Assembly: GCF_001050275.1 (NCBI RefSeq)
Contig: NZ_BBYA01000010.1
Span: forward strand, 62,001 to 126,000
DNA: 64,000 bases
Direction of reading: 5' to 3'
DNA from: Leptolinea tardivitalis
GTDB taxonomy: Bacteria; Chloroflexota; Anaerolineae; Anaerolineales; Anaerolineaceae
Shown: positions 1-64,000 of the stretch, in pieces
Numbering within the stretch: position 1 is the stretch's first letter
Layout of the letters: every line of letters starts with the position of its first letter
Notes under the pieces: model-generated
Database searches by the model: none
Told to the model about the DNA's origin: nothing
What the model saw: the letters and a program-made list of their open reading frames with translations, nothing else
Position numbers and translations under genes: made by a program

Positions 1-1311
1 GGCATTGATGCCCTCAAACCGGGTTGCTTTTTGGTTGTTGACCTCGAAAATGTGACCAATAAACAGGAGACCGTTTATTGGGAAATAACTCGTGATCCTG
101 AAGCGGCAAAATTGGATTACGAATCAGCCACGCACAGATTCAGGGAATTATTTGAAGAATCCGTTCGCATCCACATGCGAAGTGATGTCCCTGTTGGTGT
201 CTCTCTCTCCGGAGGGTTGGATTCATCTTCCATTCTGGAGACCATTCATCATGCCACAGATCATACACTGGGATTACATGCTTTCAGCTTCATCGCAGAT
301 AACCCGGAATTATGTGAAGAAAAATGGGTGGATATGGTTTGCCATGACACAGGAACCATTTCTCACAAGACTCACATTACGGGTGACGATTTCTCAGAGT
401 TGATGGATAGGATGATTTATTCTTTGGATGAACCATTCGGCGGTTCCAGTATGTTTGCCCAGAATCAGGTTTTTCAATTGGCCAGGCAAAATAATGTGAC
501 CGTGCTATTAGATGGTCAGGGCAGCGATGAATTACTGGGCGGCTACAGAGATCACATGGGTGACAGGTTGGCTTCCGTCATGTTGTCAGGAAATCCGATT
601 GAAACCATTTCCATGTTATCGAAGATGAGAGCAAAAGGGTTTTCGCAATTATCAAAGTATTTTGCCTGGGCTATTGACAGGGCGCTACCCGAATCAGTCC
701 GGCCTTCAACCTGGATGTACAACATAAAATCCATGTATCCAGCAGTGTCAGACTCGTGGAATTCCCGGTTATCTGGCCGCGTTCCACATGGATTTTTCCG
801 CAACAAGGTGCAACAATACTCAAGCCGTGAAATATTGAATGAGCAGTTGAAATATGAGACTTTTCAGGCCGGGTTACCCGCCCTTCTTCGTTATGAAGAT
901 AGAAATTCCATGGCGTATTCTATTGAAAGCCGTGTACCATTCCTGACGACGAGTCTCGCCCAATTTTGTCTATCTTTACCCGAATCCTATAAGATTTCAA
1001 CCGATTGTGTTTCCAAACGAATTCTGCGTGATGCCATGAGTGACCGGTTGCCGCCTCCAATCAAAAACCGCAAGGATAAAATCGGATTTGCCCCACCGGA
1101 AAAAGAGTGGATGTTCCAAAATTCAGAAAAGGTTAAATCGATATTTAAATCAGGCGTAGGAGATACAGTACCATTTTTCGATCGTGCAAAAGCTCTTTCC
1201 TGGTTTGACAATCATCTTCAAACTGGCAAATACGACCGTCGAATATGGTATACGATTAATCTGCTTCTCTGGACAGAAAAGTTCAATATCCACTACCCTG
1301 AAATTGTCTGA
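1..1311 (+). CDS. asnB: Asparagine synthetase (glutamine-hydrolysing), 3' part
   Basis: The reading frame is open at the left edge, so the gene starts before the window; the N-terminal glutaminase domain is missing here. The visible part is the synthetase domain, which activates aspartate with ATP and amidates it with ammonia from glutamine. The ATP/PPi loop SGGLDSSS lies near bases 208-231, and LLDGQGSDELLGGY (about bases 508-549) is the second conserved block of the family. R-x-E-D-R-N-S-M around base 890 also fits. The next gene starts 43 bases downstream on the same strand and encodes a membrane glycosyltransferase. This synthetase may therefore belong to an envelope or exopolysaccharide cluster rather than to housekeeping asparagine synthesis; such AsnB paralogues are common there. 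The family is clear, the specific role is inferred. Confidence 0.9.
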   Translation, partial: GIDALKPGCFLVVDLENVTNKQETVYWEITRDPEAAKLDYESATHRFRELFEESVRIHMRSDVPVGVSLSGGLDSSSILETIHHATDHTLGLHAFSFIADNPELCEEKWVDMVCHDTGTISHKTHITGDDFSELMDRMIYSLDEPFGGSSMFAQNQVFQLARQNNVTVLLDGQGSDELLGGYRDHMGDRLASVMLSGNPIETISMLSKMRAKGFSQLSKYFAWAIDRALPESVRPSTWMYNIKSMYPAVSDSWNSRLSGRVPHGFFRNKVQQYSSREILNEQLKYETFQAGLPALLRYEDRNSMAYSIESRVPFLTTSLAQFCLSLPESYKISTDCVSKRILRDAMSDRLPPPIKNRKDKIGFAPPEKEWMFQNSEKVKSIFKSGVGDTVPFFDRAKALSWFDNHLQTGKYDRRIWYTINLLLWTEKFNIHYPEIV

Positions 1312-1354
1312 AAGAAGATACCGGATAGTAGAAAGATAAACCCAGACATTCAAG

Positions 1355-2590
1355 ATGCGAAAAACCATTTGGATCATCAGCCTGCTGGCTATTTTGATAT
1401 TTTGCGCCTATATCCCATTGAACAATAAAGGCGCTGCCACAGCCCATGAGCTTTCCAGAAACTCTGTGGATGAGAGCTTTCAATACCCGTTTCTGATTCA
1501 CATGATCACACCTGGAAAAACAGCAGCAGAAACCCACTGGCGGCTGATTTCTTATGGACACTATATATACGGATATCCGTTTTATGTGGCTTCTGCCCTG
1601 GCAGCCGCTCCTGTGCAAATCATGTACGGAGAAGAGACAGAAAACCAGGTTCAGTTGATTGTATTGTTGGAACGACAGCTCGTGAGTGTATTGCCTATGC
1701 TTTTAGCTATTGGCATATTCACCTATCTGGCAACGCGGTTCAAATCCACCCTGATATCTATATTCGTCTTCTTATTTCTCTGTACAATACCTGGCATTGT
1801 TCGTCAAAACATCTGGTGGTGGCATCCAGACGCACTCACCATCCTGTGTGTCGCCTTAACTTTCTTTTTCCTGGATCGCGATTCTTTGCGGTTTAGCCGC
1901 AATTTCTATATTGCAGCTCTCTTTTGTGGTCTGGCAACCGGACTAAAGACCATTGGCGGTTTCTTTGCACCTGTAATTGCCTACCTGTTAATTAGAGCAT
2001 TGATCGAAAAGAAGCTTACCCTAAAAAAAGCGATCATTTCAGGATTGGGTTTCATCATGGTGATGGTGGCCTCGATATTTATCAGCAATCCATTGCTATT
2101 CATTCCATCTGCTCGTGACCGCATCATTCAGGTTCACGTTGACCATAACTACTTTTTTACTCACGGCTGGGCAGACGATGATCCCTACGGTGTCGGTTGG
2201 GCTGCCTGGCAGCCGGTTCTCAATGGATGGTACGGCTCCTATGTCTTACTGGCATTCGCCCTTTGTACTCATTTTTACAACTCAATTTATGGCAAAATCA
2301 AAGAGATCAGCCGGATGTACGTGGCGTGGATCATCCCTTTCAGCCTGTATATCATTTACATTATCGCCGTTAAACCTGATCATTACTGGATGCCCATAAT
2401 GCTCCCGCTCTTTTCAGGAATATTCCCCATGCTGCAGAATCTATGGGATAGGTTCATCGAAGCGAGAAAAGTCGATACAGATAGAGCCTTTATGTATTGT
2501 TCGTTTGCAACCATTACAGTCATTTTTCTCATTGTGCAGATCATATTCAATCTACAGACTGGGTGGGCTGTTTTTTCCAATGCTCTTTAA
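1355..2590 (+). CDS. Polytopic membrane protein, GT-C/GT39-like glycosyltransferase
   Basis: A 411-residue protein with an N-terminal membrane helix (residues about 5-22) and roughly 9-10 further hydrophobic segments. The first extracytoplasmic loop contains an acidic pair (VDESFQYP, near residue 39), the position where dolichyl-phosphate-mannose-type transferases carry their catalytic acid. Family members move a sugar from a lipid-phosphate donor to an acceptor on the outer face of the membrane. A conserved NIWWWHPDALT block near residue 150 is also seen. The ATG has only a weak ribosome site. It follows the asparagine synthetase by 43 bases. The precise donor and acceptor cannot be read from sequence. 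Confidence 0.6.
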   Translation: MRKTIWIISLLAILIFCAYIPLNNKGAATAHELSRNSVDESFQYPFLIHMITPGKTAAETHWRLISYGHYIYGYPFYVASALAAAPVQIMYGEETENQVQLIVLLERQLVSVLPMLLAIGIFTYLATRFKSTLISIFVFLFLCTIPGIVRQNIWWWHPDALTILCVALTFFFLDRDSLRFSRNFYIAALFCGLATGLKTIGGFFAPVIAYLLIRALIEKKLTLKKAIISGLGFIMVMVASIFISNPLLFIPSARDRIIQVHVDHNYFFTHGWADDDPYGVGWAAWQPVLNGWYGSYVLLAFALCTHFYNSIYGKIKEISRMYVAWIIPFSLYIIYIIAVKPDHYWMPIMLPLFSGIFPMLQNLWDRFIEARKVDTDRAFMYCSFATITVIFLIVQIIFNLQTGWAVFSNAL

Positions 2591-2623
2591 AGAAACCGGC
2601 TCCAGTGAAGAACTGAAGCCGGT
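2587..2623 (-). terminator. Intrinsic terminator of the PspC gene
   Basis: Stem ACCGGCT...AGCCGGT with an inner CAGT/ACTG extension and a five-base loop. On the minus strand it is followed by TTTCTTT. It lies 16 bases past the stop of the minus-strand PspC gene and abuts the stop of the convergent plus-strand gene. Confidence 0.75.
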
Positions 2624-2638
2624 GATTCTCTACAGGTT

Positions 2639-2848
2639 TTACTGCGCTGGCGGCAGGTCGACCGGTTCTTCCGGTACTACCACCCACATGATCAGGTAAA
2701 TCACGATACCCGGTCCGCCCAGAAGCGCCAGGGCAATGAATCCAAGGCGTACCAGTGTGGGGTCAATATTCAGGTATTCACCCAGTCCGGCTGCAACACC
2801 GCCCAGCATTTTATTTTTGATACTGCGATATAATTTTTTAGCTTCCAT
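2639..2848 (-). CDS. PspC-domain membrane protein
   Basis: A 69-residue protein that is almost entirely one PspC domain: an N-terminal KKLYRS..NKMLGGVAAGLGEY block, then D-P-T-L-V-R and a hydrophobic helix (about residues 37-58) ending in VVPEEP. PspC proteins sit in the inner membrane and take part in membrane-stress (phage-shock) responses. In Gram-positives and Chloroflexota they often occur alone, as here, without pspA. The start is fixed by GGAGGAAACA directly before ATG at 2848; a GTG 12 bases upstream would place the ribosome site inside the gene. No partner genes are adjacent. Confidence 0.85.
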   Translation of the reverse strand: MEAKKLYRSIKNKMLGGVAAGLGEYLNIDPTLVRLGFIALALLGGPGIVIYLIMWVVVPEEPVDLPPAQ

Positions 2849-2929
2849 TGTTTCCTCCACTTAACTATACGACTACACAATGGATTGGTTGCATTAATTC
2901 CATTTTATTCACTAAATTGTTACTGGGAA

Positions 2930-4957
2930 ATGAAAAATACATATCAAAATCAAATATCAAAGTGGGTGGTACCTGCTTTTCTGGCTGCCCTGTGTCTACT
3001 CAGTTACGGCTTCTTTGTTCCCTATCTTGGATTTTACTGGGATGATTGGGCGAAAATTCTGGTTTATCGGTTGCAGGGTTCAGCATTTTATTGGCCATAT
3101 TACGCCGGTGACCGTCCCCTCAGTGCCTGGACGCATATCGTGTTGACACCCATTCTGGGTGTGAGTCCGATTGGATGGCAGATATTCACCTTATCGATGC
3201 GGTTAGTATCTGCCTGGGGAGTCTTTGTGCTACTTTGCCAGCTACGTCCAAAGGCCAAGTTCCAGAGTATTATGGCTGCATCCATATTCCTGGTCTATCC
3301 CCTCTTCGGGCAGCAGCCGATTGCCGTCACATTCCATCAGCAATGGATGCAATTTGCTCTGATCATCTGGGCATTCAATGCAATGCTTATGGCATTACGG
3401 GATCCAACTCGAAAGGTTCTCTGGATTGCGATTTCCCTGTTGCTTTCCATTCTTCAGCTTAGCATCACCGAATATTTTGCTCCTCTGGAACTTCTCAGAC
3501 CTTTCCTCATCTGGTTCATGTTGTCTCCACAGGAAAAATCTGCCAGAAAATTTGGATTGGTTTTGAAAACCTGGCTGCCATATTTTGTCCTTCTTTCCAT
3601 ATTCTTTGTCATTCGCATCTTTTTTATGCCATTTGCCAATGATGATCCATACCGGGCAGATGTCTTGTTTAATTTTTTCACCAAACCGTTAGAAACTCTG
3701 AAGTGGGTGGTTCAGGTATTCATTGTAGATATTTCTTATATTGGATTTGGAAGTTGGTCAAAAGTATTTGAATCCAACATTTTCTTTCCTCTCAACATGT
3801 CCAGCATCCTTTTTTTAGCTGGAAGTATATTGATTGGTCTTTTTGCCGCAATTTTTCTTTCGAAATCTCCATCAGTTGGTTCCTCAGAAGAAAATGATGG
3901 GGATTGGTCGGGGATGGCTGTAATTATTGGTCTGGCCGGAATGTTAATCGGCCCCATTCCTGCCTGGATTACCCAGAGACAGGTTCTATTCGACTTCCAT
4001 TCAGACCGGTATGCTTTACCGGCCATTCTGGGATTAAGTATATTAACAGCCGGAATCATAAACTGGTTGGGTAGACAACGAGTACAAAAAGCCGCTTTAG
4101 CCGGATTGATTATCATGCTAGGCTCCGGCTATCAACTGAGAATCGCCAATGAATTCCGGGGTGTGTGGGATCAGGAAATGCGTCTTTACTGGCAACTGTT
4201 CTGGCGGGCGCCCCAGTTAAAAGCTCCAACTGCCATCTACTCGGAAAACGAATTGATCGATAACCAGGGTTTATTTTCTATGTCAGGGGCTCTCAATCAG
4301 TTATACCCCCAGCATGATAAAGACAACGAATTACTGGACTATTGGTTTTATACGTTGCTGCCAAAATTTAAAGGGGGTGCCCCTTCGAAAATCAATATCA
4401 GCAATGATTCTCAATTTCGAACGCTGCATTTCATAGGGAATTCTCCTGACACCTTATTAATCCATTCCGATCCATCGCATGGAAATTGTCTCTGGATCCT
4501 TCGATCTGAAGATAGGGAAAATCCATATCTGTCGCAATTGGAAAAAGATATGTTGCCATTATCAAACCTCTCTCGTATAGAATCTAAGCCAGCTCAAGGT
4601 TTTCCCCCCGGTGAATTGTTCGGGAAAGAACCAGAACAGGGTTGGTGTCATTCATATGAGAAAGCTGAACTGGCCTGGCAGATGGAAGACTGGCAAACCA
4701 TCGTTGAACTCGGTGACAAAGAAATTGCCAATGGCAACACACCATTAGCTGGACAGTCAAATTCGCCACGAGAATGGTGGCCTTTTATCGAAGGATACGC
4801 GCATAACAACAATGTGCGTAAAGCCATCGAACTCTCTCAACAAAGCATCAGGCAGGACAAGAAATACCAGCCAGCCATTTGCTCTCTATGGCGCAATATG
4901 AAAGATGTTCCCGAGATGGGGGTCGGGCTTTCTGAATTGGGTTGCGGAGAAAACTAA
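2930..4957 (+). CDS. Large polytopic membrane protein with a TPR-like C-terminal tail
   Basis: About 675 residues. Roughly the first 410 hold 10-12 hydrophobic helices, and the first outer loop has the YWDDW acidic motif that resembles the catalytic loop of GT-C enzymes. The last 250 residues are soluble: a region with LHFIGNSPDTLLIHSD, then two helical hairpins with tetratricopeptide-like spacing (AELAWQMEDWQTIVELG; FIEGYAHNNNVRKAIELSQ). ATG at 2930 with GGGAA just upstream is chosen over an in-frame TTG at 2885. The gene converges on the photolyase with two bases between the stops. A glycosyltransferase role is plausible but not shown; the TPR tail suggests a protein-protein contact or substrate presentation. 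Confidence 0.65.
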   Translation: MKNTYQNQISKWVVPAFLAALCLLSYGFFVPYLGFYWDDWAKILVYRLQGSAFYWPYYAGDRPLSAWTHIVLTPILGVSPIGWQIFTLSMRLVSAWGVFVLLCQLRPKAKFQSIMAASIFLVYPLFGQQPIAVTFHQQWMQFALIIWAFNAMLMALRDPTRKVLWIAISLLLSILQLSITEYFAPLELLRPFLIWFMLSPQEKSARKFGLVLKTWLPYFVLLSIFFVIRIFFMPFANDDPYRADVLFNFFTKPLETLKWVVQVFIVDISYIGFGSWSKVFESNIFFPLNMSSILFLAGSILIGLFAAIFLSKSPSVGSSEENDGDWSGMAVIIGLAGMLIGPIPAWITQRQVLFDFHSDRYALPAILGLSILTAGIINWLGRQRVQKAALAGLIIMLGSGYQLRIANEFRGVWDQEMRLYWQLFWRAPQLKAPTAIYSENELIDNQGLFSMSGALNQLYPQHDKDNELLDYWFYTLLPKFKGGAPSKINISNDSQFRTLHFIGNSPDTLLIHSDPSHGNCLWILRSEDRENPYLSQLEKDMLPLSNLSRIESKPAQGFPPGELFGKEPEQGWCHSYEKAELAWQMEDWQTIVELGDKEIANGNTPLAGQSNSPREWWPFIEGYAHNNNVRKAIELSQQSIRQDKKYQPAICSLWRNMKDVPEMGVGLSELGCGEN

Positions 4958-4959
4958 CG

Positions 4960-6336
4960 TTACCGGCCGGCTGATTGGTAAGCGTGCAAAGCGCGTTCTC
5001 TCGCCTGACTGTGGTTAACAATGGGTAACGGATAAGTCACTCCCAATTGAACACCGGCTCTCGCAAGTTCATACTCGGGAATCAACCAGGGTTCATGAAT
5101 TCTCCCACCCCTGATCTCGCGTAACTCTGGCAGCCAGCGGCGCACATAGTCTCCATAAGGATCGAATTTCTTTCCCTGGATTACCGGATTGAATACCCGG
5201 AAATATGGAGCGGCATCGGTTCCGGTTCCGGCTGCCCATTGCCAGCCGCCATTGTTTGCTGCCAGATCACCATCCACAAGCTGATCCATAAACCAGTGTT
5301 CACCCTCCTGCCAGTTGATCAACAGGTCTTTGGTTAAAAATGATGCGGTAATCATGCGGGCACGATTGTGCATCCAACCTGTTTGCTTCAATTGACGCAT
5401 TCCGGCATCCACCACCGGATAACCGGTTCGACCTTCCTTCCATGCCTGTATGTCACTTGGAGCATTTCGCCAGACCAGTTTCCTGAATTCTTCCCGAAAT
5501 GAGGTCTCTCTGACAAAAGGAAAATGGAAAATAATGGAATGGTAGAAATCCCGCCAGATCAGTTCATTATTAAAAACTTCAAATCCTGCAGGTAATGTAG
5601 TAATTTTGTCGCTTCTCAGTCGGTTTATCACTTCACTGGCTGATATCAAACCAAATCGGATATACGGCGAAAGCCCTGATGTTCCGTCTAAATCCATACG
5701 ATCCCGGTATTCGTGATAGGTGTGGGATGAGGCATCGATAAATCTGGTCAACCGGGTTTCTGCCTCTTTCCGGGTGCCCGGGAAATCCGCTACGGGCGCG
5801 AATTCAGGCATTGAATCAGAATATGGAATCTGGTTGGCTGGCAGGAAACAATCCCTGGGTCTCGTGGAAAGAAATACAACCGGGAGAGACCTCCACTTCC
5901 GGCTGAATGCCGTGAACACCGTGTACGGGGAACCATCCGGCTTAAGAACGGCTGTAGGATGATGAATAGTCAGTCCATCAGTCAGTTTAAGCGGCAAATG
6001 CTTCTTGATCACCTCATCCCGCTGACGAGCGTAGGGCGTGAAATCCTCTTCAGCAAAAATCGATGTTGCCCCGGTTTCACAGACAAGTTCCCGCATCTTT
6101 TCCAAAGGGTCTCCCCGGCGGATAACAACACCGCTCCCCCTGGCGGCCAGATGTTCCTTCAAATTTATAATGGCTTCCAGGAGAAAACGATGGCGCCGGC
6201 TTAATGAAGGTTTCATCAAATGGTCATCCAGTATAAAGACGGGCAACACCAGTAGACCACTTTTCTGAGCAGCCTCCAGTGCAGCATTGTTATCCAATCG
6301 CAGGTCCCGGCGTATCCACCAGATGGAAACAGGCAT
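4960..6336 (-). CDS. phrB: Deoxyribodipyrimidine photolyase (CPD photolyase, class I)
   Basis: Light-driven repair of cyclobutane pyrimidine dimers using reduced FAD. The 458-residue length is normal. The N-terminal antenna-binding Rossmann domain (residues 3-165) starts with WWIRRDLRLDNNAAL. The FAD/DNA-binding domain (about 190-450) contains LIWRDFYHS, GWMHNRARM, INWQEGEHWFMDQ and NNGGWQWAAGTGTDAAP, which includes tryptophans of the electron-transfer chain and the Asn typical of CPD enzymes. ATG at 6336 is preceded by AGAGGTGAT. It is divergent from pfkA across 130 bases, which must hold both promoters. The antenna cofactor cannot be told by eye. Confidence 0.95.
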   Translation of the reverse strand: MPVSIWWIRRDLRLDNNAALEAAQKSGLLVLPVFILDDHLMKPSLSRRHRFLLEAIINLKEHLAARGSGVVIRRGDPLEKMRELVCETGATSIFAEEDFTPYARQRDEVIKKHLPLKLTDGLTIHHPTAVLKPDGSPYTVFTAFSRKWRSLPVVFLSTRPRDCFLPANQIPYSDSMPEFAPVADFPGTRKEAETRLTRFIDASSHTYHEYRDRMDLDGTSGLSPYIRFGLISASEVINRLRSDKITTLPAGFEVFNNELIWRDFYHSIIFHFPFVRETSFREEFRKLVWRNAPSDIQAWKEGRTGYPVVDAGMRQLKQTGWMHNRARMITASFLTKDLLINWQEGEHWFMDQLVDGDLAANNGGWQWAAGTGTDAAPYFRVFNPVIQGKKFDPYGDYVRRWLPELREIRGGRIHEPWLIPEYELARAGVQLGVTYPLPIVNHSQARERALHAYQSAGR

Positions 6337-6466
6337 AGTGTGAAATCACCTCTTTATATTGATTTTAGGATGTTTTCACAAATTATTGGTTTGCATGTAC
6401 AGTTTTTGAGGCTACTATTAGGTATAAAAGCTACTCTGGATTGATTCTGGCATCAATGGAGGGATT

Positions 6467-7561
6467 ATGAAACGAATTGCCATCCTGACCGGCGGTGGAG
6501 ATGCGCCCGGTCTTAATGCGGTTATTCGGGCTGTGGTAAAGACAGCCGCCAATCAGTACAACTGTGAGGTGATGGGTGTTAAAGATGGTTTTGACGGTTT
6601 CCTGGGTGATTATGGCATCTTTCCCCTCGACCAGGCGGCTGTGCGGGGAATTCTTCCACGCGGTGGAACAATTCTCGGATCAGCCAATCGCGGCAATCCC
6701 TTTGCCCGCAAAGTGATCCGTTCCGGGCGTGAAGTGGTGGAAGATGTATCTCAGAAAATCAAAGACAACATCAACGATCTAAAACTGGATGCCCTCATTG
6801 TGGTGGGCGGTGATGGTACATTGCGCATCGCCCGAGAATTATTCCCTCTGGGTGTTCCTGTGATTGGTGTGCCAAAGACAATAGATAACGACATCGGCGG
6901 CACGGAATGTACCTTCGGGTTCGATACAGCTCTGAATATCGCCACCGATGCCCTGGACCGCCTGCACACAACCGCCGAAGCTCATCATCGGGTAATGGTT
7001 CTTGAATTGATGGGCAGAGACGCCGGTTTTATTGCCTTGAGCGCCGGTATGGCTGGTGGAGCGGATGTAATCCTTATTCCTGAGATTCCCTTCACCATGG
7101 AATACATCAACGAAAAGATCATGAATCGTACAAAACGGGGTACACATTTCAGCATTGTTGCCGTGGCTGAAGGTGCAAAACGCCAGGGCGGTGAAATTGT
7201 TGTCAGCCGTATGGGAGATGAGGTTTACACACCCCGCCTGGGAGGTATCGGTGTTCGCGTTGCCGATGAAATCACCCGACTGACAAAGATAGAAAGCCGG
7301 GTCATTATTCTGGGGCATTTACAGCGGGGAGGCTCTCCCACCGCTTTCGATCGTGATCTGGCAACCCGTTTTGGTGCAGCGGCCGTCCGACTGGCAGCCA
7401 GCGGCGGATTTGGTCGTATGGTTGCCCTGCAACAGGAAAAAATTGTTGATATTTCCCTGGACGATGCTCTTGCAATACCCAAACGTGTTGACATCAATGG
7501 CGATATGGTGTTGTCTGCCAGAGGGTTGGGGATTTCTTTCGGAGATGGTCCATCCTATTAA
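6467..7561 (+). CDS. pfkA: 6-phosphofructokinase
   Basis: Phosphorylates fructose 6-phosphate at C1 in glycolysis. 364 residues, PFK-A fold. The phosphate-binding loop GGGDAPGLNAVIRA is at residues 9-22, GGDGT at 114-118, the catalytic PKTIDND at 136-142, and MGRDAGFIAL follows. GGDG has the glycine usually linked with ATP use, while PKTIDND has the lysine usually linked with pyrophosphate use, so the phosphoryl donor is uncertain. ATG follows GGAGGGATT. A second, unrelated PfkB-type kinase lies near 22 kb. Confidence 0.95.
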   Translation: MKRIAILTGGGDAPGLNAVIRAVVKTAANQYNCEVMGVKDGFDGFLGDYGIFPLDQAAVRGILPRGGTILGSANRGNPFARKVIRSGREVVEDVSQKIKDNINDLKLDALIVVGGDGTLRIARELFPLGVPVIGVPKTIDNDIGGTECTFGFDTALNIATDALDRLHTTAEAHHRVMVLELMGRDAGFIALSAGMAGGADVILIPEIPFTMEYINEKIMNRTKRGTHFSIVAVAEGAKRQGGEIVVSRMGDEVYTPRLGGIGVRVADEITRLTKIESRVIILGHLQRGGSPTAFDRDLATRFGAAAVRLAASGGFGRMVALQQEKIVDISLDDALAIPKRVDINGDMVLSARGLGISFGDGPSY

Positions 7562-7565
7562 CGAA

Positions 7566-7589
7566 GAGAACCCCCTTGCAGGGGTTCTC
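7566..7589 (+). terminator. Hairpin after pfkA
   Basis: GAGAACCCC and GGGGTTCTC form a nine-pair stem with a six-base loop, five bases after the pfkA stop. No T-run follows, so termination may be weak or the hairpin may protect the mRNA 3' end. Confidence 0.5.
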
Positions 7590-7593
7590 CCGT

Positions 7594-7640
7594 TCGCTGC
7601 GGTATCCTTTATCGTAAAACGAGGAGGGATGCCGCAGCGA
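7594..7640. repeat. Long nested palindrome (possible REP-like element)
   Basis: TCGCTGCGGTATCC pairs with GGATGCCGCAGCGA (14 pairs, one G-U). Inside the loop a small TCGT/ACGA hairpin is nested. It lies directly behind the pfkA 3' hairpin in a 226-base gene-free gap. The rest of that gap up to 7788 holds only the region upstream of the next gene, with no further feature seen. Confidence 0.55.
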
Positions 7641-7787
7641 CACGTTTGGAACTCATACTGTCATTCATGTTAGGCACCACCTCCTCACGTTAGAATGGCA
7701 ATGGGGGATGGATTATTGCTTATATGTAGTATTTCATAGATAAAGAACGGTGTCAAGTAAAAAACGTGTAAGTATAATGAGGGGATT

Positions 7788-8597
7788 ATGTCAGATCGCC
7801 CTTTCTTAAAAAGGTTTAACCGTTCTACCTGGTTTGGCTTATTCTTTTTTTCGCTAATCCTTTCAGCATGGTTGTACTTCTCACCGCCTGGTTTGCTGGG
7901 AAAAGCAGATGCCATTGGCTACGCCGTCTGCCATCGCATCCATGCCCGTTCATTCGACCTCGGTGAACGTCAACTTCCTTTATGTGCCCGTTGTTCTGGT
8001 ATGTATCTTGGTGCCTTCGTCGGCCTCTTATATCACTTCAAAACCGGACGCAAAGGCGGGTTTCCTCCCCGGAAGATTCTCTTTGCCCTTGGCTTCCTGC
8101 TGATTTTATTCGGTGTTGACGGTGTCAATTCATATGTCCATCTTCTCCCCAATTTCCCCGGATTATATGAGCCGAATAATATCTTCAGGTTGATCACCGG
8201 AACTGGAGTCGGGTTGGGGATGTCAATTATCTTGATGCCCATTGTTCATCAAAGTTTCTGGCAATTTTGGGATTCTGAACCGGCTGTAAAAAATTGGCGC
8301 GAATTGATTGGGCTGCTGATCGGTGCTTTGATCACATCTAGCCTGATGTTGACAGAGAATCCCCTGCTTCTGTATCCTCTGGCACTCGCCTCGGCTTTTA
8401 CGGTTTTAGCCATCCTTGGACTGATCTATACAATTGTCTGGGTCATGATCTTGAAAAAGGAGAATGCTTTTTCTACAACAGGTGACCTGATTGGCTACCT
8501 GTTTCTCGGATTTGGCACGGCAATTTTGCAGATACTGGTGATCGATTTAGCTCGATTGATTATTACCGGAACCTGGAATGGATTCAACTTTTTATAA
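7788..8597 (+). CDS. DUF2085 family membrane protein
   Basis: 269 residues with about seven hydrophobic helices. Near residues 44-70 it has the family signature: a first CHRIHARSF block followed by LPLCARCSGMYLGAF, three conserved cysteines on one loop that could bind a metal or haem or form a disulfide. The biochemical function of DUF2085 is not established. ATG follows GAGGGGATT. It leads a run of four small membrane protein genes on the plus strand (7.8-9.8 kb) with gaps of 21-43 bases. Confidence 0.8.
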   Translation: MSDRPFLKRFNRSTWFGLFFFSLILSAWLYFSPPGLLGKADAIGYAVCHRIHARSFDLGERQLPLCARCSGMYLGAFVGLLYHFKTGRKGGFPPRKILFALGFLLILFGVDGVNSYVHLLPNFPGLYEPNNIFRLITGTGVGLGMSIILMPIVHQSFWQFWDSEPAVKNWRELIGLLIGALITSSLMLTENPLLLYPLALASAFTVLAILGLIYTIVWVMILKKENAFSTTGDLIGYLFLGFGTAILQILVIDLARLIITGTWNGFNFL

Positions 8598-8635
8598 AAT
8601 TTCTCGTATAGTATATATAGGAGAATGGAGGAATA

Positions 8636-9208
8636 ATGGAACTAATTAATGTTTTTTCAGCTTTTGGACTTTCAGCCAGCGCCGGGCTGAATGCATACAT
8701 CCCATTGCTGACCATTTCACTTCTGGCAAAATTTACCAAATTAATCCAGCTGCGTGAACCCTGGAACGTATTGACGGATTGGTGGATCATCGGTATCCTG
8801 GTTTTTCTGTCATTAATTGAGTTCTTTGCCGATAAAGTCCCGGCAGTAAATCATGTAAACGATATTATTCAGACGTTTGTCCGCCCGGCTGCCGGCGCTA
8901 TTGCTTTTGCAGCCAGCGCCAATATTGTCTCTGATATTCATCCGGTACTCTCCCTGGGTATGGGTCTCCTGATCGCGGGTGCAGTACACACCGCCAAAGC
9001 CGGTTTGCTTCGACCGGCTGTCACTGCCACTACGGGCGGCACCGCAAATGTAGCTGTCTCCATGGCTGAAGACTTTGTGTCCTTTGGCATCTCAGTTCTT
9101 TCTGTAGTGATCCCGGTTGTCATTGCCGCCATTATTATTCTGGTCACTGCCTGGATAATTTTCCGCTGGCGGCATAGTTCAGACGGCAAGTCGCGCTCAG
9201 CCGCATAA
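8636..9208 (+). CDS. DUF4126 family membrane protein
   Basis: 190 residues. The N-terminus FSAFGLSASAGLNAYIPLLT is the family's signature, followed by four to five helices and a GGTANVAVSMAEDF segment near residue 137. Function unknown. Strong start: GGAGGAATA before ATG. It is the second gene in the small-membrane-protein run, 38 bases after the DUF2085 gene. Confidence 0.8.
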   Translation: MELINVFSAFGLSASAGLNAYIPLLTISLLAKFTKLIQLREPWNVLTDWWIIGILVFLSLIEFFADKVPAVNHVNDIIQTFVRPAAGAIAFAASANIVSDIHPVLSLGMGLLIAGAVHTAKAGLLRPAVTATTGGTANVAVSMAEDFVSFGISVLSVVIPVVIAAIIILVTAWIIFRWRHSSDGKSRSAA

Positions 9209-9251
9209 TTTTGTAGAATAGAAATACGTATACCGATTGGAGAAACCATTC

Positions 9252-9575
9252 ATGAGCACATCATCATATCCACGTTCCCCGGCAGTTACTGAAACCAGTG
9301 GATGGGCTATTTTCAGTTTGATCGCTGGTTTATTGGGCTGGGCAGGCGTCTTTGGCATTGGTGGAGTGGCCGCCATTATCGCCGGTCATATTGCCAAGAA
9401 TCAGATCCACAACAGCGGAGGGCGCGTGGGTGGTGATGGACTTGCTACAGCCGGATTGGTTTTGGGTTATTTAAATGTCGGCTTTATGATTGCCGGCGGC
9501 TGCTTTGCTCTACTGGTCTTTGGTGGTTTGATCAGTATGCCATTATTCTGTGTCCCATTCATGAATGGGATGTAA
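9252..9575 (+). CDS. DUF4190 domain membrane protein
   Basis: 107 residues with two hydrophobic hairpins. The order AIFSLIAGLLGWAG...GGVAAIIAGHIAK...GDGLATAGLVLGYLN is typical of DUF4190, a two-helix domain common in Gram-positive and Chloroflexota envelopes, function unknown. ATG at 9252 has GGAG nine bases upstream; an in-frame TTG at 9237 lacks one. Confidence 0.8.
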   Translation: MSTSSYPRSPAVTETSGWAIFSLIAGLLGWAGVFGIGGVAAIIAGHIAKNQIHNSGGRVGGDGLATAGLVLGYLNVGFMIAGGCFALLVFGGLISMPLFCVPFMNGM

Positions 9576-9596
9576 TACTATCCAGAGGAGAAACCC

Positions 9597-9824
9597 ATGC
9601 AAGATTCACCCAATTCAATACCTGTTCCAGAATCACCCGATTTACCTCCACCGATTCCACCGGAAAAGAAAAAATCTAATAAGACCTGGATCATTGTTCT
9701 TGTAGTCGTTATTGTCCTGTGCTGTCTGTGTTCGTGCGTCGGTATTGGCATTTATCTGTGGAACAACGGCGATCAGATCATGCAGAGTATTCAGACCAGT
9801 ATGATGATTCCTGCCCTGGTCTGA
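9597..9824 (+). CDS. Small single-pass membrane protein
   Basis: 75 residues: a Pro-rich polar N-terminus (PVPESPDLPPPIPPEKKKSN) and one strongly hydrophobic helix (about residues 31-53) rich in Val, Ile and Cys (LCCLCSCVGIG), then a short tail. ATG has AGAGGAG upstream, and the gene sits 21 bases after the DUF4190 gene, so it is probably co-transcribed. I do not recognise a family; the Pro-rich head plus one helix resembles companions of DUF4190 proteins. Confidence 0.65.
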   Translation: MQDSPNSIPVPESPDLPPPIPPEKKKSNKTWIIVLVVVIVLCCLCSCVGIGIYLWNNGDQIMQSIQTSMMIPALV

Positions 9825-9851
9825 TCCGAAATTATCATTTCTCTACAAAGA

Positions 9852-9886
9852 AACCGGGAGTTCACTGAAACAAATTCCCGGTTTTT
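9852..9886. terminator. Bidirectional terminator
   Basis: AACCGGGA/TCCCGGTT stem followed by TTTTTG on the plus strand and TTTCTTT on the minus strand. It closes the plus-strand membrane-protein run and the convergent thiamine operon. Confidence 0.8.
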
Positions 9887-9891
9887 GCTTA

Positions 9892-10365
9892 TTAATTCAA
9901 TATGAATGGTATTTTCATGATCCGCTGTAATTCGGCCAGAGCCTGCCAGGCTCGGGATGTATCGACCTCATTGAGTTTCAATTCAGCAAACTCATCTTCA
10001 TCCAGCACCAATTGCCGGCCGTCTGGATAGACCAGCAAATCCAAAGCAAGATCTACATAACTGACCACACCATCTTCAAATACAGCCGGGTAAGTCACAT
10101 TGCAATACCAGCCTTTTAAAACATCGGTATCACAATCATGAATTTCAAAGATGTTATACCAGCGATCATTGAAATATTTCTCTACAAAGCGGTCGCCTTC
10201 ACGCAAAAGAATGCCGTGAAAAAGCTTGTCCGGTCGGTTGAAGTAGGCTTCTAATAAAACGCTTTCTGGCGTCCGGGATATCACCTTTCCGTCGTACCGC
10301 CAGGTTTCTTGATGATCGGTATTAAATTTTAAGACCAGAACGGTCTCCGGTTCTAATTCAGACAT
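9892..10365 (-). CDS. DUF402 (FAU-1/Ntdp-like) phosphatase family protein
   Basis: 157 residues, a single DUF402 domain: GWYCNVTYPAVFEDGVVSYVD-type core (residues about 83-105), then LDLLVYPDG and LDEDEF, the acidic residues that bind divalent metal in the family. Characterised members hydrolyse nucleoside tri- and diphosphates. It is the last gene of the thiamine operon and overlaps the 3' end of the ATPase gene by 13 bases, so translation is probably coupled. A role on thiamine phosphates is my inference and is untested. Confidence 0.8.
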   Translation of the reverse strand: MSELEPETVLVLKFNTDHQETWRYDGKVISRTPESVLLEAYFNRPDKLFHGILLREGDRFVEKYFNDRWYNIFEIHDCDTDVLKGWYCNVTYPAVFEDGVVSYVDLALDLLVYPDGRQLVLDEDEFAELKLNEVDTSRAWQALAELQRIMKIPFILN

Positions 10366-11414
10366 TGTATTTCACCAATGGGATACTCAATACGAATATT
10401 TTCACCAGTATTAAATTGCGTTTGAGACACAAAACGCAGGCTGGGGCCATTTGTTTTTATGGATAGTCTATATTTTCCTTCCAAAAAAATAGTTTCAGTT
10501 ACCTGCCCGGTAATGAGCATATAACTGCCTTCATTCTCTTCCGGATTTTTCTCGAGGGAAATTCTCATTCCCGGAACTTCGGGAAGGAGCAACAAATGCA
10601 ATTCCCTTTCTGTAGATACACCGGATCCAACAGCAAATGGGATTTCGCCAAATTGCGTGGAAATTGTATCAGATTTGCCGCCATTCTTTTCTGCAAGAAT
10701 AATGTTCCCCAGGCCGAGGAATTCTGCCACCCATAAAGATACCGGATGCCGGTATACCTGTTCAGGCGAACCCACCTGTTCTATTTTTCCACTGTTCAAC
10801 ATAATCAACCGGTCTGCAATGGAAAAAGCCTCTTCCTGATCATGCGTTACATACACCACCGGAATACAGGCTGTTCGGACAATCTGACGCAAATCATCCA
10901 ATAACGTTTGCTTTAAGGTACGGTCCAAGGCTCCCAGAGGTTCATCCAGCATTAACAATTTGGGATGCGGAGCCAGAGCCCGTGCCAGGGCAATGCGTTG
11001 TTGTTCGCCGCCTGAAAGATCCGTCACTTTACGGTTGGCAAATCCAGTCAGGTGTACCAAGTCCAACATCTCACCTGTCCGTTTTTTGATTTCACGGTCA
11101 TCCAGATTTTGCATCCGCAGACCAAAGGCCACATTCTGTTCCACACTACGATGTGGAAAAAGTGCATAATCCTGGAACATCAAACCAAATCCCCGCTGGT
11201 GAACAGGGACATCTGACATATCCCGCCCGTCCCATAATACCTGGCCGCCTTCGGCATTTTCAAGGCCGGCAATAATTCGCAACAGGGTACTTTTGCCACT
11301 ACCCGACCGCCCCAGCAGACAGACTGTCTCGCCTGAATCTACCGTGAATGAGACTCCCCTTAAGAGGGGAGCATTATCGTAGGATTTTTCGATTTGTTTG
11401 ACTTCCAGAGTCAT
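10353..11414 (-). CDS. thiQ: Thiamine ABC transporter, ATP-binding protein
   Basis: 353 residues. Walker A GRSGSGKST near residue 37, signature LSGGEQQRIALARALA near 130-145, Walker B LLMLDEPLGALD and the switch His in YVTHDQEEAF. After about residue 240 comes a TOBE-like ligand domain, as in the Fe/putrescine/thiamine class of importers. ATG at 11414 opens the normal N-terminus (MTLEVKQIEKSY); in-frame starts further upstream would overlap the permease. The substrate is assigned from the adjacent thiB, thiN and TPP riboswitch; by sequence alone an iron importer would fit as well. Confidence 0.85.
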   Translation of the reverse strand: MTLEVKQIEKSYDNAPLLRGVSFTVDSGETVCLLGRSGSGKSTLLRIIAGLENAEGGQVLWDGRDMSDVPVHQRGFGLMFQDYALFPHRSVEQNVAFGLRMQNLDDREIKKRTGEMLDLVHLTGFANRKVTDLSGGEQQRIALARALAPHPKLLMLDEPLGALDRTLKQTLLDDLRQIVRTACIPVVYVTHDQEEAFSIADRLIMLNSGKIEQVGSPEQVYRHPVSLWVAEFLGLGNIILAEKNGGKSDTISTQFGEIPFAVGSGVSTERELHLLLLPEVPGMRISLEKNPEENEGSYMLITGQVTETIFLEGKYRLSIKTNGPSLRFVSQTQFNTGENIRIEYPIGEIQCLN

Positions 11415-11437
11415 TTTGGATACCTGATTTTCAAGGA

Positions 11438-13126
11438 TTATTCGAAAGAAAAGACCTTCATCCGTTCCATGGATAATATCCCGGTCAGGCAAACAACCAT
11501 GAGGAAGGTGGCCATAGCCATAGCCTGACCATAATTTAATGCGCCCGGCTGTGAGAGGAAACGGAAGATGGCTACAGGCAATGTTGGCATTTCTGGCCGT
11601 GCCAGAAATGTGGTTGCACCAAATTCACCGAGAGATATTGTAAACGAGAAGATGGCCGCTACCAGAGCGCTCCGCGCCATGATTGGCCAATCAACTTCCA
11701 ACCAGATACGCATCGGGTTCGCTCCGAGTGTGGCAGCCGCCTGTCGCAAAGAATCTGGAATAGAAGCAAGTGCCGGCGCAATGGTCCGAATCACAAAAGG
11801 AAGCGCTACCAGGCTGTGGGCAATGGGGATAAACAGGGTGAAGCTGCGCACGTCCAAAGGCGGTCGGTTAAAAACCAGCAGGTATCCCAATCCAAGTGTG
11901 ACAGCTGATGTTCCCAGCGGGAGCATCAACAGGGTGTCCATAAAACGGGTCAATTTATTCCTGCGCCTTAAAGCCAATGAAGCCAGAGCTCCCAGTATTC
12001 CTGAGATAACCACAGTTTCCGCCGCATATACGACAGAATTCAAAGCGGCTTTTACCGGAGGCACATAAAAAATGGATTGTCGTCGGTTGATAAACAGCTC
12101 ACGGTAATAATCCAGAGTCAACCCGGTATTAATGGCAGTACGTTGACCACGTTCCGCTTCAAGCCGGGTGACAGACCGGGCTGCCAGAGAGGTCAGGGGC
12201 AGAACGAACAAGATTACCAGACCAATGACCAGTAGTATGAGTAACAGTTTTTGACGGAAATTGGCCGCTTTCATGTGCCCGGCTGCCTGCATTCGGGGAA
12301 CCAGCGGGATTTGTACCGCTTTATTAATACGAGAATAGGCGGCGCCGATCATAATCGTGCAGACCAGTTGGATGATCGAGATGATGCTTGCCATAGGCAG
12401 GTTCAAACGCTGCAATGCCTGGTAATACACCTCGGTTTCCAGTGTGGAAAAACCGGGTCCACCCAGCATGAGGATCACACCAAAGCTGGTGAAATCAAAC
12501 ATGAAAACCAGCACAGACGATGCCAGAATGGATGGAAGCAAGAGCGGGAGGGTGATTTCCGTCAAAGCTTTGAACGGCGAAGCCCCCAGCACACGGGCGG
12601 CTTCCGGCAAGCGTGAATCCATCTTCTCCCAGGCGCTGCCGGTGACTCGTATGATTACGGCTGTGTTGTAAAACACATGTGCCAGTAAAATGGCTGCCAG
12701 CGAATTGACAATGTTTATCACCGGAGTGTCAGTTCCTGTCAAAGCCATCCACCCCAGGTTGAACCACCCACGCGGCCCATACAGGGAATTAATAGCCGCT
12801 GCCGCCACCACTGTTGGAAGGATGAATGGGAGGGTCGTCATTCCCTTTAAGACTGATTTGAGTGGGAATTCATAATGGGTAAAGAGGTAGGCAGCCGGTA
12901 ATCCCACCAACAGCGTCAAAATAGTAGACAGAATAGCCTGCCAGAGTGTGAATCCGAGCGGTTGGAACACCCGTTGCCAGTTTATTGAGGAATCAACGGC
13001 CGCTTCCCAGGATTCGAGGAATACCGCTGCCAGTGGATAGAAGTAGAAGAATAATAGAAAGGCTGCCGGAGCAGCCCATAACAAAGCCGTCTGAAGGTTT
13101 TCTCGATGAAGCAGACGACTTTCCAT
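11438..13126 (-). CDS. thiP: Thiamine ABC transporter permease (fused double permease)
   Basis: About 562 residues with two BPD_transp_1 halves, each with six helices. The ATPase-contact loops with the EAA-type motif are near EAARVLGASPFKAL (first half) and QAAATLGANPMRIW (second half). ThiP and FbpB have this fused architecture. ATG at 13126 places the first helix some 16 residues in, as expected; a GTG at 13237 overlapping the thiB stop is the alternative start. The thiB-thiP gap contains a stable hairpin (see 13184). It is 23 bases upstream of thiQ. Confidence 0.85.
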   Translation of the reverse strand: MESRLLHRENLQTALLWAAPAAFLLFFYFYPLAAVFLESWEAAVDSSINWQRVFQPLGFTLWQAILSTILTLLVGLPAAYLFTHYEFPLKSVLKGMTTLPFILPTVVAAAAINSLYGPRGWFNLGWMALTGTDTPVINIVNSLAAILLAHVFYNTAVIIRVTGSAWEKMDSRLPEAARVLGASPFKALTEITLPLLLPSILASSVLVFMFDFTSFGVILMLGGPGFSTLETEVYYQALQRLNLPMASIISIIQLVCTIMIGAAYSRINKAVQIPLVPRMQAAGHMKAANFRQKLLLILLVIGLVILFVLPLTSLAARSVTRLEAERGQRTAINTGLTLDYYRELFINRRQSIFYVPPVKAALNSVVYAAETVVISGILGALASLALRRRNKLTRFMDTLLMLPLGTSAVTLGLGYLLVFNRPPLDVRSFTLFIPIAHSLVALPFVIRTIAPALASIPDSLRQAAATLGANPMRIWLEVDWPIMARSALVAAIFSFTISLGEFGATTFLARPEMPTLPVAIFRFLSQPGALNYGQAMAMATFLMVVCLTGILSMERMKVFSFE

Positions 13127-13183
13127 ATGAGTTTGCTTCCGAGAAGATCCAACAGTTACCGGATTGGTTCGAATTTCATTCTG

Positions 13184-13208
13184 GAGGGCAGGCTCATCCC
13201 CTGCCCTC
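13184..13208 (-). promoter_or_regulatory. Intercistronic hairpin between thiB and thiP
   Basis: Perfect nine-pair stem GAGGGCAGG/CCTGCCCTC with a seven-base loop and no T-run. It lies 26 bases after the thiB stop. By analogy with malE-malF it could protect the binding-protein mRNA and lower permease expression; this is inference. Confidence 0.55.
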
Positions 13209-13233
13209 TCAGAAAAAGCTGCATTTTTTAATC

Positions 13234-14412
13234 TCACTTGATAACGGTCTTCTCCCAATCTTCAATCCATTCTTCCCGATTGTTGGCGATATCAATAGGG
13301 TTCACGGCAGCCGGTTTTTCAGGCACCTGGTTGTATTTCACAAATTCTTCCGGGAGCGTAGCTTTCTTGTTGGCCGGGAACACAAACATTTGTAAGGGAA
13401 TATCATTCTGGAATTCGGTGCTCAGCATAAAATCGACAAACTTTTCTGCCAGGGCACGTTTGGTTGTTCCTTTGAGAATTCCTACAAACTCAATTTGACG
13501 GAAGCACATATTCTTCCCAACAAGAGAAGCTGTAGGGGCATCTTGAGGTTTGGGATCAGCGTAAACCACCTCAACAGCCGGACTGGTGCCGTATGAAACC
13601 ACCATTGGTCGAGGACCTTTACCGGTGGAACCACTGAATTGGGTATAGTATGCCGATTCCCAATCATTCACTACCAGCAGATCATTATTTTTCAACGACT
13701 TCCAGTAATCCAGGTAGGTATCCACACCGAATTCGTTGATGGTGGCGAGCATGAAAGCCAATCCTGGTGAACTGGTTGCCGGATTTTCAATTACCAGCAA
13801 GCCTTTATATTCAGGTTTGGTGAGATCCAGCAGCGATTGAGGCAATGCCAGTTTTTTATCAGCGAAATAAGCCTTGTCGTAATTAATACAGACGTCACCA
13901 TAATCCACAGGCAAAAGCAGGTTGTTTTTTGAAAGCTTCAAATCATCGGGAATATCTGCTAAATTGGGCGAGGCATAGCTTTCCAGAATTCCGCCGGATT
14001 CAGCGCGCGAAAAGAAAGTGTTATCTACTCCGTAGATGACATCAGCCAGAGGTGAATCTTTAGAAAGGATCGCCCGGTTGACTGTGGCACCGGCATCGCC
14101 GCCTTTGATAAAACTTAATTTGACATTGTTCTGTTTTTCAAAAGCCGTAATTACACCTTCACTGGCGGAAAAGGAATCATGTGTCAGGATGGTAAGGGTT
14201 TCAGGTGCCCCCTGTGAAGCCGGTGCTGGTTCCGTCTGAGTCGGCGCAGACGTTGCAGCAGGAACTTCTGTGGCAGTTGATTGAGTCGGTTCAACCGGCG
14301 CAACTGTGTCAGAAAGTGCAGTTGTGGGCGCAACCGTGGGTGCAGGCGCAGCCGTTGTACAGGCAGAAAACGCCAGAACGGCTATGACCATGGGGAATAT
14401 AATTTTCTTCAT
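13234..14412 (-). CDS. thiB: Thiamine-binding lipoprotein of ABC importer
   Basis: 392 residues. Signal peptide with lipobox LAFSAC (Cys about residue 18), then a Thr/Pro/Ala-rich linker to residue 65. The type II periplasmic-binding domain starts with TLTILTHDSFSASEGV and contains DVIYGVDNTFFSRA, LLLPVDYGDVCINYD, NPATSSPGLAFM and WESAYYTQF, all close to TbpA/ThiB of thiamine importers. In a cell without outer-membrane periplasm it would be anchored outside the membrane. It is 10 bases downstream of thiN and upstream of the permease, as expected for an operon. Confidence 0.9.
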   Translation of the reverse strand: MKKIIFPMVIAVLAFSACTTAAPAPTVAPTTALSDTVAPVEPTQSTATEVPAATSAPTQTEPAPASQGAPETLTILTHDSFSASEGVITAFEKQNNVKLSFIKGGDAGATVNRAILSKDSPLADVIYGVDNTFFSRAESGGILESYASPNLADIPDDLKLSKNNLLLPVDYGDVCINYDKAYFADKKLALPQSLLDLTKPEYKGLLVIENPATSSPGLAFMLATINEFGVDTYLDYWKSLKNNDLLVVNDWESAYYTQFSGSTGKGPRPMVVSYGTSPAVEVVYADPKPQDAPTASLVGKNMCFRQIEFVGILKGTTKRALAEKFVDFMLSTEFQNDIPLQMFVFPANKKATLPEEFVKYNQVPEKPAAVNPIDIANNREEWIEDWEKTVIK

Positions 14413-14422
14413 TTCAACTCCT

Positions 14423-15085
14423 CTACTTTGTAACCGGCATTATTTGCCGGGTATGAATGCAAATCAATTTTCCACGGGAAATAGTTACCTTTGCATGCCG
14501 TGAAAGCATGACATTACTTATCCCCCTGGTTTGATCGGGGAATAGTTTCTCATAGACCAGCGGATATTTCATCTCTTCTGTTTTCACATCATAGACCGGC
14601 TCGCCAACAGGCAATAACGAAACCACATCACCCGGAGAACCGGTGATTTCAGCCGATGAAGCGATCAGAAATACTTCTTCACGCCCATCATCCAGACGGC
14701 AGTTGATTTCCTGCAAGGCCGGCTGCATCAACAGGAATATATTCCCCAGAGTCTGGTCGAGCCGACCGCCAAGTGCGGCAGTAATAATGATTTCCAAACA
14801 TCCTGCTTCAACGGCATACTGAATGGCCAATTGCAGGTCGGTTTCATTTTTATCAACTGGAAACTTAAGTACCTGCGTTCCCTGTTCCCGGGCTTTTTCC
14901 ACATCCAACGGAGTGACAGAATCCAGGTCGCCTATCAACACAGAAGGCATCACCCCTAATGCAAAGAGGTGGCGCAGCCCTCCATCTGCCGCAATGCATA
15001 GATCCCCGGCTCGTAATAATTGCCTCAGACTGTTGAGATCAGTGATTTCACCGTTTGCAAAAATGACAGCTCTCTGGTTCGTCAA
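14423..15085 (-). CDS. thiN: Thiamine pyrophosphokinase
   Basis: Transfers pyrophosphate from ATP to thiamine, giving TPP; with the importer it makes a salvage route. 220 residues with all family blocks: CIAADGGLRHL, LIGDLDS, FPVDKNETDLQLA and ALGGRLDQTLGN (His of the usual GGR-DH replaced by Gln), and a C-terminal B1-binding part with TRGISNVML. There is no ATG; the frame starts with TTG at 15085, eight bases after GGAGGG. Both the TTG and this Shine-Dalgarno lie in the terminator hairpin of the TPP riboswitch, so start choice and regulation are linked. Confidence 0.9.
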   Translation of the reverse strand: MTNQRAVIFANGEITDLNSLRQLLRAGDLCIAADGGLRHLFALGVMPSVLIGDLDSVTPLDVEKAREQGTQVLKFPVDKNETDLQLAIQYAVEAGCLEIIITAALGGRLDQTLGNIFLLMQPALQEINCRLDDGREEVFLIASSAEITGSPGDVVSLLPVGEPVYDVKTEEMKYPLVYEKLFPDQTRGISNVMLSRHAKVTISRGKLICIHTRQIMPVTK

Positions 15086-15112
15086 AAAAACACCCTCCGC
15101 CGGGGGAGGGTG
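15084..15112 (-). terminator. Riboswitch terminator overlapping the thiN start
   Basis: CACCCTCC/GGAGGGTG, eight pairs, six-base loop, then seven T residues. It follows the TPP aptamer. The 3' arm carries the GGAGGG ribosome site and the T-run supplies the TTG start of thiN, so closing the hairpin would block both transcription and translation. Confidence 0.85.
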
Positions 15113-15128
15113 CTGGATTAACTCGCGT

Positions 15129-15220
15129 GTGCCTCCCTACGCCGGCATTACCCGGATCAGGTTCAGCGGGTCGAGGACTTTGCGTCCTCCTCTCAGCCTG
15201 GAAATTTCAGGCTCCCCGTA
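15129..15220 (-). promoter_or_regulatory. TPP riboswitch (THI element)
   Basis: Read on the minus strand: GGGGAGCC...GGCTGAGAGG, a variable P3 arm (GAGGACGCAAAGTCCTC), then ACCCGCTGAACCTGATC, CGGGTAATGCCGGCG and TAGGGAGGC. These are the conserved TPP aptamer boxes in order, including CUGAGA and CCUGAUC. It lies ahead of thiN and predicts repression of the whole operon by TPP. Confidence 0.97.
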
Positions 15221-15310
15221 ATCAATGTATCTTTATCTTACTCCGAATCTGTCGTATTGACAAATCCCTGTACAAATGAACAACCTACAGACTGATATTT
15301 TTTTAAAAAC

Positions 15311-16087
15311 TCAACTTTTTGGAAACCAGGGGAAGAATGCACTGGTCTTTTCCATGTATTCCCGGTAACCGGGCTTTTTCTCTGCCAGGGTTCGTTCCAG
15401 CAGGGCCACTCCGGAAATTTTTATCAGCAGGAAGGTCATCATTGCCGGGCTGAAAACAGTCCACCAACCTCCAGTTCCGAGAGCCATCACATACCATCCC
15501 CACCATTGGAATGAATCTCCAAAATAATTCGGGTGACGGGTGTATTTCCAAAAACCTGACTGCAGGATTTTTCCTTTGTTTCCCGAATCCGCCCTGAATT
15601 TAGCCAGCTGATAATCACCCCCGGCTTCAAAACAAAACCCGATGATCCATGCCAGTACGCCTGCCCCATCAAGAAACGTCAGACCTGCCGGGGTCGGTGA
15701 TGAGACGATATAAACAAGCGGCCAGCTTATGATCCACGCCAGCACCCCTTGAAGAAGAAAAACCTGGAAAAAGCTGCGCCAAACCCAGGTACGCCCATAT
15801 TGTTGCCGCCAGGCGGCATAACGAAAGTCCTCTCCCTTCCCATGGTTGCGCCAGAAAACATACCCGCCCAATCGTAACCCCCATAGTGAAACCGTGGTTA
15901 AGACAATCCATTGACGCAATCCGGGGTGGAATTGGGAAACAGAAAACGAAACCCAGACAATCAGAACAAAGAACGGTCCCCAGAAGATATCGATGATGCT
16001 GCTGTTTTTGACAATCAGACTGACAATCCATAACAGGGTAATCACAAAAAGAATAGCCAGACCCGATAAGAACCAGGAATTAAGCAT
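15311..16087 (-). CDS. DUF1295 membrane enzyme (steroid 5-alpha-reductase/ICMT-like)
   Basis: 258 residues with about seven helices. The family blocks are present: NSSIIDIFWGP near residue 30, WGLRLGGYVFWRNHGKGEDFRY near 70-90, and the C-terminal cofactor-site block TRHPNYFGDSFQWWG near 182-196. Such proteins reduce double bonds of lipids or related substrates using NADPH in the membrane, but bacterial DUF1295 members mostly lack an assigned substrate. It stands alone between the thiamine operon and the next minus-strand gene. Confidence 0.85.
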   Translation of the reverse strand: MLNSWFLSGLAILFVITLLWIVSLIVKNSSIIDIFWGPFFVLIVWVSFSVSQFHPGLRQWIVLTTVSLWGLRLGGYVFWRNHGKGEDFRYAAWRQQYGRTWVWRSFFQVFLLQGVLAWIISWPLVYIVSSPTPAGLTFLDGAGVLAWIIGFCFEAGGDYQLAKFRADSGNKGKILQSGFWKYTRHPNYFGDSFQWWGWYVMALGTGGWWTVFSPAMMTFLLIKISGVALLERTLAEKKPGYREYMEKTSAFFPWFPKS

Positions 16088-16205
16088 ACAATTTGCCTTT
16101 CTTTTCTCTGTCTTGTCTTTTGGGGATTTCTATCCCACTCAGTGATGAATAAAACTCAATCTTATTATTCCCACTGATGGACAAAAAAACAATAAAAAAT
16201 ACAAC

Positions 16206-16237
16206 ATCTCCCGTACAATGGTTCTTGAACGGGAGAT
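16206..16237 (-). terminator. Terminator after the transglutaminase-like gene
   Basis: Perfect nine-pair stem ATCTCCCGT/ACGGGAGAT; on the minus strand it is followed within six bases by TATTTTTT. It lies 37 bases after the stop at 16274. Confidence 0.6.
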
Positions 16238-16273
16238 AATTAAATGTGTCAGATATTTATACCGGGGGAAAAA

Positions 16274-16924
16274 TTAGATCTTCGGTTTATAAAGGCCGTC
16301 GTGATTCACGCCCAGCATTCCAGCCTGATACGACAACTCATCCACTCGGTTCAGTTTTTGAGCCACATTCTTGGGAATAAGAGATACCTTGCGTCGGTGT
16401 TTCAAGATTTTCTCAATTACGTCAGCGCCGGAATCATCCGCCATCCAGTTTTTCGAATCCAGAATCTGTAAATCCAGAGGAATGGTGTAATACCGCAGAG
16501 ATTTGACTCCGTCGATATTGAAATAATCCTCAAAATAAGACATGGCCAGTTCGCGCAGCGAACGGAATACCGGTTCGCGCAGACGCAACCCATTGAAGTT
16601 GGATTTTGCCACGGCACCCCACAGGCCGTCTTGTTGATAGACTGCCAGCACATGGTCATCATCTAGTCCGGCTTCTGACTGCAAATCAATCAAAATAGGT
16701 GGATACCCTAGAAAACGAAGACCCAGGGCGGCAAATAAACCTCCATCGAGACAATGCGCCAGACGGTCCTTGATTACAGTTACCGGGCATCGATTCCGGT
16801 CTTCAGGGCTGTAAGGAGTGGCATCGAGGTATGCCTGCACATCTGCCGGAGTTTTGAACGTATTAAATATATCCGATACATTTGAAGGAAGGGAATGTGA
16901 AAATGTGTTCAATTGTCTATCCAA
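16274..16924 (-). CDS. Transglutaminase-like (cysteine-protease fold) protein, putative
   Basis: 216 residues with no signal peptide or membrane helix. The core RLAHCLDGGLFAALGLRFLGYPP (residues 54-76) followed by DDDHVLAVYQQDGLWG (88-103) has the order Cys-(about 33)-His-aromatic strand seen in transglutaminase-like domains, where Cys58 and His91 would be catalytic. The third acid is not obvious (Lys107-Ser-Asn). The start at 16924 is a TTG without a good ribosome site, so the true N-terminus is uncertain. The gene is probably monocistronic with its own terminator. I infer the fold from motif spacing; substrate unknown. Confidence 0.55.
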   Translation of the reverse strand: MDRQLNTFSHSLPSNVSDIFNTFKTPADVQAYLDATPYSPEDRNRCPVTVIKDRLAHCLDGGLFAALGLRFLGYPPILIDLQSEAGLDDDHVLAVYQQDGLWGAVAKSNFNGLRLREPVFRSLRELAMSYFEDYFNIDGVKSLRYYTIPLDLQILDSKNWMADDSGADVIEKILKHRRKVSLIPKNVAQKLNRVDELSYQAGMLGVNHDGLYKPKI

Positions 16925-17005
16925 CTGGAATTTTTACAATTTCCGTATTATAACGTGAGATACATTATCATAATAATTGAAACAAAGATTTTTCATGAGG
17001 TGGGG

Positions 17006-17539
17006 ATGATTTCGACACTTTTACAACTGGGAGCCGGTGGTTTGTTGATGGTAGCCGGTAAAAAATTGTACTGGGTTGTGGTCGGCCTGTGTGGTGCCAT
17101 TGCCGGGTTGTTTATTTCAGAATTCTTTTTCCACCCTCAAACCTTGGGAGAACGTGCCCTGGTGGCTGTAGGTATCGGCGCCGCATTTGCCGTTCTCGCA
17201 CTGGTCTTGCAGCGCATTATGATCAGCGTCGCCGGATTCATTGCCGGGGGGTACCTGGGGGTTTCGTTGGTCAAAACATTAAATATCGGTGTTGAAAGCT
17301 GGGATTGGGTTATTTTTCTGCTGGGCGGCCTGATCGGGATTTTGATTGTGCATTTTCTTTTTGAGTTGTCTCTGGTGATCATCTCCAGTTTTGCGGGGGC
17401 GTCTTTAATCACCCGGGCAATCAATCTTGAAGGTGCTGCTGGATTGATCGTACTGCTTGTGCTAATCCTGGCCGGTATTGTTATCCAATCGGGTCAAAAC
17501 AAGCCCAAAGCAGCCCCGCCCGCTCCTCCAGCGAAATGA
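17006..17539 (+). CDS. DUF4203/TMEM198-like membrane protein
   Basis: 177 residues with six to seven short glycine-rich helices (LLQLGAGGLLMVAGKKLYW, FIAGGYLGVSLV, VISSFAGASLITRA) and a Pro/Ala tail. The pattern fits DUF4203, a seven-helix family related to eukaryotic TMEM198. ATG at 17006 sits just after GAGGTGGGG; in-frame codons upstream lie in an AT-rich stretch and overlap the minus-strand neighbour. It is followed after 14 bases by mscS and then by an overlapping kinase gene, so it likely belongs to one three-gene operon. Confidence 0.7.
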   Translation: MISTLLQLGAGGLLMVAGKKLYWVVVGLCGAIAGLFISEFFFHPQTLGERALVAVGIGAAFAVLALVLQRIMISVAGFIAGGYLGVSLVKTLNIGVESWDWVIFLLGGLIGILIVHFLFELSLVIISSFAGASLITRAINLEGAAGLIVLLVLILAGIVIQSGQNKPKAAPPAPPAK

Positions 17540-17553
17540 CAGAGTAACAACGT

Positions 17554-18372
17554 ATGGATACATCCACTCCTACACAAATCACAATTACCCCAATCACCAT
17601 GCAGCTTCTTTTGGTGATTGCCATCATTTTCGGGGCAGCTGCACTCGTATCCATATTTGGCGGCATGCTGGCCCGCCGGATGGTCTCATTAAGCCGCCTG
17701 GCACCAGAAAAACGGCGTCCATCGATCGAACGCACCCGAACATTGAAATCTCTGCTTTCCAGCGGGATCACATTCACAGCGTTTTTCCTAGCTGTCATGG
17801 TCTCTCTTTCGTTGTTTATTCCCGTTTCCACCCTCATCTGGATACTCGGTTTGTTCAGTGCGGCATTTGGTTTTGGGGCCAAACCATTTGTCAGTGATCT
17901 TTTGGCGGGAATGGGTTTTATCTTCAACGTTACCTTTGATATTGGCGAAAAAGTGGAATTCCTTATTCCTCCTGAAAATATTCAGGGGGTGGTCGAAGAG
18001 ATCAACCTGACCACCACACTGGTGCGGTCCCCCACCGGTGAAATGTACACCCTTCCAAACGGCGAAATTCGCATTGTGCGGAATTTTAGCCGGGGCAAAT
18101 TCTCGAATGCGAACATCAGTCTGTTTGTGATGCCGCAGGATGTGGGTCGGGCAACAGACGTTTTGAAAGCATTAAGTGCAGAGATTTTCTCTGAGATGAA
18201 CGATCTTCTGGAACCATACCAGGTAGTCGGCTCGACCAACCTGAGCGGCAGCAAAGTAGAAATCATTGTGGCGGCCAAGGCGGCCTTCGGCAAGGCGGCT
18301 GATCTGCGTCTTAAGTTGATGCACCGAATTCAAGAACGATTCAGTACAGAAAAAATTGAGCTGGCCGGATGA
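17554..18372 (+). CDS. mscS: Small-conductance mechanosensitive channel, MscS family
   Basis: 272 residues. Two or three N-terminal helices; the pore-lining helix is FSAAFGFGAKPFVSDLLAGMGF (about residues 101-122). Beta domain follows with FDIGEKVEF, the VEEINLTTTLVRSPTGEMYTLPNGEI block (about 149-174) and a C-terminal alpha/beta domain. MscS channels open when membrane tension rises and release solutes. The stop codon overlaps the start of the kinase gene as ATGA, which suggests coupled translation. Confidence 0.9.
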   Translation: MDTSTPTQITITPITMQLLLVIAIIFGAAALVSIFGGMLARRMVSLSRLAPEKRRPSIERTRTLKSLLSSGITFTAFFLAVMVSLSLFIPVSTLIWILGLFSAAFGFGAKPFVSDLLAGMGFIFNVTFDIGEKVEFLIPPENIQGVVEEINLTTTLVRSPTGEMYTLPNGEIRIVRNFSRGKFSNANISLFVMPQDVGRATDVLKALSAEIFSEMNDLLEPYQVVGSTNLSGSKVEIIVAAKAAFGKAADLRLKLMHRIQERFSTEKIELAG

Positions 18373-19709
18373 CCGACCTGTATCCTCCTTCCGGTAGCCT
18401 GCTGGGAAAATACCGCGTGATGGAATGCATTGGTCACGGAGGGATGGCGGAAGTCTACCGGGGCCGGCATGAGAAACTGAATCGCGATGTGGCTATTAAA
18501 GTGCTGCATTCGTCACTGACGGATGACCCGGCCTTTATTGCCCGTTTTGAACGTGAAGCCCGCTTGTCGGCTTCACTCCGTCATCCCGGGATCGTTCAGG
18601 TCTATGATTTTGACACACAGGGAGATAGTCTCTTCCTTGTGATGGAATATATCCGTGGTGGAACGCTTAAACAGACCCTGGAAGCGCTGCGAGCTTCTGG
18701 AAAATACATGCCGTTTGATCAGGTCGGTCGAATTTTAAAACAAATAGCCAGCGCATTGGATTACGCCCATACACAGGGGATGTTGCACCGCGACTTGAAA
18801 CCGGCCAATATTCTGGTTGACAATTCCAATGTGGTTTTCCTAACGGATTTCGGTATATCACGCATGGTGGATGAGGCAGAAATCACCCGCACCGGTTCCA
18901 TTCTGGGAACCCCGGCTTATATGTCTCCGGAACAATGTGAGGGGAAAACGCTGACCTTTGCCAGCGATCTGTATTCACTGGGGATAATTCTGTATGAAAT
19001 GTTAACAGGAGCAGTCCCTTTTGACGCGGAATCACCTCTTGCGGTTCTGCAGAAACAGATTGCTGCACCTTTACCAGACCCACGAACCATCCGGTCAGAC
19101 TTGCCGGAAAGCATGGTTTTATTACTGAAAAAGGCACTGACCAAAAACCCGGCAGACCGGTTCTCCACGGCATCAGAAATGTCTAGAAATTTCATGAACA
19201 TCATCCAACCGGTTCAATCATCAAGACCACCCGGCCCAGTGGGAAAGATTGGAGATTCAGGGAAGGAATCCAACCGGCAGACCCGCTCAACCCCGTCAGT
19301 TAAACAGACTATCAACAGGGAAACCGGTTGGCTTCTGGCTATCGGACTGGTGATTCTGTTAATTACCATGGCCGGTGGATTGATCTGGCTTTCCCGCCAA
19401 TCCAATCAGGCCTCAATTAAACGATGCACCTCCCCGCAAACCTGCCAGACGGTGGCACGCCAGATGACCGAGGCTGGTCGGCCGTTGTTGGCTGTTGAAG
19501 CCTATGCGAAGGCATCTTCACTGGTTCCAGAAGACGAGCAGTCTGCCTGGGCCAAATTGAAATGCGACCAGGGTGATATCCTTACCCTGTTAAAAAGAAA
19601 TGCGGAAGCCAAAAATCTCTACCGTGAATGTATTGCCTGGACCCACGACAATAAAGATTTGGAAAGTCTGCGAATATATGCCCGTCAGCAGATTCAAAAA
19701 CTGAAATAA
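18369..19709 (+). CDS. Ser/Thr protein kinase with one membrane helix and an external domain
   Basis: 446 residues. Kinase domain at 13-275: glycine loop GHGGMAEVYRG, VAIKVL lysine, HRDLKPANILVD catalytic loop, TDFGIS and GTPAYMSPEQ activation segment. One transmembrane helix at about 320-342 (LLAIGLVILLITMAGGLIWL). The outside part of about 100 residues has a Cys pair (CTSPQTC) and tetratricopeptide-like helices (GRPLLAVEAYAKASSLVPED). There is no PASTA domain. The overlap with mscS suggests that the kinase and the channel act together, for example in osmotic sensing; this is inference. Confidence 0.9.
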   Translation: MTDLYPPSGSLLGKYRVMECIGHGGMAEVYRGRHEKLNRDVAIKVLHSSLTDDPAFIARFEREARLSASLRHPGIVQVYDFDTQGDSLFLVMEYIRGGTLKQTLEALRASGKYMPFDQVGRILKQIASALDYAHTQGMLHRDLKPANILVDNSNVVFLTDFGISRMVDEAEITRTGSILGTPAYMSPEQCEGKTLTFASDLYSLGIILYEMLTGAVPFDAESPLAVLQKQIAAPLPDPRTIRSDLPESMVLLLKKALTKNPADRFSTASEMSRNFMNIIQPVQSSRPPGPVGKIGDSGKESNRQTRSTPSVKQTINRETGWLLAIGLVILLITMAGGLIWLSRQSNQASIKRCTSPQTCQTVARQMTEAGRPLLAVEAYAKASSLVPEDEQSAWAKLKCDQGDILTLLKRNAEAKNLYRECIAWTHDNKDLESLRIYARQQIQKLK

Positions 19710-19803
19710 ACCTCACAAAAATCCCATCAATTCTTCATCATTCCTTCACAACAGAACCGTATCATCCAATCATCAAATCGTTGAATCTTGTGAGGAGTGA
19801 AAA

Positions 19804-20379
19804 ATGAGTATCTTTACCCGTAGAAATATAAAAACATCTTTCCTTGCCGCTATCTGGATAGCCATGCTGGGTATTATGATAGTTGCTTTACCGGTATCTG
19901 CCGCAGGTATTGAATCCAGTGATCTGCGCGGCGGCCCTGGAGGAAATGGAGGAACATCCAGACAGGGATCAGGTTCTTCCGGTATTCCATTGACCACTGA
20001 AGAGAAGGAAGGCCTTACGAAAGCAATTCTGGAAGAATACAAGGCATTCAATCTGTATCAGAGTGTCATTCAGCAATTAGGCTCCGTCATTCCTTTTGAT
20101 CAAATTGCCGCTTCAGAACAACAACATATAACCGCTTTAATCAGACAGGCTGAAAAATACGGTGTCTCTGTTCCCAGTAATTCCGGATTGGATACTACGC
20201 CAGTTTTCTCGGACCAGGCATCCGCATGCCAGGCTGGAGTGAAGGCAGAAATAGAAGATGCTGCTCTGTACGACACATTGAAAAATATCACCAGCCATGA
20301 TGATTTATTAAGGGTTTATTCAAATCTTCAGCAGGCCTCATTGCAGAATCATCTTGTTGCATTCCAGACCTGCGATTAA
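19804..20379 (+). CDS. Secreted DUF2202 ferritin-like protein
   Basis: 191 residues: signal peptide (hydrophobic to about residue 35, cleavage near VSAAG), a Gly/Ser-rich linker (RGGPGGNGGTSRQGSG), then a four-helix DUF2202 domain starting with LTTEEKEGLTKAILEEYKAFNLY. It carries carboxylates and histidines in ferritin-like order (EEYKA; ASEQQHITAL; EIEDAALYD; SLQNHLVAF), so a dinuclear metal site is likely. Function unknown. GAGGAGTGAAAA precedes ATG. Ends at a strong terminator. Confidence 0.8.
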   Translation: MSIFTRRNIKTSFLAAIWIAMLGIMIVALPVSAAGIESSDLRGGPGGNGGTSRQGSGSSGIPLTTEEKEGLTKAILEEYKAFNLYQSVIQQLGSVIPFDQIAASEQQHITALIRQAEKYGVSVPSNSGLDTTPVFSDQASACQAGVKAEIEDAALYDTLKNITSHDDLLRVYSNLQQASLQNHLVAFQTCD

Positions 20380-20410
20380 AACAGCTTATTTCACATATAG
20401 ATAATAATCC

Positions 20411-20447
20411 AGGCAGGATCAAACATACGGTTGATCCTGCCTTTCTG
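20411..20447 (+). terminator. Terminator after the DUF2202 gene
   Basis: AGGCAGGATCAA/TTGATCCTGCCT, a perfect 12-pair stem with an eight-base loop, followed by TTCTGT. It lies 31 bases after the stop codon. Confidence 0.75.
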
Positions 20448-20449
20448 TA

Positions 20450-20476
20450 TTGTCAATTCTCTGCATACGCTATAAT
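20450..20476 (+). promoter_or_regulatory. Likely sigma-70-type promoter of the thioredoxin/CcdA gene
   Basis: TTGTCA, 15-base spacer, TATAAT, placed just after the terminator and 61 bases before the ATG at 20538. The -10 is consensus; the spacer is shorter than the ideal 17. Confidence 0.45.
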
Positions 20477-20537
20477 ATGCCCAATACCGACCTGAAATAC
20501 CCATTCCAACTTGACGAATGAGCATTCTACTTGACTT

Positions 20538-21974
20538 ATGAAAACAATGCGCCGCTTTTTCCACGCTTTTCTTGTTGTGATTCTTCTGGTCATCACGGCT
20601 GTACTGACAATTCCCCAAAAAGTCTATGCGCAAAATGTCAACCCGGTGACCATCACTCTTATCTGGGGTAATGGCTGTCCACATTGCGCGGCCGAGCGGC
20701 CATTTTTGGCGAACTTGCAGAAGGCATATCCCAATCTGTCTATTCGCACCTATGAAGTTTGGTATGTTGAATCCAATATTCCCATCATGGAAAAATTAAC
20801 CAAAGCCGCCGGATTTGAAGCATCTGGTGTGCCCATCACTTTCCTGGGAGATAAGTACTGGGTGGGGTATTCTGACAGTGTCGGTAAAGAAATCGAAGAT
20901 ACCGTCATCTATTGCTCCGCCAACCGCTGTAAAGATCTGGCGAAAGACACGCTGACAGAGGCAGAATTGGCAGCCGGTTTGCCGCTTACCCTGAAACCCG
21001 ATGAGATAGCCTCTACAAACACAGAAGCAGTTCCAACCATAGACCCAGCTTCCAGTTCAGCCAAAGAAACAAATACGTCTGGCTCGAACGTTATCAACGT
21101 CCCATTAATGGGAGAGGTAAACCTGGAAAACCAATCTCTACCTATTGCTACCCTGTTGATTGGTTTTGTGGATGGCGTTAATCCCTGTTCGATCTGGGCG
21201 CTCACCATGCTTCTTGCCATCACATTACATACCGGATCACGAAAGAAAGTGATGATCATCGGTCTCGTCTTTATAACCGTCACGGCTGGTGTGTATGCAC
21301 TTTTTATTCTGGGATTGTTCAGCGCGCTGACATTGTTAAGTTCTATGGAGTGGGTGCAGGCCATTGTCTCTATAGTTGCGCTGGTTTTTGCCCTGATCAA
21401 CATCAAGGATTACTTCTGGTATAAAGAGGGCGTCTCACTGACCATTGCTGACGATAAAAAACCCGGACTTTTCCAGAAAATGCGCAAGGTTGTGGATGCC
21501 AGTGATTCCTTCTGGGGACTGGTGGGAGCGACCATCGTTCTGGCCGCCGGGGTTTCGCTGGTGGAATTTGCCTGTACCGCCGGTTTTCCGGTCATCTGGA
21601 CAAACCTGTTATCTGCCCAGAAAGTGGCGCCTCTGGCATTCGCCCTGCTACTGCTTTTGTATCTCTTCATCTACCAGTTGGATGAATTAGGCATTTTTAT
21701 GGCAGCCGTCATTAGCCTTAAATCAACCAAGATAGAAGAGAAACACGGCCGCATTTTGAAATTGATTGGCGGTACGTTGATGCTGGCGCTGGCCATTGCC
21801 ATGCTCGTGGATCCGTTCATCATGAACAATCTGAACAGCTCGATGATTGTGTTTGGTGGAGCATTGGCGGCTACATTACTGATTCTGCTTCTCCACCGCA
21901 GAATATTACCCGCCTTCGGTATTTATATCGGTTCAGAAATGAAACCGACGGGAAAAGGCCATAAAAAACATTAA
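20538..21974 (+). CDS. Thioredoxin-like domain fused to CcdA/DsbD-type membrane domain
   Basis: 478 residues. Signal anchor (7-25), then a thioredoxin/glutaredoxin-like domain outside the membrane with active site Cys47-Pro-His-Cys50 and a cis-Pro (GVPITFLG), a Thr/Ser linker (about 155-190), and six to eight helices from about 200. In the membrane part Cys occurs in DGVNPCSIWAL and in LVEFACTAGFP, matching the two-cysteine electron relay of CcdA/DsbD. The protein would pass reducing equivalents from the cytoplasm to its own outer domain, possibly for disulfide reduction or haem attachment. Multihaem cytochrome c is encoded in this window. Confidence 0.85.
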   Translation: MKTMRRFFHAFLVVILLVITAVLTIPQKVYAQNVNPVTITLIWGNGCPHCAAERPFLANLQKAYPNLSIRTYEVWYVESNIPIMEKLTKAAGFEASGVPITFLGDKYWVGYSDSVGKEIEDTVIYCSANRCKDLAKDTLTEAELAAGLPLTLKPDEIASTNTEAVPTIDPASSSAKETNTSGSNVINVPLMGEVNLENQSLPIATLLIGFVDGVNPCSIWALTMLLAITLHTGSRKKVMIIGLVFITVTAGVYALFILGLFSALTLLSSMEWVQAIVSIVALVFALINIKDYFWYKEGVSLTIADDKKPGLFQKMRKVVDASDSFWGLVGATIVLAAGVSLVEFACTAGFPVIWTNLLSAQKVAPLAFALLLLLYLFIYQLDELGIFMAAVISLKSTKIEEKHGRILKLIGGTLMLALAIAMLVDPFIMNNLNSSMIVFGGALAATLLILLLHRRILPAFGIYIGSEMKPTGKGHKKH

Positions 21975-21980
21975 TACACA

Positions 21981-22010
21981 AAAACCGGGAGTCAAAAAGC
22001 TCCCGGTTTT
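21981..22010. terminator. Bidirectional terminator
   Basis: AAAACCGGGAG/CTCCCGGTTTT with an eight-base loop between two convergent transcription units. Both strands end in four T residues. Confidence 0.8.
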
Positions 22011-22028
22011 CTCGTTTAAAAAGTTTTA

Positions 22029-22961
22029 TCAAGCAAATGAAAGGATTTGAACCTGCGGCAGCAGGTTTTCAATATCCTCTTTACGGCAATCAGCCGTGCC
22101 CAGCTGCATGCAGACGGCCGCCGCCATGGCTGTCCCTAACCGCAATCCATCTTCCAGCGGCCTTCCTTCAGAAAGTGCGGCAGCCAGCCCGGCCAGCATA
22201 CCATCTCCTGCTCCTGCCGTTGAAACGACCTTAACCGGCAGAATGGGAATCTGGTAGGCGGCATCAGGCAAGATCGCCAGAGTGCCGTCCTGTCCGAGGG
22301 TGATAACCAGTGAACAGCCATATTCTTGCTGGATGTTCTTCCCTGCCGCATAGATTTCATCCAGTGATGTAAGGCTCCTGCCCACCAGTTCTTCCAGTTC
22401 AATCCGGTTCGGTTTGATAACCGTCGGCCTGCCAGAAAGACCAGCCCGCAAACTCTGGCCGCTGGCATCCAGAGCCACCGGTATGCTTTTCATCCGGGCT
22501 TCTTTCACCAGACGGGTATACAGGTCAAAGGGTACATCCGGCGGCAGAGTGCCTCCAACCACCACGCAGGAAGCCTGATCCAGGGCCCTGGAATACCGGG
22601 TTTCAAGGTCCACAACATGGCCGGGTTTAACGATTAAAGTGGGAACGGCAAAAGTTGACTGCCCGCTGCCGTCTTCCATCACAATAATGGTATGGACACG
22701 GGTTTCCCCTTCCACCCAGGTGAAATCAGTTTGAGCTCCCCGGTCTTGAAGCATCTGCTCCATTTGCCTGCCGGAAGCTCCCGCCGCAAATCCCAGCGTC
22801 AGACTGGGAATGCCATATTCCCCCAGTATCCAGGAGGCATCAGCTGCTTTACCCCCCATTCCAAGGGCAAATTTGGTCGCCCGGATGGTTTTATTTAATA
22901 CAAATTCTGGAACAACCAGCGTCCGATCAATGCAGGTGTTTGGGTTTACAGATACGATCAT
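22029..22961 (-). CDS. PfkB-family sugar(-phosphate) kinase, 1-phosphofructokinase-like
   Basis: 310 residues. Starts with MIVSVNPNTCIDRTLVVP, typical of the FruK/LacC branch; KFALGMGGKAADASW is the substrate-loop block, and VVSTAGAGDGMLAGLAAAL carries the anion hole and the catalytic Asp. It phosphorylates a sugar phosphate such as fructose 1-phosphate or tagatose 6-phosphate; the exact sugar is not clear. ATG at 22961 starts three bases after the aldolase gene's last codon region (stop at 22964). Third gene of rpiB-aldolase-kinase. Confidence 0.85.
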   Translation of the reverse strand: MIVSVNPNTCIDRTLVVPEFVLNKTIRATKFALGMGGKAADASWILGEYGIPSLTLGFAAGASGRQMEQMLQDRGAQTDFTWVEGETRVHTIIVMEDGSGQSTFAVPTLIVKPGHVVDLETRYSRALDQASCVVVGGTLPPDVPFDLYTRLVKEARMKSIPVALDASGQSLRAGLSGRPTVIKPNRIELEELVGRSLTSLDEIYAAGKNIQQEYGCSLVITLGQDGTLAILPDAAYQIPILPVKVVSTAGAGDGMLAGLAAALSEGRPLEDGLRLGTAMAAAVCMQLGTADCRKEDIENLLPQVQILSFA

Positions 22962-22963
22962 AC

Positions 22964-23650
22964 TTATTTCGGTGCCTGAGACGCCTTGAATGCCGCAATG
23001 GTTTCGGCGCATGCCTTATACATCTCTTCACCCGGGTCTACGTTGGCCGGGAACAGGCTGCGTGCCTGTAAAATCACACGGGCATTTCTGTCCAGGCGTT
23101 CTGTCACATCGAAACCGGTTTCAAGGTCTTTCGCCAGTACAAACAAACCGTGATAAACCGCCATCACAGCAGCCGCCGAAGCGCGAATCCTGTCACCCTG
23201 GTCGGCAAAATCGGCCAGTAGATTGGCGGCCAACCCGCCGGAATGCGCTGTAGCATAGCGGCTTACTTTGATGACCCCATATTTCTGAGTGGCTTCCACA
23301 ACCGGCGGCATGGGTTTGTTGGCCGCACAAAAAACCATAATGTTTTGGGCATGCCCATGTACAACCGAGCCAGATTCAGGGTAGGTTTTCAAAAGAGCAT
23401 AATGCACCTTGGCTTCCCGCGAGATATCCCCTTCACCTTCCAGTTTGTTCCCTTCCATGTCGGTAACCAATACCTGTTCGGGGCGCAGCCGCCACTGGTA
23501 CTTGCTCCCGGCATAACGCGGTGTTATGCACACATGATCACCGGCACGAACAGATATATTTCCTCCGGCGGTATCCGTCAGTTTCCGGTCAAACATCAAT
23601 TTTCCCAGTTCGGCAATTCTTTCACGAATTTCTTCATGCATAATTTTCAT
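22964..23650 (-). CDS. Class II aldolase/adducin-family aldolase
   Basis: 228 residues. The fold of L-fuculose/L-ribulose-phosphate aldolases and epimerases: TDTAGGNISVR (residues 24-34) binds phosphate, ESGSVVHGHAQN (92-103) gives two zinc-binding His, and VYHGLFVLAKD (164-174) gives the third. It likely splits a ketose 1-phosphate into DHAP and an aldehyde. Lies 9 bases after rpiB and in front of the PfkB kinase, so the three form a sugar-phosphate module. Substrate not assignable by eye. Confidence 0.85.
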   Translation of the reverse strand: MKIMHEEIRERIAELGKLMFDRKLTDTAGGNISVRAGDHVCITPRYAGSKYQWRLRPEQVLVTDMEGNKLEGEGDISREAKVHYALLKTYPESGSVVHGHAQNIMVFCAANKPMPPVVEATQKYGVIKVSRYATAHSGGLAANLLADFADQGDRIRASAAAVMAVYHGLFVLAKDLETGFDVTERLDRNARVILQARSLFPANVDPGEEMYKACAETIAAFKASQAPK

Positions 23651-23659
23651 TCCTGCCTC

Positions 23660-24127
23660 CTAGGAAAGTATGGTCTTTTTAGAATCGCGATTCTGGTCAA
23701 GTTTGGTGATCAACGCTACCCGGTCGGCATGCCGGCCGCCTTCAAATTCAGCTTCGAGAAACTGGTCAACGATCATGCAGGCCAGTCCTTCTCCAACAAC
23801 ACGTGCGCCCATGGCCAGCATATTGGCATCATTGTGACGGCGTGACAGCACGGCTGTGTAGGGTTCACTGGCCAACACACAGCGAATACCGGGTACTTTG
23901 TTGGCCGTAATGGAAATACCGGCACCAGTTCCACAGATCGCCACGCCATATTTCGCATCACCATTAATAACGGCTTTGGCGACCTTTTCACCGTACACCG
24001 GATAATCAGCCCGCTCCGGAGAATATGTCCCCATATCCAGAACCTCATGTCCTGAATCAAGCAGATGCTTTTTCACAACTTCTTTAAGTGCAAATGCTGC
24101 GTGATCACTACCAATAGCAATTTTCAT
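23660..24127 (-). CDS. rpiB: Ribose 5-phosphate isomerase B family (RpiB/LacAB)
   Basis: 155 residues. Begins MKIAIGSDHAAFALKE; Asp8-His9 and the catalytic Cys in AICGTGAGISITANKVPG (about residues 63-80), then RHNDANMLAMGARV. It interconverts aldose and ketose phosphates (ribose 5-/ribulose 5-phosphate, or six-carbon sugars in the allose/galactose branches). First gene of an operon with an aldolase and a PfkB kinase; this context leaves room for a sugar other than ribose. SD-like GGAG precedes the ATG. Confidence 0.9.
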   Translation of the reverse strand: MKIAIGSDHAAFALKEVVKKHLLDSGHEVLDMGTYSPERADYPVYGEKVAKAVINGDAKYGVAICGTGAGISITANKVPGIRCVLASEPYTAVLSRRHNDANMLAMGARVVGEGLACMIVDQFLEAEFEGGRHADRVALITKLDQNRDSKKTILS

Positions 24128-24318
24128 GAAAACCTACTCCTTGTTTTGTCATTTGCCATTCAATTATGTGAATTCAATTATACATCACAGGAATCAGAGT
24201 TACATCGGGCTGTTCAGGACGCACTTGAAATAGCCTGTTTCATAACTATTATATAAGTACGGCAAACAATGCAGAGGTTGAGTCTTGTTAGGCCTCTTAC
24301 CAGAATACGGGAGGAAAA

Positions 24319-25521
24319 ATGAAAATCACCCGCAAATTATGTCTGGTCATTGTTTTTTCCGGTTTGGCTCTGGCCTTTTCCTTTCAACCATCACCGATGA
24401 TTCAATCGGAAACCCCTACTCCTGACACAACGACAACACCAGAAACACCTGTACCAATTGTAGAGATTAAAGTTGCCATTATGGCACCATTTTCAGGGAA
24501 TATGGCTGTTTATGGGAAGTCATTGGTCAATGGTGTAATGATGGTTGTCAACGATTGGAACGATTCCCATGCAGAAAATGGATGGAAGATCGTTCCAGTC
24601 TATGCTGATACAAAGTGTGATCCCAAAACAACCATTTCTGAAGCCAATCGTCTGATCCATGAGGAAACCATCACCTACTTTATCGGCGATGTCTGTTCTG
24701 AGGCTTCTGTTGCACTCGCTGACATACTTGATCAATCAGGGGCGTTGCAGATCAGTCCGGCTGCCTCGTCACCCATGTTGACGATTGATTCCGATGGCAA
24801 TGGAAGAAGGTTTGTATTCCGCACCTGTTACCTTGACAGGTATCAGGCTCAAGCAATGGCTCGCTATCTGGTATTGAACGGGTTTAAAAAAGCCGTCATT
24901 CTGGCAAACAGCGATGATATGTATTCCTACGAACTGGCCGAGGCTTTTGCCAACACCTATACAGGAGAAGGCGGAACAATCCTGATGAATTCATTAGGGA
25001 TCAGTGCTGATAAGGATTTTTCAGGTATCCTGACCAGAGTTCGAGACCTTAATCCAGATGTAATCTATCTGCCGATGTGGAGCAAACAATTAAACCTGGT
25101 AGCCAGTCAGATCCAAACGGCCGGAATCAAGGCTCAACTGGCGGGTCCTGATTCATGGGAAGATAGAAATTTGATCAAGAGTGTGGTTGAGAAAGGCTTG
25201 TATTCCACGAATTTTTCAATAAACAATCCACGGCCAGAAGCAGTTGAATTTGTGAAAACATACCAACTAAAGACAGGGAAACGCCCCGATATGATAGCTG
25301 CCCTGGGGTATGATACAGCTTCCCTGTTACTGACCGCTTTTGATAACGTCGGGAAGAACAATGTGGTCAAAGTAAGAGATGCATTGGAAGAATTGGAATT
25401 GACCGGAGTTACAGGAATGATACGGTTTGATGATTTCCATAACCCCAAAAAGCCCGTGGTGATATCACAATACAATTATGGCCGGTCTTTGTTCGTAACC
25501 GAAGTTCCTCCGAAAGATTAA
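24319..25521 (+). CDS. LivJ-type ABC substrate-binding protein (periplasmic-binding type I)
   Basis: 400 residues: signal peptide (to about residue 28), Thr/Pro linker (TPTPDTTTTPETPVP), then a type I binding fold starting with KVAIMAPFSGNMAVYGKSL. QISPAASSPML and GYDTASLLLTAFD are family blocks. Branched-chain amino acids, amides or aromatic compounds are typical ligands. No permease or ATPase genes are adjacent, so it is an orphan receptor or uses a transporter encoded elsewhere. ATG is preceded by GGGAGGAAAA. Confidence 0.85.
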   Translation: MKITRKLCLVIVFSGLALAFSFQPSPMIQSETPTPDTTTTPETPVPIVEIKVAIMAPFSGNMAVYGKSLVNGVMMVVNDWNDSHAENGWKIVPVYADTKCDPKTTISEANRLIHEETITYFIGDVCSEASVALADILDQSGALQISPAASSPMLTIDSDGNGRRFVFRTCYLDRYQAQAMARYLVLNGFKKAVILANSDDMYSYELAEAFANTYTGEGGTILMNSLGISADKDFSGILTRVRDLNPDVIYLPMWSKQLNLVASQIQTAGIKAQLAGPDSWEDRNLIKSVVEKGLYSTNFSINNPRPEAVEFVKTYQLKTGKRPDMIAALGYDTASLLLTAFDNVGKNNVVKVRDALEELELTGVTGMIRFDDFHNPKKPVVISQYNYGRSLFVTEVPPKD

Positions 25522-25542
25522 AAAGCCGGGATAAATCCCGGC
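25521..25542 (-). terminator. Terminator after era
   Basis: GCCGGG/CCCGGC stem with a six-base loop; on the minus strand it runs into five T residues. Located 29 bases past the era stop, abutting the stop of the convergent gene. Confidence 0.7.
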
Positions 25543-25570
25543 CTGATGAATTATTCTGAATATTCTTTGA

Positions 25571-26491
25571 TCATTTCTTCTTTTTGATTTCGAAACCCAA
25601 CCGGCGTAGAAAATCTGGATCATCACGCCAGCCTTTTGCCACTTTGACACGCAGTTCAAGGAATATTGAGCGGTCACCCATTTTTTCCATCTCAACCCGG
25701 GCGCTGGTTCCAATGCGTTTCAACATTTCTGCACCCTGGCCGATGACGATGCCCTTCTGTGATTCACGCTCCACAAACAGCGTGGCAGCCACATAGGTTT
25801 TGCCATCCTCCCGTTCTTTGAATTCGTCTACGCGCACAGCCAGGGCATGCGGCACTTCTTCACGCAGGTGTTTTAATGCCGCTTCACGGATGAGGTCAGC
25901 AGCAATTTCCCGTTCGTACAGATCGGTGATTTCATCTTCGTCATAATATGGAGGATGAACCGGCAGCAGATCGGAAATAACAGCCAGAAGTTCATCCACA
26001 CCTTCTTTTGTTGTCGCAGAAACCAGCACAGGGCGGGCATCGGGTAATAATGACTGGTATCGTTCCAGTACGGCCGGTCTATTCTCTTCCAGCACACGAT
26101 CAATTTTGTTGACGATCAGTACCAGTTTTTTCCGGCGTTTCCCCTGGATTAATAAATCGCGGGCTTGAAGGTCATCTCCTGAAGGTTCAGCCGATCCATC
26201 GACCACCCAGGCGATCACGTCAACATCTGAGATGATTTCTTCGGCGGTCTGATTCAAGGCTTCACCCAGCTTGTGATGTTGAAGGTGGATGCCGGGGGCA
26301 TCCACAAAGATCAATTGCGATTGTGGTAGTGTGAGAATGCCGAGCTGGCGCCGGCGGGTGGTCTGAGGTTTTGGAGAGACCGCCGCAATCTTTTGTCCCA
26401 TGATGGTATTCACTAATGTTGACTTGCCCACATTGGGGCGGCCCGCCAAAGCGATATATCCGGCTTTATAATTTAGAGTATCCTGGTTCAT
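25571..26491 (-). CDS. era: GTPase Era
   Basis: 306 residues. G1 GRPNVGKSTL (17-26), G3 DAPGIH (DAPG in place of the usual DTPG), G4 NKID, and a C-terminal type II KH domain with GAEMLKRIGTSARVEME and the end WRDDPDFLRRLGFE. Era binds 16S rRNA near its 3' end and checks 30S subunit assembly. It is usually essential. The gene stands alone on the minus strand, with divergent apt-like gene upstream. Confidence 0.97.
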   Translation of the reverse strand: MNQDTLNYKAGYIALAGRPNVGKSTLVNTIMGQKIAAVSPKPQTTRRRQLGILTLPQSQLIFVDAPGIHLQHHKLGEALNQTAEEIISDVDVIAWVVDGSAEPSGDDLQARDLLIQGKRRKKLVLIVNKIDRVLEENRPAVLERYQSLLPDARPVLVSATTKEGVDELLAVISDLLPVHPPYYDEDEITDLYEREIAADLIREAALKHLREEVPHALAVRVDEFKEREDGKTYVAATLFVERESQKGIVIGQGAEMLKRIGTSARVEMEKMGDRSIFLELRVKVAKGWRDDPDFLRRLGFEIKKKK

Positions 26492-26636
26492 TTTCTCTTA
26501 ATGAATCTTTCATTTTATTTTTATGAAATTGTTAGACCAGCGTAGGTTAAGCGTAGGGTAATCGTCAAGCGGTACCGGGCGGCGATGGGTATATTAAATA
26601 TCAAAGGGCGACTTCTCTTCTTCTTCTCCTCCTTAT

Positions 26637-26669
26637 GTACGTGCCGGGGTCGGCGTCCCCGGCACGTAC
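26637..26669. repeat. Perfect GC-rich palindrome
   Basis: GTACGTGCCGGGG and CCCCGGCACGTAC form 13 perfect pairs around the loop TCGGCGT. It lies between two divergent genes (era and the phosphoribosyltransferase gene), so it is not a terminator of either. Preceded by a pyrimidine-rich run (26611-26634). The remainder of the 275-base gap shows no other clear feature. Confidence 0.6.
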
Positions 26670-26766
26670 CGATTCTATCACTCGTTACTCGTATTTCAGC
26701 TTCTTTATGATACACTTTGGGGTATATTGTATTTATTCGTCATAATTTCCCTCTGGAGGAATCTCA

Positions 26767-27321
26767 ATGACAGACAAGCGTCCCGTCTATCCTATTGATA
26801 TTGCCGGTGTTCACCGCGATCTACCGCTGTTTGAAGTCAAACCAGGCTTAAAAATCGCCATCCTTAATATCCTCGGCGATACCGAACTGGTACAGGCCTG
26901 TGCAAAAGAATTGGCCAAGAAGTTGGCGACCCTGAACTATGAAATTCTGGTCACTGCCGAAACCAAAAGCATCCCACTGGCTTATTCCCTTTCCATTGAA
27001 ACGGGCAAGCCGTACGTGATCCTCCGCAAGAGTTACAAACCGTATATGGGTAAGGCGCTTTCTGCTGAAACACTTTCCATCACCACTGGTCAGCCGCAGA
27101 CTCTGTATCTGGATGAAAAAGACCTGCGCCTGTTGGATGGAAAATCTGTTGTGATTGTGGATGATGTGATCAGCACCGGTTCCACCCTTCAGGGAATGCG
27201 TCTGCTGATGGAAAAAGCCAACGCCAACGTTGCCGCCGAAGCAGCCATCCTCACCGAAGGCGAACGCGCCAAATGGAATCAGATCGTTTCTCTGGGGCAT
27301 CTGCCGGTTTTCTCTGATTGA
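26767..27321 (+). CDS. Purine-type phosphoribosyltransferase (adenine PRT-like)
   Basis: 184 residues. The PRPP-binding motif VVIVDDVISTGSTLQGM is at about 134-150, preceded by a substrate loop with KSYKPYMGKALSAET. Transfers phosphoribose from PRPP to a purine base. The N-terminus (VYPIDIAGVHRDLPLFEVKPGLKIA) is unlike classic Apt, so a xanthine/guanine or a regulatory role is also possible. GGAGGAATCTCA precedes ATG. Ends at a clear terminator. Confidence 0.8.
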   Translation: MTDKRPVYPIDIAGVHRDLPLFEVKPGLKIAILNILGDTELVQACAKELAKKLATLNYEILVTAETKSIPLAYSLSIETGKPYVILRKSYKPYMGKALSAETLSITTGQPQTLYLDEKDLRLLDGKSVVIVDDVISTGSTLQGMRLLMEKANANVAAEAAILTEGERAKWNQIVSLGHLPVFSD

Positions 27322-27340
27322 TTTTCATTGTATAAAATCA

Positions 27341-27383
27341 AAAACTCCTGCCATTTTGCAGTTCATTTTCTGGCAGGAGTTTT
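27341..27383. terminator. Bidirectional terminator
   Basis: AAAACTCCTGCCA/TGGCAGGAGTTTT, 13 perfect pairs with a 17-base loop and T-runs on both strands. It closes two convergent genes; its end touches the stop of the GIY-YIG gene. Confidence 0.8.
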
Positions 27384-27657
27384 ATATTTCTTTATCGGTA
27401 ATGCATACCTGTTTATAGGCATTAGCAAGTTTCCGCTTTCGTTGATGATCCAGTGTCTTGAGCGAACGTTCTCGTTTTAAAGCAGCAGAAAGGCTTTCAA
27501 CCTCTTCAATATAGACCAACTTTACCGGTCGGCGGGTGCTGGTATAGCGCGCCCCTCGCCCGGCATTGTGGGTTCTTGTCCGGCGTTCTGGATCAGTGCT
27601 CCACCCGGTGTAGTACGTGCCGTCAGAACATTCAACAATATAACAGAAGAAAGCCAT
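27382..27657 (-). CDS. GIY-YIG nuclease-domain protein (UPF0213/YhbQ-like)
   Basis: 91 residues, one GIY-YIG domain: CYIVECSDGTYYTGWSTDPERR (residues 5-26) with the paired Tyr strands, then the catalytic Arg and HNAGRGARYTSTRRPVKLVY, and the Glu in LSAALKRERSLK. Small stand-alone members are thought to act on DNA structure or in repair, but function is uncertain. It is the last of three minus-strand genes with gaps of 4 and 12 bases. Confidence 0.85.
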   Translation of the reverse strand: MAFFCYIVECSDGTYYTGWSTDPERRTRTHNAGRGARYTSTRRPVKLVYIEEVESLSAALKRERSLKTLDHQRKRKLANAYKQVCITDKEI

Positions 27658-27669
27658 CAGGCAGAAACC

Positions 27670-28638
27670 TTACTTTTTCTTTTGTGGAAGACTGATCCCC
27701 AGAAGTTTTTTCCAGATCCCTGCCGACTTGACCTCATCATCACCCTTTCCCTTGCCATCCCAACTGCCTTCAATACGTTGTTTTACCCAGGCATCGTGAT
27801 CTTCCAGGGTTTTCTGAAGAGATTTCTCCAGAACCGCCGCCTCGTCAGATTGAATTTCTTCTTGAAGCCGGTCAATCTGCTCGCGCAGCATTTCCAGCAT
27901 CCGCAGAGTGTTTTCGCGCTGATATGTAATTTCCTGTGACGCCAATTTCCCTACCGGGAACATCCCAAGAATTTGCGCCGCCTGCCAGAAGACAGGTCCG
28001 GTAATTTTGCGGGCATCCTTCCAGCCAGGCTGACCGGTGATGCTTCTCAGGTACAACAGCATGGCCAGCCGGGGGAATAAATCTATCTGAGAAAGCAGGC
28101 CATCGGCTTCCAGAGGATCCGAGAACATGACGGTGGAACCAAGGATTTCAGATAGCATTTCCACCTGCTGAATGGCCTGTTCACCGGTTCCGCTTGGGGT
28201 GGAAACCAGCACAAGACCTTCTCTAAAAAGGTCCGCCGTGGGATCATCATTCGATAGGCAGTTTCCCTGGATAGACGGAGTGGCATTGACCACAGTACGG
28301 TGGGCAGGTAAATGGGCAGCCGCCCATTCGCAGACGGCATTGTGAGCGGCGGAAAGGTTCACCAGAACCGCATCATCTTTTAATTCGGGCATTAATTCAT
28401 CCAGCCAGGCGATCACATCACCTGCCGGAACATTCAATAAAACAACGTCGGCATTTCGGACAGATGGATGAAGATCTGCCTCTGTTTTATCCACGGCTTT
28501 CAACCGGGCAGCTTCATCACGGCGGAAGGCTTCAAAGTCAAAACCTGTACATACGAATCCGTCGTCTGCCTTTTTCAATGCCAGTCCCAGTGAAATGCCA
28601 ACTCGATCCAATCCGATTATGGTAAATGTTGTGTCCAT
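27670..28638 (-). CDS. Prephenate-dehydrogenase-like NAD(P)-binding protein
   Basis: 322 residues. Rossmann motif FTIIGLDRVGISLGLALKK (about 5-23), VVLLNVPAGDVIAWLDEL, and HRTVVNATPSIQGN with a GTGEQAIQQVEMLSEILGS linker resemble TyrA or DUF2520-type proteins. The last 80 residues are a charged coiled-coil-like helix pair (RENTLRMLEMLREQIDRLQEEIQ). Key TyrA catalytic His cannot be placed with certainty, so real prephenate activity is doubtful. It follows the M50 protease by 4 bases. Confidence 0.65.
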   Translation of the reverse strand: MDTTFTIIGLDRVGISLGLALKKADDGFVCTGFDFEAFRRDEAARLKAVDKTEADLHPSVRNADVVLLNVPAGDVIAWLDELMPELKDDAVLVNLSAAHNAVCEWAAAHLPAHRTVVNATPSIQGNCLSNDDPTADLFREGLVLVSTPSGTGEQAIQQVEMLSEILGSTVMFSDPLEADGLLSQIDLFPRLAMLLYLRSITGQPGWKDARKITGPVFWQAAQILGMFPVGKLASQEITYQRENTLRMLEMLREQIDRLQEEIQSDEAAVLEKSLQKTLEDHDAWVKQRIEGSWDGKGKGDDEVKSAGIWKKLLGISLPQKKK

Positions 28639-28642
28639 AGTT

Positions 28643-29284
28643 TTATCCTACAAACAATTGAAGTAAGCCGCGGATGATGGGTGTCATGATCAAACTGATC
28701 AGGTCAAGACCCAGGTATGGCAGAGCAAAAACTACGACCAGCAGGATCATCGGGCCATAAGGGCGAAGCCGTTCAAATGATGGAAGGGCACTGGAAGGCA
28801 GTAAATACTCCAGCACCTTCTCACCATCCAGCGGAGAAACCGGGATCACGTTAAAAATCGCCAAAGACAGATTTATCACAATGAATTCGAGTAAAAAATA
28901 AAATGGCGTGGGGAAAAGAATGTTTTGAACCGGTGAGTAGGGCACCAGACGAAAACGCAGCGGAAGGGCTGCCACAAAGGCTAATAACAGGTTGGAAATC
29001 GGCCCGGCCAGAGATACCCACATCACAGAAGACCGTGATCGACTCTTTAAAACATACGGATTGATGGGAACCGGCTTGGCCCAGCCAAAACCAGCCACCA
29101 GAAGCAACATGGAACCCATCACATCCAGGTGAGCCAGCGGATTTAACGTCAACCGGCCATGCAGTCGTGGCGTATCATCGCCATATGCATTAGCCACAAA
29201 GGCATGCGAAAATTCATGCACGGTAAAAGCAATTACCAGTGTGACAATTCTGGAAAGAATTGTAGCCAGATTCATGTTTAACAT
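28643..29284 (-). CDS. Site-2 protease family (M50) membrane metalloprotease
   Basis: 213 residues with five to six helices. Zinc site HEFSHA (residues about 23-28) in the first helix and a second site [10 protein letters not shown] (near 149-158) in place of NPDG. The segment [20 protein letters not shown] is conserved in this short soluble-domain-free M50 subgroup. Such proteases cut substrates inside the membrane, often to release regulators; the substrate is unknown. Divergent from the DUF951 gene, only 47 bases apart. Confidence 0.9.
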
Positions 29285-29318
29285 GACAGTTGGAGGATTA
29301 TAACATGCGGGGGTAGAG

Positions 29319-29331
29319 TATAATTTTTTGC
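29319..29331 (+). promoter_or_regulatory. -10 box placed for a leaderless transcript
   Basis: A consensus TATAAT ends seven bases before the GTG start of the DUF951 gene. The start would then be at or next to the first transcribed base. No Shine-Dalgarno sequence is present. A clear -35 is lacking. Confidence 0.5.
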
Positions 29332-29541
29332 GTGTTGCCTGATATAAATCTTGAAGATGTCGTCCGGCTCCGCAAAGCCCATCCTTGCGGAAGTTTTGAG
29401 TGGAAGATCATCCGCCTGGGGGCAGATATCGGTCTGGAATGCTGCATCTGCAAACGGAAAATTATCCTTCCACGTCGTGAGCTGGCCAGACGCTTAAAAA
29501 AACATATACCGAAAGAATCCGATGCAAATTCGTCAACCTGA
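29332..29541 (+). CDS. DUF951 family small protein
   Basis: 69 residues, nearly all one DUF951 domain: DVVRLRKAHPCGSFEWKIIRLGADIGLECC followed by a C-x-x-C-like CCICKR group and PRRELARRLK. Family members are small, basic, and probably bind nucleic acid or metal; function is not established, though the gene often lies near translation genes. It starts with GTG at 29332 and probably lacks a leader. Its 3' end overlaps the next gene by 20 bases in another frame. First gene of the long 29-39 kb train. Confidence 0.85.
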   Translation: MLPDINLEDVVRLRKAHPCGSFEWKIIRLGADIGLECCICKRKIILPRRELARRLKKHIPKESDANSST

Positions 29542-30667
29542 AATACCTCATATTGTTTTCCTGTTTTCCGATACCGGCGGCGGGCACCGCAGTGCTTCAG
29601 AAGCCATCATTGAAGCCATCGAATTGGAATTCCCCAACCAGATCACCTATGAAATGGTTGACCTGTTCCGCGATTATGCTCCTCCACCTTTGAACAAAGC
29701 CCCTGAAATATATCCGCCGCTATCTCGTATCCCGGCCGCCTGGAGCTTTGGGTATCGTCAAACCAACAGCCCCCGACGTATTCGCAATATTAACAATGTA
29801 GCGTGGCCGTATATCCGCCGGTCGATCTACCGCTTGATGGAAGAACATCCCTGTGATTTGATTGTCAGCGTGCACCCATTAATGAACACACCTGTGCTGC
29901 GCACCCTGCGCAACCGGCGCAACCCATTTATCACGGTTGTTACAGATATGGTTTCGACGCATGCCGCCTGGTATGACAACCGGGCAGATTTAATCATCGT
30001 TCCCACAAACATTGCACGAGAAAATGGAATTGAATTTGGTATCGATCCCGAAAAAATCAAAGTGGTTGGACTGCCAGTAGCGGATAAATTCTGCCATATG
30101 AAAGAAGATTCTCAGGAAATCCGCCAACGTCTCGGCTGGCCGACTGATCTTCCGGTAATTCTCTTGATCGGTGGAGGGGAAGGGATGGGCCCGTTGGAAA
30201 AGACAGCCCATGCCATCAATGATGCCCACCTGAATGCTGCCCTGGTCATCATCGCCGGACGCAACCGGGATTTGAAAGACCGGTTGGAAAAGCATAACTG
30301 GAATATGCCGGTCACGATCTATGGATTTGTCAAGAATATGCCAGATTTAATGCAGGCTTCCAATGTACTGGTCACCAAAGCCGGTCCAGGCACCATTAGC
30401 GAGGCATGTATCGCCGGTCTTCCAATCATCCTGTACAGTAAGATGCCCGGCCAGGAAGATGGTAATGTAGATTATGTCGTTAACGAAGGAGCGGGCGTCT
30501 GGGCGCCGGAACCAGAAATGGTGGTGCAAACCCTGCAAAAGTGGTTGCGAGAACCCGAACTGCGCTGGCAGACTGCCTCCGCCTGCCGCCGGATTGCCCG
30601 ACCACAGGCCGCCCGCGAAATTGCCCGCATTCTGGCAGCCCGGGTGGGGATTACCCATCCTGAATAA
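29522..30667 (+). CDS. MGDG-synthase/UgtP-type glycolipid glycosyltransferase
   Basis: 381 residues. The N-terminal MGDG-synthase domain starts FLFSDTGGGHRSASEAIIEA (about residues 13-32); the C-terminal GT28-like UDP-sugar domain holds GGGEGMGPL, KNMPDLMQASNVLVTKAGPGTISEA and LYSKMPGQEDGN. It transfers galactose or glucose from UDP-sugar to diacylglycerol on the inner membrane face, making a glycolipid (Chloroflexota contain such lipids). Acceptor and sugar are not decided by eye. Overlaps DUF951 by 20 bases. Confidence 0.88.
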   Translation: MQIRQPEIPHIVFLFSDTGGGHRSASEAIIEAIELEFPNQITYEMVDLFRDYAPPPLNKAPEIYPPLSRIPAAWSFGYRQTNSPRRIRNINNVAWPYIRRSIYRLMEEHPCDLIVSVHPLMNTPVLRTLRNRRNPFITVVTDMVSTHAAWYDNRADLIIVPTNIARENGIEFGIDPEKIKVVGLPVADKFCHMKEDSQEIRQRLGWPTDLPVILLIGGGEGMGPLEKTAHAINDAHLNAALVIIAGRNRDLKDRLEKHNWNMPVTIYGFVKNMPDLMQASNVLVTKAGPGTISEACIAGLPIILYSKMPGQEDGNVDYVVNEGAGVWAPEPEMVVQTLQKWLREPELRWQTASACRRIARPQAAREIARILAARVGITHPE

Positions 30668-30679
30668 AGGACGGCACAA

Positions 30680-31174
30680 ATGCCGATTATGGATACTCAT
30701 AATTTTGAATTCTTCAGCCGCAGCCCCGAACAAACCCGCCGACTGGGGACCCGGATAGGTTCATTGCTTTTACCGGGCGACCTGATCTGTATGAGCGGTG
30801 ATCTGGGTGCCGGAAAAACCACGCTGGTTCAGGGAATTGCCCGTGGTTGGAATTCGGTGGATACGGTTTCCAGTCCCACCTTTGTTCTTGTGAATGAGTA
30901 TCACCGCAAGTCTGGAGAGACCCTGTATCACATGGACGCTTACAGGCTTGAGAATGCGGCTGAAGCATTTGATCTTGATCTTGATCGGATGCTGGAACAG
31001 GGTGCCCTGATGATCGAATGGGCCGAACGCATCAAGGATGCCCTGCCGCATAATGCACTCTGGATTAATATGACCTGGATGGCTGATGAACAACGCGGCC
31101 TGTTATTCACCGCCTATGGTGAACGCAGCCAGGTTTTAATGGATCAATTTAAGAAGAAAGTAGTAGGAGCCTGA
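30680..31174 (+). CDS. tsaE: tRNA t6A synthesis ATPase TsaE
   Basis: 164 residues. Walker A SGDLGAGKTTLVQGI (about 37-51), VSSPTFVLVNEY, HMDAYRLENAAEAFDLDLD and MIEWAERI are the family's blocks. TsaE binds TsaB-TsaD and drives turnover in making N6-threonylcarbamoyladenosine at position 37 of ANN-decoding tRNAs. Followed after 1 base by tsaB; tsaD and tsaC are not in the window. Confidence 0.95.
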   Translation: MPIMDTHNFEFFSRSPEQTRRLGTRIGSLLLPGDLICMSGDLGAGKTTLVQGIARGWNSVDTVSSPTFVLVNEYHRKSGETLYHMDAYRLENAAEAFDLDLDRMLEQGALMIEWAERIKDALPHNALWINMTWMADEQRGLLFTAYGERSQVLMDQFKKKVVGA

Positions 31175-31175
31175 T

Positions 31176-31841
31176 ATGCTCTTGGCTGTAGATACATCCA
31201 CACAGACACTGGGTCTGGCTTTATATGATGGGAATCGAATACCGGCAGAAAGCCTGTGGCAAAGTCAGGCCCGCCATACCGTAGAACTGGCTCCGGCGGT
31301 TGACCGGATGCTCAAGCAGAATCATAACACTCCATCAGACCTGACTGGTCTCGCAGTGGCTACCGGGCCTGGTTCATTCACCAGCCTGCGGGTCGGATTG
31401 GCTTTCGTCAAAGGTCTGGCACTGGCATTAAAGATCCCGGTGGCAGGTATCCCATCATTGGATGCTCTGGCTGCTGCACAACCGCCCTCAGACCTGCCAA
31501 TGGCGGCCGTTTTGCCAGCCGGGCGAACCCGTCTGGCGGTTTGCTGGTATGATTACAAAGAAAATGGGTGGACATTTACGGGTGACATGAAAGTTCAGAC
31601 TGCGCAAGACCTGTGCGACGAAATCCATCAACCGTCTCTCATTTGCGGTGAGCTGACTGCCGAAGAACGGCAGATCCTTTCGCGCAAATGGAAAAACGTA
31701 CACCTGTGTTCTCCCGCGCAGGGTTTGCGCCGACCGTCTGTTCTGGCTGAACTCGGTTGGAAAAAATTGGAAGACAATCAGTCTGACGACCCGGTCACCC
31801 TGGCTCCCATTTATCTGCATGTGAATGAGGTAATTGCCTGA
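31176..31841 (+). CDS. tsaB: t6A synthesis protein TsaB
   Basis: 221 residues, ASKHA fold. MLLAVDTSTQTLGLALYD at the start and ATGPGSFTSLRVGLAFVKGLAL (about 66-87) are conserved. TsaB is the inactive paralogue that pairs with TsaD in the threonylcarbamoyl transferase. Stop and rimI start share one base (TGATG). Confidence 0.93.
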   Translation: MLLAVDTSTQTLGLALYDGNRIPAESLWQSQARHTVELAPAVDRMLKQNHNTPSDLTGLAVATGPGSFTSLRVGLAFVKGLALALKIPVAGIPSLDALAAAQPPSDLPMAAVLPAGRTRLAVCWYDYKENGWTFTGDMKVQTAQDLCDEIHQPSLICGELTAEERQILSRKWKNVHLCSPAQGLRRPSVLAELGWKKLEDNQSDDPVTLAPIYLHVNEVIA

Positions 31842-32401
31842 TGAATCCCATTCCTGAGGACTTCGAAATGCGTCCCATGACGCTGGATGATCTTCCCCAG
31901 GTTTACCGGATAGAGCTGGATTCATTTACCCTGCCCTGGCCTTTCAATTCGTATGTCTATGAATTGACGGGGAGTCATGTATCACGGTGTTTTGTAGCCG
32001 CCACAAAAGATACCGGCGATCGTAAAAAGATCCTTGGAATGATCGTGATTTATCTAATCGAAGATGAAGCCCATGTAGCCACGTTTGCCGTGCATAAAGA
32101 CTACCGCAGAAATGGCATCGGCTGGCGTCTTTTGCTGCATTCTCTGCGAGAAACCTGCCGGGAAGGTGCCACACATGCCATGCTCGAAGTGCGTGCGGGC
32201 AATTTATCTGCTATTGATCTGTATAAAAAGTTCAGCTTTGTACAGGTAGGTATTCGCAAGAATTATTATGTGGATAATCACGAAGACGCATTGCTGATGG
32301 ATATGAATGAGTTAACATTAGATAACCTGTCTGCCATCGAAGCACGATTCCTGGCTTCAGGTATTGACCAGGCCGGTGGAGGTTCGCATGACGCCTGCTG
32401 A
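31841..32401 (+). CDS. rimI: Ribosomal-protein-alanine N-acetyltransferase (GNAT)
   Basis: 186 residues. GNAT domain about 8-150 with VATFAVHKDYRRNGIGWRLL (acetyl-CoA loop, RRNGIG) and ARAGNLSAIDLYKKFSF-like end motif; EVRAGN-SAI is diagnostic for RimI. It acetylates the N-terminal alanine of ribosomal protein S18. The usual tsaE-tsaB-rimI order supports the call. The last 25 residues extend past the family's core. Overlaps the next gene by 14 bases. Confidence 0.9.
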   Translation: MNPIPEDFEMRPMTLDDLPQVYRIELDSFTLPWPFNSYVYELTGSHVSRCFVAATKDTGDRKKILGMIVIYLIEDEAHVATFAVHKDYRRNGIGWRLLLHSLRETCREGATHAMLEVRAGNLSAIDLYKKFSFVQVGIRKNYYVDNHEDALLMDMNELTLDNLSAIEARFLASGIDQAGGGSHDAC

Positions 32402-33026
32402 TACATTGGCTCAGATAGCCCATCAAATATCAATCTGCCAGCAATGTGTTTTACATTCCACGAGGAAACTGCCTGTACCCGGCGAGGGACCTTCTAATGC
32501 GCAGATCATGCTGATCGGCGAAGGACCTGGATTCTATGAAAATGAACAGGGGCGTCCTTTTGTGGGTGCCGCCGGCAATTTTCTCAGTGAATTGCTGGCC
32601 AGGGCCGGCCTGACCCGTGAAGAAGTCTTCATCACCAATGTGGTAAAATGCCGTCCGCCTGATAACAGGGATCCACTTCCCGAAGAATTAGCCGCCTGCC
32701 GCGACTATCTCGAAAGCCAGATAGCCGCCATAAACCCGAAGGTTATCGTCACACTTGGCCGGTTTTCAATGGCCATTTTCTTTCCGCGGGCACGCATTGG
32801 AGCCGTTCACGGACAGGCCAGCAAAGTAAATGGACGAATTATCGTTCCCATGTACCATCCGGCTGCCGCTTTACATCAACCGGCATTAAAATCTACGGTT
32901 GAACGTGATTTTTTACATCTGGCAGAATCGATCAAACAGAATGTCCCTGCCCGACCTGTTACGCAGGCTCCGGCAGCCCAGTCTGAAGATCCAGCCGATT
33001 CTGCTACACAACTCAGTCTTTTCTAA
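32388..33026 (+). CDS. Family 4 (Fe-S) uracil-DNA glycosylase with C-terminal clamp-binding motif
   Basis: 212 residues. Removes uracil from DNA. Four Cys in family-4 order: Cys17-x-x-Cys20, then Cys in VVKCRPPDNR and in LAACRDYL, which bind a 4Fe-4S cluster. Motif A is LIGEGPGFYENEQGRPFVG; motif C HPAA. GGAGG with a five-base gap precedes ATG at 32388, which overrules an in-frame start at 32364. The last five residues are QLSLF, a textbook beta-clamp-binding pentapeptide after a Pro/Ala-rich flexible tail, pointing to tethering at the replisome. Confidence 0.93.
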   Translation: MTPADTLAQIAHQISICQQCVLHSTRKLPVPGEGPSNAQIMLIGEGPGFYENEQGRPFVGAAGNFLSELLARAGLTREEVFITNVVKCRPPDNRDPLPEELAACRDYLESQIAAINPKVIVTLGRFSMAIFFPRARIGAVHGQASKVNGRIIVPMYHPAAALHQPALKSTVERDFLHLAESIKQNVPARPVTQAPAAQSEDPADSATQLSLF

Positions 33027-33036
33027 GAGGACAAAA

Positions 33037-34353
33037 ATGGATTATCAAAAGCAACTGATTGAACGCTTTGAAAATAAAACAGCCCATATCGGCATTCTAG
33101 GACTTGGATATGTCGGCCTGCCTCTGGCAGTGGTATTTGCCGAAGCCGGTTTCACAGTAACGGGTATCGAACCCATGCAGAGCAAAGTGGATTCCTTATT
33201 AAAGGGAAAGAGCTATGTTCTGGATGTTCCCTCAGAGACTGTAGCCAAACTGATTAAATCCGGGAAATTGATCCCCACCAGCGATTTTTCTGCCATCAAA
33301 AACTTAGACGCCGTCAGCATCTGTGTCCCTACCCCATTGCGGAAGACGGGCGATCCTGATCTTTCTTTCATTGTCAGCGCCACAGACCAGCTGGCGAAAT
33401 ATGTCCATGCCGGCATGGTAATTGTGCTTGAATCCACCACCTATCCTGGAACCACCCGAGAATTGATCCTGCCCCGTCTGAATCAGGAAGCCGGATTAGA
33501 AGTAGGAAAAGACGTTTTCCTGGCCTTCTCACCCGAACGCGTGGATCCTGGCCGAACAGATTTCACCACCATCAATACCCCCAAAGTCATGGGCGGAATC
33601 ACTCCAGCCTGCAGCAAGGTGGCTTCCGCCTGGTATTCTGGCGCCCTCCAAAAGGTGGTACCGGTATCATCTGCCGAAGTTGCTGAAATGGCTAAACTGT
33701 TGGAAAACACTTTCCGCATGATCAATATCGGAATGGTAAATGAACTGGCTCTCATTTGCGACCGGCTTGGCATTGATGTTTGGGAAGTGATCGATGCCGC
33801 CGCAACAAAACCATTCGGCTTTATGAAATTTTCTCCCGGCCCCGGGTTGGGCGGTCACTGTATTCCGATCGATCCGTTATACCTTTCCTGGAAATTAAAA
33901 GCCCTGAATTACACTGCTCGATTCATTGAACTGGCGTCTGAAATCAACACTGGTATGCCGCGCTTTGTGGTGACAAAAACACAGGACGCCCTGAATGACC
34001 GCAAGAAAGCCATCAACGGCAGCAAAGTCCTCGTTCTTGGCGCCGCGTATAAACCTGACATTGACGACCTGCGCGAATCTCCGGCGTTGGATGTGATCCA
34101 CCTGTTGCAGCAGAAAGGTGCCGAAGTCAGCTATCATGATCCACGCATCACCACCATCCAGCATGACGGCTGGACCATGCAATCTGTGCCGGATTTGATG
34201 AAAGCCGTGCGTGAAGCTGACTGTGTGGTCATAGTTACCAACCACTCCACGTATGATTACAAAGCCATCCTAGCCGAAGCCCAACTGATTTTGGATACCC
34301 GTAATGCCCTGGGAGACGCAGGCAAAGACAATCCGAAAGTCGTGAGGTTGTAA
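33037..34353 (+). CDS. UDP-sugar 6-dehydrogenase (WecC/WbpA/WbpO type)
   Basis: 438 residues. NAD-binding GILGLGYVGLPLA (residues about 19-31), dimerisation and catalytic block GPGLGGHCIPIDPLYLSWK with the nucleophilic Cys, and C-terminal LVLGAAYKPDIDDLRESPAL. The four-electron oxidation turns C6 of UDP-HexNAc (ManNAc, GalNAc or GlcNAc) into a uronic acid. ATG at 33037 follows AAGAGGA. Next gene, an epimerase, overlaps its stop (TAATG). Together they could supply a HexNAc-uronic acid for surface glycan. Confidence 0.9.
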   Translation: MDYQKQLIERFENKTAHIGILGLGYVGLPLAVVFAEAGFTVTGIEPMQSKVDSLLKGKSYVLDVPSETVAKLIKSGKLIPTSDFSAIKNLDAVSICVPTPLRKTGDPDLSFIVSATDQLAKYVHAGMVIVLESTTYPGTTRELILPRLNQEAGLEVGKDVFLAFSPERVDPGRTDFTTINTPKVMGGITPACSKVASAWYSGALQKVVPVSSAEVAEMAKLLENTFRMINIGMVNELALICDRLGIDVWEVIDAAATKPFGFMKFSPGPGLGGHCIPIDPLYLSWKLKALNYTARFIELASEINTGMPRFVVTKTQDALNDRKKAINGSKVLVLGAAYKPDIDDLRESPALDVIHLLQQKGAEVSYHDPRITTIQHDGWTMQSVPDLMKAVREADCVVIVTNHSTYDYKAILAEAQLILDTRNALGDAGKDNPKVVRL

Positions 34354-35327
34354 TGAGCCGCTACCTTGTCACCGGAGCCGCCGGTTTCATCGCTTCCCGC
34401 GTCAGTCAGTTTCTGATGGATGCCGGGCACACTGTGGTGGGCGTTGATAATCTGAATGACGCCTATGATGTTCGCATGAAGGATTACCGCCTTCAGCGGC
34501 TGCAAAAACAGGAATTGTTTAATTTCGTCAAAATGGACATATCCGATAAAGATGCCGCCCTGGCACTGGTCGATAAAGGTCCCTATGACGGCGTAATTAA
34601 CCTGGCCGCCCGCGCCGGTGTACGGCAATCCGTTGAGAACCCGTGGGTGTATGTAAACACCAACGTCAACGGTACTCTCAATATGCTTGAGGTGGCTGTA
34701 CGGACAGGTACGAAGAAGTTCATTCTGGCCTCCACATCCAGCATCTACGGGTCCAATCCGCCCATCCCAACCCCGGAGACTGCCTCGTCAGATTACCCAT
34801 TACAACCCTATTCAGCCACAAAAAAAGGTGCCGAGGCATTGTGCCACAGCTACCATTACCTTCACAACCTTGATGTAACTATCTTCCGCTATTTCACCGT
34901 ATACGGTCCGGCTGCCCGGCCGGATATGGTCATGTTTCGGTTTTGCCAGTGGATTGCCGAAGGCCGCGAGGTGCGTGTCAATGGAGACGGGACTCAATCC
35001 CGCGGATTTACCTATCTGGATGACATTGCCCGCGGTACCATTCTCGGATTGAAACCCGTCGGGTATGAGGTCATCAATCTGGGAGGACACCAGGTAATCA
35101 CAATCAATGACCTGATCCACAAAGTGGAAGACCTGGTGGGCAAGAAAGCCAATGTGATCTACCAGGACCGGCATCCTGCCGATGTGATGGAAAACAGCGC
35201 CAATGTGGATAAAGCCCGTTCCATGCTTGGTTGGGAACCGCAAGTTTCATTGGAAGAGGGCATCCCCAATCTGGTGAACTGGTACCTGTCTGAACGCAGC
35301 TGGGTCAGTCAGATACTTACCCCATGA
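34353..35327 (+). CDS. NAD-dependent UDP-sugar 4-epimerase (SDR family)
   Basis: 324 residues. TGAAGFIAS (7-15; the usual G-x-x-G-x-x-G ends in Ala), Ser128-130 and Tyr153-x-x-x-Lys157 (YSATK), RYFTVYGP and DIARGTILGL. The ARAGVRQSVENP block is typical of UDP-glucuronate/galacturonate and UDP-GlcNAc 4-epimerases. Lies between the UDP-sugar dehydrogenase and the flippase with overlaps on both sides (TAATG and ATGA), so it most likely makes the same repeat-unit sugar precursor. Confidence 0.88.
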   Translation: MSRYLVTGAAGFIASRVSQFLMDAGHTVVGVDNLNDAYDVRMKDYRLQRLQKQELFNFVKMDISDKDAALALVDKGPYDGVINLAARAGVRQSVENPWVYVNTNVNGTLNMLEVAVRTGTKKFILASTSSIYGSNPPIPTPETASSDYPLQPYSATKKGAEALCHSYHYLHNLDVTIFRYFTVYGPAARPDMVMFRFCQWIAEGREVRVNGDGTQSRGFTYLDDIARGTILGLKPVGYEVINLGGHQVITINDLIHKVEDLVGKKANVIYQDRHPADVMENSANVDKARSMLGWEPQVSLEEGIPNLVNWYLSERSWVSQILTP

Positions 35328-36688
35328 ACGGCTGGCTGGATCGTTGGCGGCAAGATCACGTGCTGGGCCGCGTAGTCAAAAATTCAGGGTATTTGTTCAC
35401 CAGCAATGTGATCAGTGCCCTGTTAAGTATTCTGACCGCCAATCTGCTGGGGGTTCGTGTGTTTGGCGTCCTGGGGATTGTCATCAGTACCGTATCCAAT
35501 GTGAACCGGCTGCTATCATTCCGCATGGGTGATGTGGTCGTCAAATACATGAGTGACCACCTGGCAAAAGACGAGAAACAGGCTGCTGCAGCCGTTGTCA
35601 AGGCTTCCGCCTTAATCGAAGGAGTTACTTCTCTGCTGGCTTACGGCATTCTGGCTGCCCTGGCGCCGCTGGCTGCCCGTTACCTGGCGGATGATCCGAC
35701 TACTGTACCCCTTTTTCTGATCTATGGACTGTCCATTCTGTCCAACATCACCACCGAAACAGCCACCGGAATCTTGCAAATAGGTGGGCATTACCGCAGC
35801 CAGGCTATGATCAACTTCTTACAGAGTGTGGCCACTGCCGCCATCATCGTGGTTGCCTATTTCACAAAAACCGGATTGATGACTGTGATGCTGGCTTACC
35901 TGACCGGTAAAGTGATTCTTGGTCTGGCACCAATCTTATTAGCCATCTACTGGCTGCCGAAAATGCTCGGCGCTGACTGGTTCAAGGCGCCATTCAACCT
36001 GCTGCCGCCTAAATCAGAATTCCTAAAATTTTCACTAAGCACCAATTTCAGCAGTACGATCAATATGGTCGCCCGCGATAGCGAAGTGTTGTGGGTGGGA
36101 TATTTCTTCTCACCTCTGGAAGCCGGGTATTTCAAAACCGCCCTGGCCATCATCAACCTGGTGGTGATGCCCATCACACCATTCATCAGTACCACGTATC
36201 CTGAAATCACCCGTTGTGTAGCACAATTCAAATGGGACAACCTGCGCCGCCTGCTGCAAAGGGTCACCTTGATCGCCGCCGCCTGGACTGGTGCCGTAGC
36301 GTTTGGTCTGTTGCTATTTGGAAAACCGGTGCTCTTCCAGAATTGGCTCATTTTCGGGAAGACCATTCATATCTATCGCCCCGAATTCCTGCCTTCTTTC
36401 CCGGTTCTCATGATTTTGTTGATCGGTTTTGGCACGGCTAATATTCTGTTCTGGAACCGTCCTTTATTGCTGGCACTTGGCAGGGCAGAAGTTCCCCTGC
36501 GGGTTGGGTTCTGGGGGATGGTCGTAAAAGTTGCACTGGCATTTCTGCTTTTACCGGGCGCCGGTTATTTGACGGAAGCCTGGTTGTTGAGTGCGTATTT
36601 TGTCTTCACAGTTGGTATGATTATCGTGCAGGGTTTCCAGACGCTGCGCAAAGTAGAATCAGTCTCTCCCCTGCCAGCCAGTTCCTGA
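35324..36688 (+). CDS. Polysaccharide flippase (Wzx/MATE-like)
   Basis: 454 residues with 12-14 helices. The N-terminus VVKNSGYLFTSNVISALLSILTA and the LLGVRVFGVLGI segment are those of oligosaccharide flippases, which move lipid-linked glycans across the membrane. The start overlaps the epimerase stop as ATGA. No wzy or wzz homologue was recognised beside it. Confidence 0.85.
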   Translation: MNGWLDRWRQDHVLGRVVKNSGYLFTSNVISALLSILTANLLGVRVFGVLGIVISTVSNVNRLLSFRMGDVVVKYMSDHLAKDEKQAAAAVVKASALIEGVTSLLAYGILAALAPLAARYLADDPTTVPLFLIYGLSILSNITTETATGILQIGGHYRSQAMINFLQSVATAAIIVVAYFTKTGLMTVMLAYLTGKVILGLAPILLAIYWLPKMLGADWFKAPFNLLPPKSEFLKFSLSTNFSSTINMVARDSEVLWVGYFFSPLEAGYFKTALAIINLVVMPITPFISTTYPEITRCVAQFKWDNLRRLLQRVTLIAAAWTGAVAFGLLLFGKPVLFQNWLIFGKTIHIYRPEFLPSFPVLMILLIGFGTANILFWNRPLLLALGRAEVPLRVGFWGMVVKVALAFLLLPGAGYLTEAWLLSAYFVFTVGMIIVQGFQTLRKVESVSPLPASS

Positions 36689-36695
36689 TTTGACC

Positions 36696-37820
36696 ATGAA
36701 GATTGCCTGTATAACCCCTTCGGTGATTCCTTCCAATACAGCCAACAGCATCCAGGCCGTCAAGGCATCGCATGCCCTGGCATCTCTCGGGCATGAAGTT
36801 CGTGTATTCTTCCCGGGTGATAGTCAGGTAGTGTGGGATGATCTGGTTGATCTGTATGAGTTATCCTCTCGGTTTGACGTGACTTTCGTTGCATCCAACC
36901 CACGTTTAAAACGCTATGACTTCATCTGGAAAAGTGTACAACAGTCCCGGCACTGGCAGGCAGATCTGGTCTACACATGGCTGCCGCAGGCGGCCTGGCT
37001 GGCAGGAAAGAACGGCCTTCCCGCCGTGCTTGAACTGCACGACCGGTTAACCGGTTTTGCCGGCCCCCGTTTTTTTCGCTGGTTTCTGGGTTCAAAACAG
37101 AAAAAACGTGTACTGGTGATTACCCGTGCCCTTCAACAACGACTGGAAAAGCAGCTTCACGAATCCATTGACCCTGAGATCATCCGCATTGCGCCCAACG
37201 GGGTTGATCTGGAACGCTATCGCGACCTGCCGGATACAGCCATGGCTCGATCTATTCTCGATCTACCGGATAGATTCACCGCTGTCTATACCGGTCATTT
37301 TTATGCCGGGCGCGGAATGGATCTGCTGTTCGAGCTGGCCGGCCGCCTGCCGGATGTCACTTTCCTGTGGGTGGGAGGAAAACCCGAAGATACAGCCCGA
37401 TGGAAGACAAAAGTAGAGTCTGCCGGATTGAAGAATGTCATCCTCACCGGTTTCGTCCCCAAAATGCAACTTCCTCTGTATCAGGCTGCAGGCGACGTTT
37501 TGTTGATGCCCTACGAAAAAGCCATTGCCGGGAGCAGCGGAGGTAATTCCGCCGAGATTTGCAGCCCGATGAAAATGTTTGATTATCTGGCCACCGGCCG
37601 TGTCATTATGACCAGCGAACTGCCCGTGCTTCATGAAGTGTTGAATGTAAGCAACGCCATTTTTTGCCCTCCGGTAAATGTAGATTCCTGGGTGAAGACA
37701 ATACAAGAACTTCGGGCTGACCCTGAGGGTGCGGCCTTGCTTGCCAGACAGGCAAAACAAGATTCTATGCAGTATTCCTGGAAAAACCGGGCCAGACTGG
37801 CATTGGAAGGAATGGACTGA
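36696..37820 (+). CDS. Glycosyltransferase family 4
   Basis: 374 residues, GT-B fold. N-domain starts MKIACITPSVIPSNTANSIQAVKASHAL; the C-domain has IAPNGVDLERYRDL, FTAVYTGHFYAGRGMDLL and the sugar-nucleotide block with E-x-x-S-x-x-K-like (GGNSAEICSPMKMFDYLATG). ATG at 36696 is used rather than a TTG six bases upstream. Probably adds one sugar in building the repeat unit. Confidence 0.88.
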   Translation: MKIACITPSVIPSNTANSIQAVKASHALASLGHEVRVFFPGDSQVVWDDLVDLYELSSRFDVTFVASNPRLKRYDFIWKSVQQSRHWQADLVYTWLPQAAWLAGKNGLPAVLELHDRLTGFAGPRFFRWFLGSKQKKRVLVITRALQQRLEKQLHESIDPEIIRIAPNGVDLERYRDLPDTAMARSILDLPDRFTAVYTGHFYAGRGMDLLFELAGRLPDVTFLWVGGKPEDTARWKTKVESAGLKNVILTGFVPKMQLPLYQAAGDVLLMPYEKAIAGSSGGNSAEICSPMKMFDYLATGRVIMTSELPVLHEVLNVSNAIFCPPVNVDSWVKTIQELRADPEGAALLARQAKQDSMQYSWKNRARLALEGMD

Positions 37821-37828
37821 TCCATCAT

Positions 37829-39358
37829 ATGAAACAGAATCAATTATTAAAATTTGCTCTTATCTCTATTTTGGCGGGTGTTCTATTTGGCATCCTCGTT
37901 GCCCTGGTTTCTCCGGGTCCATTTATTAACAGTTTCTGGGGTTCTGCCCTCATTGCGGCATGTTCGGTATTTGGACTTCTCTCAGCCTGGAAATGGGCAG
38001 GAAGCACCCGAACATTGGCCTGGATAATGTCACTGGCGTATCTGTTGCGTATGCTTGTAGGGATTGGGATGTACACCTTGCTCCCCACCTTCGGATATGA
38101 CGAACCTACTCAGAATGCCGGGTATGTTTTTTATGATGCCGCACAGCGCGACCGACAATCATGGGAACTATCGCAGGCGCATCAAGTGATGGAAGCTGCT
38201 ACAGGGAAAGAATATGTGACAGACCAGTACGGCGGTCTGCTGGCATTCAGCGCGGCCGTGTATTCTGTGTTCAGTTCAGATGCTCACCGCCCGCTGTTCA
38301 TCGTTCTTTTCACTGCTTTCGCCGGCAGCATTGGCATTCCTTTCTTGTTTCTGGCATTGCGTAAACGTTTCGGGGATGCCCCAGCTTTGCTATCAGCCTG
38401 GATATTTGCCCTTTACCCCAGCAGTATTTTGCTGGGTGCCTCGCAAATGCGCGAACCCTTTATCCTGGGATTGGCGGCCATTGCCTTTTGGGCGGCAGCT
38501 ATGTGGAAATCGGCTGACCGGAAAAATGTTATCGCCGTCCTCATTGTCAGTCTGGGTGCCATGGCCTGGTTTTCCAGCCGGGTGGCACTTCCGATCATCG
38601 GAGTACTGGCTGTCTGGTTCTGGCTGGAGCATTATGTGGATGCACTTCCCGAAAAATGGCAGAAGATTTCCTGGGTCATTTTGATTGGAGCGGCGCTGGT
38701 ATTTGCCGTTTACGGATGGCGTTGGGTGGCCAGTACTTCCGTGTTTGATACCCGCATGACCGAATACAACAGTGGACGCATCCAGAAAGCCATTGAAGAA
38801 CTGGGGGTTGACCTGCGTATCCCCTTTATTGTTGGCTACGGTTTGACACAACCAGTCTTGCCCGCCGCCCTTACAGACCCGGCTTTGCCTATCTGGCGGG
38901 TGACCAGCAGCCTGCTGGCCGCCGGATGGTATGCCCTGGCTCCATTCATAGTCTACGCCTTGATCGCTCTCTGGCGTGAAAAAGACCCGATCCGCCGCCG
39001 TCTGCTGGCCTGGTCAACCCTGGCCTGTGTTGTGTGGGTGGTCATTTCATCCGCCCGGGCGGGTGGTGACCAGTGGGACAATCCGCGCTACCGCACCATC
39101 TTCCTCCCCTGGCTGGCGTTGATCGCGGCCTGGGGTTGGAACTTCGCCCGCCGCAACAAAGACGCCTGGCTGGGACGAATTCTCGTAGTGGAAGGGATCT
39201 TCCTGGTCTTTTTCATCTCATGGTATTTAAGCCGTTATTACAACCTCCTGAGCCGGATGCCATTCAACACAATGCTTTTGGTGATCATTCTCCTCTCGCT
39301 GGGTGTGTTAATCGGTGGCGCAGTGTGGGATTGGGTCAAGCGAAAACAAAAAGCCTGA
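37829..39358 (+). CDS. GT39-like polytopic glycosyltransferase
   Basis: 509 residues with about 11-12 helices. The first outer loop has GYDEPTQNAGYVFYDAA (acidic pair near residue 91), followed by ADQYGG-like VTDQYGGLLAFSAAVY and FALYPSSILLGASQMREPF, a pattern seen in bacterial dolichyl-phosphate-mannose-type transferases. It would use a polyprenyl-phosphate sugar outside the membrane. Last gene of the long train, nine bases before a strong terminator. Confidence 0.75.
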   Translation: MKQNQLLKFALISILAGVLFGILVALVSPGPFINSFWGSALIAACSVFGLLSAWKWAGSTRTLAWIMSLAYLLRMLVGIGMYTLLPTFGYDEPTQNAGYVFYDAAQRDRQSWELSQAHQVMEAATGKEYVTDQYGGLLAFSAAVYSVFSSDAHRPLFIVLFTAFAGSIGIPFLFLALRKRFGDAPALLSAWIFALYPSSILLGASQMREPFILGLAAIAFWAAAMWKSADRKNVIAVLIVSLGAMAWFSSRVALPIIGVLAVWFWLEHYVDALPEKWQKISWVILIGAALVFAVYGWRWVASTSVFDTRMTEYNSGRIQKAIEELGVDLRIPFIVGYGLTQPVLPAALTDPALPIWRVTSSLLAAGWYALAPFIVYALIALWREKDPIRRRLLAWSTLACVVWVVISSARAGGDQWDNPRYRTIFLPWLALIAAWGWNFARRNKDAWLGRILVVEGIFLVFFISWYLSRYYNLLSRMPFNTMLLVIILLSLGVLIGGAVWDWVKRKQKA

Positions 39359-39366
39359 GCAGTATT

Positions 39367-39394
39367 GAGCGGTCGGTTGACCGCTCTTTTTTTT
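39367..39394 (+). terminator. Strong intrinsic terminator ending the 29-39 kb gene train
   Basis: GAGCGGTC/GACCGCTC, eight pairs, four-base loop, eight T residues. Confidence 0.9.
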
Positions 39395-39469
39395 GAATAT
39401 CGAACGCCATATGGTATACCTTTGCCTCGAATGAACAGACAGTGGTGATGATAAAATACCCATCTATCT

Positions 39470-41311
39470 ATGAAACAATTCGCAAAGCATCATTCAATAC
39501 CCATCGTGGCAGCCGGTGCCGGGTTGCTGCTCTTTCTGGGGCAGGCGCTGGTCTATATTCACCAGCTTCCTTCCACATTGGATGAAGGTAATTATCTTTA
39601 TAAGGGTTTACTTTTCGTTACCGGGGTATTTCAACCGTTCCAACCATACGGGGTTTGGACGAACAAGATGCCCTTTGCCTTCCTTATTCCCGGCCTTGCC
39701 CAGGCAGTGTTTGGACCCGGGTTACTAACCGGCCGGATATTTGCTATCTTCCTCGGATTGATCACATTAATATCACTATGGTGGTTTGTTCGGCGGGAAG
39801 CCGGTGCATGGTGGGCAGCCGCAGCCGTTGCGGTGATCGCCATTAATCCGGGTGTGGTGCGCATGTATGCTCAGGCACTGTCAGAAGGTGTGGTGAGCTG
39901 CCTGTTAATGACAGCCATTGCGATTGGTGTAGGACGGGATCGCAAAATCTGGCAATTGATGACCTCCGGCCTGATTTTTGCTGCCAGCATTCTCACCCGT
40001 GAAAACATGCTCCCGGTATTTGGTTTCTATCTGATTTATATCATCATTGAACACGGCTGGAAAAAGGCTCTGCTGACAGCTGTCCCCGGCACAATCTTGC
40101 TGGTGTTAGTGCACATCCTCTACTGGCCAACCATTATGACGGTCATCTGGTCTTCCTGGATACCCCGTCAACTCACCCAACTTTTTCCCCAGCTTCCAGC
40201 CGCAACAGCCATCTGGGATCCAAACATCAATCTGGCCTCACGCATTTATTCCTTCTGGCAGGGAATACGCTTTCACTTTGCCATGATGTTCGGTCTGATC
40301 GTTCTGCTCCTCCTCTGGCCGGATGGCTCGGGCTGGCGGAAGACGTCCAGCTTTCGAACCGTGGTATTTCTGGCCGTAACCACCGTACTGATGGTCGCTG
40401 CCCACATGTATGCCGCCCTCTGGAAGGACTATTGCGTCTTTTGTTTCGGCCTGTACCTGAACTTTTTCAGCATTATCGGCGTAGCAATGGTAGCTGTATC
40501 TGCGCCATTTCTTCGGTTGAAAACATCCTGGTGGCAGCAGGCCCTTATCATCCTGCTTATTCTGTTCACCGGCACGGGCATCAGCTATGGCGCCTATCAG
40601 GAACTTGACGATACCCTGATGAGGTTGAGTATCCCGCGCATCAAGAATATGCAATTCCAGCCGGGTTCCACGGAACTCTGGCGGGCTTTGTCCAATAAAT
40701 TTGGATATTCCTACGACCAGCTTTCGCAAATCATTCCGACGGTGGCCGGTTTTGTTGTAACGGTTCTTTTCCTTCTGTTGACAGCAGCCGCCTTCCAATT
40801 CTGGAGAAAGAACCGCCCGAACATCTCATGGGGCGCATTCACCCTGCTTTCGTTCTTCCTTCTGGGGCTGTTGCTCAGTCCAACGGTTGTATTCGGGAAT
40901 CCACCCGAACCGGATTGCGGCGGTGACGTCATCGCCACCACCGAGGCAGCCGGCCGGCATCTGGCATCGCTGGTACCACCTGGCTCCAAAATCTACTGGG
41001 AAGGCGGATTATCGCCCGCCCCGCTTTTGTACATGAAAGACATCAACATTTACGGTCCGCAATTAAATGACGGGTATGCCTTTCGGCGCGGCGGTAATGC
41101 AGATGACCTGTTTCGCTATGGCTACTGGAATGAAGAACTCCAGAAAAAATGGTTGAATGAAGCGGATTACCTGTTTATCGTCGATTACGCCTATAAACAA
41201 GATTACAATACCGTGTTAGACTCGGAACACTTTGAAGAATTGCCGATGACGGAGTATATCGCCACCTGCCGAAGCAATTCCCGAATCCATACGTTCAAGC
41301 GAATTAAATGA
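39470..41311 (+). CDS. GT39-family-like membrane glycosyltransferase
   Basis: 613 residues, about 11 helices. LDEGNYLYKG (acidic pair about residues 36-37) is the catalytic-loop signature of GT39/ArnT-type enzymes. The C-terminal 130 residues form an outer domain with PEPDCGGDVIATTEAAGRHL and YWEGGLSPAPLLYMKD. TAAAAT lies 12 bases ahead of ATG, so the leader would be very short, and no Shine-Dalgarno is seen. Overlaps the GT2 gene downstream (ATGA). Confidence 0.8.
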   Translation: MKQFAKHHSIPIVAAGAGLLLFLGQALVYIHQLPSTLDEGNYLYKGLLFVTGVFQPFQPYGVWTNKMPFAFLIPGLAQAVFGPGLLTGRIFAIFLGLITLISLWWFVRREAGAWWAAAAVAVIAINPGVVRMYAQALSEGVVSCLLMTAIAIGVGRDRKIWQLMTSGLIFAASILTRENMLPVFGFYLIYIIIEHGWKKALLTAVPGTILLVLVHILYWPTIMTVIWSSWIPRQLTQLFPQLPAATAIWDPNINLASRIYSFWQGIRFHFAMMFGLIVLLLLWPDGSGWRKTSSFRTVVFLAVTTVLMVAAHMYAALWKDYCVFCFGLYLNFFSIIGVAMVAVSAPFLRLKTSWWQQALIILLILFTGTGISYGAYQELDDTLMRLSIPRIKNMQFQPGSTELWRALSNKFGYSYDQLSQIIPTVAGFVVTVLFLLLTAAAFQFWRKNRPNISWGAFTLLSFFLLGLLLSPTVVFGNPPEPDCGGDVIATTEAAGRHLASLVPPGSKIYWEGGLSPAPLLYMKDINIYGPQLNDGYAFRRGGNADDLFRYGYWNEELQKKWLNEADYLFIVDYAYKQDYNTVLDSEHFEELPMTEYIATCRSNSRIHTFKRIK

Positions 41312-42294
41312 AAATATCTGTAATTGTTCCTGTTTATAACGAAGAAGAAAATCTGCCGGTACTTAAAACCGTTCTCGATGACGTAATGAAATCTAATCAT
41401 TACGATTGGGAAGCGGTTCTGGTGGATGACGGCAGTAAAGACGGCAGCGCCGGCATTCTGGAATCATTCGTTACAGCAGATCCTGATCATTACCGCTGTG
41501 TGCTCCTGCGCCGCAACTTCGGTCAGACTGCCGCCATTGCCGCAGGAATTGACCATTCTGCTGGAGAGTTGATCGTGTTGTGCGATGCCGACATGCAAAA
41601 TGATCCCCGGGATATTCCTGCCATGATTGAGAAAATTGACCAGGGCTATGATGTGGTCAGCGGGTGGCGGCGTGACCGCAAGGATACCTTTATCACCCGC
41701 ACACTTCCTTCACACATTGCCAATGGACTGATCAGCTGGGTGACCGGAGTTCCGTTGCACGATTACGGCTGCACCCTCAAAGCCTATAAACGCGAGGTGA
41801 TCACCGGTTTCCGCCTGTATGGCGAAATGCACCGCTTTATCCCTGTGTATGCCAACTCTGTCGGTGCGCGCATTGCAGAAATGGAAGTTCACCATCACCC
41901 GCGTTTACATGGTAAAGCGAATTACGGCTTGGAACGGACGCTGAAGGTGATTCTCGATCTGGTGACAGTCAAGTTCCTGACCAGCTACGCCAACAAACCC
42001 ATCTATCTGTTTGGTGGTTCTGGTTTTGGGATGCTGGGATTAAGTGCGATTTCATTGTTATATATCATCATACGAAAAGTACAGTTTAACGAATCGTTGG
42101 TGCGATCACCTTTGCTGCTTCTCAGTGTCATGCTGTTTATTTTGGGAATGCAATCCATTCTGCTTGGTTTGATCGCTGAACTGTTGGCCCGCACATACCA
42201 TGAATCTCAGGCAAAACCGACCTATACCGTGCGGACTTTTCTGAACGGTTCATCAAACAACCATAATTCCTACAGTTTGCATCCGGGCGACTGA
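41308..42294 (+). CDS. GT2 polyprenyl-phosphate glycosyltransferase (DPM1/ArnC-like)
   Basis: 328 residues. GT-A domain: VIVPVYNEEENLPVL, EAVLVDDGSKDGSAG, LCDADMQNDPRDIPAM (DxD-type), and two C-terminal helices (about 235-255 and 268-292), as in enzymes that load a sugar onto undecaprenyl phosphate. It would supply the donor used by the GT39-type transferases next to it. Overlaps both neighbours (ATGA, TGATG). Confidence 0.9.
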   Translation: MKISVIVPVYNEEENLPVLKTVLDDVMKSNHYDWEAVLVDDGSKDGSAGILESFVTADPDHYRCVLLRRNFGQTAAIAAGIDHSAGELIVLCDADMQNDPRDIPAMIEKIDQGYDVVSGWRRDRKDTFITRTLPSHIANGLISWVTGVPLHDYGCTLKAYKREVITGFRLYGEMHRFIPVYANSVGARIAEMEVHHHPRLHGKANYGLERTLKVILDLVTVKFLTSYANKPIYLFGGSGFGMLGLSAISLLYIIIRKVQFNESLVRSPLLLLSVMLFILGMQSILLGLIAELLARTYHESQAKPTYTVRTFLNGSSNNHNSYSLHPGD

Positions 42295-43424
42295 TGCGCA
42301 TCCTCGTCCTCTGCCATGAATACCCGCCCATCGGCGGTGGCGGCGGCCGGGTTGCCCAGGATATCTGCACCGGGTTGGCCGTCCGGGGGCATGATGTACG
42401 ACTGGTGACAGCCGCTTTTGGCAGCCTGCCGGCGGAAGAGGTGCAAAACGGTGTGACGATTTACCGGCTGAAATCCGGCCGGAAACAGGAATTCCGCGCG
42501 CCTCTAGGTGCTATGGCCGGTTACCTGCTGGCCGGGCTGCCTTTCTGTCTTAACTTAATCCGCCGGTGGCGTCCTGACGTGATCCATGTGCATTTTGCTG
42601 TGCCAGCCGGGGCACTCGGGTTGGCATTGAAAATTCTTACCGGAGTGCCATATGTGATCACCGCCCATCTGGGAGACGTGCCGGGCGGAGTACCGGAAAA
42701 GACCGGTAAATGGTTCCAATTTATTTATCCCTTGACACCCCCCATCTGGCGAAAGGCGGCCGCCGTGTGCGCCGTCAGCAGTTTCACCAGTCATCTGGCG
42801 GAAGAAGCCTATCCCGGTATATCGCCTGTGGTCATTCCCAACGGGGTGGATACACATGACTACGATCCGGGTGAAATAACCGTAAATGATCCGCCGCAGG
42901 TTGTTTTTGCCGGTCGCTTTGTGCCGCAGAAGAACCCCCTGCAGGTGGTTTACGCGTTGAATGAGGTGAAAGACCTGCCGTGGACGTGTGTGATGGCAGG
43001 CGACGGCGCCCTGAAACCCGATGTGGAAGCACTGGTCAATTCACTCGGCCTGCGCAGCCGGTTTACCTTTCCCGGCTGGTTGACACCCACAGGTGTGAAA
43101 GACTGGTTTGCAAAAAGCGATATCCTTTTTCTGCCGTCGCTCTCTGAAGGACTGCCAGTGGTGGGCGTGCAGGGTATGGCCATGGGACTGGCTTTACTGC
43201 TCAGCCGTGCCGGGGGCAACCCTGACCTGGTAAATGCCCCGTCCAACGGGTATCTCTTTGACCCTGATGATACGGCCGGGTTTTCCTCCGCCCTGCGGGG
43301 CTGGCTGACTGATCGCGAAGTCCTGCAGCACACGCGTCTGGCCAGCCGGGAAGCAGCTGAAATCTTTTCGCTGGAACGCATTGTGGCAAAGTACGAAAAT
43401 GTGCTGATGAACGCTTCAAAGTAA
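42294..43424 (+). CDS. Glycosyltransferase family 4
   Basis: 376 residues. MRILVLCHEYPPIGGGGGRVAQDI is the classic GT4 start; VIPNGVDTHDYDPG, VVFAGRFVPQKNPLQVVYAL and FLPSLSEGLPVVGVQGMAMGL (E-x7-E region) are the C-domain blocks. It ends the GT39-GT2-GT4 group; no hairpin terminator is seen in the 100 bases that follow. Confidence 0.9.
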   Translation: MRILVLCHEYPPIGGGGGRVAQDICTGLAVRGHDVRLVTAAFGSLPAEEVQNGVTIYRLKSGRKQEFRAPLGAMAGYLLAGLPFCLNLIRRWRPDVIHVHFAVPAGALGLALKILTGVPYVITAHLGDVPGGVPEKTGKWFQFIYPLTPPIWRKAAAVCAVSSFTSHLAEEAYPGISPVVIPNGVDTHDYDPGEITVNDPPQVVFAGRFVPQKNPLQVVYALNEVKDLPWTCVMAGDGALKPDVEALVNSLGLRSRFTFPGWLTPTGVKDWFAKSDILFLPSLSEGLPVVGVQGMAMGLALLLSRAGGNPDLVNAPSNGYLFDPDDTAGFSSALRGWLTDREVLQHTRLASREAAEIFSLERIVAKYENVLMNASK

Positions 43425-43525
43425 GTATAACTTTTTTGGTTTTGTTTACTTTTTAAAATTCATGTGCTATTCTAAAATAATTCAGGGGCTAATTTTTCCT
43501 GCAGGAGGCAAGTTCAGGAAAGCAT

Positions 43526-46477
43526 ATGAAAATTTCAGCGATTTTTTCGCTGTTAATTCTTTTGGCGTCCATGGGGGAATATCCATACGCAATGCAAACT
43601 GGATTGCTTGCAGATGAAATTGTTTATTCTCAAAATTTCAATTCCGATTCTGCCGATGAATGGCGGTTGCAAGAAGGCTGGGCCATTGTTCCATCAGAGA
43701 ATGGCAAAGCCCTGTATGGAAGCGGCCATGTTTGGGCAGATTTGATTGGTAAAACCTGGGATGATTATTACCTGCAATTTCGGATGAATTCGCAGAGCTC
43801 CGCCGTGATGCACGCCAATATCCGCCTGTTGGGAACCGTTCGCTATTTTATTGGACTGAGTCGTAATCAATCGTATCTCTCCCGGCAGGATGACCAAAAT
43901 ACCATCCATGATGGATTGGCAACGGGACGAGGAATTGGCTCTGGTTGGCATCTAATACGCATCACTGTTGTTGGAGGCAGGATTGAGGTCTTATGTGACA
44001 ACCGCAGATTGTTTGTATATACCGATCCGAATCCCCTGACATCCGGTGGAGTAGCCTTTGAAAACCTTACAGAAGCTGCAACACTTGTGGATGATGTGAT
44101 CGTCGGTATACCCACCCAGGCCATCACCACTGCTGCTTCTGCCGGGAAAACCGTAGTAGCTCCTCCCAACACCCTTAAGTGGATAAATACGGGTGGCCCA
44201 TTAGGTGGACTTGGCTATGATATCCGTATGAGCCCCGAAAACCCGGATGTAATGTATGTGACTGATGCCAAAGCTGGCGTTTTCAAAAGCATCGACGGTG
44301 GTCATACCTGGAAAGCCATAAATAAAGGTATTTCCATTCGTGCCGGTGAAACCGGTGATCAGATCCCCATTTTTTGCCTTACGATCTCTCCAACCAATCC
44401 TGATTTAATCTGGGCAGGTACAACCGGACAGCGTGGTGCATTCAAATCCACAGATGCCGGGGAAACCTGGCATAAGATGGACAATGGAATCAGATTTCCA
44501 ACCCTGACTTTGCGCGGGTTTGCCATTGATCCAGGAGATAATAATATTGTTTACACAGCCGGCGAACTTTCTTCTTGGGAGTGGAGTGGTTCTGAACAAT
44601 TCGGCGGAAAATTCGATAAAGTAAAAGGCGTAGTGTATAAAACAACAAACGGTGGTCAACTTTGGAAAGAAATCTGGAGAGGCAACAATCTGGGTCGTTA
44701 TATATTAATTGATCCTCGTAATTCAAACGTCCTGTACCTTTCAACTGGCATTTTCGATCGCGAAGCTGCTGATTCTGACTTCAAGACCGGGAAACAGGGG
44801 GGTGAAGGCATCTTAAAAAGCACAGATGGCGGGCAAACCTGGCACGCTATTAATAATGGTCTAAAGAACTTGTATGTTGGATCGCTGGTTATGCATCCCA
44901 CAAATCCGGATATTCTGCTGGCAGGTGTTGGAAATAATACCTTCACGGAAGGTTCGGGAGTGTATATAACCAAAAATGGAGGGGAAAGTTGGACGCAGAC
45001 ACTGCAGCTATACGCTGTGACATCTGTGGAGATTTCTGCTGCCAACCCGAATCGAGCGTATGCCGGAAATTTTACAGAGTTCTACCGTAGTGATGACGGT
45101 GGGATGAATTGGATACAAGTTAATAAAGCCAGTGAAGGATGGGGGCCACCCGGTTTATTGGGTGGACAACCTATTGACTTCCAGGCAGATCCACGTGATC
45201 CTGACCGATTGTTTGCCAATGCGTATGGTGGTGGAAATTTCATAACAGAAGATGCCGGTCGTACCTGGAAGGATACATCCAACGGCTATACCGGTTCTAT
45301 GATTCGCGATATCGCCGTAGACCCCACATCCCCCGGACATGTATATGCAGTTGGACGAAGCGGATTCTTCGAAAGTCGTAACGGGGGCAGCAATTGGGAC
45401 ACTCCCAACCGAAGTTTCCGCAATAATGATTACCATGTAATCGCTCTAAATCCATCAAACCCATCCCAGCTTGTTGCCGAATTGAATTGTGGCCGTGCAC
45501 TGTTGTATTCTCCTGATGGTGGACGCACCTTCACGCAAACCTATAGCTCGCCAGAAGATAATTTTGCATGGCGGACTTTAGCCTTTGCACCATCAGACCC
45601 TTCTGTTGTGTATGCCGGAGGAATCGGATACCAATCCTGTGGGATTTCAGAACCGCAATTTGAGGCCAAAGGGTTTCTTAGATCTACTGACGGTGGCCTT
45701 TCATGGGCTGATGCCAATGATGCCATTACGAAAAATGCCGTTGTAATGCAGATTGCCATCCACCCGAACAAACCTCTGACGGCATATGCTGCCACGTTTA
45801 ACCACGGCCTTTTACAGACAACTGATGGAGGAAAAACCTGGACCAACCCGGGCAAGGAGTTTTCGTCATCCACCAGATTAACAGCCGTTGAAATTTCTCC
45901 CGCAGATCCATCTGTTATTTTTGCGGCAAAATACCACGCTGGATTGTGGGTGAGCACTGATGCCGGGATCAACTGGAAACGCAGCAGCAACGGTTTGATC
46001 TCTGAAGCATTTCTAACGGATATTGTATTCGACCCCATCCAACCACAGGTTATGTATGTCTCTGATTTATTCAGTGGTGTATATCGTTCCGTTGATGGAG
46101 GAAAAAACTGGAAGGTGATCAATACTGGTCTGCTAAACCGGGCAGTAAATAAAATGTCTTTATCCAGCGACGGCCTTCATCTGTATGCTGCAACAGAAGG
46201 AATGGGTGTCTTCCGTCTTGACCTGAATAACCAACCTCCTGCTTCCATTCCGGAACGCACGGATGATGTTTCGATCGAATCCTCTGGAACACAGAATTCT
46301 GATACTCCAATCCAGTCAGATTCATCGGCAGTCCTGGAACAATCAACAGAAAATAATGCGCCCTCAACTCATAAAAAAGTGGACGTTAATGATCTGTTTG
46401 CCGGATGTTCTACCATCCCTGCTGTTATGATCTTTACAATTCCTCTGGTAAAAAATAAAAGGAAACATCATCCATAA
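43526..46477 (+). CDS. Large secreted Asp-box (BNR/VPS10-like) repeat protein
   Basis: 983 residues. Signal peptide (1-23), a jelly-roll/LamG-like domain (about 30-195), then two beta-propellers with 13 Asp-box-like repeats by my count, e.g. SIDGGHTWKAI, STDAGETWHKM, STDGGQTWHAI, SVDGGKNWKVI. A Ser/Thr linker (about 910-950) leads to a C-terminal hydrophobic segment (IPAVMIFTIPLV) and a KNKRKHH tail, a likely membrane anchor. Such proteins resemble sortilin/VPS10 or glycosidases, but repeat alone does not show sialidase activity. GAGG lies 16 bases before ATG. Nine bases separate it from the cytochrome gene, so the two may be co-transcribed. Confidence 0.85.
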   Translation: MKISAIFSLLILLASMGEYPYAMQTGLLADEIVYSQNFNSDSADEWRLQEGWAIVPSENGKALYGSGHVWADLIGKTWDDYYLQFRMNSQSSAVMHANIRLLGTVRYFIGLSRNQSYLSRQDDQNTIHDGLATGRGIGSGWHLIRITVVGGRIEVLCDNRRLFVYTDPNPLTSGGVAFENLTEAATLVDDVIVGIPTQAITTAASAGKTVVAPPNTLKWINTGGPLGGLGYDIRMSPENPDVMYVTDAKAGVFKSIDGGHTWKAINKGISIRAGETGDQIPIFCLTISPTNPDLIWAGTTGQRGAFKSTDAGETWHKMDNGIRFPTLTLRGFAIDPGDNNIVYTAGELSSWEWSGSEQFGGKFDKVKGVVYKTTNGGQLWKEIWRGNNLGRYILIDPRNSNVLYLSTGIFDREAADSDFKTGKQGGEGILKSTDGGQTWHAINNGLKNLYVGSLVMHPTNPDILLAGVGNNTFTEGSGVYITKNGGESWTQTLQLYAVTSVEISAANPNRAYAGNFTEFYRSDDGGMNWIQVNKASEGWGPPGLLGGQPIDFQADPRDPDRLFANAYGGGNFITEDAGRTWKDTSNGYTGSMIRDIAVDPTSPGHVYAVGRSGFFESRNGGSNWDTPNRSFRNNDYHVIALNPSNPSQLVAELNCGRALLYSPDGGRTFTQTYSSPEDNFAWRTLAFAPSDPSVVYAGGIGYQSCGISEPQFEAKGFLRSTDGGLSWADANDAITKNAVVMQIAIHPNKPLTAYAATFNHGLLQTTDGGKTWTNPGKEFSSSTRLTAVEISPADPSVIFAAKYHAGLWVSTDAGINWKRSSNGLISEAFLTDIVFDPIQPQVMYVSDLFSGVYRSVDGGKNWKVINTGLLNRAVNKMSLSSDGLHLYAATEGMGVFRLDLNNQPPASIPERTDDVSIESSGTQNSDTPIQSDSSAVLEQSTENNAPSTHKKVDVNDLFAGCSTIPAVMIFTIPLVKNKRKHHP

Positions 46478-46485
46478 GGCTGTTT

Positions 46486-48186
46486 ATGAAACCATGCCCT
46501 TTCATCCTGATCATTGCAGGTAGTCTCCTGGTTCTTGGTGCTATCACGTCTCATTCCAGGGATAAAGACAAGGCCATTCAGACTCCTACCACCACCCCAT
46601 ATATCGGTTATGTGGTGGATGAAAGCGGGAAGCCAGTGGAAGGCGCCACAGTACGCATTCAAACGGAAAAAGGATCTACCACAACAAACCTTGACGGCAG
46701 CTTCATCCTTTTTTCCCACACAGACAAACAACCCGTAACTATCTCTGCCTGGAAGGAAGGTTATTACTGTTCTTCTCAGGAAAATGTAGAGGCTGGACAG
46801 GTACTTCCACGGCTTGTATTGAGGAAATATCAGATAACGGATAATCCGGAGTATGCCTGGGTTCCGCCTGAAGGGACCAACTCCTGTTATTCCTGCAAGC
46901 CGACCGTTACACAGGTCTGGTTGAACAATGACGCTCATGGAAAATCGGCAAAAAATCCGCGTTTTCTCACTATGTATTACGGAACCAACCTTTCCGGTCA
47001 GACCAGCCCGTTAACACGCTATGTCACCACCCAGGATTATGGAAGGATGCCGCTGCCGCCGGACACCTCCAGACCATATTACGGACCCGGATTTAAGCTC
47101 GATTTCCCTGAATCAAACGGGAATTGCAGTACCTGCCACATCCCTGGAGCGGCATTGGCCGACGCTTATGGTGTTGATCCCAACTCTGTCACAGGAGTGG
47201 ATACGTATGGCATCCATTGTGATTTCTGCCACAAAATAGCCGACACATCCGTTAAAGAAAATAGCCTGCCTGATCCGGGGATGCCCGGCGTACTCTCACT
47301 GGATATTCGCCGGCCGTTTCCGGACGATAAAGATAGATATCAGCTATTTTTTGGCACATTTGATGATGACAATGTTCCAAAAGAAGATACAAAACTCCCA
47401 CTACTGTCTGAGAGCCGCTACTGTGCCTCCTGCCATTATGGTGTGTTCTGGGATACGCAAATATACAACTCATACGGTGAATGGCTGGCCAGTTCATACA
47501 GTAACCCGGTGACCGGCCGCACCTGTCAGCAGTGCCACATGCCGTCACCCACTATCTTGAACGGCATCACAATAACCAATGTGGCCGAAGGAAAAGGTGG
47601 AGTTAACCGCGATCCAGACAGCATACATGCCCATACATTCCCCGGGGCGGCCAGCCAGGAACTGTTGCAGAATGCATTAACCCTTACTACATCTGCCCGT
47701 CGAATGGAAAATAATAACGCCATCCGGGTGGATGTACGGCTCTATAACGATCGTACAGGGCATCACATTCCTACCGATTCACCTTTGAGGCAAATGATCT
47801 TGCTTGTCAGGGCATATAATTCCTCCGGACAACCGTTAACGTTGATTCAGGGTGACACCCTGCCTGATTGGACCGGTGTGGGCAATCCAGAAGACGGATA
47901 TTATGCCGGATTACCCGGCAAGGGCTATGCGAAGATATTATCCGAACTCTGGACGGGAATCAGTCCGACCGGTGCTTATTGGAATCCGACTCGTCTGGAA
48001 AGCGATACCCGTCTGCCCGCGCTGACCAGTGATGACAGCACATACCTGTTCTCTGCTTCCCCATCATCCCCGGTGACGGTGGATGTGCAGGTATGGTTCC
48101 GTCGGGCATACAGATCATTGGCTGACCTGAAAGGTTGGAAAGACCCCGATATCTTAATGGAATCTTCCCGGATGATCGTGAAGTAA
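46486..48186 (+). CDS. Secreted five-haem cytochrome c with a CxxCK site
   Basis: 566 residues. N-terminal signal/anchor (5-20), a carboxypeptidase-regulatory-like beta sandwich (about 38-112, GYVVDESGKPVEGATVRI), then five haem motifs: Cys134-Tyr-Ser-Cys-Lys138 (Lys instead of His), Cys214-218 CSTCH, Cys245-249 CDFCH, Cys313-317 CASCH, Cys347-351 CQQCH. Distal His candidates include HAHTFPGA (about 380) and TGHHIP (about 424). A Lys-ligated haem is a hallmark of NrfA nitrite reductases, though overall length and order differ. Possible role in extracellular electron transfer or detoxification; the reaction is not known. Confidence 0.85.
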   Translation: MKPCPFILIIAGSLLVLGAITSHSRDKDKAIQTPTTTPYIGYVVDESGKPVEGATVRIQTEKGSTTTNLDGSFILFSHTDKQPVTISAWKEGYYCSSQENVEAGQVLPRLVLRKYQITDNPEYAWVPPEGTNSCYSCKPTVTQVWLNNDAHGKSAKNPRFLTMYYGTNLSGQTSPLTRYVTTQDYGRMPLPPDTSRPYYGPGFKLDFPESNGNCSTCHIPGAALADAYGVDPNSVTGVDTYGIHCDFCHKIADTSVKENSLPDPGMPGVLSLDIRRPFPDDKDRYQLFFGTFDDDNVPKEDTKLPLLSESRYCASCHYGVFWDTQIYNSYGEWLASSYSNPVTGRTCQQCHMPSPTILNGITITNVAEGKGGVNRDPDSIHAHTFPGAASQELLQNALTLTTSARRMENNNAIRVDVRLYNDRTGHHIPTDSPLRQMILLVRAYNSSGQPLTLIQGDTLPDWTGVGNPEDGYYAGLPGKGYAKILSELWTGISPTGAYWNPTRLESDTRLPALTSDDSTYLFSASPSSPVTVDVQVWFRRAYRSLADLKGWKDPDILMESSRMIVK

Positions 48187-48207
48187 ATTATAATAGTGAT
48201 ATCTGTC

Positions 48208-48279
48208 GGGCCCGTAGCTCAGCGGCAGAGCACGGGGCTCATAACCTCTTGGTCGCTGGTTCGAATCCAGCCGGGCCCA
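48208..48279 (+). tRNA. tRNA-Met (CAT anticodon)
   Basis: Acceptor GGGCCCG pairs with CGGGCCC, D arm GCTC/GAGC, anticodon loop CTCATAA, T arm GCTGG/CCAGC with TTCGAAT, discriminator A; 72 bases, CCA not encoded. Anticodon-stem pair 27-43 is C-T mismatched. CAT could be elongator Met or Ile (lysidine-modified); it is not an initiator type because the acceptor starts with a G-C pair. TATAAT lies 13 bases upstream. Confidence 0.93.
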
Positions 48280-48310
48280 CTGATTATTGGTAGCGGGGAA
48301 ATGAATGCAC

Positions 48311-48347
48311 GATGCGGTCAAAATCGAGCTCATCCTACGAGCTGGTA
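48311..48347 (+). repeat. Copy A of a short dispersed repeat
   Basis: Matches copy B (48476-48512) at 30 of 37 bases by eye: shared core GATGCG-TCAAA--CGAGC then CATCCTAC. Lies 32 bases after the tRNA. Its hairpin arms have decayed. The gap 48280-48772 has no supported gene; besides these repeats I see nothing in it. Confidence 0.55.
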
Positions 48348-48470
48348 AAACGCGTGACAGATTGGCCGTGGTCAAGTTTTCACCGGTATGTGAGGATGGG
48401 AGTGTATTCTGAGGATTGGGGTGGTCAGGTGGATGGTGCCTTCATGGATATGCCAGAGGGAGAATAATTT

Positions 48471-48512
48471 GTAGGGATGCGCTCAAAGGCGAGCACATCC
48501 TACAGGCTGATA
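48471..48512 (+). repeat. Copy B of the short dispersed repeat, hairpin intact
   Basis: GTAGGGATGCGCTC pairs with GAGCACATCCTAC across AAAGGC (one bulge, one G-U). The core is shared with copy A 165 bases upstream, suggesting a small palindromic mobile repeat (REP/MITE-like). Confidence 0.55.
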
Positions 48513-48772
48513 GAGCTTCTCTCGGCAACCGATGCTATTTCGTTAACCATGTCGCCCCTTAAGGGTTTATGTTCTTTTTTCTGGATTCAAGGTACATCGT
48601 CGAAAAGCCGGTTGTTCGACTGTCCGAAGAGAAATTGTGGGATAATTAAAAATATAAAAACGCAGAATTTGGTGTTGAAATGACTACTATACTCTTGACC
48701 CGGGAATTTTGTAGAGATTGTATATTCGTTTCAATCCAGTATAAAAATTTGTAAAAGGTCACATCACTGAAC

Positions 48773-50620
48773 ATGAATAGATTGGGGAAGATAAGTTTAT
48801 CCAGGTCAATGATCTTTGGATTGTTATTTATTATCTTCAATTTTGCTTTCATTATCTCCCCTTACTGGCTTCTGCCGGAATTACCCATAGGTAAATTTAC
48901 CGTACTTGTAGTTACCATTATCTCGGGGATAATTTGGGCCAACTATTCGACAGGCAGGTTACAACTTCAATATAGCATCAAATCATTTGCCGGTCTTGTA
49001 ATTTTGCTCAGTGTAATATTTGCGATAAATCTTGGTCCTTTATCATCCAGTATTCCCTGGCGGGGTGATGAGGATTTTCATATCGCTAATGTGCTGGCAT
49101 TAATTAATGATCTGCAGCCTTACGTTTCGATTTTTGTTTTGGCTGGTTTCGTAGTTTTTCTTTACCTGTTAGCAAAAAATAAGGGATTGGCGTTTATTTG
49201 GTACTCATTGATTATGCTGGTTATCTTCTGGGCTTTAGCTGTTATACGAATTCTGCCTTTGGGGAATCCGGTTTTCTTCCCTCGTTATCCATATTTTACA
49301 TATTGGATAACGGCCATTTTGTTAAAAATTCCTTCCATTATATTCACCCCTTTTCATGAAGAATTTTATCGGTTAGTCCCTCTCCTGTTCACCGGGATAA
49401 TTATCTGGCTGTTTATCCGGGTTTCTTTCAAAGAGATTTCCGTTCCTTCTTTCCTGGCAGGAATCGGTGTGACAACAATACCGCTTGTCTTTTACTACTC
49501 CTCAATTTTCTACCTTGAGCTTCCAGCCGTTTGTTTAATGTTTGTAGTATGCCTTCGAATAGATCATCTTCTTCATAGTGATTTTAACGAAATCAGAAAT
49601 GATCCTGCGTGGTATGCATTACTTCTTCTCGGGTTTATAAAAGAAACGACCCTTCCATTTCTCATTGTATTTGTAATTTTTCGGTTTGCCATCCTATTTC
49701 TTAAGTTGAAAAAAAGTGGACAAAACAATTTCGATGAAAAACAGCAGCCGGAACCCAATCCTCTGAAGAGGATATATGCTGTTTTGGGTCAGGAAGTTAT
49801 CATCAGTTTACTTGTGTTATTTCCCGCCGTGCTTTACCTGATCTTTCGCAGTTCATTGGCTGAGATTTCCAGGGGCTATATTCCCGCCGGGAATAATTTG
49901 TTGCATCTATCAACATATAAAGTAATTATTCGATCGTTACTTGAACAGTTTGGGCCTTTTCTGGTCATCTTTCTTGCCGGCTGTATTTTGTTAATTCGAC
50001 AGAAAGACTATATAAAAGTCTGTTTTTTCCTGTCCAGTATCGTTATCTTCCTCATATTTTTCACCGCTGATGATTGGAAATTCATCGGGTATAGCCGATT
50101 TAACCTTCTGATACTGCCTGAAATCCTTGCCTGTAGCATTGCTGTATTTCATCGTTTGAAAGATCAAAAAATCCTCGGTCCAGTTTTGTCAATATTGATC
50201 CTGGCTGTAAATTTATGGATCTCTCCCGTTAATTCAGATGGCACCAAAAAACCATTTTGGGGAAACTACAATTACGACACATCGGAACATTATTATCCGT
50301 ACGAAGAAACACTCCAATGGATCAAGGATAGTGATATTCATGGGTCAATATTATTCACAGGTTTATATTATCCATATTATTTTGAATTCTATTTTCATAA
50401 GTTGAATTGGTTCCCCGTATATAAAGTCATCGAATCTGAGGAAAACCGCAACGAAAAAAGAGATATTTTAAAAATGCTGACCATTGGGAAGGAAGAGAAT
50501 TACACCTTCGTTATTTACCATATCCTCGGGAAAGATATTCCAACTATTGAGAAGGATACAGGATATGAGCATATGCAGGAAATCTGCAATATGGCTCATT
50601 GCTTGCTGGTATTTTATTAA
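48773..50620 (+). CDS. GT39-like membrane protein, AT-rich
   Basis: 615 residues, about 12 helices. WRGDEDFHIANVLALIND (acidic group about residues 97-100) marks the GT-C catalytic loop. The base composition is clearly more AT-rich than the glycan genes before the tRNA. A soluble C-terminal part of about 110 residues (HYYPYEETLQWIKDSD) fits outer-face GT-C domains. TATAAAA lies about 40 bases upstream and the ribosome site is weak. No partner genes adjacent. Possibly acquired by transfer. Confidence 0.65.
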   Translation: MNRLGKISLSRSMIFGLLFIIFNFAFIISPYWLLPELPIGKFTVLVVTIISGIIWANYSTGRLQLQYSIKSFAGLVILLSVIFAINLGPLSSSIPWRGDEDFHIANVLALINDLQPYVSIFVLAGFVVFLYLLAKNKGLAFIWYSLIMLVIFWALAVIRILPLGNPVFFPRYPYFTYWITAILLKIPSIIFTPFHEEFYRLVPLLFTGIIIWLFIRVSFKEISVPSFLAGIGVTTIPLVFYYSSIFYLELPAVCLMFVVCLRIDHLLHSDFNEIRNDPAWYALLLLGFIKETTLPFLIVFVIFRFAILFLKLKKSGQNNFDEKQQPEPNPLKRIYAVLGQEVIISLLVLFPAVLYLIFRSSLAEISRGYIPAGNNLLHLSTYKVIIRSLLEQFGPFLVIFLAGCILLIRQKDYIKVCFFLSSIVIFLIFFTADDWKFIGYSRFNLLILPEILACSIAVFHRLKDQKILGPVLSILILAVNLWISPVNSDGTKKPFWGNYNYDTSEHYYPYEETLQWIKDSDIHGSILFTGLYYPYYFEFYFHKLNWFPVYKVIESEENRNEKRDILKMLTIGKEENYTFVIYHILGKDIPTIEKDTGYEHMQEICNMAHCLLVFY

Positions 50621-50925
50621 ATTGAAATCCTTAATTTACATATACTTGAAGGATTGATTGTTAATCCACTATTTTGTACAAAGTTCGACCTGATTACCGG
50701 GATGAACATACTAGCACATATATTTATTGCGAATCTGGCAACACAAAATCATCGTTTAATACATGCCCGGTATTTTTCATATTAAATTTCAAAAAATGTT
50801 CCATTAGAATGAGAAAAATACTTGTCATCAGTAGACAAAATAGTATCCTATCTCCAAACATCTCGGATTCTGATTTAAAACCAACCAGACCTATTGATTA
50901 ACAGTAGTGGATTAAGAGACATATT
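50621..50925. other. Gene-free AT-rich gap
   Basis: About 300 bases with no frame that has a ribosome site or a recognisable protein. I see no hairpin terminator and no repeat in it. Confidence 0.6.
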
Positions 50926-50954
50926 CTGACCAGTCGTCAATTCTCATCTATAAT
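50926..50954 (+). promoter_or_regulatory. Promoter for a leaderless GTG-start gene
   Basis: CTGACC (four of six to TTGACA), 17-base spacer, TATAAT; the GTG start follows after six bases. No Shine-Dalgarno. Confidence 0.6.
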
Positions 50955-50960
50955 AAGGCC

Positions 50961-51698
50961 GTGACTTTCCTTCCCCCTGTATCATCTTTCGACCGGAAAA
51001 GTCCGGCTTCTACCCGATTAACATTTGGTCTGTTCTTCCTGATGTGTACGCTTGCCGGGATCCTTTCTCTATCGGCGGTCATCAACCTGCCTCCGTCTGA
51101 ATCAAAATCTGCCGTCATTGCGTCGTTTTCCCCGTGGCGCATCTTCACCTGGGGATTCCTTGGCTTGGGAACACTTATTTCACTTGGTTTGTTTATTAAA
51201 TCTCAGGTCACACCAGACTGGTCAACCCGGGTGGAAACCATAATCCATACCTGGCATAAGACTCATTCATTTCTCTCCTCGGCGTATTTCTGCCTGTCGC
51301 TGGCTTTGATTCTCCTGCTGGGCGGTTTGGATTACCTGATGGATGTGCAGCGTTTTCCGCGCATGGCCTATTACATTTTTCTTTATGTACGCCTGCGCCC
51401 GATATGTTTATGGTTGATGGCAGTGACGATCATATCCCTGATTTTGACGTTTACCTACAGATGGCTGACACTTTCGTTGCGCGATTTTCTACCCTCCAAC
51501 CGGGCTTCTCGGGCAGGTGCATACTGTCTGTTGGTTGTGTTTGCTGGCACCCTGGTGATGTGGGTGAACCTTTTACGTGATCCGATATTTTTCGAAGATA
51601 AGAGCAGCCTCTGGCTGCCTATGATTTTCATCTCCATCCCAGTTTTATTTATAGGTCTATTTCTCATTGACCGTCAGGGGAAATCAAAGACGGAATGA
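50961..51698 (+). CDS. Membrane protein of unknown function
   Basis: 245 residues with six hydrophobic helices (two near 22-42 and 62-82, two near 110-130 and 145-165, two near 190-240). Start is GTG at 50961, placed right behind a -10 box, so the mRNA is probably leaderless. The end overlaps the next gene as ATGA, and both probably work together. I recognise no family; layout resembles the small partner of a polytopic glycosyltransferase. Confidence 0.65.
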   Translation: MTFLPPVSSFDRKSPASTRLTFGLFFLMCTLAGILSLSAVINLPPSESKSAVIASFSPWRIFTWGFLGLGTLISLGLFIKSQVTPDWSTRVETIIHTWHKTHSFLSSAYFCLSLALILLLGGLDYLMDVQRFPRMAYYIFLYVRLRPICLWLMAVTIISLILTFTYRWLTLSLRDFLPSNRASRAGAYCLLVVFAGTLVMWVNLLRDPIFFEDKSSLWLPMIFISIPVLFIGLFLIDRQGKSKTE

Positions 51699-53083
51699 AT
51701 AAAAATTCAAATATATCCATAAGTAATCTGATTGAAGCCGCCGTTTATTACGGCTTTTTTTTGCTGCTGGTAGCCCTGTCCATATACTCCAGTTTTTTTG
51801 TGAAAGCGCTGCCTGATCCGAATAATCTCAACAATGCCACCATCCAACAGGTGATTTTCGGTTTTGCATTCAACCGCCTGCAGCGCATTCCGGCCCAGAT
51901 ACTCATCGTTTCCGGATTAGCCATCCTCATCGGAATGGCCGCCCTGTGGAATAATCGACGTGATCAGGAACTGTACCGGCGGTTTGCCAGTTTGAATAAC
52001 CGGTTCTTTTCAAAGAAAATATACATAATTGCCCTGTGCCTGGTCTTTTTTACCGCCTGCTGCCTGTTGCAAAGCAATATGGTGTCAGCCGATATGGTGA
52101 TATACAAAAGCTGGATTCCCCGACAGTTCATGCGCGGCATCATGCACGTCCGTTTTGACGAGATGTGGGAATCCAACCTTCACTTCAATGCATACATCCT
52201 GCTTCATACCTTTTTGGGGACAGATGTGCTGGCCAGCTACCGCCTGCTTTCCTGCCTGGCAGCACCATTCTTCCTGTATATCCTGTTGATTTTCAGCCGA
52301 CGGCTAGTGCCGGATAAAGCCCTGTCATTGAGTATGTTCATTATGTCTGGCGGATTTGTTCAGCTCTTTTTTGGTGATATGGAGTACTACACCATCACCA
52401 TCACCCTGGTGATGGCCTATTTCTATCTGGCATACGCCTTTCTACAAGAAGAAACGTCTTTTGTTACCCCGGCCATGATGCTGGCATTGGCCATGACCTT
52501 CCATATGGAGACATTCTACCTTCTTCCCACACTCTTCTTCTTGTCCATTGTTGCGATTCAAAGACGGGATGGTTTTGAGGTCATCTGTGGTTGGTTTGGC
52601 CTGTTTATACTGGTCAGCCTGACTCTGATGTTCTTCGTCAATAATGGCAATCCCCTTAATAACATGGTGGATACCAGCTGGGGTCTGGGCCGGAACGGCA
52701 ATGTGCTGGCCAACTTTCTGACCAATACGCCGCTTCTGTTTATCGCCCGCTTAAACATGGTCACCCTGGTTTTTCCAGCCATTTGGCTGCTGGTACCTCT
52801 GCTGGGATTTTCGCGCATCAAGCTGGATCCGTTCAACGGTTTCCTGCTGACCGGCGCCTGCTGCGGGATTCCCTTTTCACTGGTCTGGGTATCATCTATT
52901 GGCCTGTACAGCGATTGGAATTTATTTTCCATGCCGCTGTTTCCGGCCATCTTACTGGTAGGGTACAATCTGATCGGTCACACTCATTTTTCTCGCAAAA
53001 CCGCATTACTTTACGGCCTGACCGCATTTTCATCACTGATCAGTTATGGATGGATCGTATCCAATCATTTCATCGGGCGGTGA
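51695..53083 (+). CDS. Polytopic membrane protein, possible glycosyltransferase
   Basis: 462 residues, about 11 helices. Around residue 130-165 KSWIPRQFMRGIMHVRFDEMWESNLHF is a charged outer loop, and FGDMEYYTITITLVMAYFYLAY follows; placement resembles GT-C enzymes, but I cannot point to a sure catalytic motif. Co-translated with the upstream membrane protein (ATGA overlap). No substrate can be given. Confidence 0.6.
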   Translation: MNKNSNISISNLIEAAVYYGFFLLLVALSIYSSFFVKALPDPNNLNNATIQQVIFGFAFNRLQRIPAQILIVSGLAILIGMAALWNNRRDQELYRRFASLNNRFFSKKIYIIALCLVFFTACCLLQSNMVSADMVIYKSWIPRQFMRGIMHVRFDEMWESNLHFNAYILLHTFLGTDVLASYRLLSCLAAPFFLYILLIFSRRLVPDKALSLSMFIMSGGFVQLFFGDMEYYTITITLVMAYFYLAYAFLQEETSFVTPAMMLALAMTFHMETFYLLPTLFFLSIVAIQRRDGFEVICGWFGLFILVSLTLMFFVNNGNPLNNMVDTSWGLGRNGNVLANFLTNTPLLFIARLNMVTLVFPAIWLLVPLLGFSRIKLDPFNGFLLTGACCGIPFSLVWVSSIGLYSDWNLFSMPLFPAILLVGYNLIGHTHFSRKTALLYGLTAFSSLISYGWIVSNHFIGR

Positions 53084-53273
53084 TTCTCAACGGCAGGCAT
53101 ATTAACAAATTCGCCGAAAATCAAACCGCCGATAGTGGTGATTCGATTTTTCCGTAGTTCGTAAATTTCTACCAGACAATGCAGATTGACTATACTGTTA
53201 TAAGTAAGTTACTGTTCAGCAGTTCCAATTTATCATCCAAGTACCGCTCACAATCAATATCAGGGAGGATTTT

Positions 53274-53440
53274 ATGGAACGTTACTTGCCCATGTATGAT
53301 CTGTCTGGTTTTTTGTCCTGTTAACCTGCAATCCGGGCGCCTTATTCGCCATAGCCACGCCAACGTTTACCGCCACAGTGGTGCCTTCGTCCACCCCAAC
53401 AAATACCGCGACGCCTGCTCCCACTTCCATCATTTTGTAA
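53274..53440 (+). pseudogene. Frameshifted small lipoprotein gene
   Basis: AGGGAGGATTTT precedes ATG at 53274. The frame runs 16 codons and stops. Adding one T in the six-T run at about 53309-53314 restores a reading frame: GFFVLLTC (lipobox), then NPGALFA and the Thr/Pro-rich ATPTFTATVVPSSTPTN, ending at TAA 53440. This is the usual head of a Chloroflexota lipoprotein, cut short. Either a pseudogene, a phase-variable run, or an assembly error. Confidence 0.5.
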
Positions 53441-53581
53441 TAAGGACAACAAATATTTCTGGTTTATAACTCTTACACCTTTTGACGGTGTTTTAAAACG
53501 GGCAAACACATTGGTGAACACAATCACCCTTGTAATTTGAAGCTCCCCCATCCACCTTGTTCGATAAACATATGCTCATAT

Positions 53582-54145
53582 TCATCCTTGACCGTATGTC
53601 CCATGAATCCCCAACAGCACGGTATCCAGAGCCATCTCCAACCCCCTGACTGCCCCTTCCGGGTTTTTGATCGCCTTACCTAACTGCATCGTGCAATAGC
53701 CGTGCAGGAACCCCGTCAGCAAAGGGAGGATTTCCCCTGTATCAGGGTTCTTCAGGCGGCAGGAGAGAATGAGTTTCACCAGCAGGGATTTGTACTGCTC
53801 AAAAATCTCGGCCGTCTCAGCGCTGCCGTGCCAGAGCGCCCACTGAATGGTCTCATACACACCCGGGTGGGCAATCATGTATTCCAGATATGCCACACTC
53901 ACCGCTTTGATTGCTGCATCACCTGATCGACCGACGGCTGCCTGCAGCATGCGCGCATTCATCTCCCGCATGCCCCTGTGAGCCATCTCACGAAGTAGGC
54001 CGTCAAGATTGTCGATATGGTTGTATAAAGACGGCGTACGGATGGCTAATTTTTCTGCCACAGCTCTCAACGAGACTCCGCCAAGTCCGTCTTTATCGGC
54101 AATGTCCGCCGCCGTCTGAATGACCGTCTCTTTTGTCAGGCGCAT
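53582..54145 (-). CDS. TetR-family regulator
   Basis: 187 residues. Helix-turn-helix at residues about 20-45 (GGVSLRAVAEKLAIRTPSLYNHI), C-terminal domain with QWALWHGSAE, the WHG ligand-domain signature. Starts at ATG 54145 with GGAAGGG six bases upstream; an ATG 15 bases further upstream has no ribosome site. Divergent from an alpha/beta hydrolase gene whose promoter carries an inverted repeat, so it probably represses that gene and itself. Confidence 0.88.
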   Translation of the reverse strand: MRLTKETVIQTAADIADKDGLGGVSLRAVAEKLAIRTPSLYNHIDNLDGLLREMAHRGMREMNARMLQAAVGRSGDAAIKAVSVAYLEYMIAHPGVYETIQWALWHGSAETAEIFEQYKSLLVKLILSCRLKNPDTGEILPLLTGFLHGYCTMQLGKAIKNPEGAVRGLEMALDTVLLGIHGTYGQG

Positions 54146-54238
54146 GGTTTTCCCTTCCATCCACTATCGCGATCTTCCACCCGATTACCGGGCTGGTTTA
54201 TTCTACTCAAAAAAATGTATCTGTTTCTATGTCATTGA

Positions 54239-54267
54239 TTGACAATACAGACCTCTCAATTTACAAT
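54239..54267 (+). promoter_or_regulatory. Sigma-70-type promoter of the hydrolase gene
   Basis: TTGACA (perfect), 17-base spacer, TACAAT (five of six). The expected start of transcription is near 54274. Confidence 0.8.
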
Positions 54268-54294
54268 ACTAATCTTATTAGTTATAATACTAAT
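54268..54294. promoter_or_regulatory. Probable TetR operator
   Basis: ACTAATCTTATTAGT is an inverted repeat with six-base arms and a three-base centre. A further ACTAAT occurs 21 bases after the first (54289-54294), about two helical turns. It directly follows the -10 box and covers the expected transcription start, ideal for repression by the divergent TetR protein. Confidence 0.65.
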
Positions 54295-54321
54295 ATAATT
54301 ATTTTATCACAGGAGCATGGC

Positions 54322-55041
54322 ATGAAAAAGGAAGTAATCCAAATAGGCGGGATTCCGTCCATTCTATGGGGGGATAAATCAAACAGGCTGTATGTGTATG
54401 TTCACGGTCAGGGAGGCTGCAAGGAAGAGGCGCAGTCCTTTGCCGAAGCCGCCGGTCGTTATGGCTGGCAGGTGTTGAGTTTTGATCTGCCCGGTCACGG
54501 GGAACGCAAAGAAGACATCCCATCGTTTGATCCGTGGCATGCCGTTCCCGAATTGAAACAGGTCATGGATTGGTCGAAATCTTCCCATGATCACATCGCC
54601 CTTTTTGCCAATAGCATTGGAGCCTGGTTCAGTCTGTTGAGTTATGCCGGTGAGCCGTTCTGCCAGTGCCTGTTCGTCTCCCCGATTCTCGATATGCACC
54701 GCCTGATCCACAACATGATGCAATGGGCAGGTGTGACGGAAGAACGGTTGGAAAAGGAGAAGACCATTCCAACCGATTTCGGGCAGACTCTGTCATGGGA
54801 GTATCTGACCTATGTGCGCGCGCATCCCGTTGATACATGGCCTGCTCCAACCCGCATTTTGTATGCCGATCAGGACCATCTGACCGACCGTCAGACGGTG
54901 GATTCCTTTGTGAGTAGATTCGGATGCGACCTTACTGTAATGGAAGGCGGCGAACACTGGTTCCACACGCCGGAACAATTGAATATACTGAACACATGGA
55001 TGATACAGTCTCTCAATCAATTGGATGGCAGCCGGAGTTGA
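54322..55041 (+). CDS. Alpha/beta hydrolase
   Basis: 239 residues. Canonical fold: VYVHGQGGCKEEA (oxyanion region), LSFDLPGHGERK, nucleophile Ser in ALFANSIGAWFSLLSY (GxSxG-like N-S-I-G), ILYADQDHLTDRQ (Asp) and GGEHWFHTPEQ (His). AGGAG and a six-base gap precede ATG at 54322. The substrate may be an ester that also binds the divergent TetR regulator. Confidence 0.85.
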   Translation: MKKEVIQIGGIPSILWGDKSNRLYVYVHGQGGCKEEAQSFAEAAGRYGWQVLSFDLPGHGERKEDIPSFDPWHAVPELKQVMDWSKSSHDHIALFANSIGAWFSLLSYAGEPFCQCLFVSPILDMHRLIHNMMQWAGVTEERLEKEKTIPTDFGQTLSWEYLTYVRAHPVDTWPAPTRILYADQDHLTDRQTVDSFVSRFGCDLTVMEGGEHWFHTPEQLNILNTWMIQSLNQLDGSRS

Positions 55042-55055
55042 GCGTATCGCAGAGA

Positions 55056-55450
55056 TTACAGACCCATCTGTGAAAACACCATCCACACTTTGATCAATAA
55101 AGCGGCATGAATGAGCAGGCTGGCACCTGGTCCGATCCCGAAAAATGGGTGGTGATCCAATCCCAGCATGAGGACGGATAGCCCGGCACCTGCCAGAGCC
55201 AGTCTGCGCCACCAACCTGCCGGAACAATGATCCCCAGAACGGACAGTCCGGCGGCGACCAATGTCCGTACCTGTGGATGGATTTCCACTCTCGTTGGGA
55301 AAAATAACCAGGATTGTCCCAGGTTAACCGGCCCCCAGGTCAGCCAGCCGGGTTGGCCGGGCCGGTCGTAGGTTTGAAACTCGTGGAAGATTGCGACGCC
55401 ACGATCAACCCGTGCCGTATCAATAGAATTTCAAAGGAAATTTCCATCAT
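55056..55450 (-). pseudogene. Frameshifted small membrane protein gene
   Basis: GGGAGG with a five-base gap leads to ATG-ATG at 55450/55447 on the minus strand. That frame (MEISFEILLIRHGLIVASQ...) runs only about 40 codons. In the next frame the same DNA continues without stop as FHEFQTYDRPGQPGWLTWGP...FFPTRVEIHPQVRTLVAAGL and ends at 55056 after two or three helices. No standard start exists in that second frame before GTG at 55289. One frameshift therefore splits a gene of about 130 codons; alternatively a 77-residue membrane protein starts at 55289. Confidence 0.5.
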
Positions 55451-55702
55451 AATTTCCTCCCATCGATAATTTCACCAGAATCACATGACATCATCGTACG
55501 GCTCATTGTGAATTTTCAGATGGGAAAAGATATGATCAGAATGGTACGTATCTGTTTGTTCGAGAATCATCCAAAAGAATTTTAGTATCGTACAGATTAA
55601 TGATTCAATTCTAGTGGATGTTGTGAACCTGTAAATATCCATTAGAGACAATTCAGTGAATAAAAATTGTCAAATAAATCTGTTTAAAACTCAAATCCAA
55701 AA

Positions 55703-55735
55703 TTTCAATTTCAACTATAATAGTTGAAATTGAAA
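55703..55735. promoter_or_regulatory. 33-bp perfect palindrome over the satD -10 box
   Basis: Arms of 15 bases (TTTCAATTTCAACTA and its complement) around TAA. Each arm contains TTTCAA twice, giving four half-sites. TATAAT at the centre could be the -10 box; the ATG lies 22 bases after the palindrome. It is a likely operator for SatD or another regulator. Confidence 0.7.
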
Positions 55736-55757
55736 AATTAAACCAATCTGGTTGAAT

Positions 55758-56381
55758 ATGAACTATCTGGTGTTGATCGGCGATATCGTATCATCAAAAA
55801 AGATTTTACAGCGAGAACAGACTCAGGAAAAATTGAATTCTGTTCTATTAAAACTATCGAAAACAAATACAAACATCGAGTCGCCTTACACGATTACGCT
55901 GGGGGATGAATTTCAGGCTGTATTTTCACAAGCAGATAATGTCTTTTTTGAAGCCTTTGAAATACTGGCGGCCGTATATCCAGAAAAAATCCGCTTTTCA
56001 TTTGGTGTCGGTAATATTCTCACCCCGATCAATCATCAGCAGGCATTGGGCATGGATGGACCGGCCTTTTACTACGCCCGCCAAGGAATGGAATATTTGA
56101 AAAGGTCCGATGAACTATTTTCCATGGAAGGTCTCGAGACTCCCTGCACCGGATTGGTCAAGGAAAGCCTGTGTTTGTTTTCATATACGAGTAGGAATTG
56201 GAATCTTAACCGGATCCGCACATTTGTATCACTATGTCAGAACAACGACGTTCAGAAAATTGCCGGTGAGCTTCAGGTTTCAGACAAAGCAATTTATAAA
56301 ACCATTGCAGCAGGAAATTTACATAACAACTGCAGACTAGTCACTGAGATCATCCGCATTGTCAACGAGAACCTGAAATGA
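55758..56381 (+). CDS. satD: SatD family protein
   Basis: 207 residues. MNYLVLIGDIVSSKKILQREQTQ, then PYTITLGDEFQAVFSQAD and FSFGVGNILTPI are the SatD family blocks. The C-terminal 60 residues hold a helix-turn-helix (FVSLCQNNDVQKIAGELQVSDKAIYK). SatD takes its name from a streptococcal acid-tolerance locus; biochemical role unknown. ATG at 55758 is used rather than a TTG six bases upstream. The end overlaps the next gene as ATGA. The palindrome in front suggests autoregulation. Confidence 0.85.
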   Translation: MNYLVLIGDIVSSKKILQREQTQEKLNSVLLKLSKTNTNIESPYTITLGDEFQAVFSQADNVFFEAFEILAAVYPEKIRFSFGVGNILTPINHQQALGMDGPAFYYARQGMEYLKRSDELFSMEGLETPCTGLVKESLCLFSYTSRNWNLNRIRTFVSLCQNNDVQKIAGELQVSDKAIYKTIAAGNLHNNCRLVTEIIRIVNENLK

Positions 56382-57139
56382 CCCTCTCGTTTCTCTTCAT
56401 GATGAATATCACTATGAGCTCACGGCTGATATTCCTGTGTAGTGATGACCGGTTATCCAGGAATCATTGGATAGTGATGATTCTTATTCAACTTCTGGGA
56501 CTTACACTTTTCGAACCTGGCATTTCTCTCTGGTTGCTGCTTGTTTTTATCTGCGTTCTTAATGCGATATTGTTTTTTTTTGATGTGCGTCTCAAACAAT
56601 CCGATTTATTCAGGTTTATATTCTTAATACTTTATGCCGTTTTATTCAGTATTTTCTTCTCACCCAGAATAAGTTTGAATTTCAACACACAATTCTTGGA
56701 TCAAATCAGGGACTGGATGAAGTATTCATCCATTTTTTCGGTCGTTCCCAAATTTGGTATTTACAAATTATCCCTGATCCTTTTTGGATTACTGTTGGTA
56801 TCGAACGAAGTCAATTTGCTTATTCGTTCCTGCTTTCACACATTCGGTTTGATATCCACAAAGACATCTCCAAGAGAGACAAAATACTTGCTTAAGCCAG
56901 TAGACACAAAAGAGCTTAATGCCGGTAGAGTTATTGGAATACTGGAAAGGATCATTATGTACTCCATGATCCTGGGTGGATCTGCCGGTTCAATTGGATT
57001 TGTTTTGGCAGCAAAAGCCTTTACCAGGTTCAGGGAGTTGGATGAAAGGGCATTCGCCGAATATATACTTGTGGGAACGCTGCTTTCAACATTTTTCGCA
57101 GTAATGGTTGCATATTTTGTTCAGGTATTCCTTCAATAG
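56378..57139 (+). CDS. Membrane protein with DUF3307-like C-terminus
   Basis: 253 residues, six to seven helices. The C-terminal block NAGRVIGILERIIMYSMILGG, GFVLAAKAFTRFRELDERAFAEYILVGTLLS is what I know from DUF3307 proteins, which often pair with SatD. The N-terminal half diverges. Overlaps satD (ATGA), so translation is coupled. Function unknown; a membrane effector under SatD control is a fair guess. Confidence 0.7.
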   Translation: MTLSFLFMMNITMSSRLIFLCSDDRLSRNHWIVMILIQLLGLTLFEPGISLWLLLVFICVLNAILFFFDVRLKQSDLFRFIFLILYAVLFSIFFSPRISLNFNTQFLDQIRDWMKYSSIFSVVPKFGIYKLSLILFGLLLVSNEVNLLIRSCFHTFGLISTKTSPRETKYLLKPVDTKELNAGRVIGILERIIMYSMILGGSAGSIGFVLAAKAFTRFRELDERAFAEYILVGTLLSTFFAVMVAYFVQVFLQ

Positions 57140-57427
57140 AAGAAATACATCACAATTTTTTGTACGAATCCTTTTTCCTGACATCAGCAGATAAAAAGTG
57201 TTCGATCAGCCTGTGGACTAATACCTTTTGTACGGATAACCAATACATTGTTTGAGTTAAGAATGATTCAAAAAGAGTAATGGATTCAAACGTACACCTA
57301 TCTGGTAAATAGATTGGTTGAAGTGTGGAATAGCCAGAGAGTTGTTTATAATGGTTCGAGTTTTCCTTAAAAGATGCAGGTAATCTTCCCTGAAATTTTC
57401 TCTATGTCAAAGAGGAATGAATAAATA
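57140..57427. other. Gap before the ModF-like gene
   Basis: 288 AT-rich bases. I see no gene, hairpin or clear repeat; the promoter of the downstream ABC gene must lie here. Confidence 0.5.
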
Positions 57428-59026
57428 ATGGTACTCACTTACAATCACCAAACCCCGCCAATTCCTCTGTTGGATGTGCAGGATATTACCATTCGGGTAA
57501 AGAATCGCCTGTGCTTTGCCGGAACGAACTGGTGTCTTCATGAAGGCGAACAATGGGCAGTGATCGGTTCAACCGGTTCGGGGAAATCCATCTTCATTAA
57601 AGCGCTGGGCGGGCGCCTTCCGGTGGTACACGGTCAAATTGTGAATTTTTTTGACGGTTCATCCGCTGGCCGCCCTTACCTTCACCAGGGCGAGGTCATC
57701 ACAGTATCAGCCGAAATCCAGCGCGAAGTCTTGCAGCGGTATGCTGTATTCCATCAAGCCCGCTGGCAGAGTACAGAAGGTGATGATGTCCCCACGGTGA
57801 AGGAATTCTTCGCTGGCAACCGCGTAGACGACCGGATCATCAGCAAAACCGACTCGACATCAATGGATGAACAAACAGCATCCGCCCGCAGAGAAGAAGC
57901 CATAGCGCTTTTGGGAATCGGCCATCTGCTAAACCGGAAGGTCACCCACCTGTCAAATGGGGAAGGTCGCAAGGTGCTGCTGGCACGGGCGTTAATGCAA
58001 TCACCGAAGTTATTAATCCTCGATGATCCTTTCAGCGGGTTGGACAGCGACTCACGCAAAATGCTCATCAACAGTCTGACTGTCCTTCTGGAGCACAGAC
58101 AGCAGCGGCTTCTGCTGGTCACCTCCCGCGAAGAAGAAATCCCCGACGGCATCACTCATGTCCTGGGAATCGCAGATCATCACATCGTAGTGCAGGGCGA
58201 AAAATCTGCCGTGTGTGCCTCCCCATTTGCCCAGGGTGTGTTCAAAACCAATTCCGTAACAGAAATAAAAGACATTCATCTGCCCGAAACGGATTGGTCT
58301 ACCTGCCCGCCCGGGACGCCGCTGGTAGAATTCCAGAATGCCTGTGTGTCTTACCAGGGTGTGAACGTTTTACAGGATATCACCTGGACGATGAAACAGG
58401 GGGAACACTGGGCTATTCGGGGACCGAACGGAGCAGGCAAATCAACTCTATTGAGCCTGATCCTGGCTGATAATCCGCAGGTGTATGCCAATGACGTCAA
58501 GATATTCGGTCAGCAGCGCGGCACCGGTGAAAGCATCTGGGAGATCAAACAGCACATCGGATGGGTTGCGCCGGAAATCCACATGTATTACCCGCGCCGG
58601 GCAGACTGCCTGATGGTGGTCTGCTCCGGATTCTTTGATTCTGTGGGTCTGTATCAGACAGTGACCCCGGAACAATCGCAGATCGCGGAAAAATGGATGC
58701 AGGTATTAGGGATCGACGGGTTGTCCGACAGGTCCTTTCAGGAAGTCTCTCTTGGCGAACAGCGGCTCGTCTTATTGGCGCGGGCACTGGTAAAACAACC
58801 CCGGCTGTTGATCCTTGATGAACCCTGCCAGGGATTAGACAGTCTGAACCGGTCGCGCATTCTTCAGGTGTTGGATGCCCTGTGCCGGCAGACCCCGGTC
58901 AGCCTGTTATATGTCACCCACCATAATGATGAGCTGCCGCAATCCATTACTCACGTGCTTCACCTGGAAAAGGGACGGATGAAGATTGTGAAAGAAGAAA
59001 AGAAGGCTGGGGAGTGTAATACATAA
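57428..59026 (+). CDS. ModF/PhrA-like double ABC ATPase
   Basis: 532 residues with two ABC domains and no membrane part. First: Walker A GSTGSGKSIF (about 48-57), signature LSNGEGRKVLLARAL, LLILDDPFSGLD. Second: GPNGAGKSTLLSLI (about 333-346), VSLGEQRLVLLARALV and LLILDEPCQGLD. ModF proteins occur next to molybdate uptake genes, and their task is poorly known (a link to photorepair was proposed). Here no mod or phr gene is adjacent. The first signature has Asn-Gly-Glu-Gly in place of SGG-Q, typical of this group. Confidence 0.85.
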   Translation: MVLTYNHQTPPIPLLDVQDITIRVKNRLCFAGTNWCLHEGEQWAVIGSTGSGKSIFIKALGGRLPVVHGQIVNFFDGSSAGRPYLHQGEVITVSAEIQREVLQRYAVFHQARWQSTEGDDVPTVKEFFAGNRVDDRIISKTDSTSMDEQTASARREEAIALLGIGHLLNRKVTHLSNGEGRKVLLARALMQSPKLLILDDPFSGLDSDSRKMLINSLTVLLEHRQQRLLLVTSREEEIPDGITHVLGIADHHIVVQGEKSAVCASPFAQGVFKTNSVTEIKDIHLPETDWSTCPPGTPLVEFQNACVSYQGVNVLQDITWTMKQGEHWAIRGPNGAGKSTLLSLILADNPQVYANDVKIFGQQRGTGESIWEIKQHIGWVAPEIHMYYPRRADCLMVVCSGFFDSVGLYQTVTPEQSQIAEKWMQVLGIDGLSDRSFQEVSLGEQRLVLLARALVKQPRLLILDEPCQGLDSLNRSRILQVLDALCRQTPVSLLYVTHHNDELPQSITHVLHLEKGRMKIVKEEKKAGECNT

Positions 59027-59075
59027 TTGTTATTTTTAATGATATTTTATATAAATGAGATGCGTTGCAATACAA

Positions 59076-59363
59076 ATGATGATTTGAAGCACCGAAAACG
59101 ATAAAAACACCACAATTTCCGCCCGTGTAAAACCTGAATTAAAAGCATCTGTAGAAAAGATTTTTGATGAATTGGGGCTGACGTCATCCGAAGCCATTAT
59201 ACTGTTCTTGAAGCAGGTAGAACTTCACCTCGGTCTACTGTTCAGTATTCGTCTGCCAGGATACAACACTCATACCATGCATGTCATCCGAGAAGCTTCG
59301 AATGATGATGACCTGCAAATATTTGATAATGCAGATGAGTTTTTCAAGGACCTTGAAATTTAG
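59076..59363 (+). pseudogene. RelB/DinJ-family antitoxin, broken by an early stop
   Basis: ATG-ATG-ATT is followed in frame by TGA, then continues open: NTTISARVKPELKASVEKIF, DELGLTSSEAIILFLKQVE, and the DinJ-type end IFDNADEFFKDLEI. No other standard start lies between the stop and the conserved region. No toxin gene is found on either side; a transposase fragment begins about 35 bases downstream. Thus a decayed, toxin-less antitoxin gene. Confidence 0.7.
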
Positions 59364-59396
59364 CTATAAAAAATCGATCTTTGCGGAAAAGTCCAT

Positions 59397-60066
59397 GAAA
59401 CCACGATCTTTCAGAGCCTGTAAGATGGCTTTCCAGTGTGTTTCATGCTCGCTCAGGGAACCGATACCCCCAACACCTGACGTTCACCCCATGGGGTAAT
59501 CCCTGTGGCCACCAGAACCGCGGCATCCCGGATTTGACTGTTTTCCCGTACTTTTTCATATCGGGCGTCCAGATACAGGTAGGTAATTTCTCCCAACGGC
59601 CTTTCCCGCCATTCCTGCAGCACTGTATCCAGTTGCGCGGTTGCGCGGTCGCCCGGCGGACCTGCTCTGCTGAAATCTCAATCCCGCTTAATTGCTCCGT
59701 GATCTCTTTCACCTTGCGGGTTGATACTCCCATGATGTACATTTCAGCCAGCGTCATGGTCAAGGCTCTTTCGCTTCTCAGCCCTTTTTCCAACGCCGAC
59801 GGATAGAAGCCTCCTTCCCGGACTTGCGGTATCGCAAAGGTTATCTCGCCCACTCGGGTTTTTACCGTTTTGGGCTTGTAACCATTCGCGTATCCTGTCC
59901 GTTCTCCGGTTCGTTCGTACTCTTCCGCCTGAAGGTATCGGGTGCGCTCTTCCAGCATGGCAGTGTTGATCATCACTTTGATCATTTCTGGCAATGCCCC
60001 CAATCCTTGCTGCATCAATGTTTCTGTTACATCCTCTGGAAGGTTATAATGATTTTGGTGAGTCAT
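59397..60066 (-). pseudogene. IS256-family transposase fragment, twice frameshifted
   Basis: N-terminal half of an IS256-type transposase: MTHQNHYNLPEDVTETLMQQ, VKTRVGEITFAIPQVREGG, MTLAEMYIMGVSTRKVKEIT. After ATAQ the frame breaks because TTGCGCGG is duplicated in tandem (59633-59648); beyond it LDTVLQEWRERPLGEITYLY continues in another frame. A second break, one base missing near 59456, precedes SLSEHETHWKAILQALKDRG. Homology stops there, so the catalytic C-terminus and the far end of the element are lost. AAAGGAG precedes the ATG. Confidence 0.85.
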
Positions 60067-60289
60067 CGAGTTCTCCTTTTTTGGTCTTTAGCAACCTTTA
60101 GGATACTTCTGACTCACCTCTTTTGTTAAGGTTCTTTAATTTACAGAAAATATGTTACACCAACACTGTTTTGTCAAATAGTTGTACGAATATATCAGCG
60201 TAAATATATATCTACGCCATTCCAATTAAGTAAAACCAACTGATCTATAAATCAAAAAGCTGGTTTACAAATGGTATAAACCGAATAGA

Positions 60290-60784
60290 TTAGAGTCGCA
60301 ATGTTGCCAGTTGACTTTCCATGCGGTGGTTCAACACCTGTCGCAGGTGATCCTTTTCTTCGCGAAGTACAGCCTTAAATTCATCCGGCTGCAGTTTGGG
60401 GTACAGGCTGATCAGTTCCTGAACAAAGAGGACAGAATCCCGTTCAATGCGCTCCGCCAGGTCAAACAAATCGTCTTTATTGGTGATTTTTTTCGCCTCA
60501 TCCATTAAATGGACCGTATCTTTCAACATGTTTCGTTCAATCAACAATTTTAAGTATTGTTCATGTTCTTCAGAGATTTCAACAGTCAATTCCGGGGTGC
60601 CTTCCAGTTTCTTCAGGAGCTGACTGTACATGTCATGGTGCCGGTCTTCATCCAGAGCAAGATGTTCAAGAAATTTGCCGCCTATCTTACTATCTGCGGC
60701 CAGACGCCTGTACAATGAGGCTACCGCCTTTTCGTTGGAAATCATCATCTTAATCAGGTCAGCGCCATCCCAATGTTTTCTCAT
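60290..60784 (-). CDS. Ferritin-like di-iron protein (rubrerythrin-type)
   Basis: 164 residues, four-helix bundle. Metal ligands in ferritin-like order: Glu18 (ISNEKAVASLYRRL), Glu46-x-x-His49 (LDEDRHHDM), Glu in AERIERDS, and Glu-x-x-His in LREEKDHLRQ. No rubredoxin domain. Family members handle peroxide or iron. GGAGG lies seven bases before the ATG. It stands alone. Confidence 0.8.
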   Translation of the reverse strand: MRKHWDGADLIKMMISNEKAVASLYRRLAADSKIGGKFLEHLALDEDRHHDMYSQLLKKLEGTPELTVEISEEHEQYLKLLIERNMLKDTVHLMDEAKKITNKDDLFDLAERIERDSVLFVQELISLYPKLQPDEFKAVLREEKDHLRQVLNHRMESQLATLRL

Positions 60785-61350
60785 GATATACCTCCAGTCA
60801 ATACCCTTGCCAGAATGCAGTGCTAGCCGGGTTTCTCAGGTATATTTTCACTATACAGAATCTGGAATAGGAGTCAAGAACCGACAGGGACAAATGACCT
60901 GGGAATATGGATAGAAACCTCAAAACAAAAGGGGGCTTTATCCATCGGGAATCTTGTTGTTGTTTTCCGCAATTTTTCGGGAAACAACACCAGTTATGCT
61001 TTCTGGAGAAGAATAAGCAACAGAAAATTTTCAGCCAAAGATATTGCCTTAAATATGAAAAATGGAAAATAGAGTGTGAAAACAAGACTAATCCAGCGAA
61101 AATACTGAGTAAATAGGAGTGTTTTTAGGAAATTATCGTCTTTTTGATGGCCAGCAAATATGATTTCCAGGTGAAATCATATAATTTTTTCAGAGCCAGT
61201 AAGAAATTGGATAGATTATACTCATCAATTCCTAATTCTAAATTCTTTTTGTTTTTCCTATATTTTGAAGGTGATTGAGGAAAATCAAAAGTTCGGGTAT
61301 CGTTTCTTGTATAAAAGGATTCTCTATCAGGTCATTCCAATTAAATTCCC
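60785..61350. other. AT-rich gap without a supported gene
   Basis: 566 bases. Short frames exist, but none has a ribosome site or a recognisable product. I see no hairpin of note and no repeat. Confidence 0.6.
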
Positions 61351-61932
61351 ATGACAAACATTGTTTTTTATCTTTTATCCCTGCTCGGATTGGTTTTCCT
61401 CCTTTTAGCCATTCTCTGGCTGATAATTCCCCTGATTACCGGTCTGCCCTGGGTTCCCTCTCAAAGCCGACGCATCCACAGGGCATTGCAAATGGCGGAT
61501 ATTCAACCGGGCGACGTAGTCTATGACCTGGGTGCCGGTGACGGACGCGTTTTGATCGCAGCCGCCCGTGACTTTCATGCCCGGGCTGTGGGTATTGAAA
61601 TCAGTCCGGTACATTGTTTGATTACCTACTTGCGGGCATGTTTTTCCGGTGTCAGGCATGAAATCACCATCCATCAGGGAAATTTTTATCGTGCCGATAT
61701 TTCTACCGCAGATGTTGTTTTTATCTATGCGATATCGAAGTATTCAGCAAAATTACGTCCTATTCTGGAAACCCAGTTGAAATCCGGTGCCCGTGTCGTA
61801 ACAATTTCATCGGATATGAATGGATGGCAGCCAGATAAGATTGACAGTCATGAACTGATCTTTCTTTATCATATGCCACCCAAACCTGGCAATATCGAAA
61901 CATTCCTTTTACAACAGTCAACTGTTCGCTGA
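61351..61932 (+). CDS. Membrane-anchored class I SAM-dependent methyltransferase
   Basis: 193 residues. One N-terminal helix (about 3-28), then a Rossmann methyltransferase: motif I VVYDLGAGDGRVLIAAA (about 55-71), VGIEISPVHC (motif II), FIYAISKYSAKLRPILE and VVTISSDMNGW. This short, anchored type resembles DOT1-like or protein-lysine methyltransferases of archaea and bacteria. Substrate unknown. No clear Shine-Dalgarno; convergent on the patatin gene with five bases between them. Confidence 0.8.
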   Translation: MTNIVFYLLSLLGLVFLLLAILWLIIPLITGLPWVPSQSRRIHRALQMADIQPGDVVYDLGAGDGRVLIAAARDFHARAVGIEISPVHCLITYLRACFSGVRHEITIHQGNFYRADISTADVVFIYAISKYSAKLRPILETQLKSGARVVTISSDMNGWQPDKIDSHELIFLYHMPPKPGNIETFLLQQSTVR

Positions 61933-61937
61933 AATAA

Positions 61938-62708
61938 CTAATGACTTTCTGACAGCATCTTCATGGCCGTCCTGTATCCTGTATGAATCAGCGCTGGGAT
62001 CTGATCGGTGTTGAGCAGATTGAATTCCGACAGATCGGGTGTGATGAGCCAATCTGCATACTGGTTATAGGGCCGGGCAGCATTAATCATGGCAGAATAG
62101 TAAGTATTGAGCAGCAGATCAACCAGATTATCAGGCGCCCGATGTGAATGGCTGGCCGTGAACAGGTCCACGGCGATTATGGTTTCAGCACCCATTTCGC
62201 GCGCCAGCATAATGGGTACATTCTCCAACAAGCCGCCATCGATCAACAATTTGCTTTTAATATGCACCGGATTAAAAACCCCGGGGATGCAGGAACTGGC
62301 CATGACTCCTTCTGCCACATTTCCCCTGGTCAGTTTAACCCGCTCACCAGTCACCACATCTGACGCCACCATACCCAGTTTAATTTTGGAATCTGAAAAT
62401 TTCACGTCACCAATCAGGTTCCGTACAATTACACCCAATTTCTGATTGGACAACAAACCATATTGAGATAGAGCCAATCCGGCGGTATCGATCCATTCGA
62501 GATCCATGGCAATCTGCTCGATCTGATCCCATGATTTGTCAAAAGCATACAGGGCAGCCACAAATGCACCGATGCTGGTTCCGGTGACAATATCCACTTT
62601 AATCCCCAATTCGTGAATTGCCCGCAGCACTCCCACGTGAGCGGCTCCCAATACCACACCCCCGCCCAAAGCCAGACCAACTTTTTTACTTGAATCCCAC
62701 TTTGCCAT
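61938..62708 (-). CDS. Patatin-like phospholipase (RssA type)
   Basis: 256 residues. LALGGGVVLGAAHVGVL forms the oxyanion loop, GTSIGAFVAALYA (GxSxG with the nucleophilic Ser, residue about 45) and the dyad Asp in LIDGGLLENVP. A serine lipase or phospholipase acting on membrane lipid, in the cytoplasm, is expected. It is 62 bases downstream of the BrkB/YihY gene on the same strand. Confidence 0.92.
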   Translation of the reverse strand: MAKWDSSKKVGLALGGGVVLGAAHVGVLRAIHELGIKVDIVTGTSIGAFVAALYAFDKSWDQIEQIAMDLEWIDTAGLALSQYGLLSNQKLGVIVRNLIGDVKFSDSKIKLGMVASDVVTGERVKLTRGNVAEGVMASSCIPGVFNPVHIKSKLLIDGGLLENVPIMLAREMGAETIIAVDLFTASHSHRAPDNLVDLLLNTYYSAMINAARPYNQYADWLITPDLSEFNLLNTDQIPALIHTGYRTAMKMLSESH

Positions 62709-62770
62709 ATTGTTTATTCAAGATTTTATTCTTTGTGGATGTAAGAAGAATTAATATTCAAAAATTTGGA

Positions 62771-63742
62771 TTATCCTACTCCCGGCGGAAGCTCCGGTTT
62801 TCGTTTGCTTCGTTTACGGGTTCGCATTTTCTCCCAATGGTCTATGGCTGCACACAGATGTGCCCCAAACAGAATAATCAGAGAAGCCAGATAGATCAAT
62901 AATAAAAAAGAAATGATGGTTCCAAGTGATCCATAAACCAATTTGAAGTTTCCAAAACCGCTGCGGATATACCAGTTAAACACTTCAGTGACTACTTTCC
63001 AGGCGACAGAAGAAACTATCGCCCCCCAGAAAGAGGCTCCAAATGGCAGGTTGGTGTTCGGAACCCAGTAATATAGGGCCAGAAATAACAAAAAACTTGT
63101 GACAAATGAAAGCAGGCTGGAAAACAGGCGAAACAAATCCAGATCGGCAAAAGACGTTTGATAAATTTCTTCTATCGGTATCAAGTTGGCTACAGATTCG
63201 AACAACATGGATATGACCAACAACACCGTAAATGCCACGATCATACCCACTCCGATCAACCGCTTTTCCAGGTAATTTCGCTGACGGATATCCGGCCATG
63301 CAAGATCAATATTGTAGACCAGGTTCGAAAAGAATCCAGACGCAGACCATAGAAGTGTGAGCAGACTGATGATTCCCACACGGCCGCGGGTGGCCAGAAC
63401 TTGTTGAAGAATTTCTTCGATCCACTCCTGAGATATGGGGATTGCTTCCCTGAAAAACCGCAGGACGTTATCATAGACCTGCTGACTATCCAGGAAATAA
63501 CTGCCTCCGACAATCAACAACAGAAGGAGTGGAAAAAGAGAAAAAATTGCATAATAAGCCAGACTGGCAGCCGCCTGTGGGGCTCTCGTTTTTGTGAATG
63601 TTGAAATGGTATTCCCCGGAATATCCAGCCGTCCACCCAACAATCGGTTGGTCCGTTTATACCAATCACCCATCAATTTCAAAAACGTCAAAAAGAACCT
63701 CCAACCCGAATTATCTTTTTGTGCCTGTTGACTCTCAGTCAT
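62771..63742 (-). CDS. YihY/BrkB family membrane protein
   Basis: 323 residues, six helices. APQAAASLAYYAIFSLFPLLLLL (about 54-76) is the family's signature; LLWSASGFFSNLVYNIDLAW, WVPNTNLPFGASFWGAI and YGSLGTIISFLLLIYLASLIILFGA follow. Once mis-annotated as RNase BN; true function unknown, perhaps transport. The basic C-terminus (RTRKRSKRKP) faces the cytoplasm. Likely co-transcribed with the patatin gene. Confidence 0.93.
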   Translation of the reverse strand: MTESQQAQKDNSGWRFFLTFLKLMGDWYKRTNRLLGGRLDIPGNTISTFTKTRAPQAAASLAYYAIFSLFPLLLLLIVGGSYFLDSQQVYDNVLRFFREAIPISQEWIEEILQQVLATRGRVGIISLLTLLWSASGFFSNLVYNIDLAWPDIRQRNYLEKRLIGVGMIVAFTVLLVISMLFESVANLIPIEEIYQTSFADLDLFRLFSSLLSFVTSFLLFLALYYWVPNTNLPFGASFWGAIVSSVAWKVVTEVFNWYIRSGFGNFKLVYGSLGTIISFLLLIYLASLIILFGAHLCAAIDHWEKMRTRKRSKRKPELPPGVG

Positions 63743-63871
63743 TACAGATTACGAGAAAACCCTCATTTCTTCTATTGTAAACGTAATCATCCTATTGAAA
63801 AACAGGATTTCTTGATTTCATATAAAATCAACACATCCATAAACGAATTTTTCTTTTACGGAGGGATTAAC

Positions 63872-64000
63872 ATGTCTACAAAAAGAAATTCGTTTTTCGT
63901 TGTCTGCACTATCTTCCTGGCAAGTCTGGCCTGTTCTGCCCCCGGTAATCTATTCCATGCATTTAATAATGGCAGCAATACTATCAATAAGATTACTTTT
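63872..64000 (+). CDS. Lipoprotein, 5' end only
   Basis: ATG at 63872 after GGAGGGATTAAC; signal peptide FFVVCTIFLASLAC with lipobox LASLAC at about residue 20, then SAPGNLFHAFNNGSN. The frame is open at the right edge. Too short for a family. Confidence 0.75.
   Translation, partial: MSTKRNSFFVVCTIFLASLACSAPGNLFHAFNNGSNTINKITF

Follow-up and report, generated by a model that had tools for sequence, protein, structure and literature searches.

The window, i.e. the whole stretch of 64,000 nt of Leptolinea tardivitalis DNA that was analysed, contains an intact reading frame on the forward strand at 46486..48186 (the end coordinate includes the stop codon). It encodes a protein of 566 aa, which was assigned as a pentahaem-type c cytochrome on the basis of the reading frame, its motifs, and the nearest solved relative, 5ze8. 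The gene directly upstream (43526..46477, forward strand) encodes a BNR/sortilin-type beta-propeller without a haem motif (PF15902, E 2e-42; BNR, 6.7e-17), and only 8 bases separate its stop codon from the cytochrome gene. A tRNA-Met lies directly downstream of the cytochrome (48208-48280). Two similar short intergenic stretches of the form gatgcg-tcaaa...atcctac were seen by eye within 48300-48510 (at about 48309 and 48472), and the flanking regions, 36690-43424 and 48773-53083, appear by inspection to contain glycosyltransferase and polytopic membrane protein genes. Inspection of the window revealed no recognisable respiratory partner gene next to the cytochrome.

The protein is composed of an N-terminal domain, a core with five haem motifs, and a C-terminal sandwich domain (all on the forward strand), the last two as in 5ze8. 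By inspection, the N-terminus resembles a signal peptide, and a lipobox-like LTGC was seen in the same way at the N-termini of the homologues L002 and L003. The window protein is apparently exported and is probably located at the cell surface. An earlier interpretation made from the letters alone (the sequence-only reading) had proposed a carboxypeptidase-regulatory domain at the N-terminus, and aa 41-105 (46606..46800) indeed match the transthyretin-like beta-sandwich CarboxypepD_reg (PF13620) with an E value of 3.8e-9 and 37.2 bits, above the cut-off of 32.3. In the homologue L010, the predicted structure matches carboxypeptidase transthyretin-like domains with Z scores of up to 12.5. Within this domain, row counts by motif state identified Cys95 (46768..46770) as a Lys-linked residue (see below).

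The five motifs named in the sequence-only reading were all recovered, starting at aa 134, 214, 245, 313, and 347. They are CYSCK (aa 134-138, 46885..46899), CSTCH (aa 214-218, 47125..47139), CDFCH (aa 245-249, 47218..47232), CASCH (aa 313-317, 47422..47436), and CQQCH, the last within the sequence CQxCHM (aa 347-351, 47524..47538). Three further elements were defined with the alignment, i.e. an acidic loop at aa 293-302 (47362..47391) with a Lys-specific Asp-Asn insert at 295-296, the HAH segment at aa 364-383 (47575..47634) with the Lys-linked His381 and the invariant His383, and the C-terminal beta-sandwich domain at about aa 391-566 (47656..48183) with the invariant His426. The last domain has confidently predicted strands in both available AlphaFold models, those of the window protein (mean pLDDT 62.2) and of L010 (67.9), and the L010 model aligns with 5ze8 to the C-terminus. 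The haem core has low confidence in both models, partly <50 in that of L010. Only three non-motif histidines are kept nearly throughout the 93 aligned homologues described below, namely His151 (90/93), His383 (93/93), and His426 (93/93), and therefore five bis-His haems appear improbable as a family rule.

For remote comparisons, we used a profile of 26 sequences, including the window protein and excluding L006 and L011. The best match was the penta-haem cytochrome c552 of Thermochromatium tepidum (5ze8; E 1.9e-26, profile positions 127-419), which was also the best fold match of the L010 model (Foldseek E 1.4e-13; Z 18.4 and rmsd 4.5 over 298 residues). The order of the five haem motifs is shared by both proteins, and so is, as far as the models show, a beta-sandwich after them. 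In contrast, all five motifs of 5ze8 are CxxCH, the first aligning as CANCH at the place of CYSCK, and the match does not include any CarboxypepD_reg part. The alignments and models thus characterise the window protein as a variant among the 5ze8-like pentahaem cytochromes rather than as a plain member. The multihaem cytochrome c selenoprotein MccSep (9wt8) was matched with an E value of 1.6e-11 from the haem region into the C-terminal domain, but its first motif aligns as CIECH. The match to the ExtKL family NF040886 (E 1.8e-7) reached 30.1 bits vs. a cut-off of 250, and is thus below membership. Two further comparisons come from excerpts of published work: octahaem nitrite reductases carry CxxCK as well (PMC12285233, PMC10716430), but have eight haems instead of five motifs, and OcwA, which acts as a surface reductase and has open haems, contains nine haems, none of the open ones being of the CxxCK type (PMC6703420). 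NrfA, HAO, c554, and OcwA are absent among the 50 VIA fold matches listed, which excludes nothing.

The window protein was compared with the nitrite reductase NrfA. The two proteins share the pentahaem composition, the Lys motif at the first position, and, in the case of E. coli NrfA, the form CxSCK of this motif. In NrfA of E. coli K-12 the motifs start at 122 (CWSCK), 160, 209, 282, and 314, and the claim that a leading Lys motif sets the window protein apart from NrfA was thus mistaken. The claimed difference in spacing was upheld (80-31-68-34 in the window protein vs. 38-49-73-32 in E. coli NrfA), and so was the proposal of a pentahaem protein outside NrfA, in agreement with 5ze8 as the best relative. 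The window protein has no match to PF02335 (NrfA) at E<=1, and hhalign aligned only 26 columns with E. coli NrfA, so that membership in NrfA was rejected. These 26 columns pair the haem-5 segment of the window protein with the haem-4 segment in NrfA. Lys138 may reside on a haem other than the catalytic one of NrfA, and if this is the case, the Lys would be convergent with that of NrfA. NrfA has a catalytic Arg, Tyr, and His in addition to a calcium site. Neither a PF02335 protein nor a NapC/NrfH family protein was found in the L. tardivitalis genome, and among the 11 entries (10 genomes) with a Lys protein, a single one (G663) has a PF02335 protein, encoded by a separate gene. NrfA contains three long helices after the haems, according to excerpts of PMC6703420 and PMC10135655, whereas both models of the present family predict high-confidence strands after haem 5.

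The literature on CxxCK, of which excerpts were consulted, describes the catalytic haem of NrfA as five-coordinate, CxxCK-bound, and ligated by Lys (PMC12285233, PMC8840924), and reports that the Lys matters for the activities of NrfA and octahaem enzymes (PMC8840924). Some NrfA proteins have CxxCH instead (PMC12285233, PMC8840924, PMC6976685, PMC3769277, PMC12142623, PMC10135655, PMC10716430). In the excerpts examined, a set that lay outside most subscription journals, no natural CxxCK haem was found in a named protein other than NrfA and the octahaem nitrite reductases. Two genome scans for CxxCK name no further family in the parts consulted (PMC8351635, PMC7901989), and the same is true for two papers that mention CxxCK (PMC4429474, PMC9012536).

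To assess the distribution of the Lys motif, homologues were collected. A first search yielded 27 loci. At E<=1e-20, a match was found in 7 of 400 genomes of the phylum, including that of L. tardivitalis, and in none of the nine other genomes listed for the same family; a profile search yielded matches in 66 of 298 genomes of the class. Among viral contigs, one scan found no relative. Since a tRNA-Met adjoins the gene and the gene was not found in the nine other genomes listed for the family, acquisition of the cytochrome by transfer is possible. The collection comprised 96 rows, with L050 and L068 excluded as copies of the window protein and L035, respectively, and a G473 fragment not included. 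Removal of three rows without the CQxCHM anchor (L071, L101, and L103, in which the first motif ends in His) left 93 aligned rows, so that the count for motif 5 refers to a set selected beforehand for this anchor. L077, L083, L086, L099, and L100 have additional CxxCH motifs beyond the C-terminal domain, and L011 has a fused N-terminal part with more motifs.

Motifs 2-5 are CxxCH in 93/93 rows, and both Cys residues of motif 1 are also present in all of them. In contrast, the last residue of motif 1 is His in 72, Lys in 11, and Met in 10 rows. The outcome in which all homologues have CxxCH, raised in the sequence-only reading, was thus not seen. The Lys rows represent 10 distinct proteins, because L010 and L047 are one gene reached twice (L012 and L049 are also identical), and all of them have CxSCK. 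Apart from the window protein, they comprise five proteins with Chloroflexi, Anaerolineae, or Anaerolineales titles (L004, L005, L007, L009, L010), two more from the same phylum (L033, L048), and L002 and L003 with Armatimonadetes and Spirochaetes titles, respectively. The latter two come from metagenome-assembled genomes, in which their contigs measure 7 and 13 kb, and therefore these phylum labels may be wrong. The recurrence of the same Lys in 11 of 93 rows indicates that it is conserved and not a product of decay. All 10 Met rows have CxHCM (L034, L035, L057, L059, L060, L062, L063, L070, L077, L100), in which Met may be the proximal ligand of a c-type haem.

The alignment was searched for positions that vary together with the state of motif 1. 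Ser136 and Gln116 are present in 11/11 Lys rows and in none of the 82 others, and the Asp295-Asn296 insert of all Lys rows corresponds to a gap in 82/82 others. Cys95 is found in 11/11 Lys, 0/10 Met, and 1/72 His rows, the exception being L110, a far row that is misaligned at this place. His244 is also present in all Lys rows. His381 was considered a strictly Lys-linked residue in the first 34 rows (9/9 Lys, 1/25 others), but this was weakened in the wider set, in which it occurs in 11/11 Lys rows and also in 23/82 others. The Met rows have marks of their own, i.e. His136 (10/10, vs. 5/83 in others) and Arg300-Val301 (10/10, vs. 14/83 and 6/83, respectively). Due to the Asp295-Asn296 and Arg300-Val301 marks, the state of motif 1 goes together with the loop at 295-302 in both the Lys and the Met forms. 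The CxxCH protein L008 (9149-10873), which is found inside a group of Lys proteins (see below), has Ser95, Lys136, His138, and Arg381 and lacks the Asp-Asn insert; it resembles a natural revertant.

A tree was calculated from 92 rows, omitting the motif columns and the fragment L098. The Lys proteins fell into two groups: group A contains the window protein, L002, L003, L033, and L048, with L008 inside, and group B contains L004, L005, L007, L009, and L010/L047. The Met rows fell into three groups, and the best tree requires six changes among the His, Lys, and Met states. L008 has a long branch and its placement is thus less sure. A single origin of Lys was rejected for the whole length when the Lys rows and L008 were constrained together (p-AU 0.0023, 92 rows), for the core 139-390 with the Lys rows alone (p-AU 0.0146, 63 rows), for the C-terminus with the Lys rows alone (p-AU 8.8e-6, 63 rows), and for 200-390 without L008 (p-AU 0.0335, 62 rows). 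The N-terminal part 40-133 is compatible with a single origin (p-AU 0.47). This distribution may stem from convergence, recombination, or repeated loss.

The two Lys groups were also compared by segment over 40-133, 139-165, and 200-560. Groups A and B have identities to one another of 0.60 (81-117), 0.58 (118-133), and 0.71 (both 291-312 and 363-390), while their identities to their own His and Met kin in 81-133, 291-312, and 363-390 range from 0.26 to 0.53. A weaker excess was found for 40-80 and 233-290, and in 139-165, 200-232, 313-362, and 391-560 each group is level with or nearer to its own kin. We read this likeness as separated patches, as might be expected for residues that meet in space, and recombination or shared ancestry may account for part of it. 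The Lys-specific residues would then form a dedicated pocket at haem 1. For Cys95, a sign test with independent tree pairs gave the same direction in 3 of 3 cases, a number that cannot reach the 0.05 level.

The neighbouring genes were compared among the loci. All four group A Lys loci for which upstream DNA is available (the window, L002, L042 for L033, and L111 for L048) have the BNR propeller gene immediately upstream of the cytochrome, and the L003 contig begins at the cytochrome gene. A BNR-like gene is also found near the CxxCH member L006 and the CxHCM member L044 (for L035). In group B, a large protein frame of about 1,150-1,340 aa is located upstream in L004, L007, L009, and L010, but not in L005, and a large protein of this kind also adjoins the CxxCH members L013 and L014. 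A two-motif protein is added in L007, L009, L010, L013, and L014; that of L007 matches models of lactonase-type propellers and di-haem peroxidases. Partner genes follow lineage more than ligand.

The sequence-only reading had raised two questions about haem maturation, i.e. whether the genome has a cytochrome c maturation system and whether it has a special lyase for CxxCK. The first was answered in the affirmative: the L. tardivitalis genome contains one System I operon with a CcmF of 687 aa, a CcmC-sized protein (both PF01578), and CcmH (PF03918), and the remaining ccm genes were assigned by inspection. A protein with two CxxCH motifs (by inspection) is encoded inside this operon, between CcmH/CcmG-like and CcmA-like genes (L041:4450-6330). 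For the special lyase, the search was negative. Neither a second CcmF nor an NrfE-like protein, nor any further PF01578 match at E<=0.001, was found in the genome, and ResB had no match in it; ResB matches are present in 6 of the 11 Lys-genome entries, the L. tardivitalis genome excepted. In a CcmF alignment, no column separates seven Lys genomes from 11 other genomes (L127 was omitted because it had no sequence). PF01578 matches were compared in 29 entries, in which G435 and G665 are one genome present twice. None of the Lys genomes has two matching frames of at least 600 aa, and G660 and G664 have none at all. Two or more such frames were found in G192 and G586 (Met) and G436 (His).

In excerpts from the literature, CxxCK is stated to require a separate maturation system (PMC7096707). 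NrfEFG serves in E. coli and NrfI in W. succinogenes (the literature set cited above for NrfA with CxxCH). In S. oneidensis, CcmF with CcmI probably serves CxxCK without NrfEFG (PMC12285233, PMC6976685), and thus a lyase of the NrfEFG/NrfI type is not a strict mark of NrfA. Ccm did not mature variants of cytochrome b562 that had been engineered to carry CxxCK or CxxCM (PMC4158909, which was also the single relevant paper found on CxxCM as a haem motif).

The reading that we favour, tentatively and at less than even chances, is that of an exported, probably surface-located cytochrome of the c552 (5ze8) kind in which haem 1 is a specialised reactive site. Haem 1 would be attached via Cys134 and Cys137 by an ordinary System I with a single CcmF, and Lys138 would ligate it on the proximal side. 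It would be surrounded and specialised by Cys95, the loop at 293-302, and perhaps His381, all facing it, and haems 2-5 would relay electrons to it. The most likely task would be the reduction of small inorganic nitrogen or sulfur species, the substrate being guessed, and the protein would work like NrfA without being a member of this family. Support comes from Ser136, Cys95, and Asp295-Asn296, which go with Lys in 11/11 rows and not with the 82 others, save the misaligned L110. Further support is given by the likeness of groups A and B in separated segments, by the lack of this residue set in L008, by the Met marks in the same loop, by the small number of conserved non-motif histidines, and by the Lys-ligated catalytic haem of NrfA as a precedent. 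Against it stand the poor haem core in both models, the small number of independent events (three pairs), the occurrence of His381 in non-Lys rows, the pairing of haem 5 with NrfA haem 4, the lack of a recognised respiratory partner gene, and the neighbour genes shared by the Lys, His, and Met forms, so that a change of ligand does not have to imply a change of task. The attachment of haem 1 is the weakest step, because Ccm failed on the engineered motifs and the search for a CxxCK lyase was negative in this genome.

Such a shared neighbourhood would fit an unaltered overall task, and haem 1 could accordingly be an electron-transfer haem in all members, with His, Lys, or Met tuning its potential and with His381, His244, or Cys95, for example, as distal ligand (Lys/His or Lys/Cys). 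This is somewhat doubtful but has a real chance of being correct: His244 and His381 are present in all Lys rows, and in 5ze8, the nearest relative, the corresponding motif ends in His. However, the residue set that goes with Lys comprises several patches and is absent in L008, which is more than tuning seems to need. It is rather unlikely that haem 1 is not attached at all in the Lys (and Met) members, and that Cys95, Cys134, Cys137, and perhaps His381 instead form a metal or thiol site in a four-haem protein. The appearance of Cys95 exactly with Lys, the lack of a second CcmF-sized protein in the L. tardivitalis genome, and the failure of Ccm with the engineered cytochrome b562 speak for such a site, but both motif Cys residues and the exact CxSCK are kept in 11/11 Lys rows, the Met rows lack Cys95 and yet retain both Cys, and in S. 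oneidensis CxxCK may receive its haem through CcmF with CcmI. A divergent NrfA nitrite reductase is highly improbable. The leading CxSCK motif, as CWSCK in E. coli, and the short match between the haem-5 and NrfA haem-4 segments would fit; the missing PF02335 match, the predicted beta-sandwich instead of a three-helix bundle after the haems, the His and Met relatives at the same place, and the separate PF02335 gene of the Lys genome G663 argue against it. Decay or an assembly error as the source of Lys has a negligible chance and nothing in its favour, as the same Lys is present in 10 distinct proteins of two groups together with its linked residues.

In a wider sense, it is possible, but less than probable, that the family contains a catalytic CxxCK haem of a second, separate origin outside the line of NrfA and the octahaem enzymes, with natural ligand switching between His, Lys, and Met, with a Lys pocket that recruits a Cys from the CarboxypepD_reg domain, and with maturation without a dedicated lyase. 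The comparisons indicate structured and conserved variation in a known kind of pentahaem cytochrome, for which a catalytic role is plausible. Natural His, Lys, and Met forms at one haem, together with the nested CxxCH protein L008, would make the effect of the proximal ligand readable from nature. The family would also test whether a plain System I with one CcmF can supply haem to CxxCK and CxxCM motifs that occur naturally, given that the engineered ones failed in the published experiment (PMC4158909).
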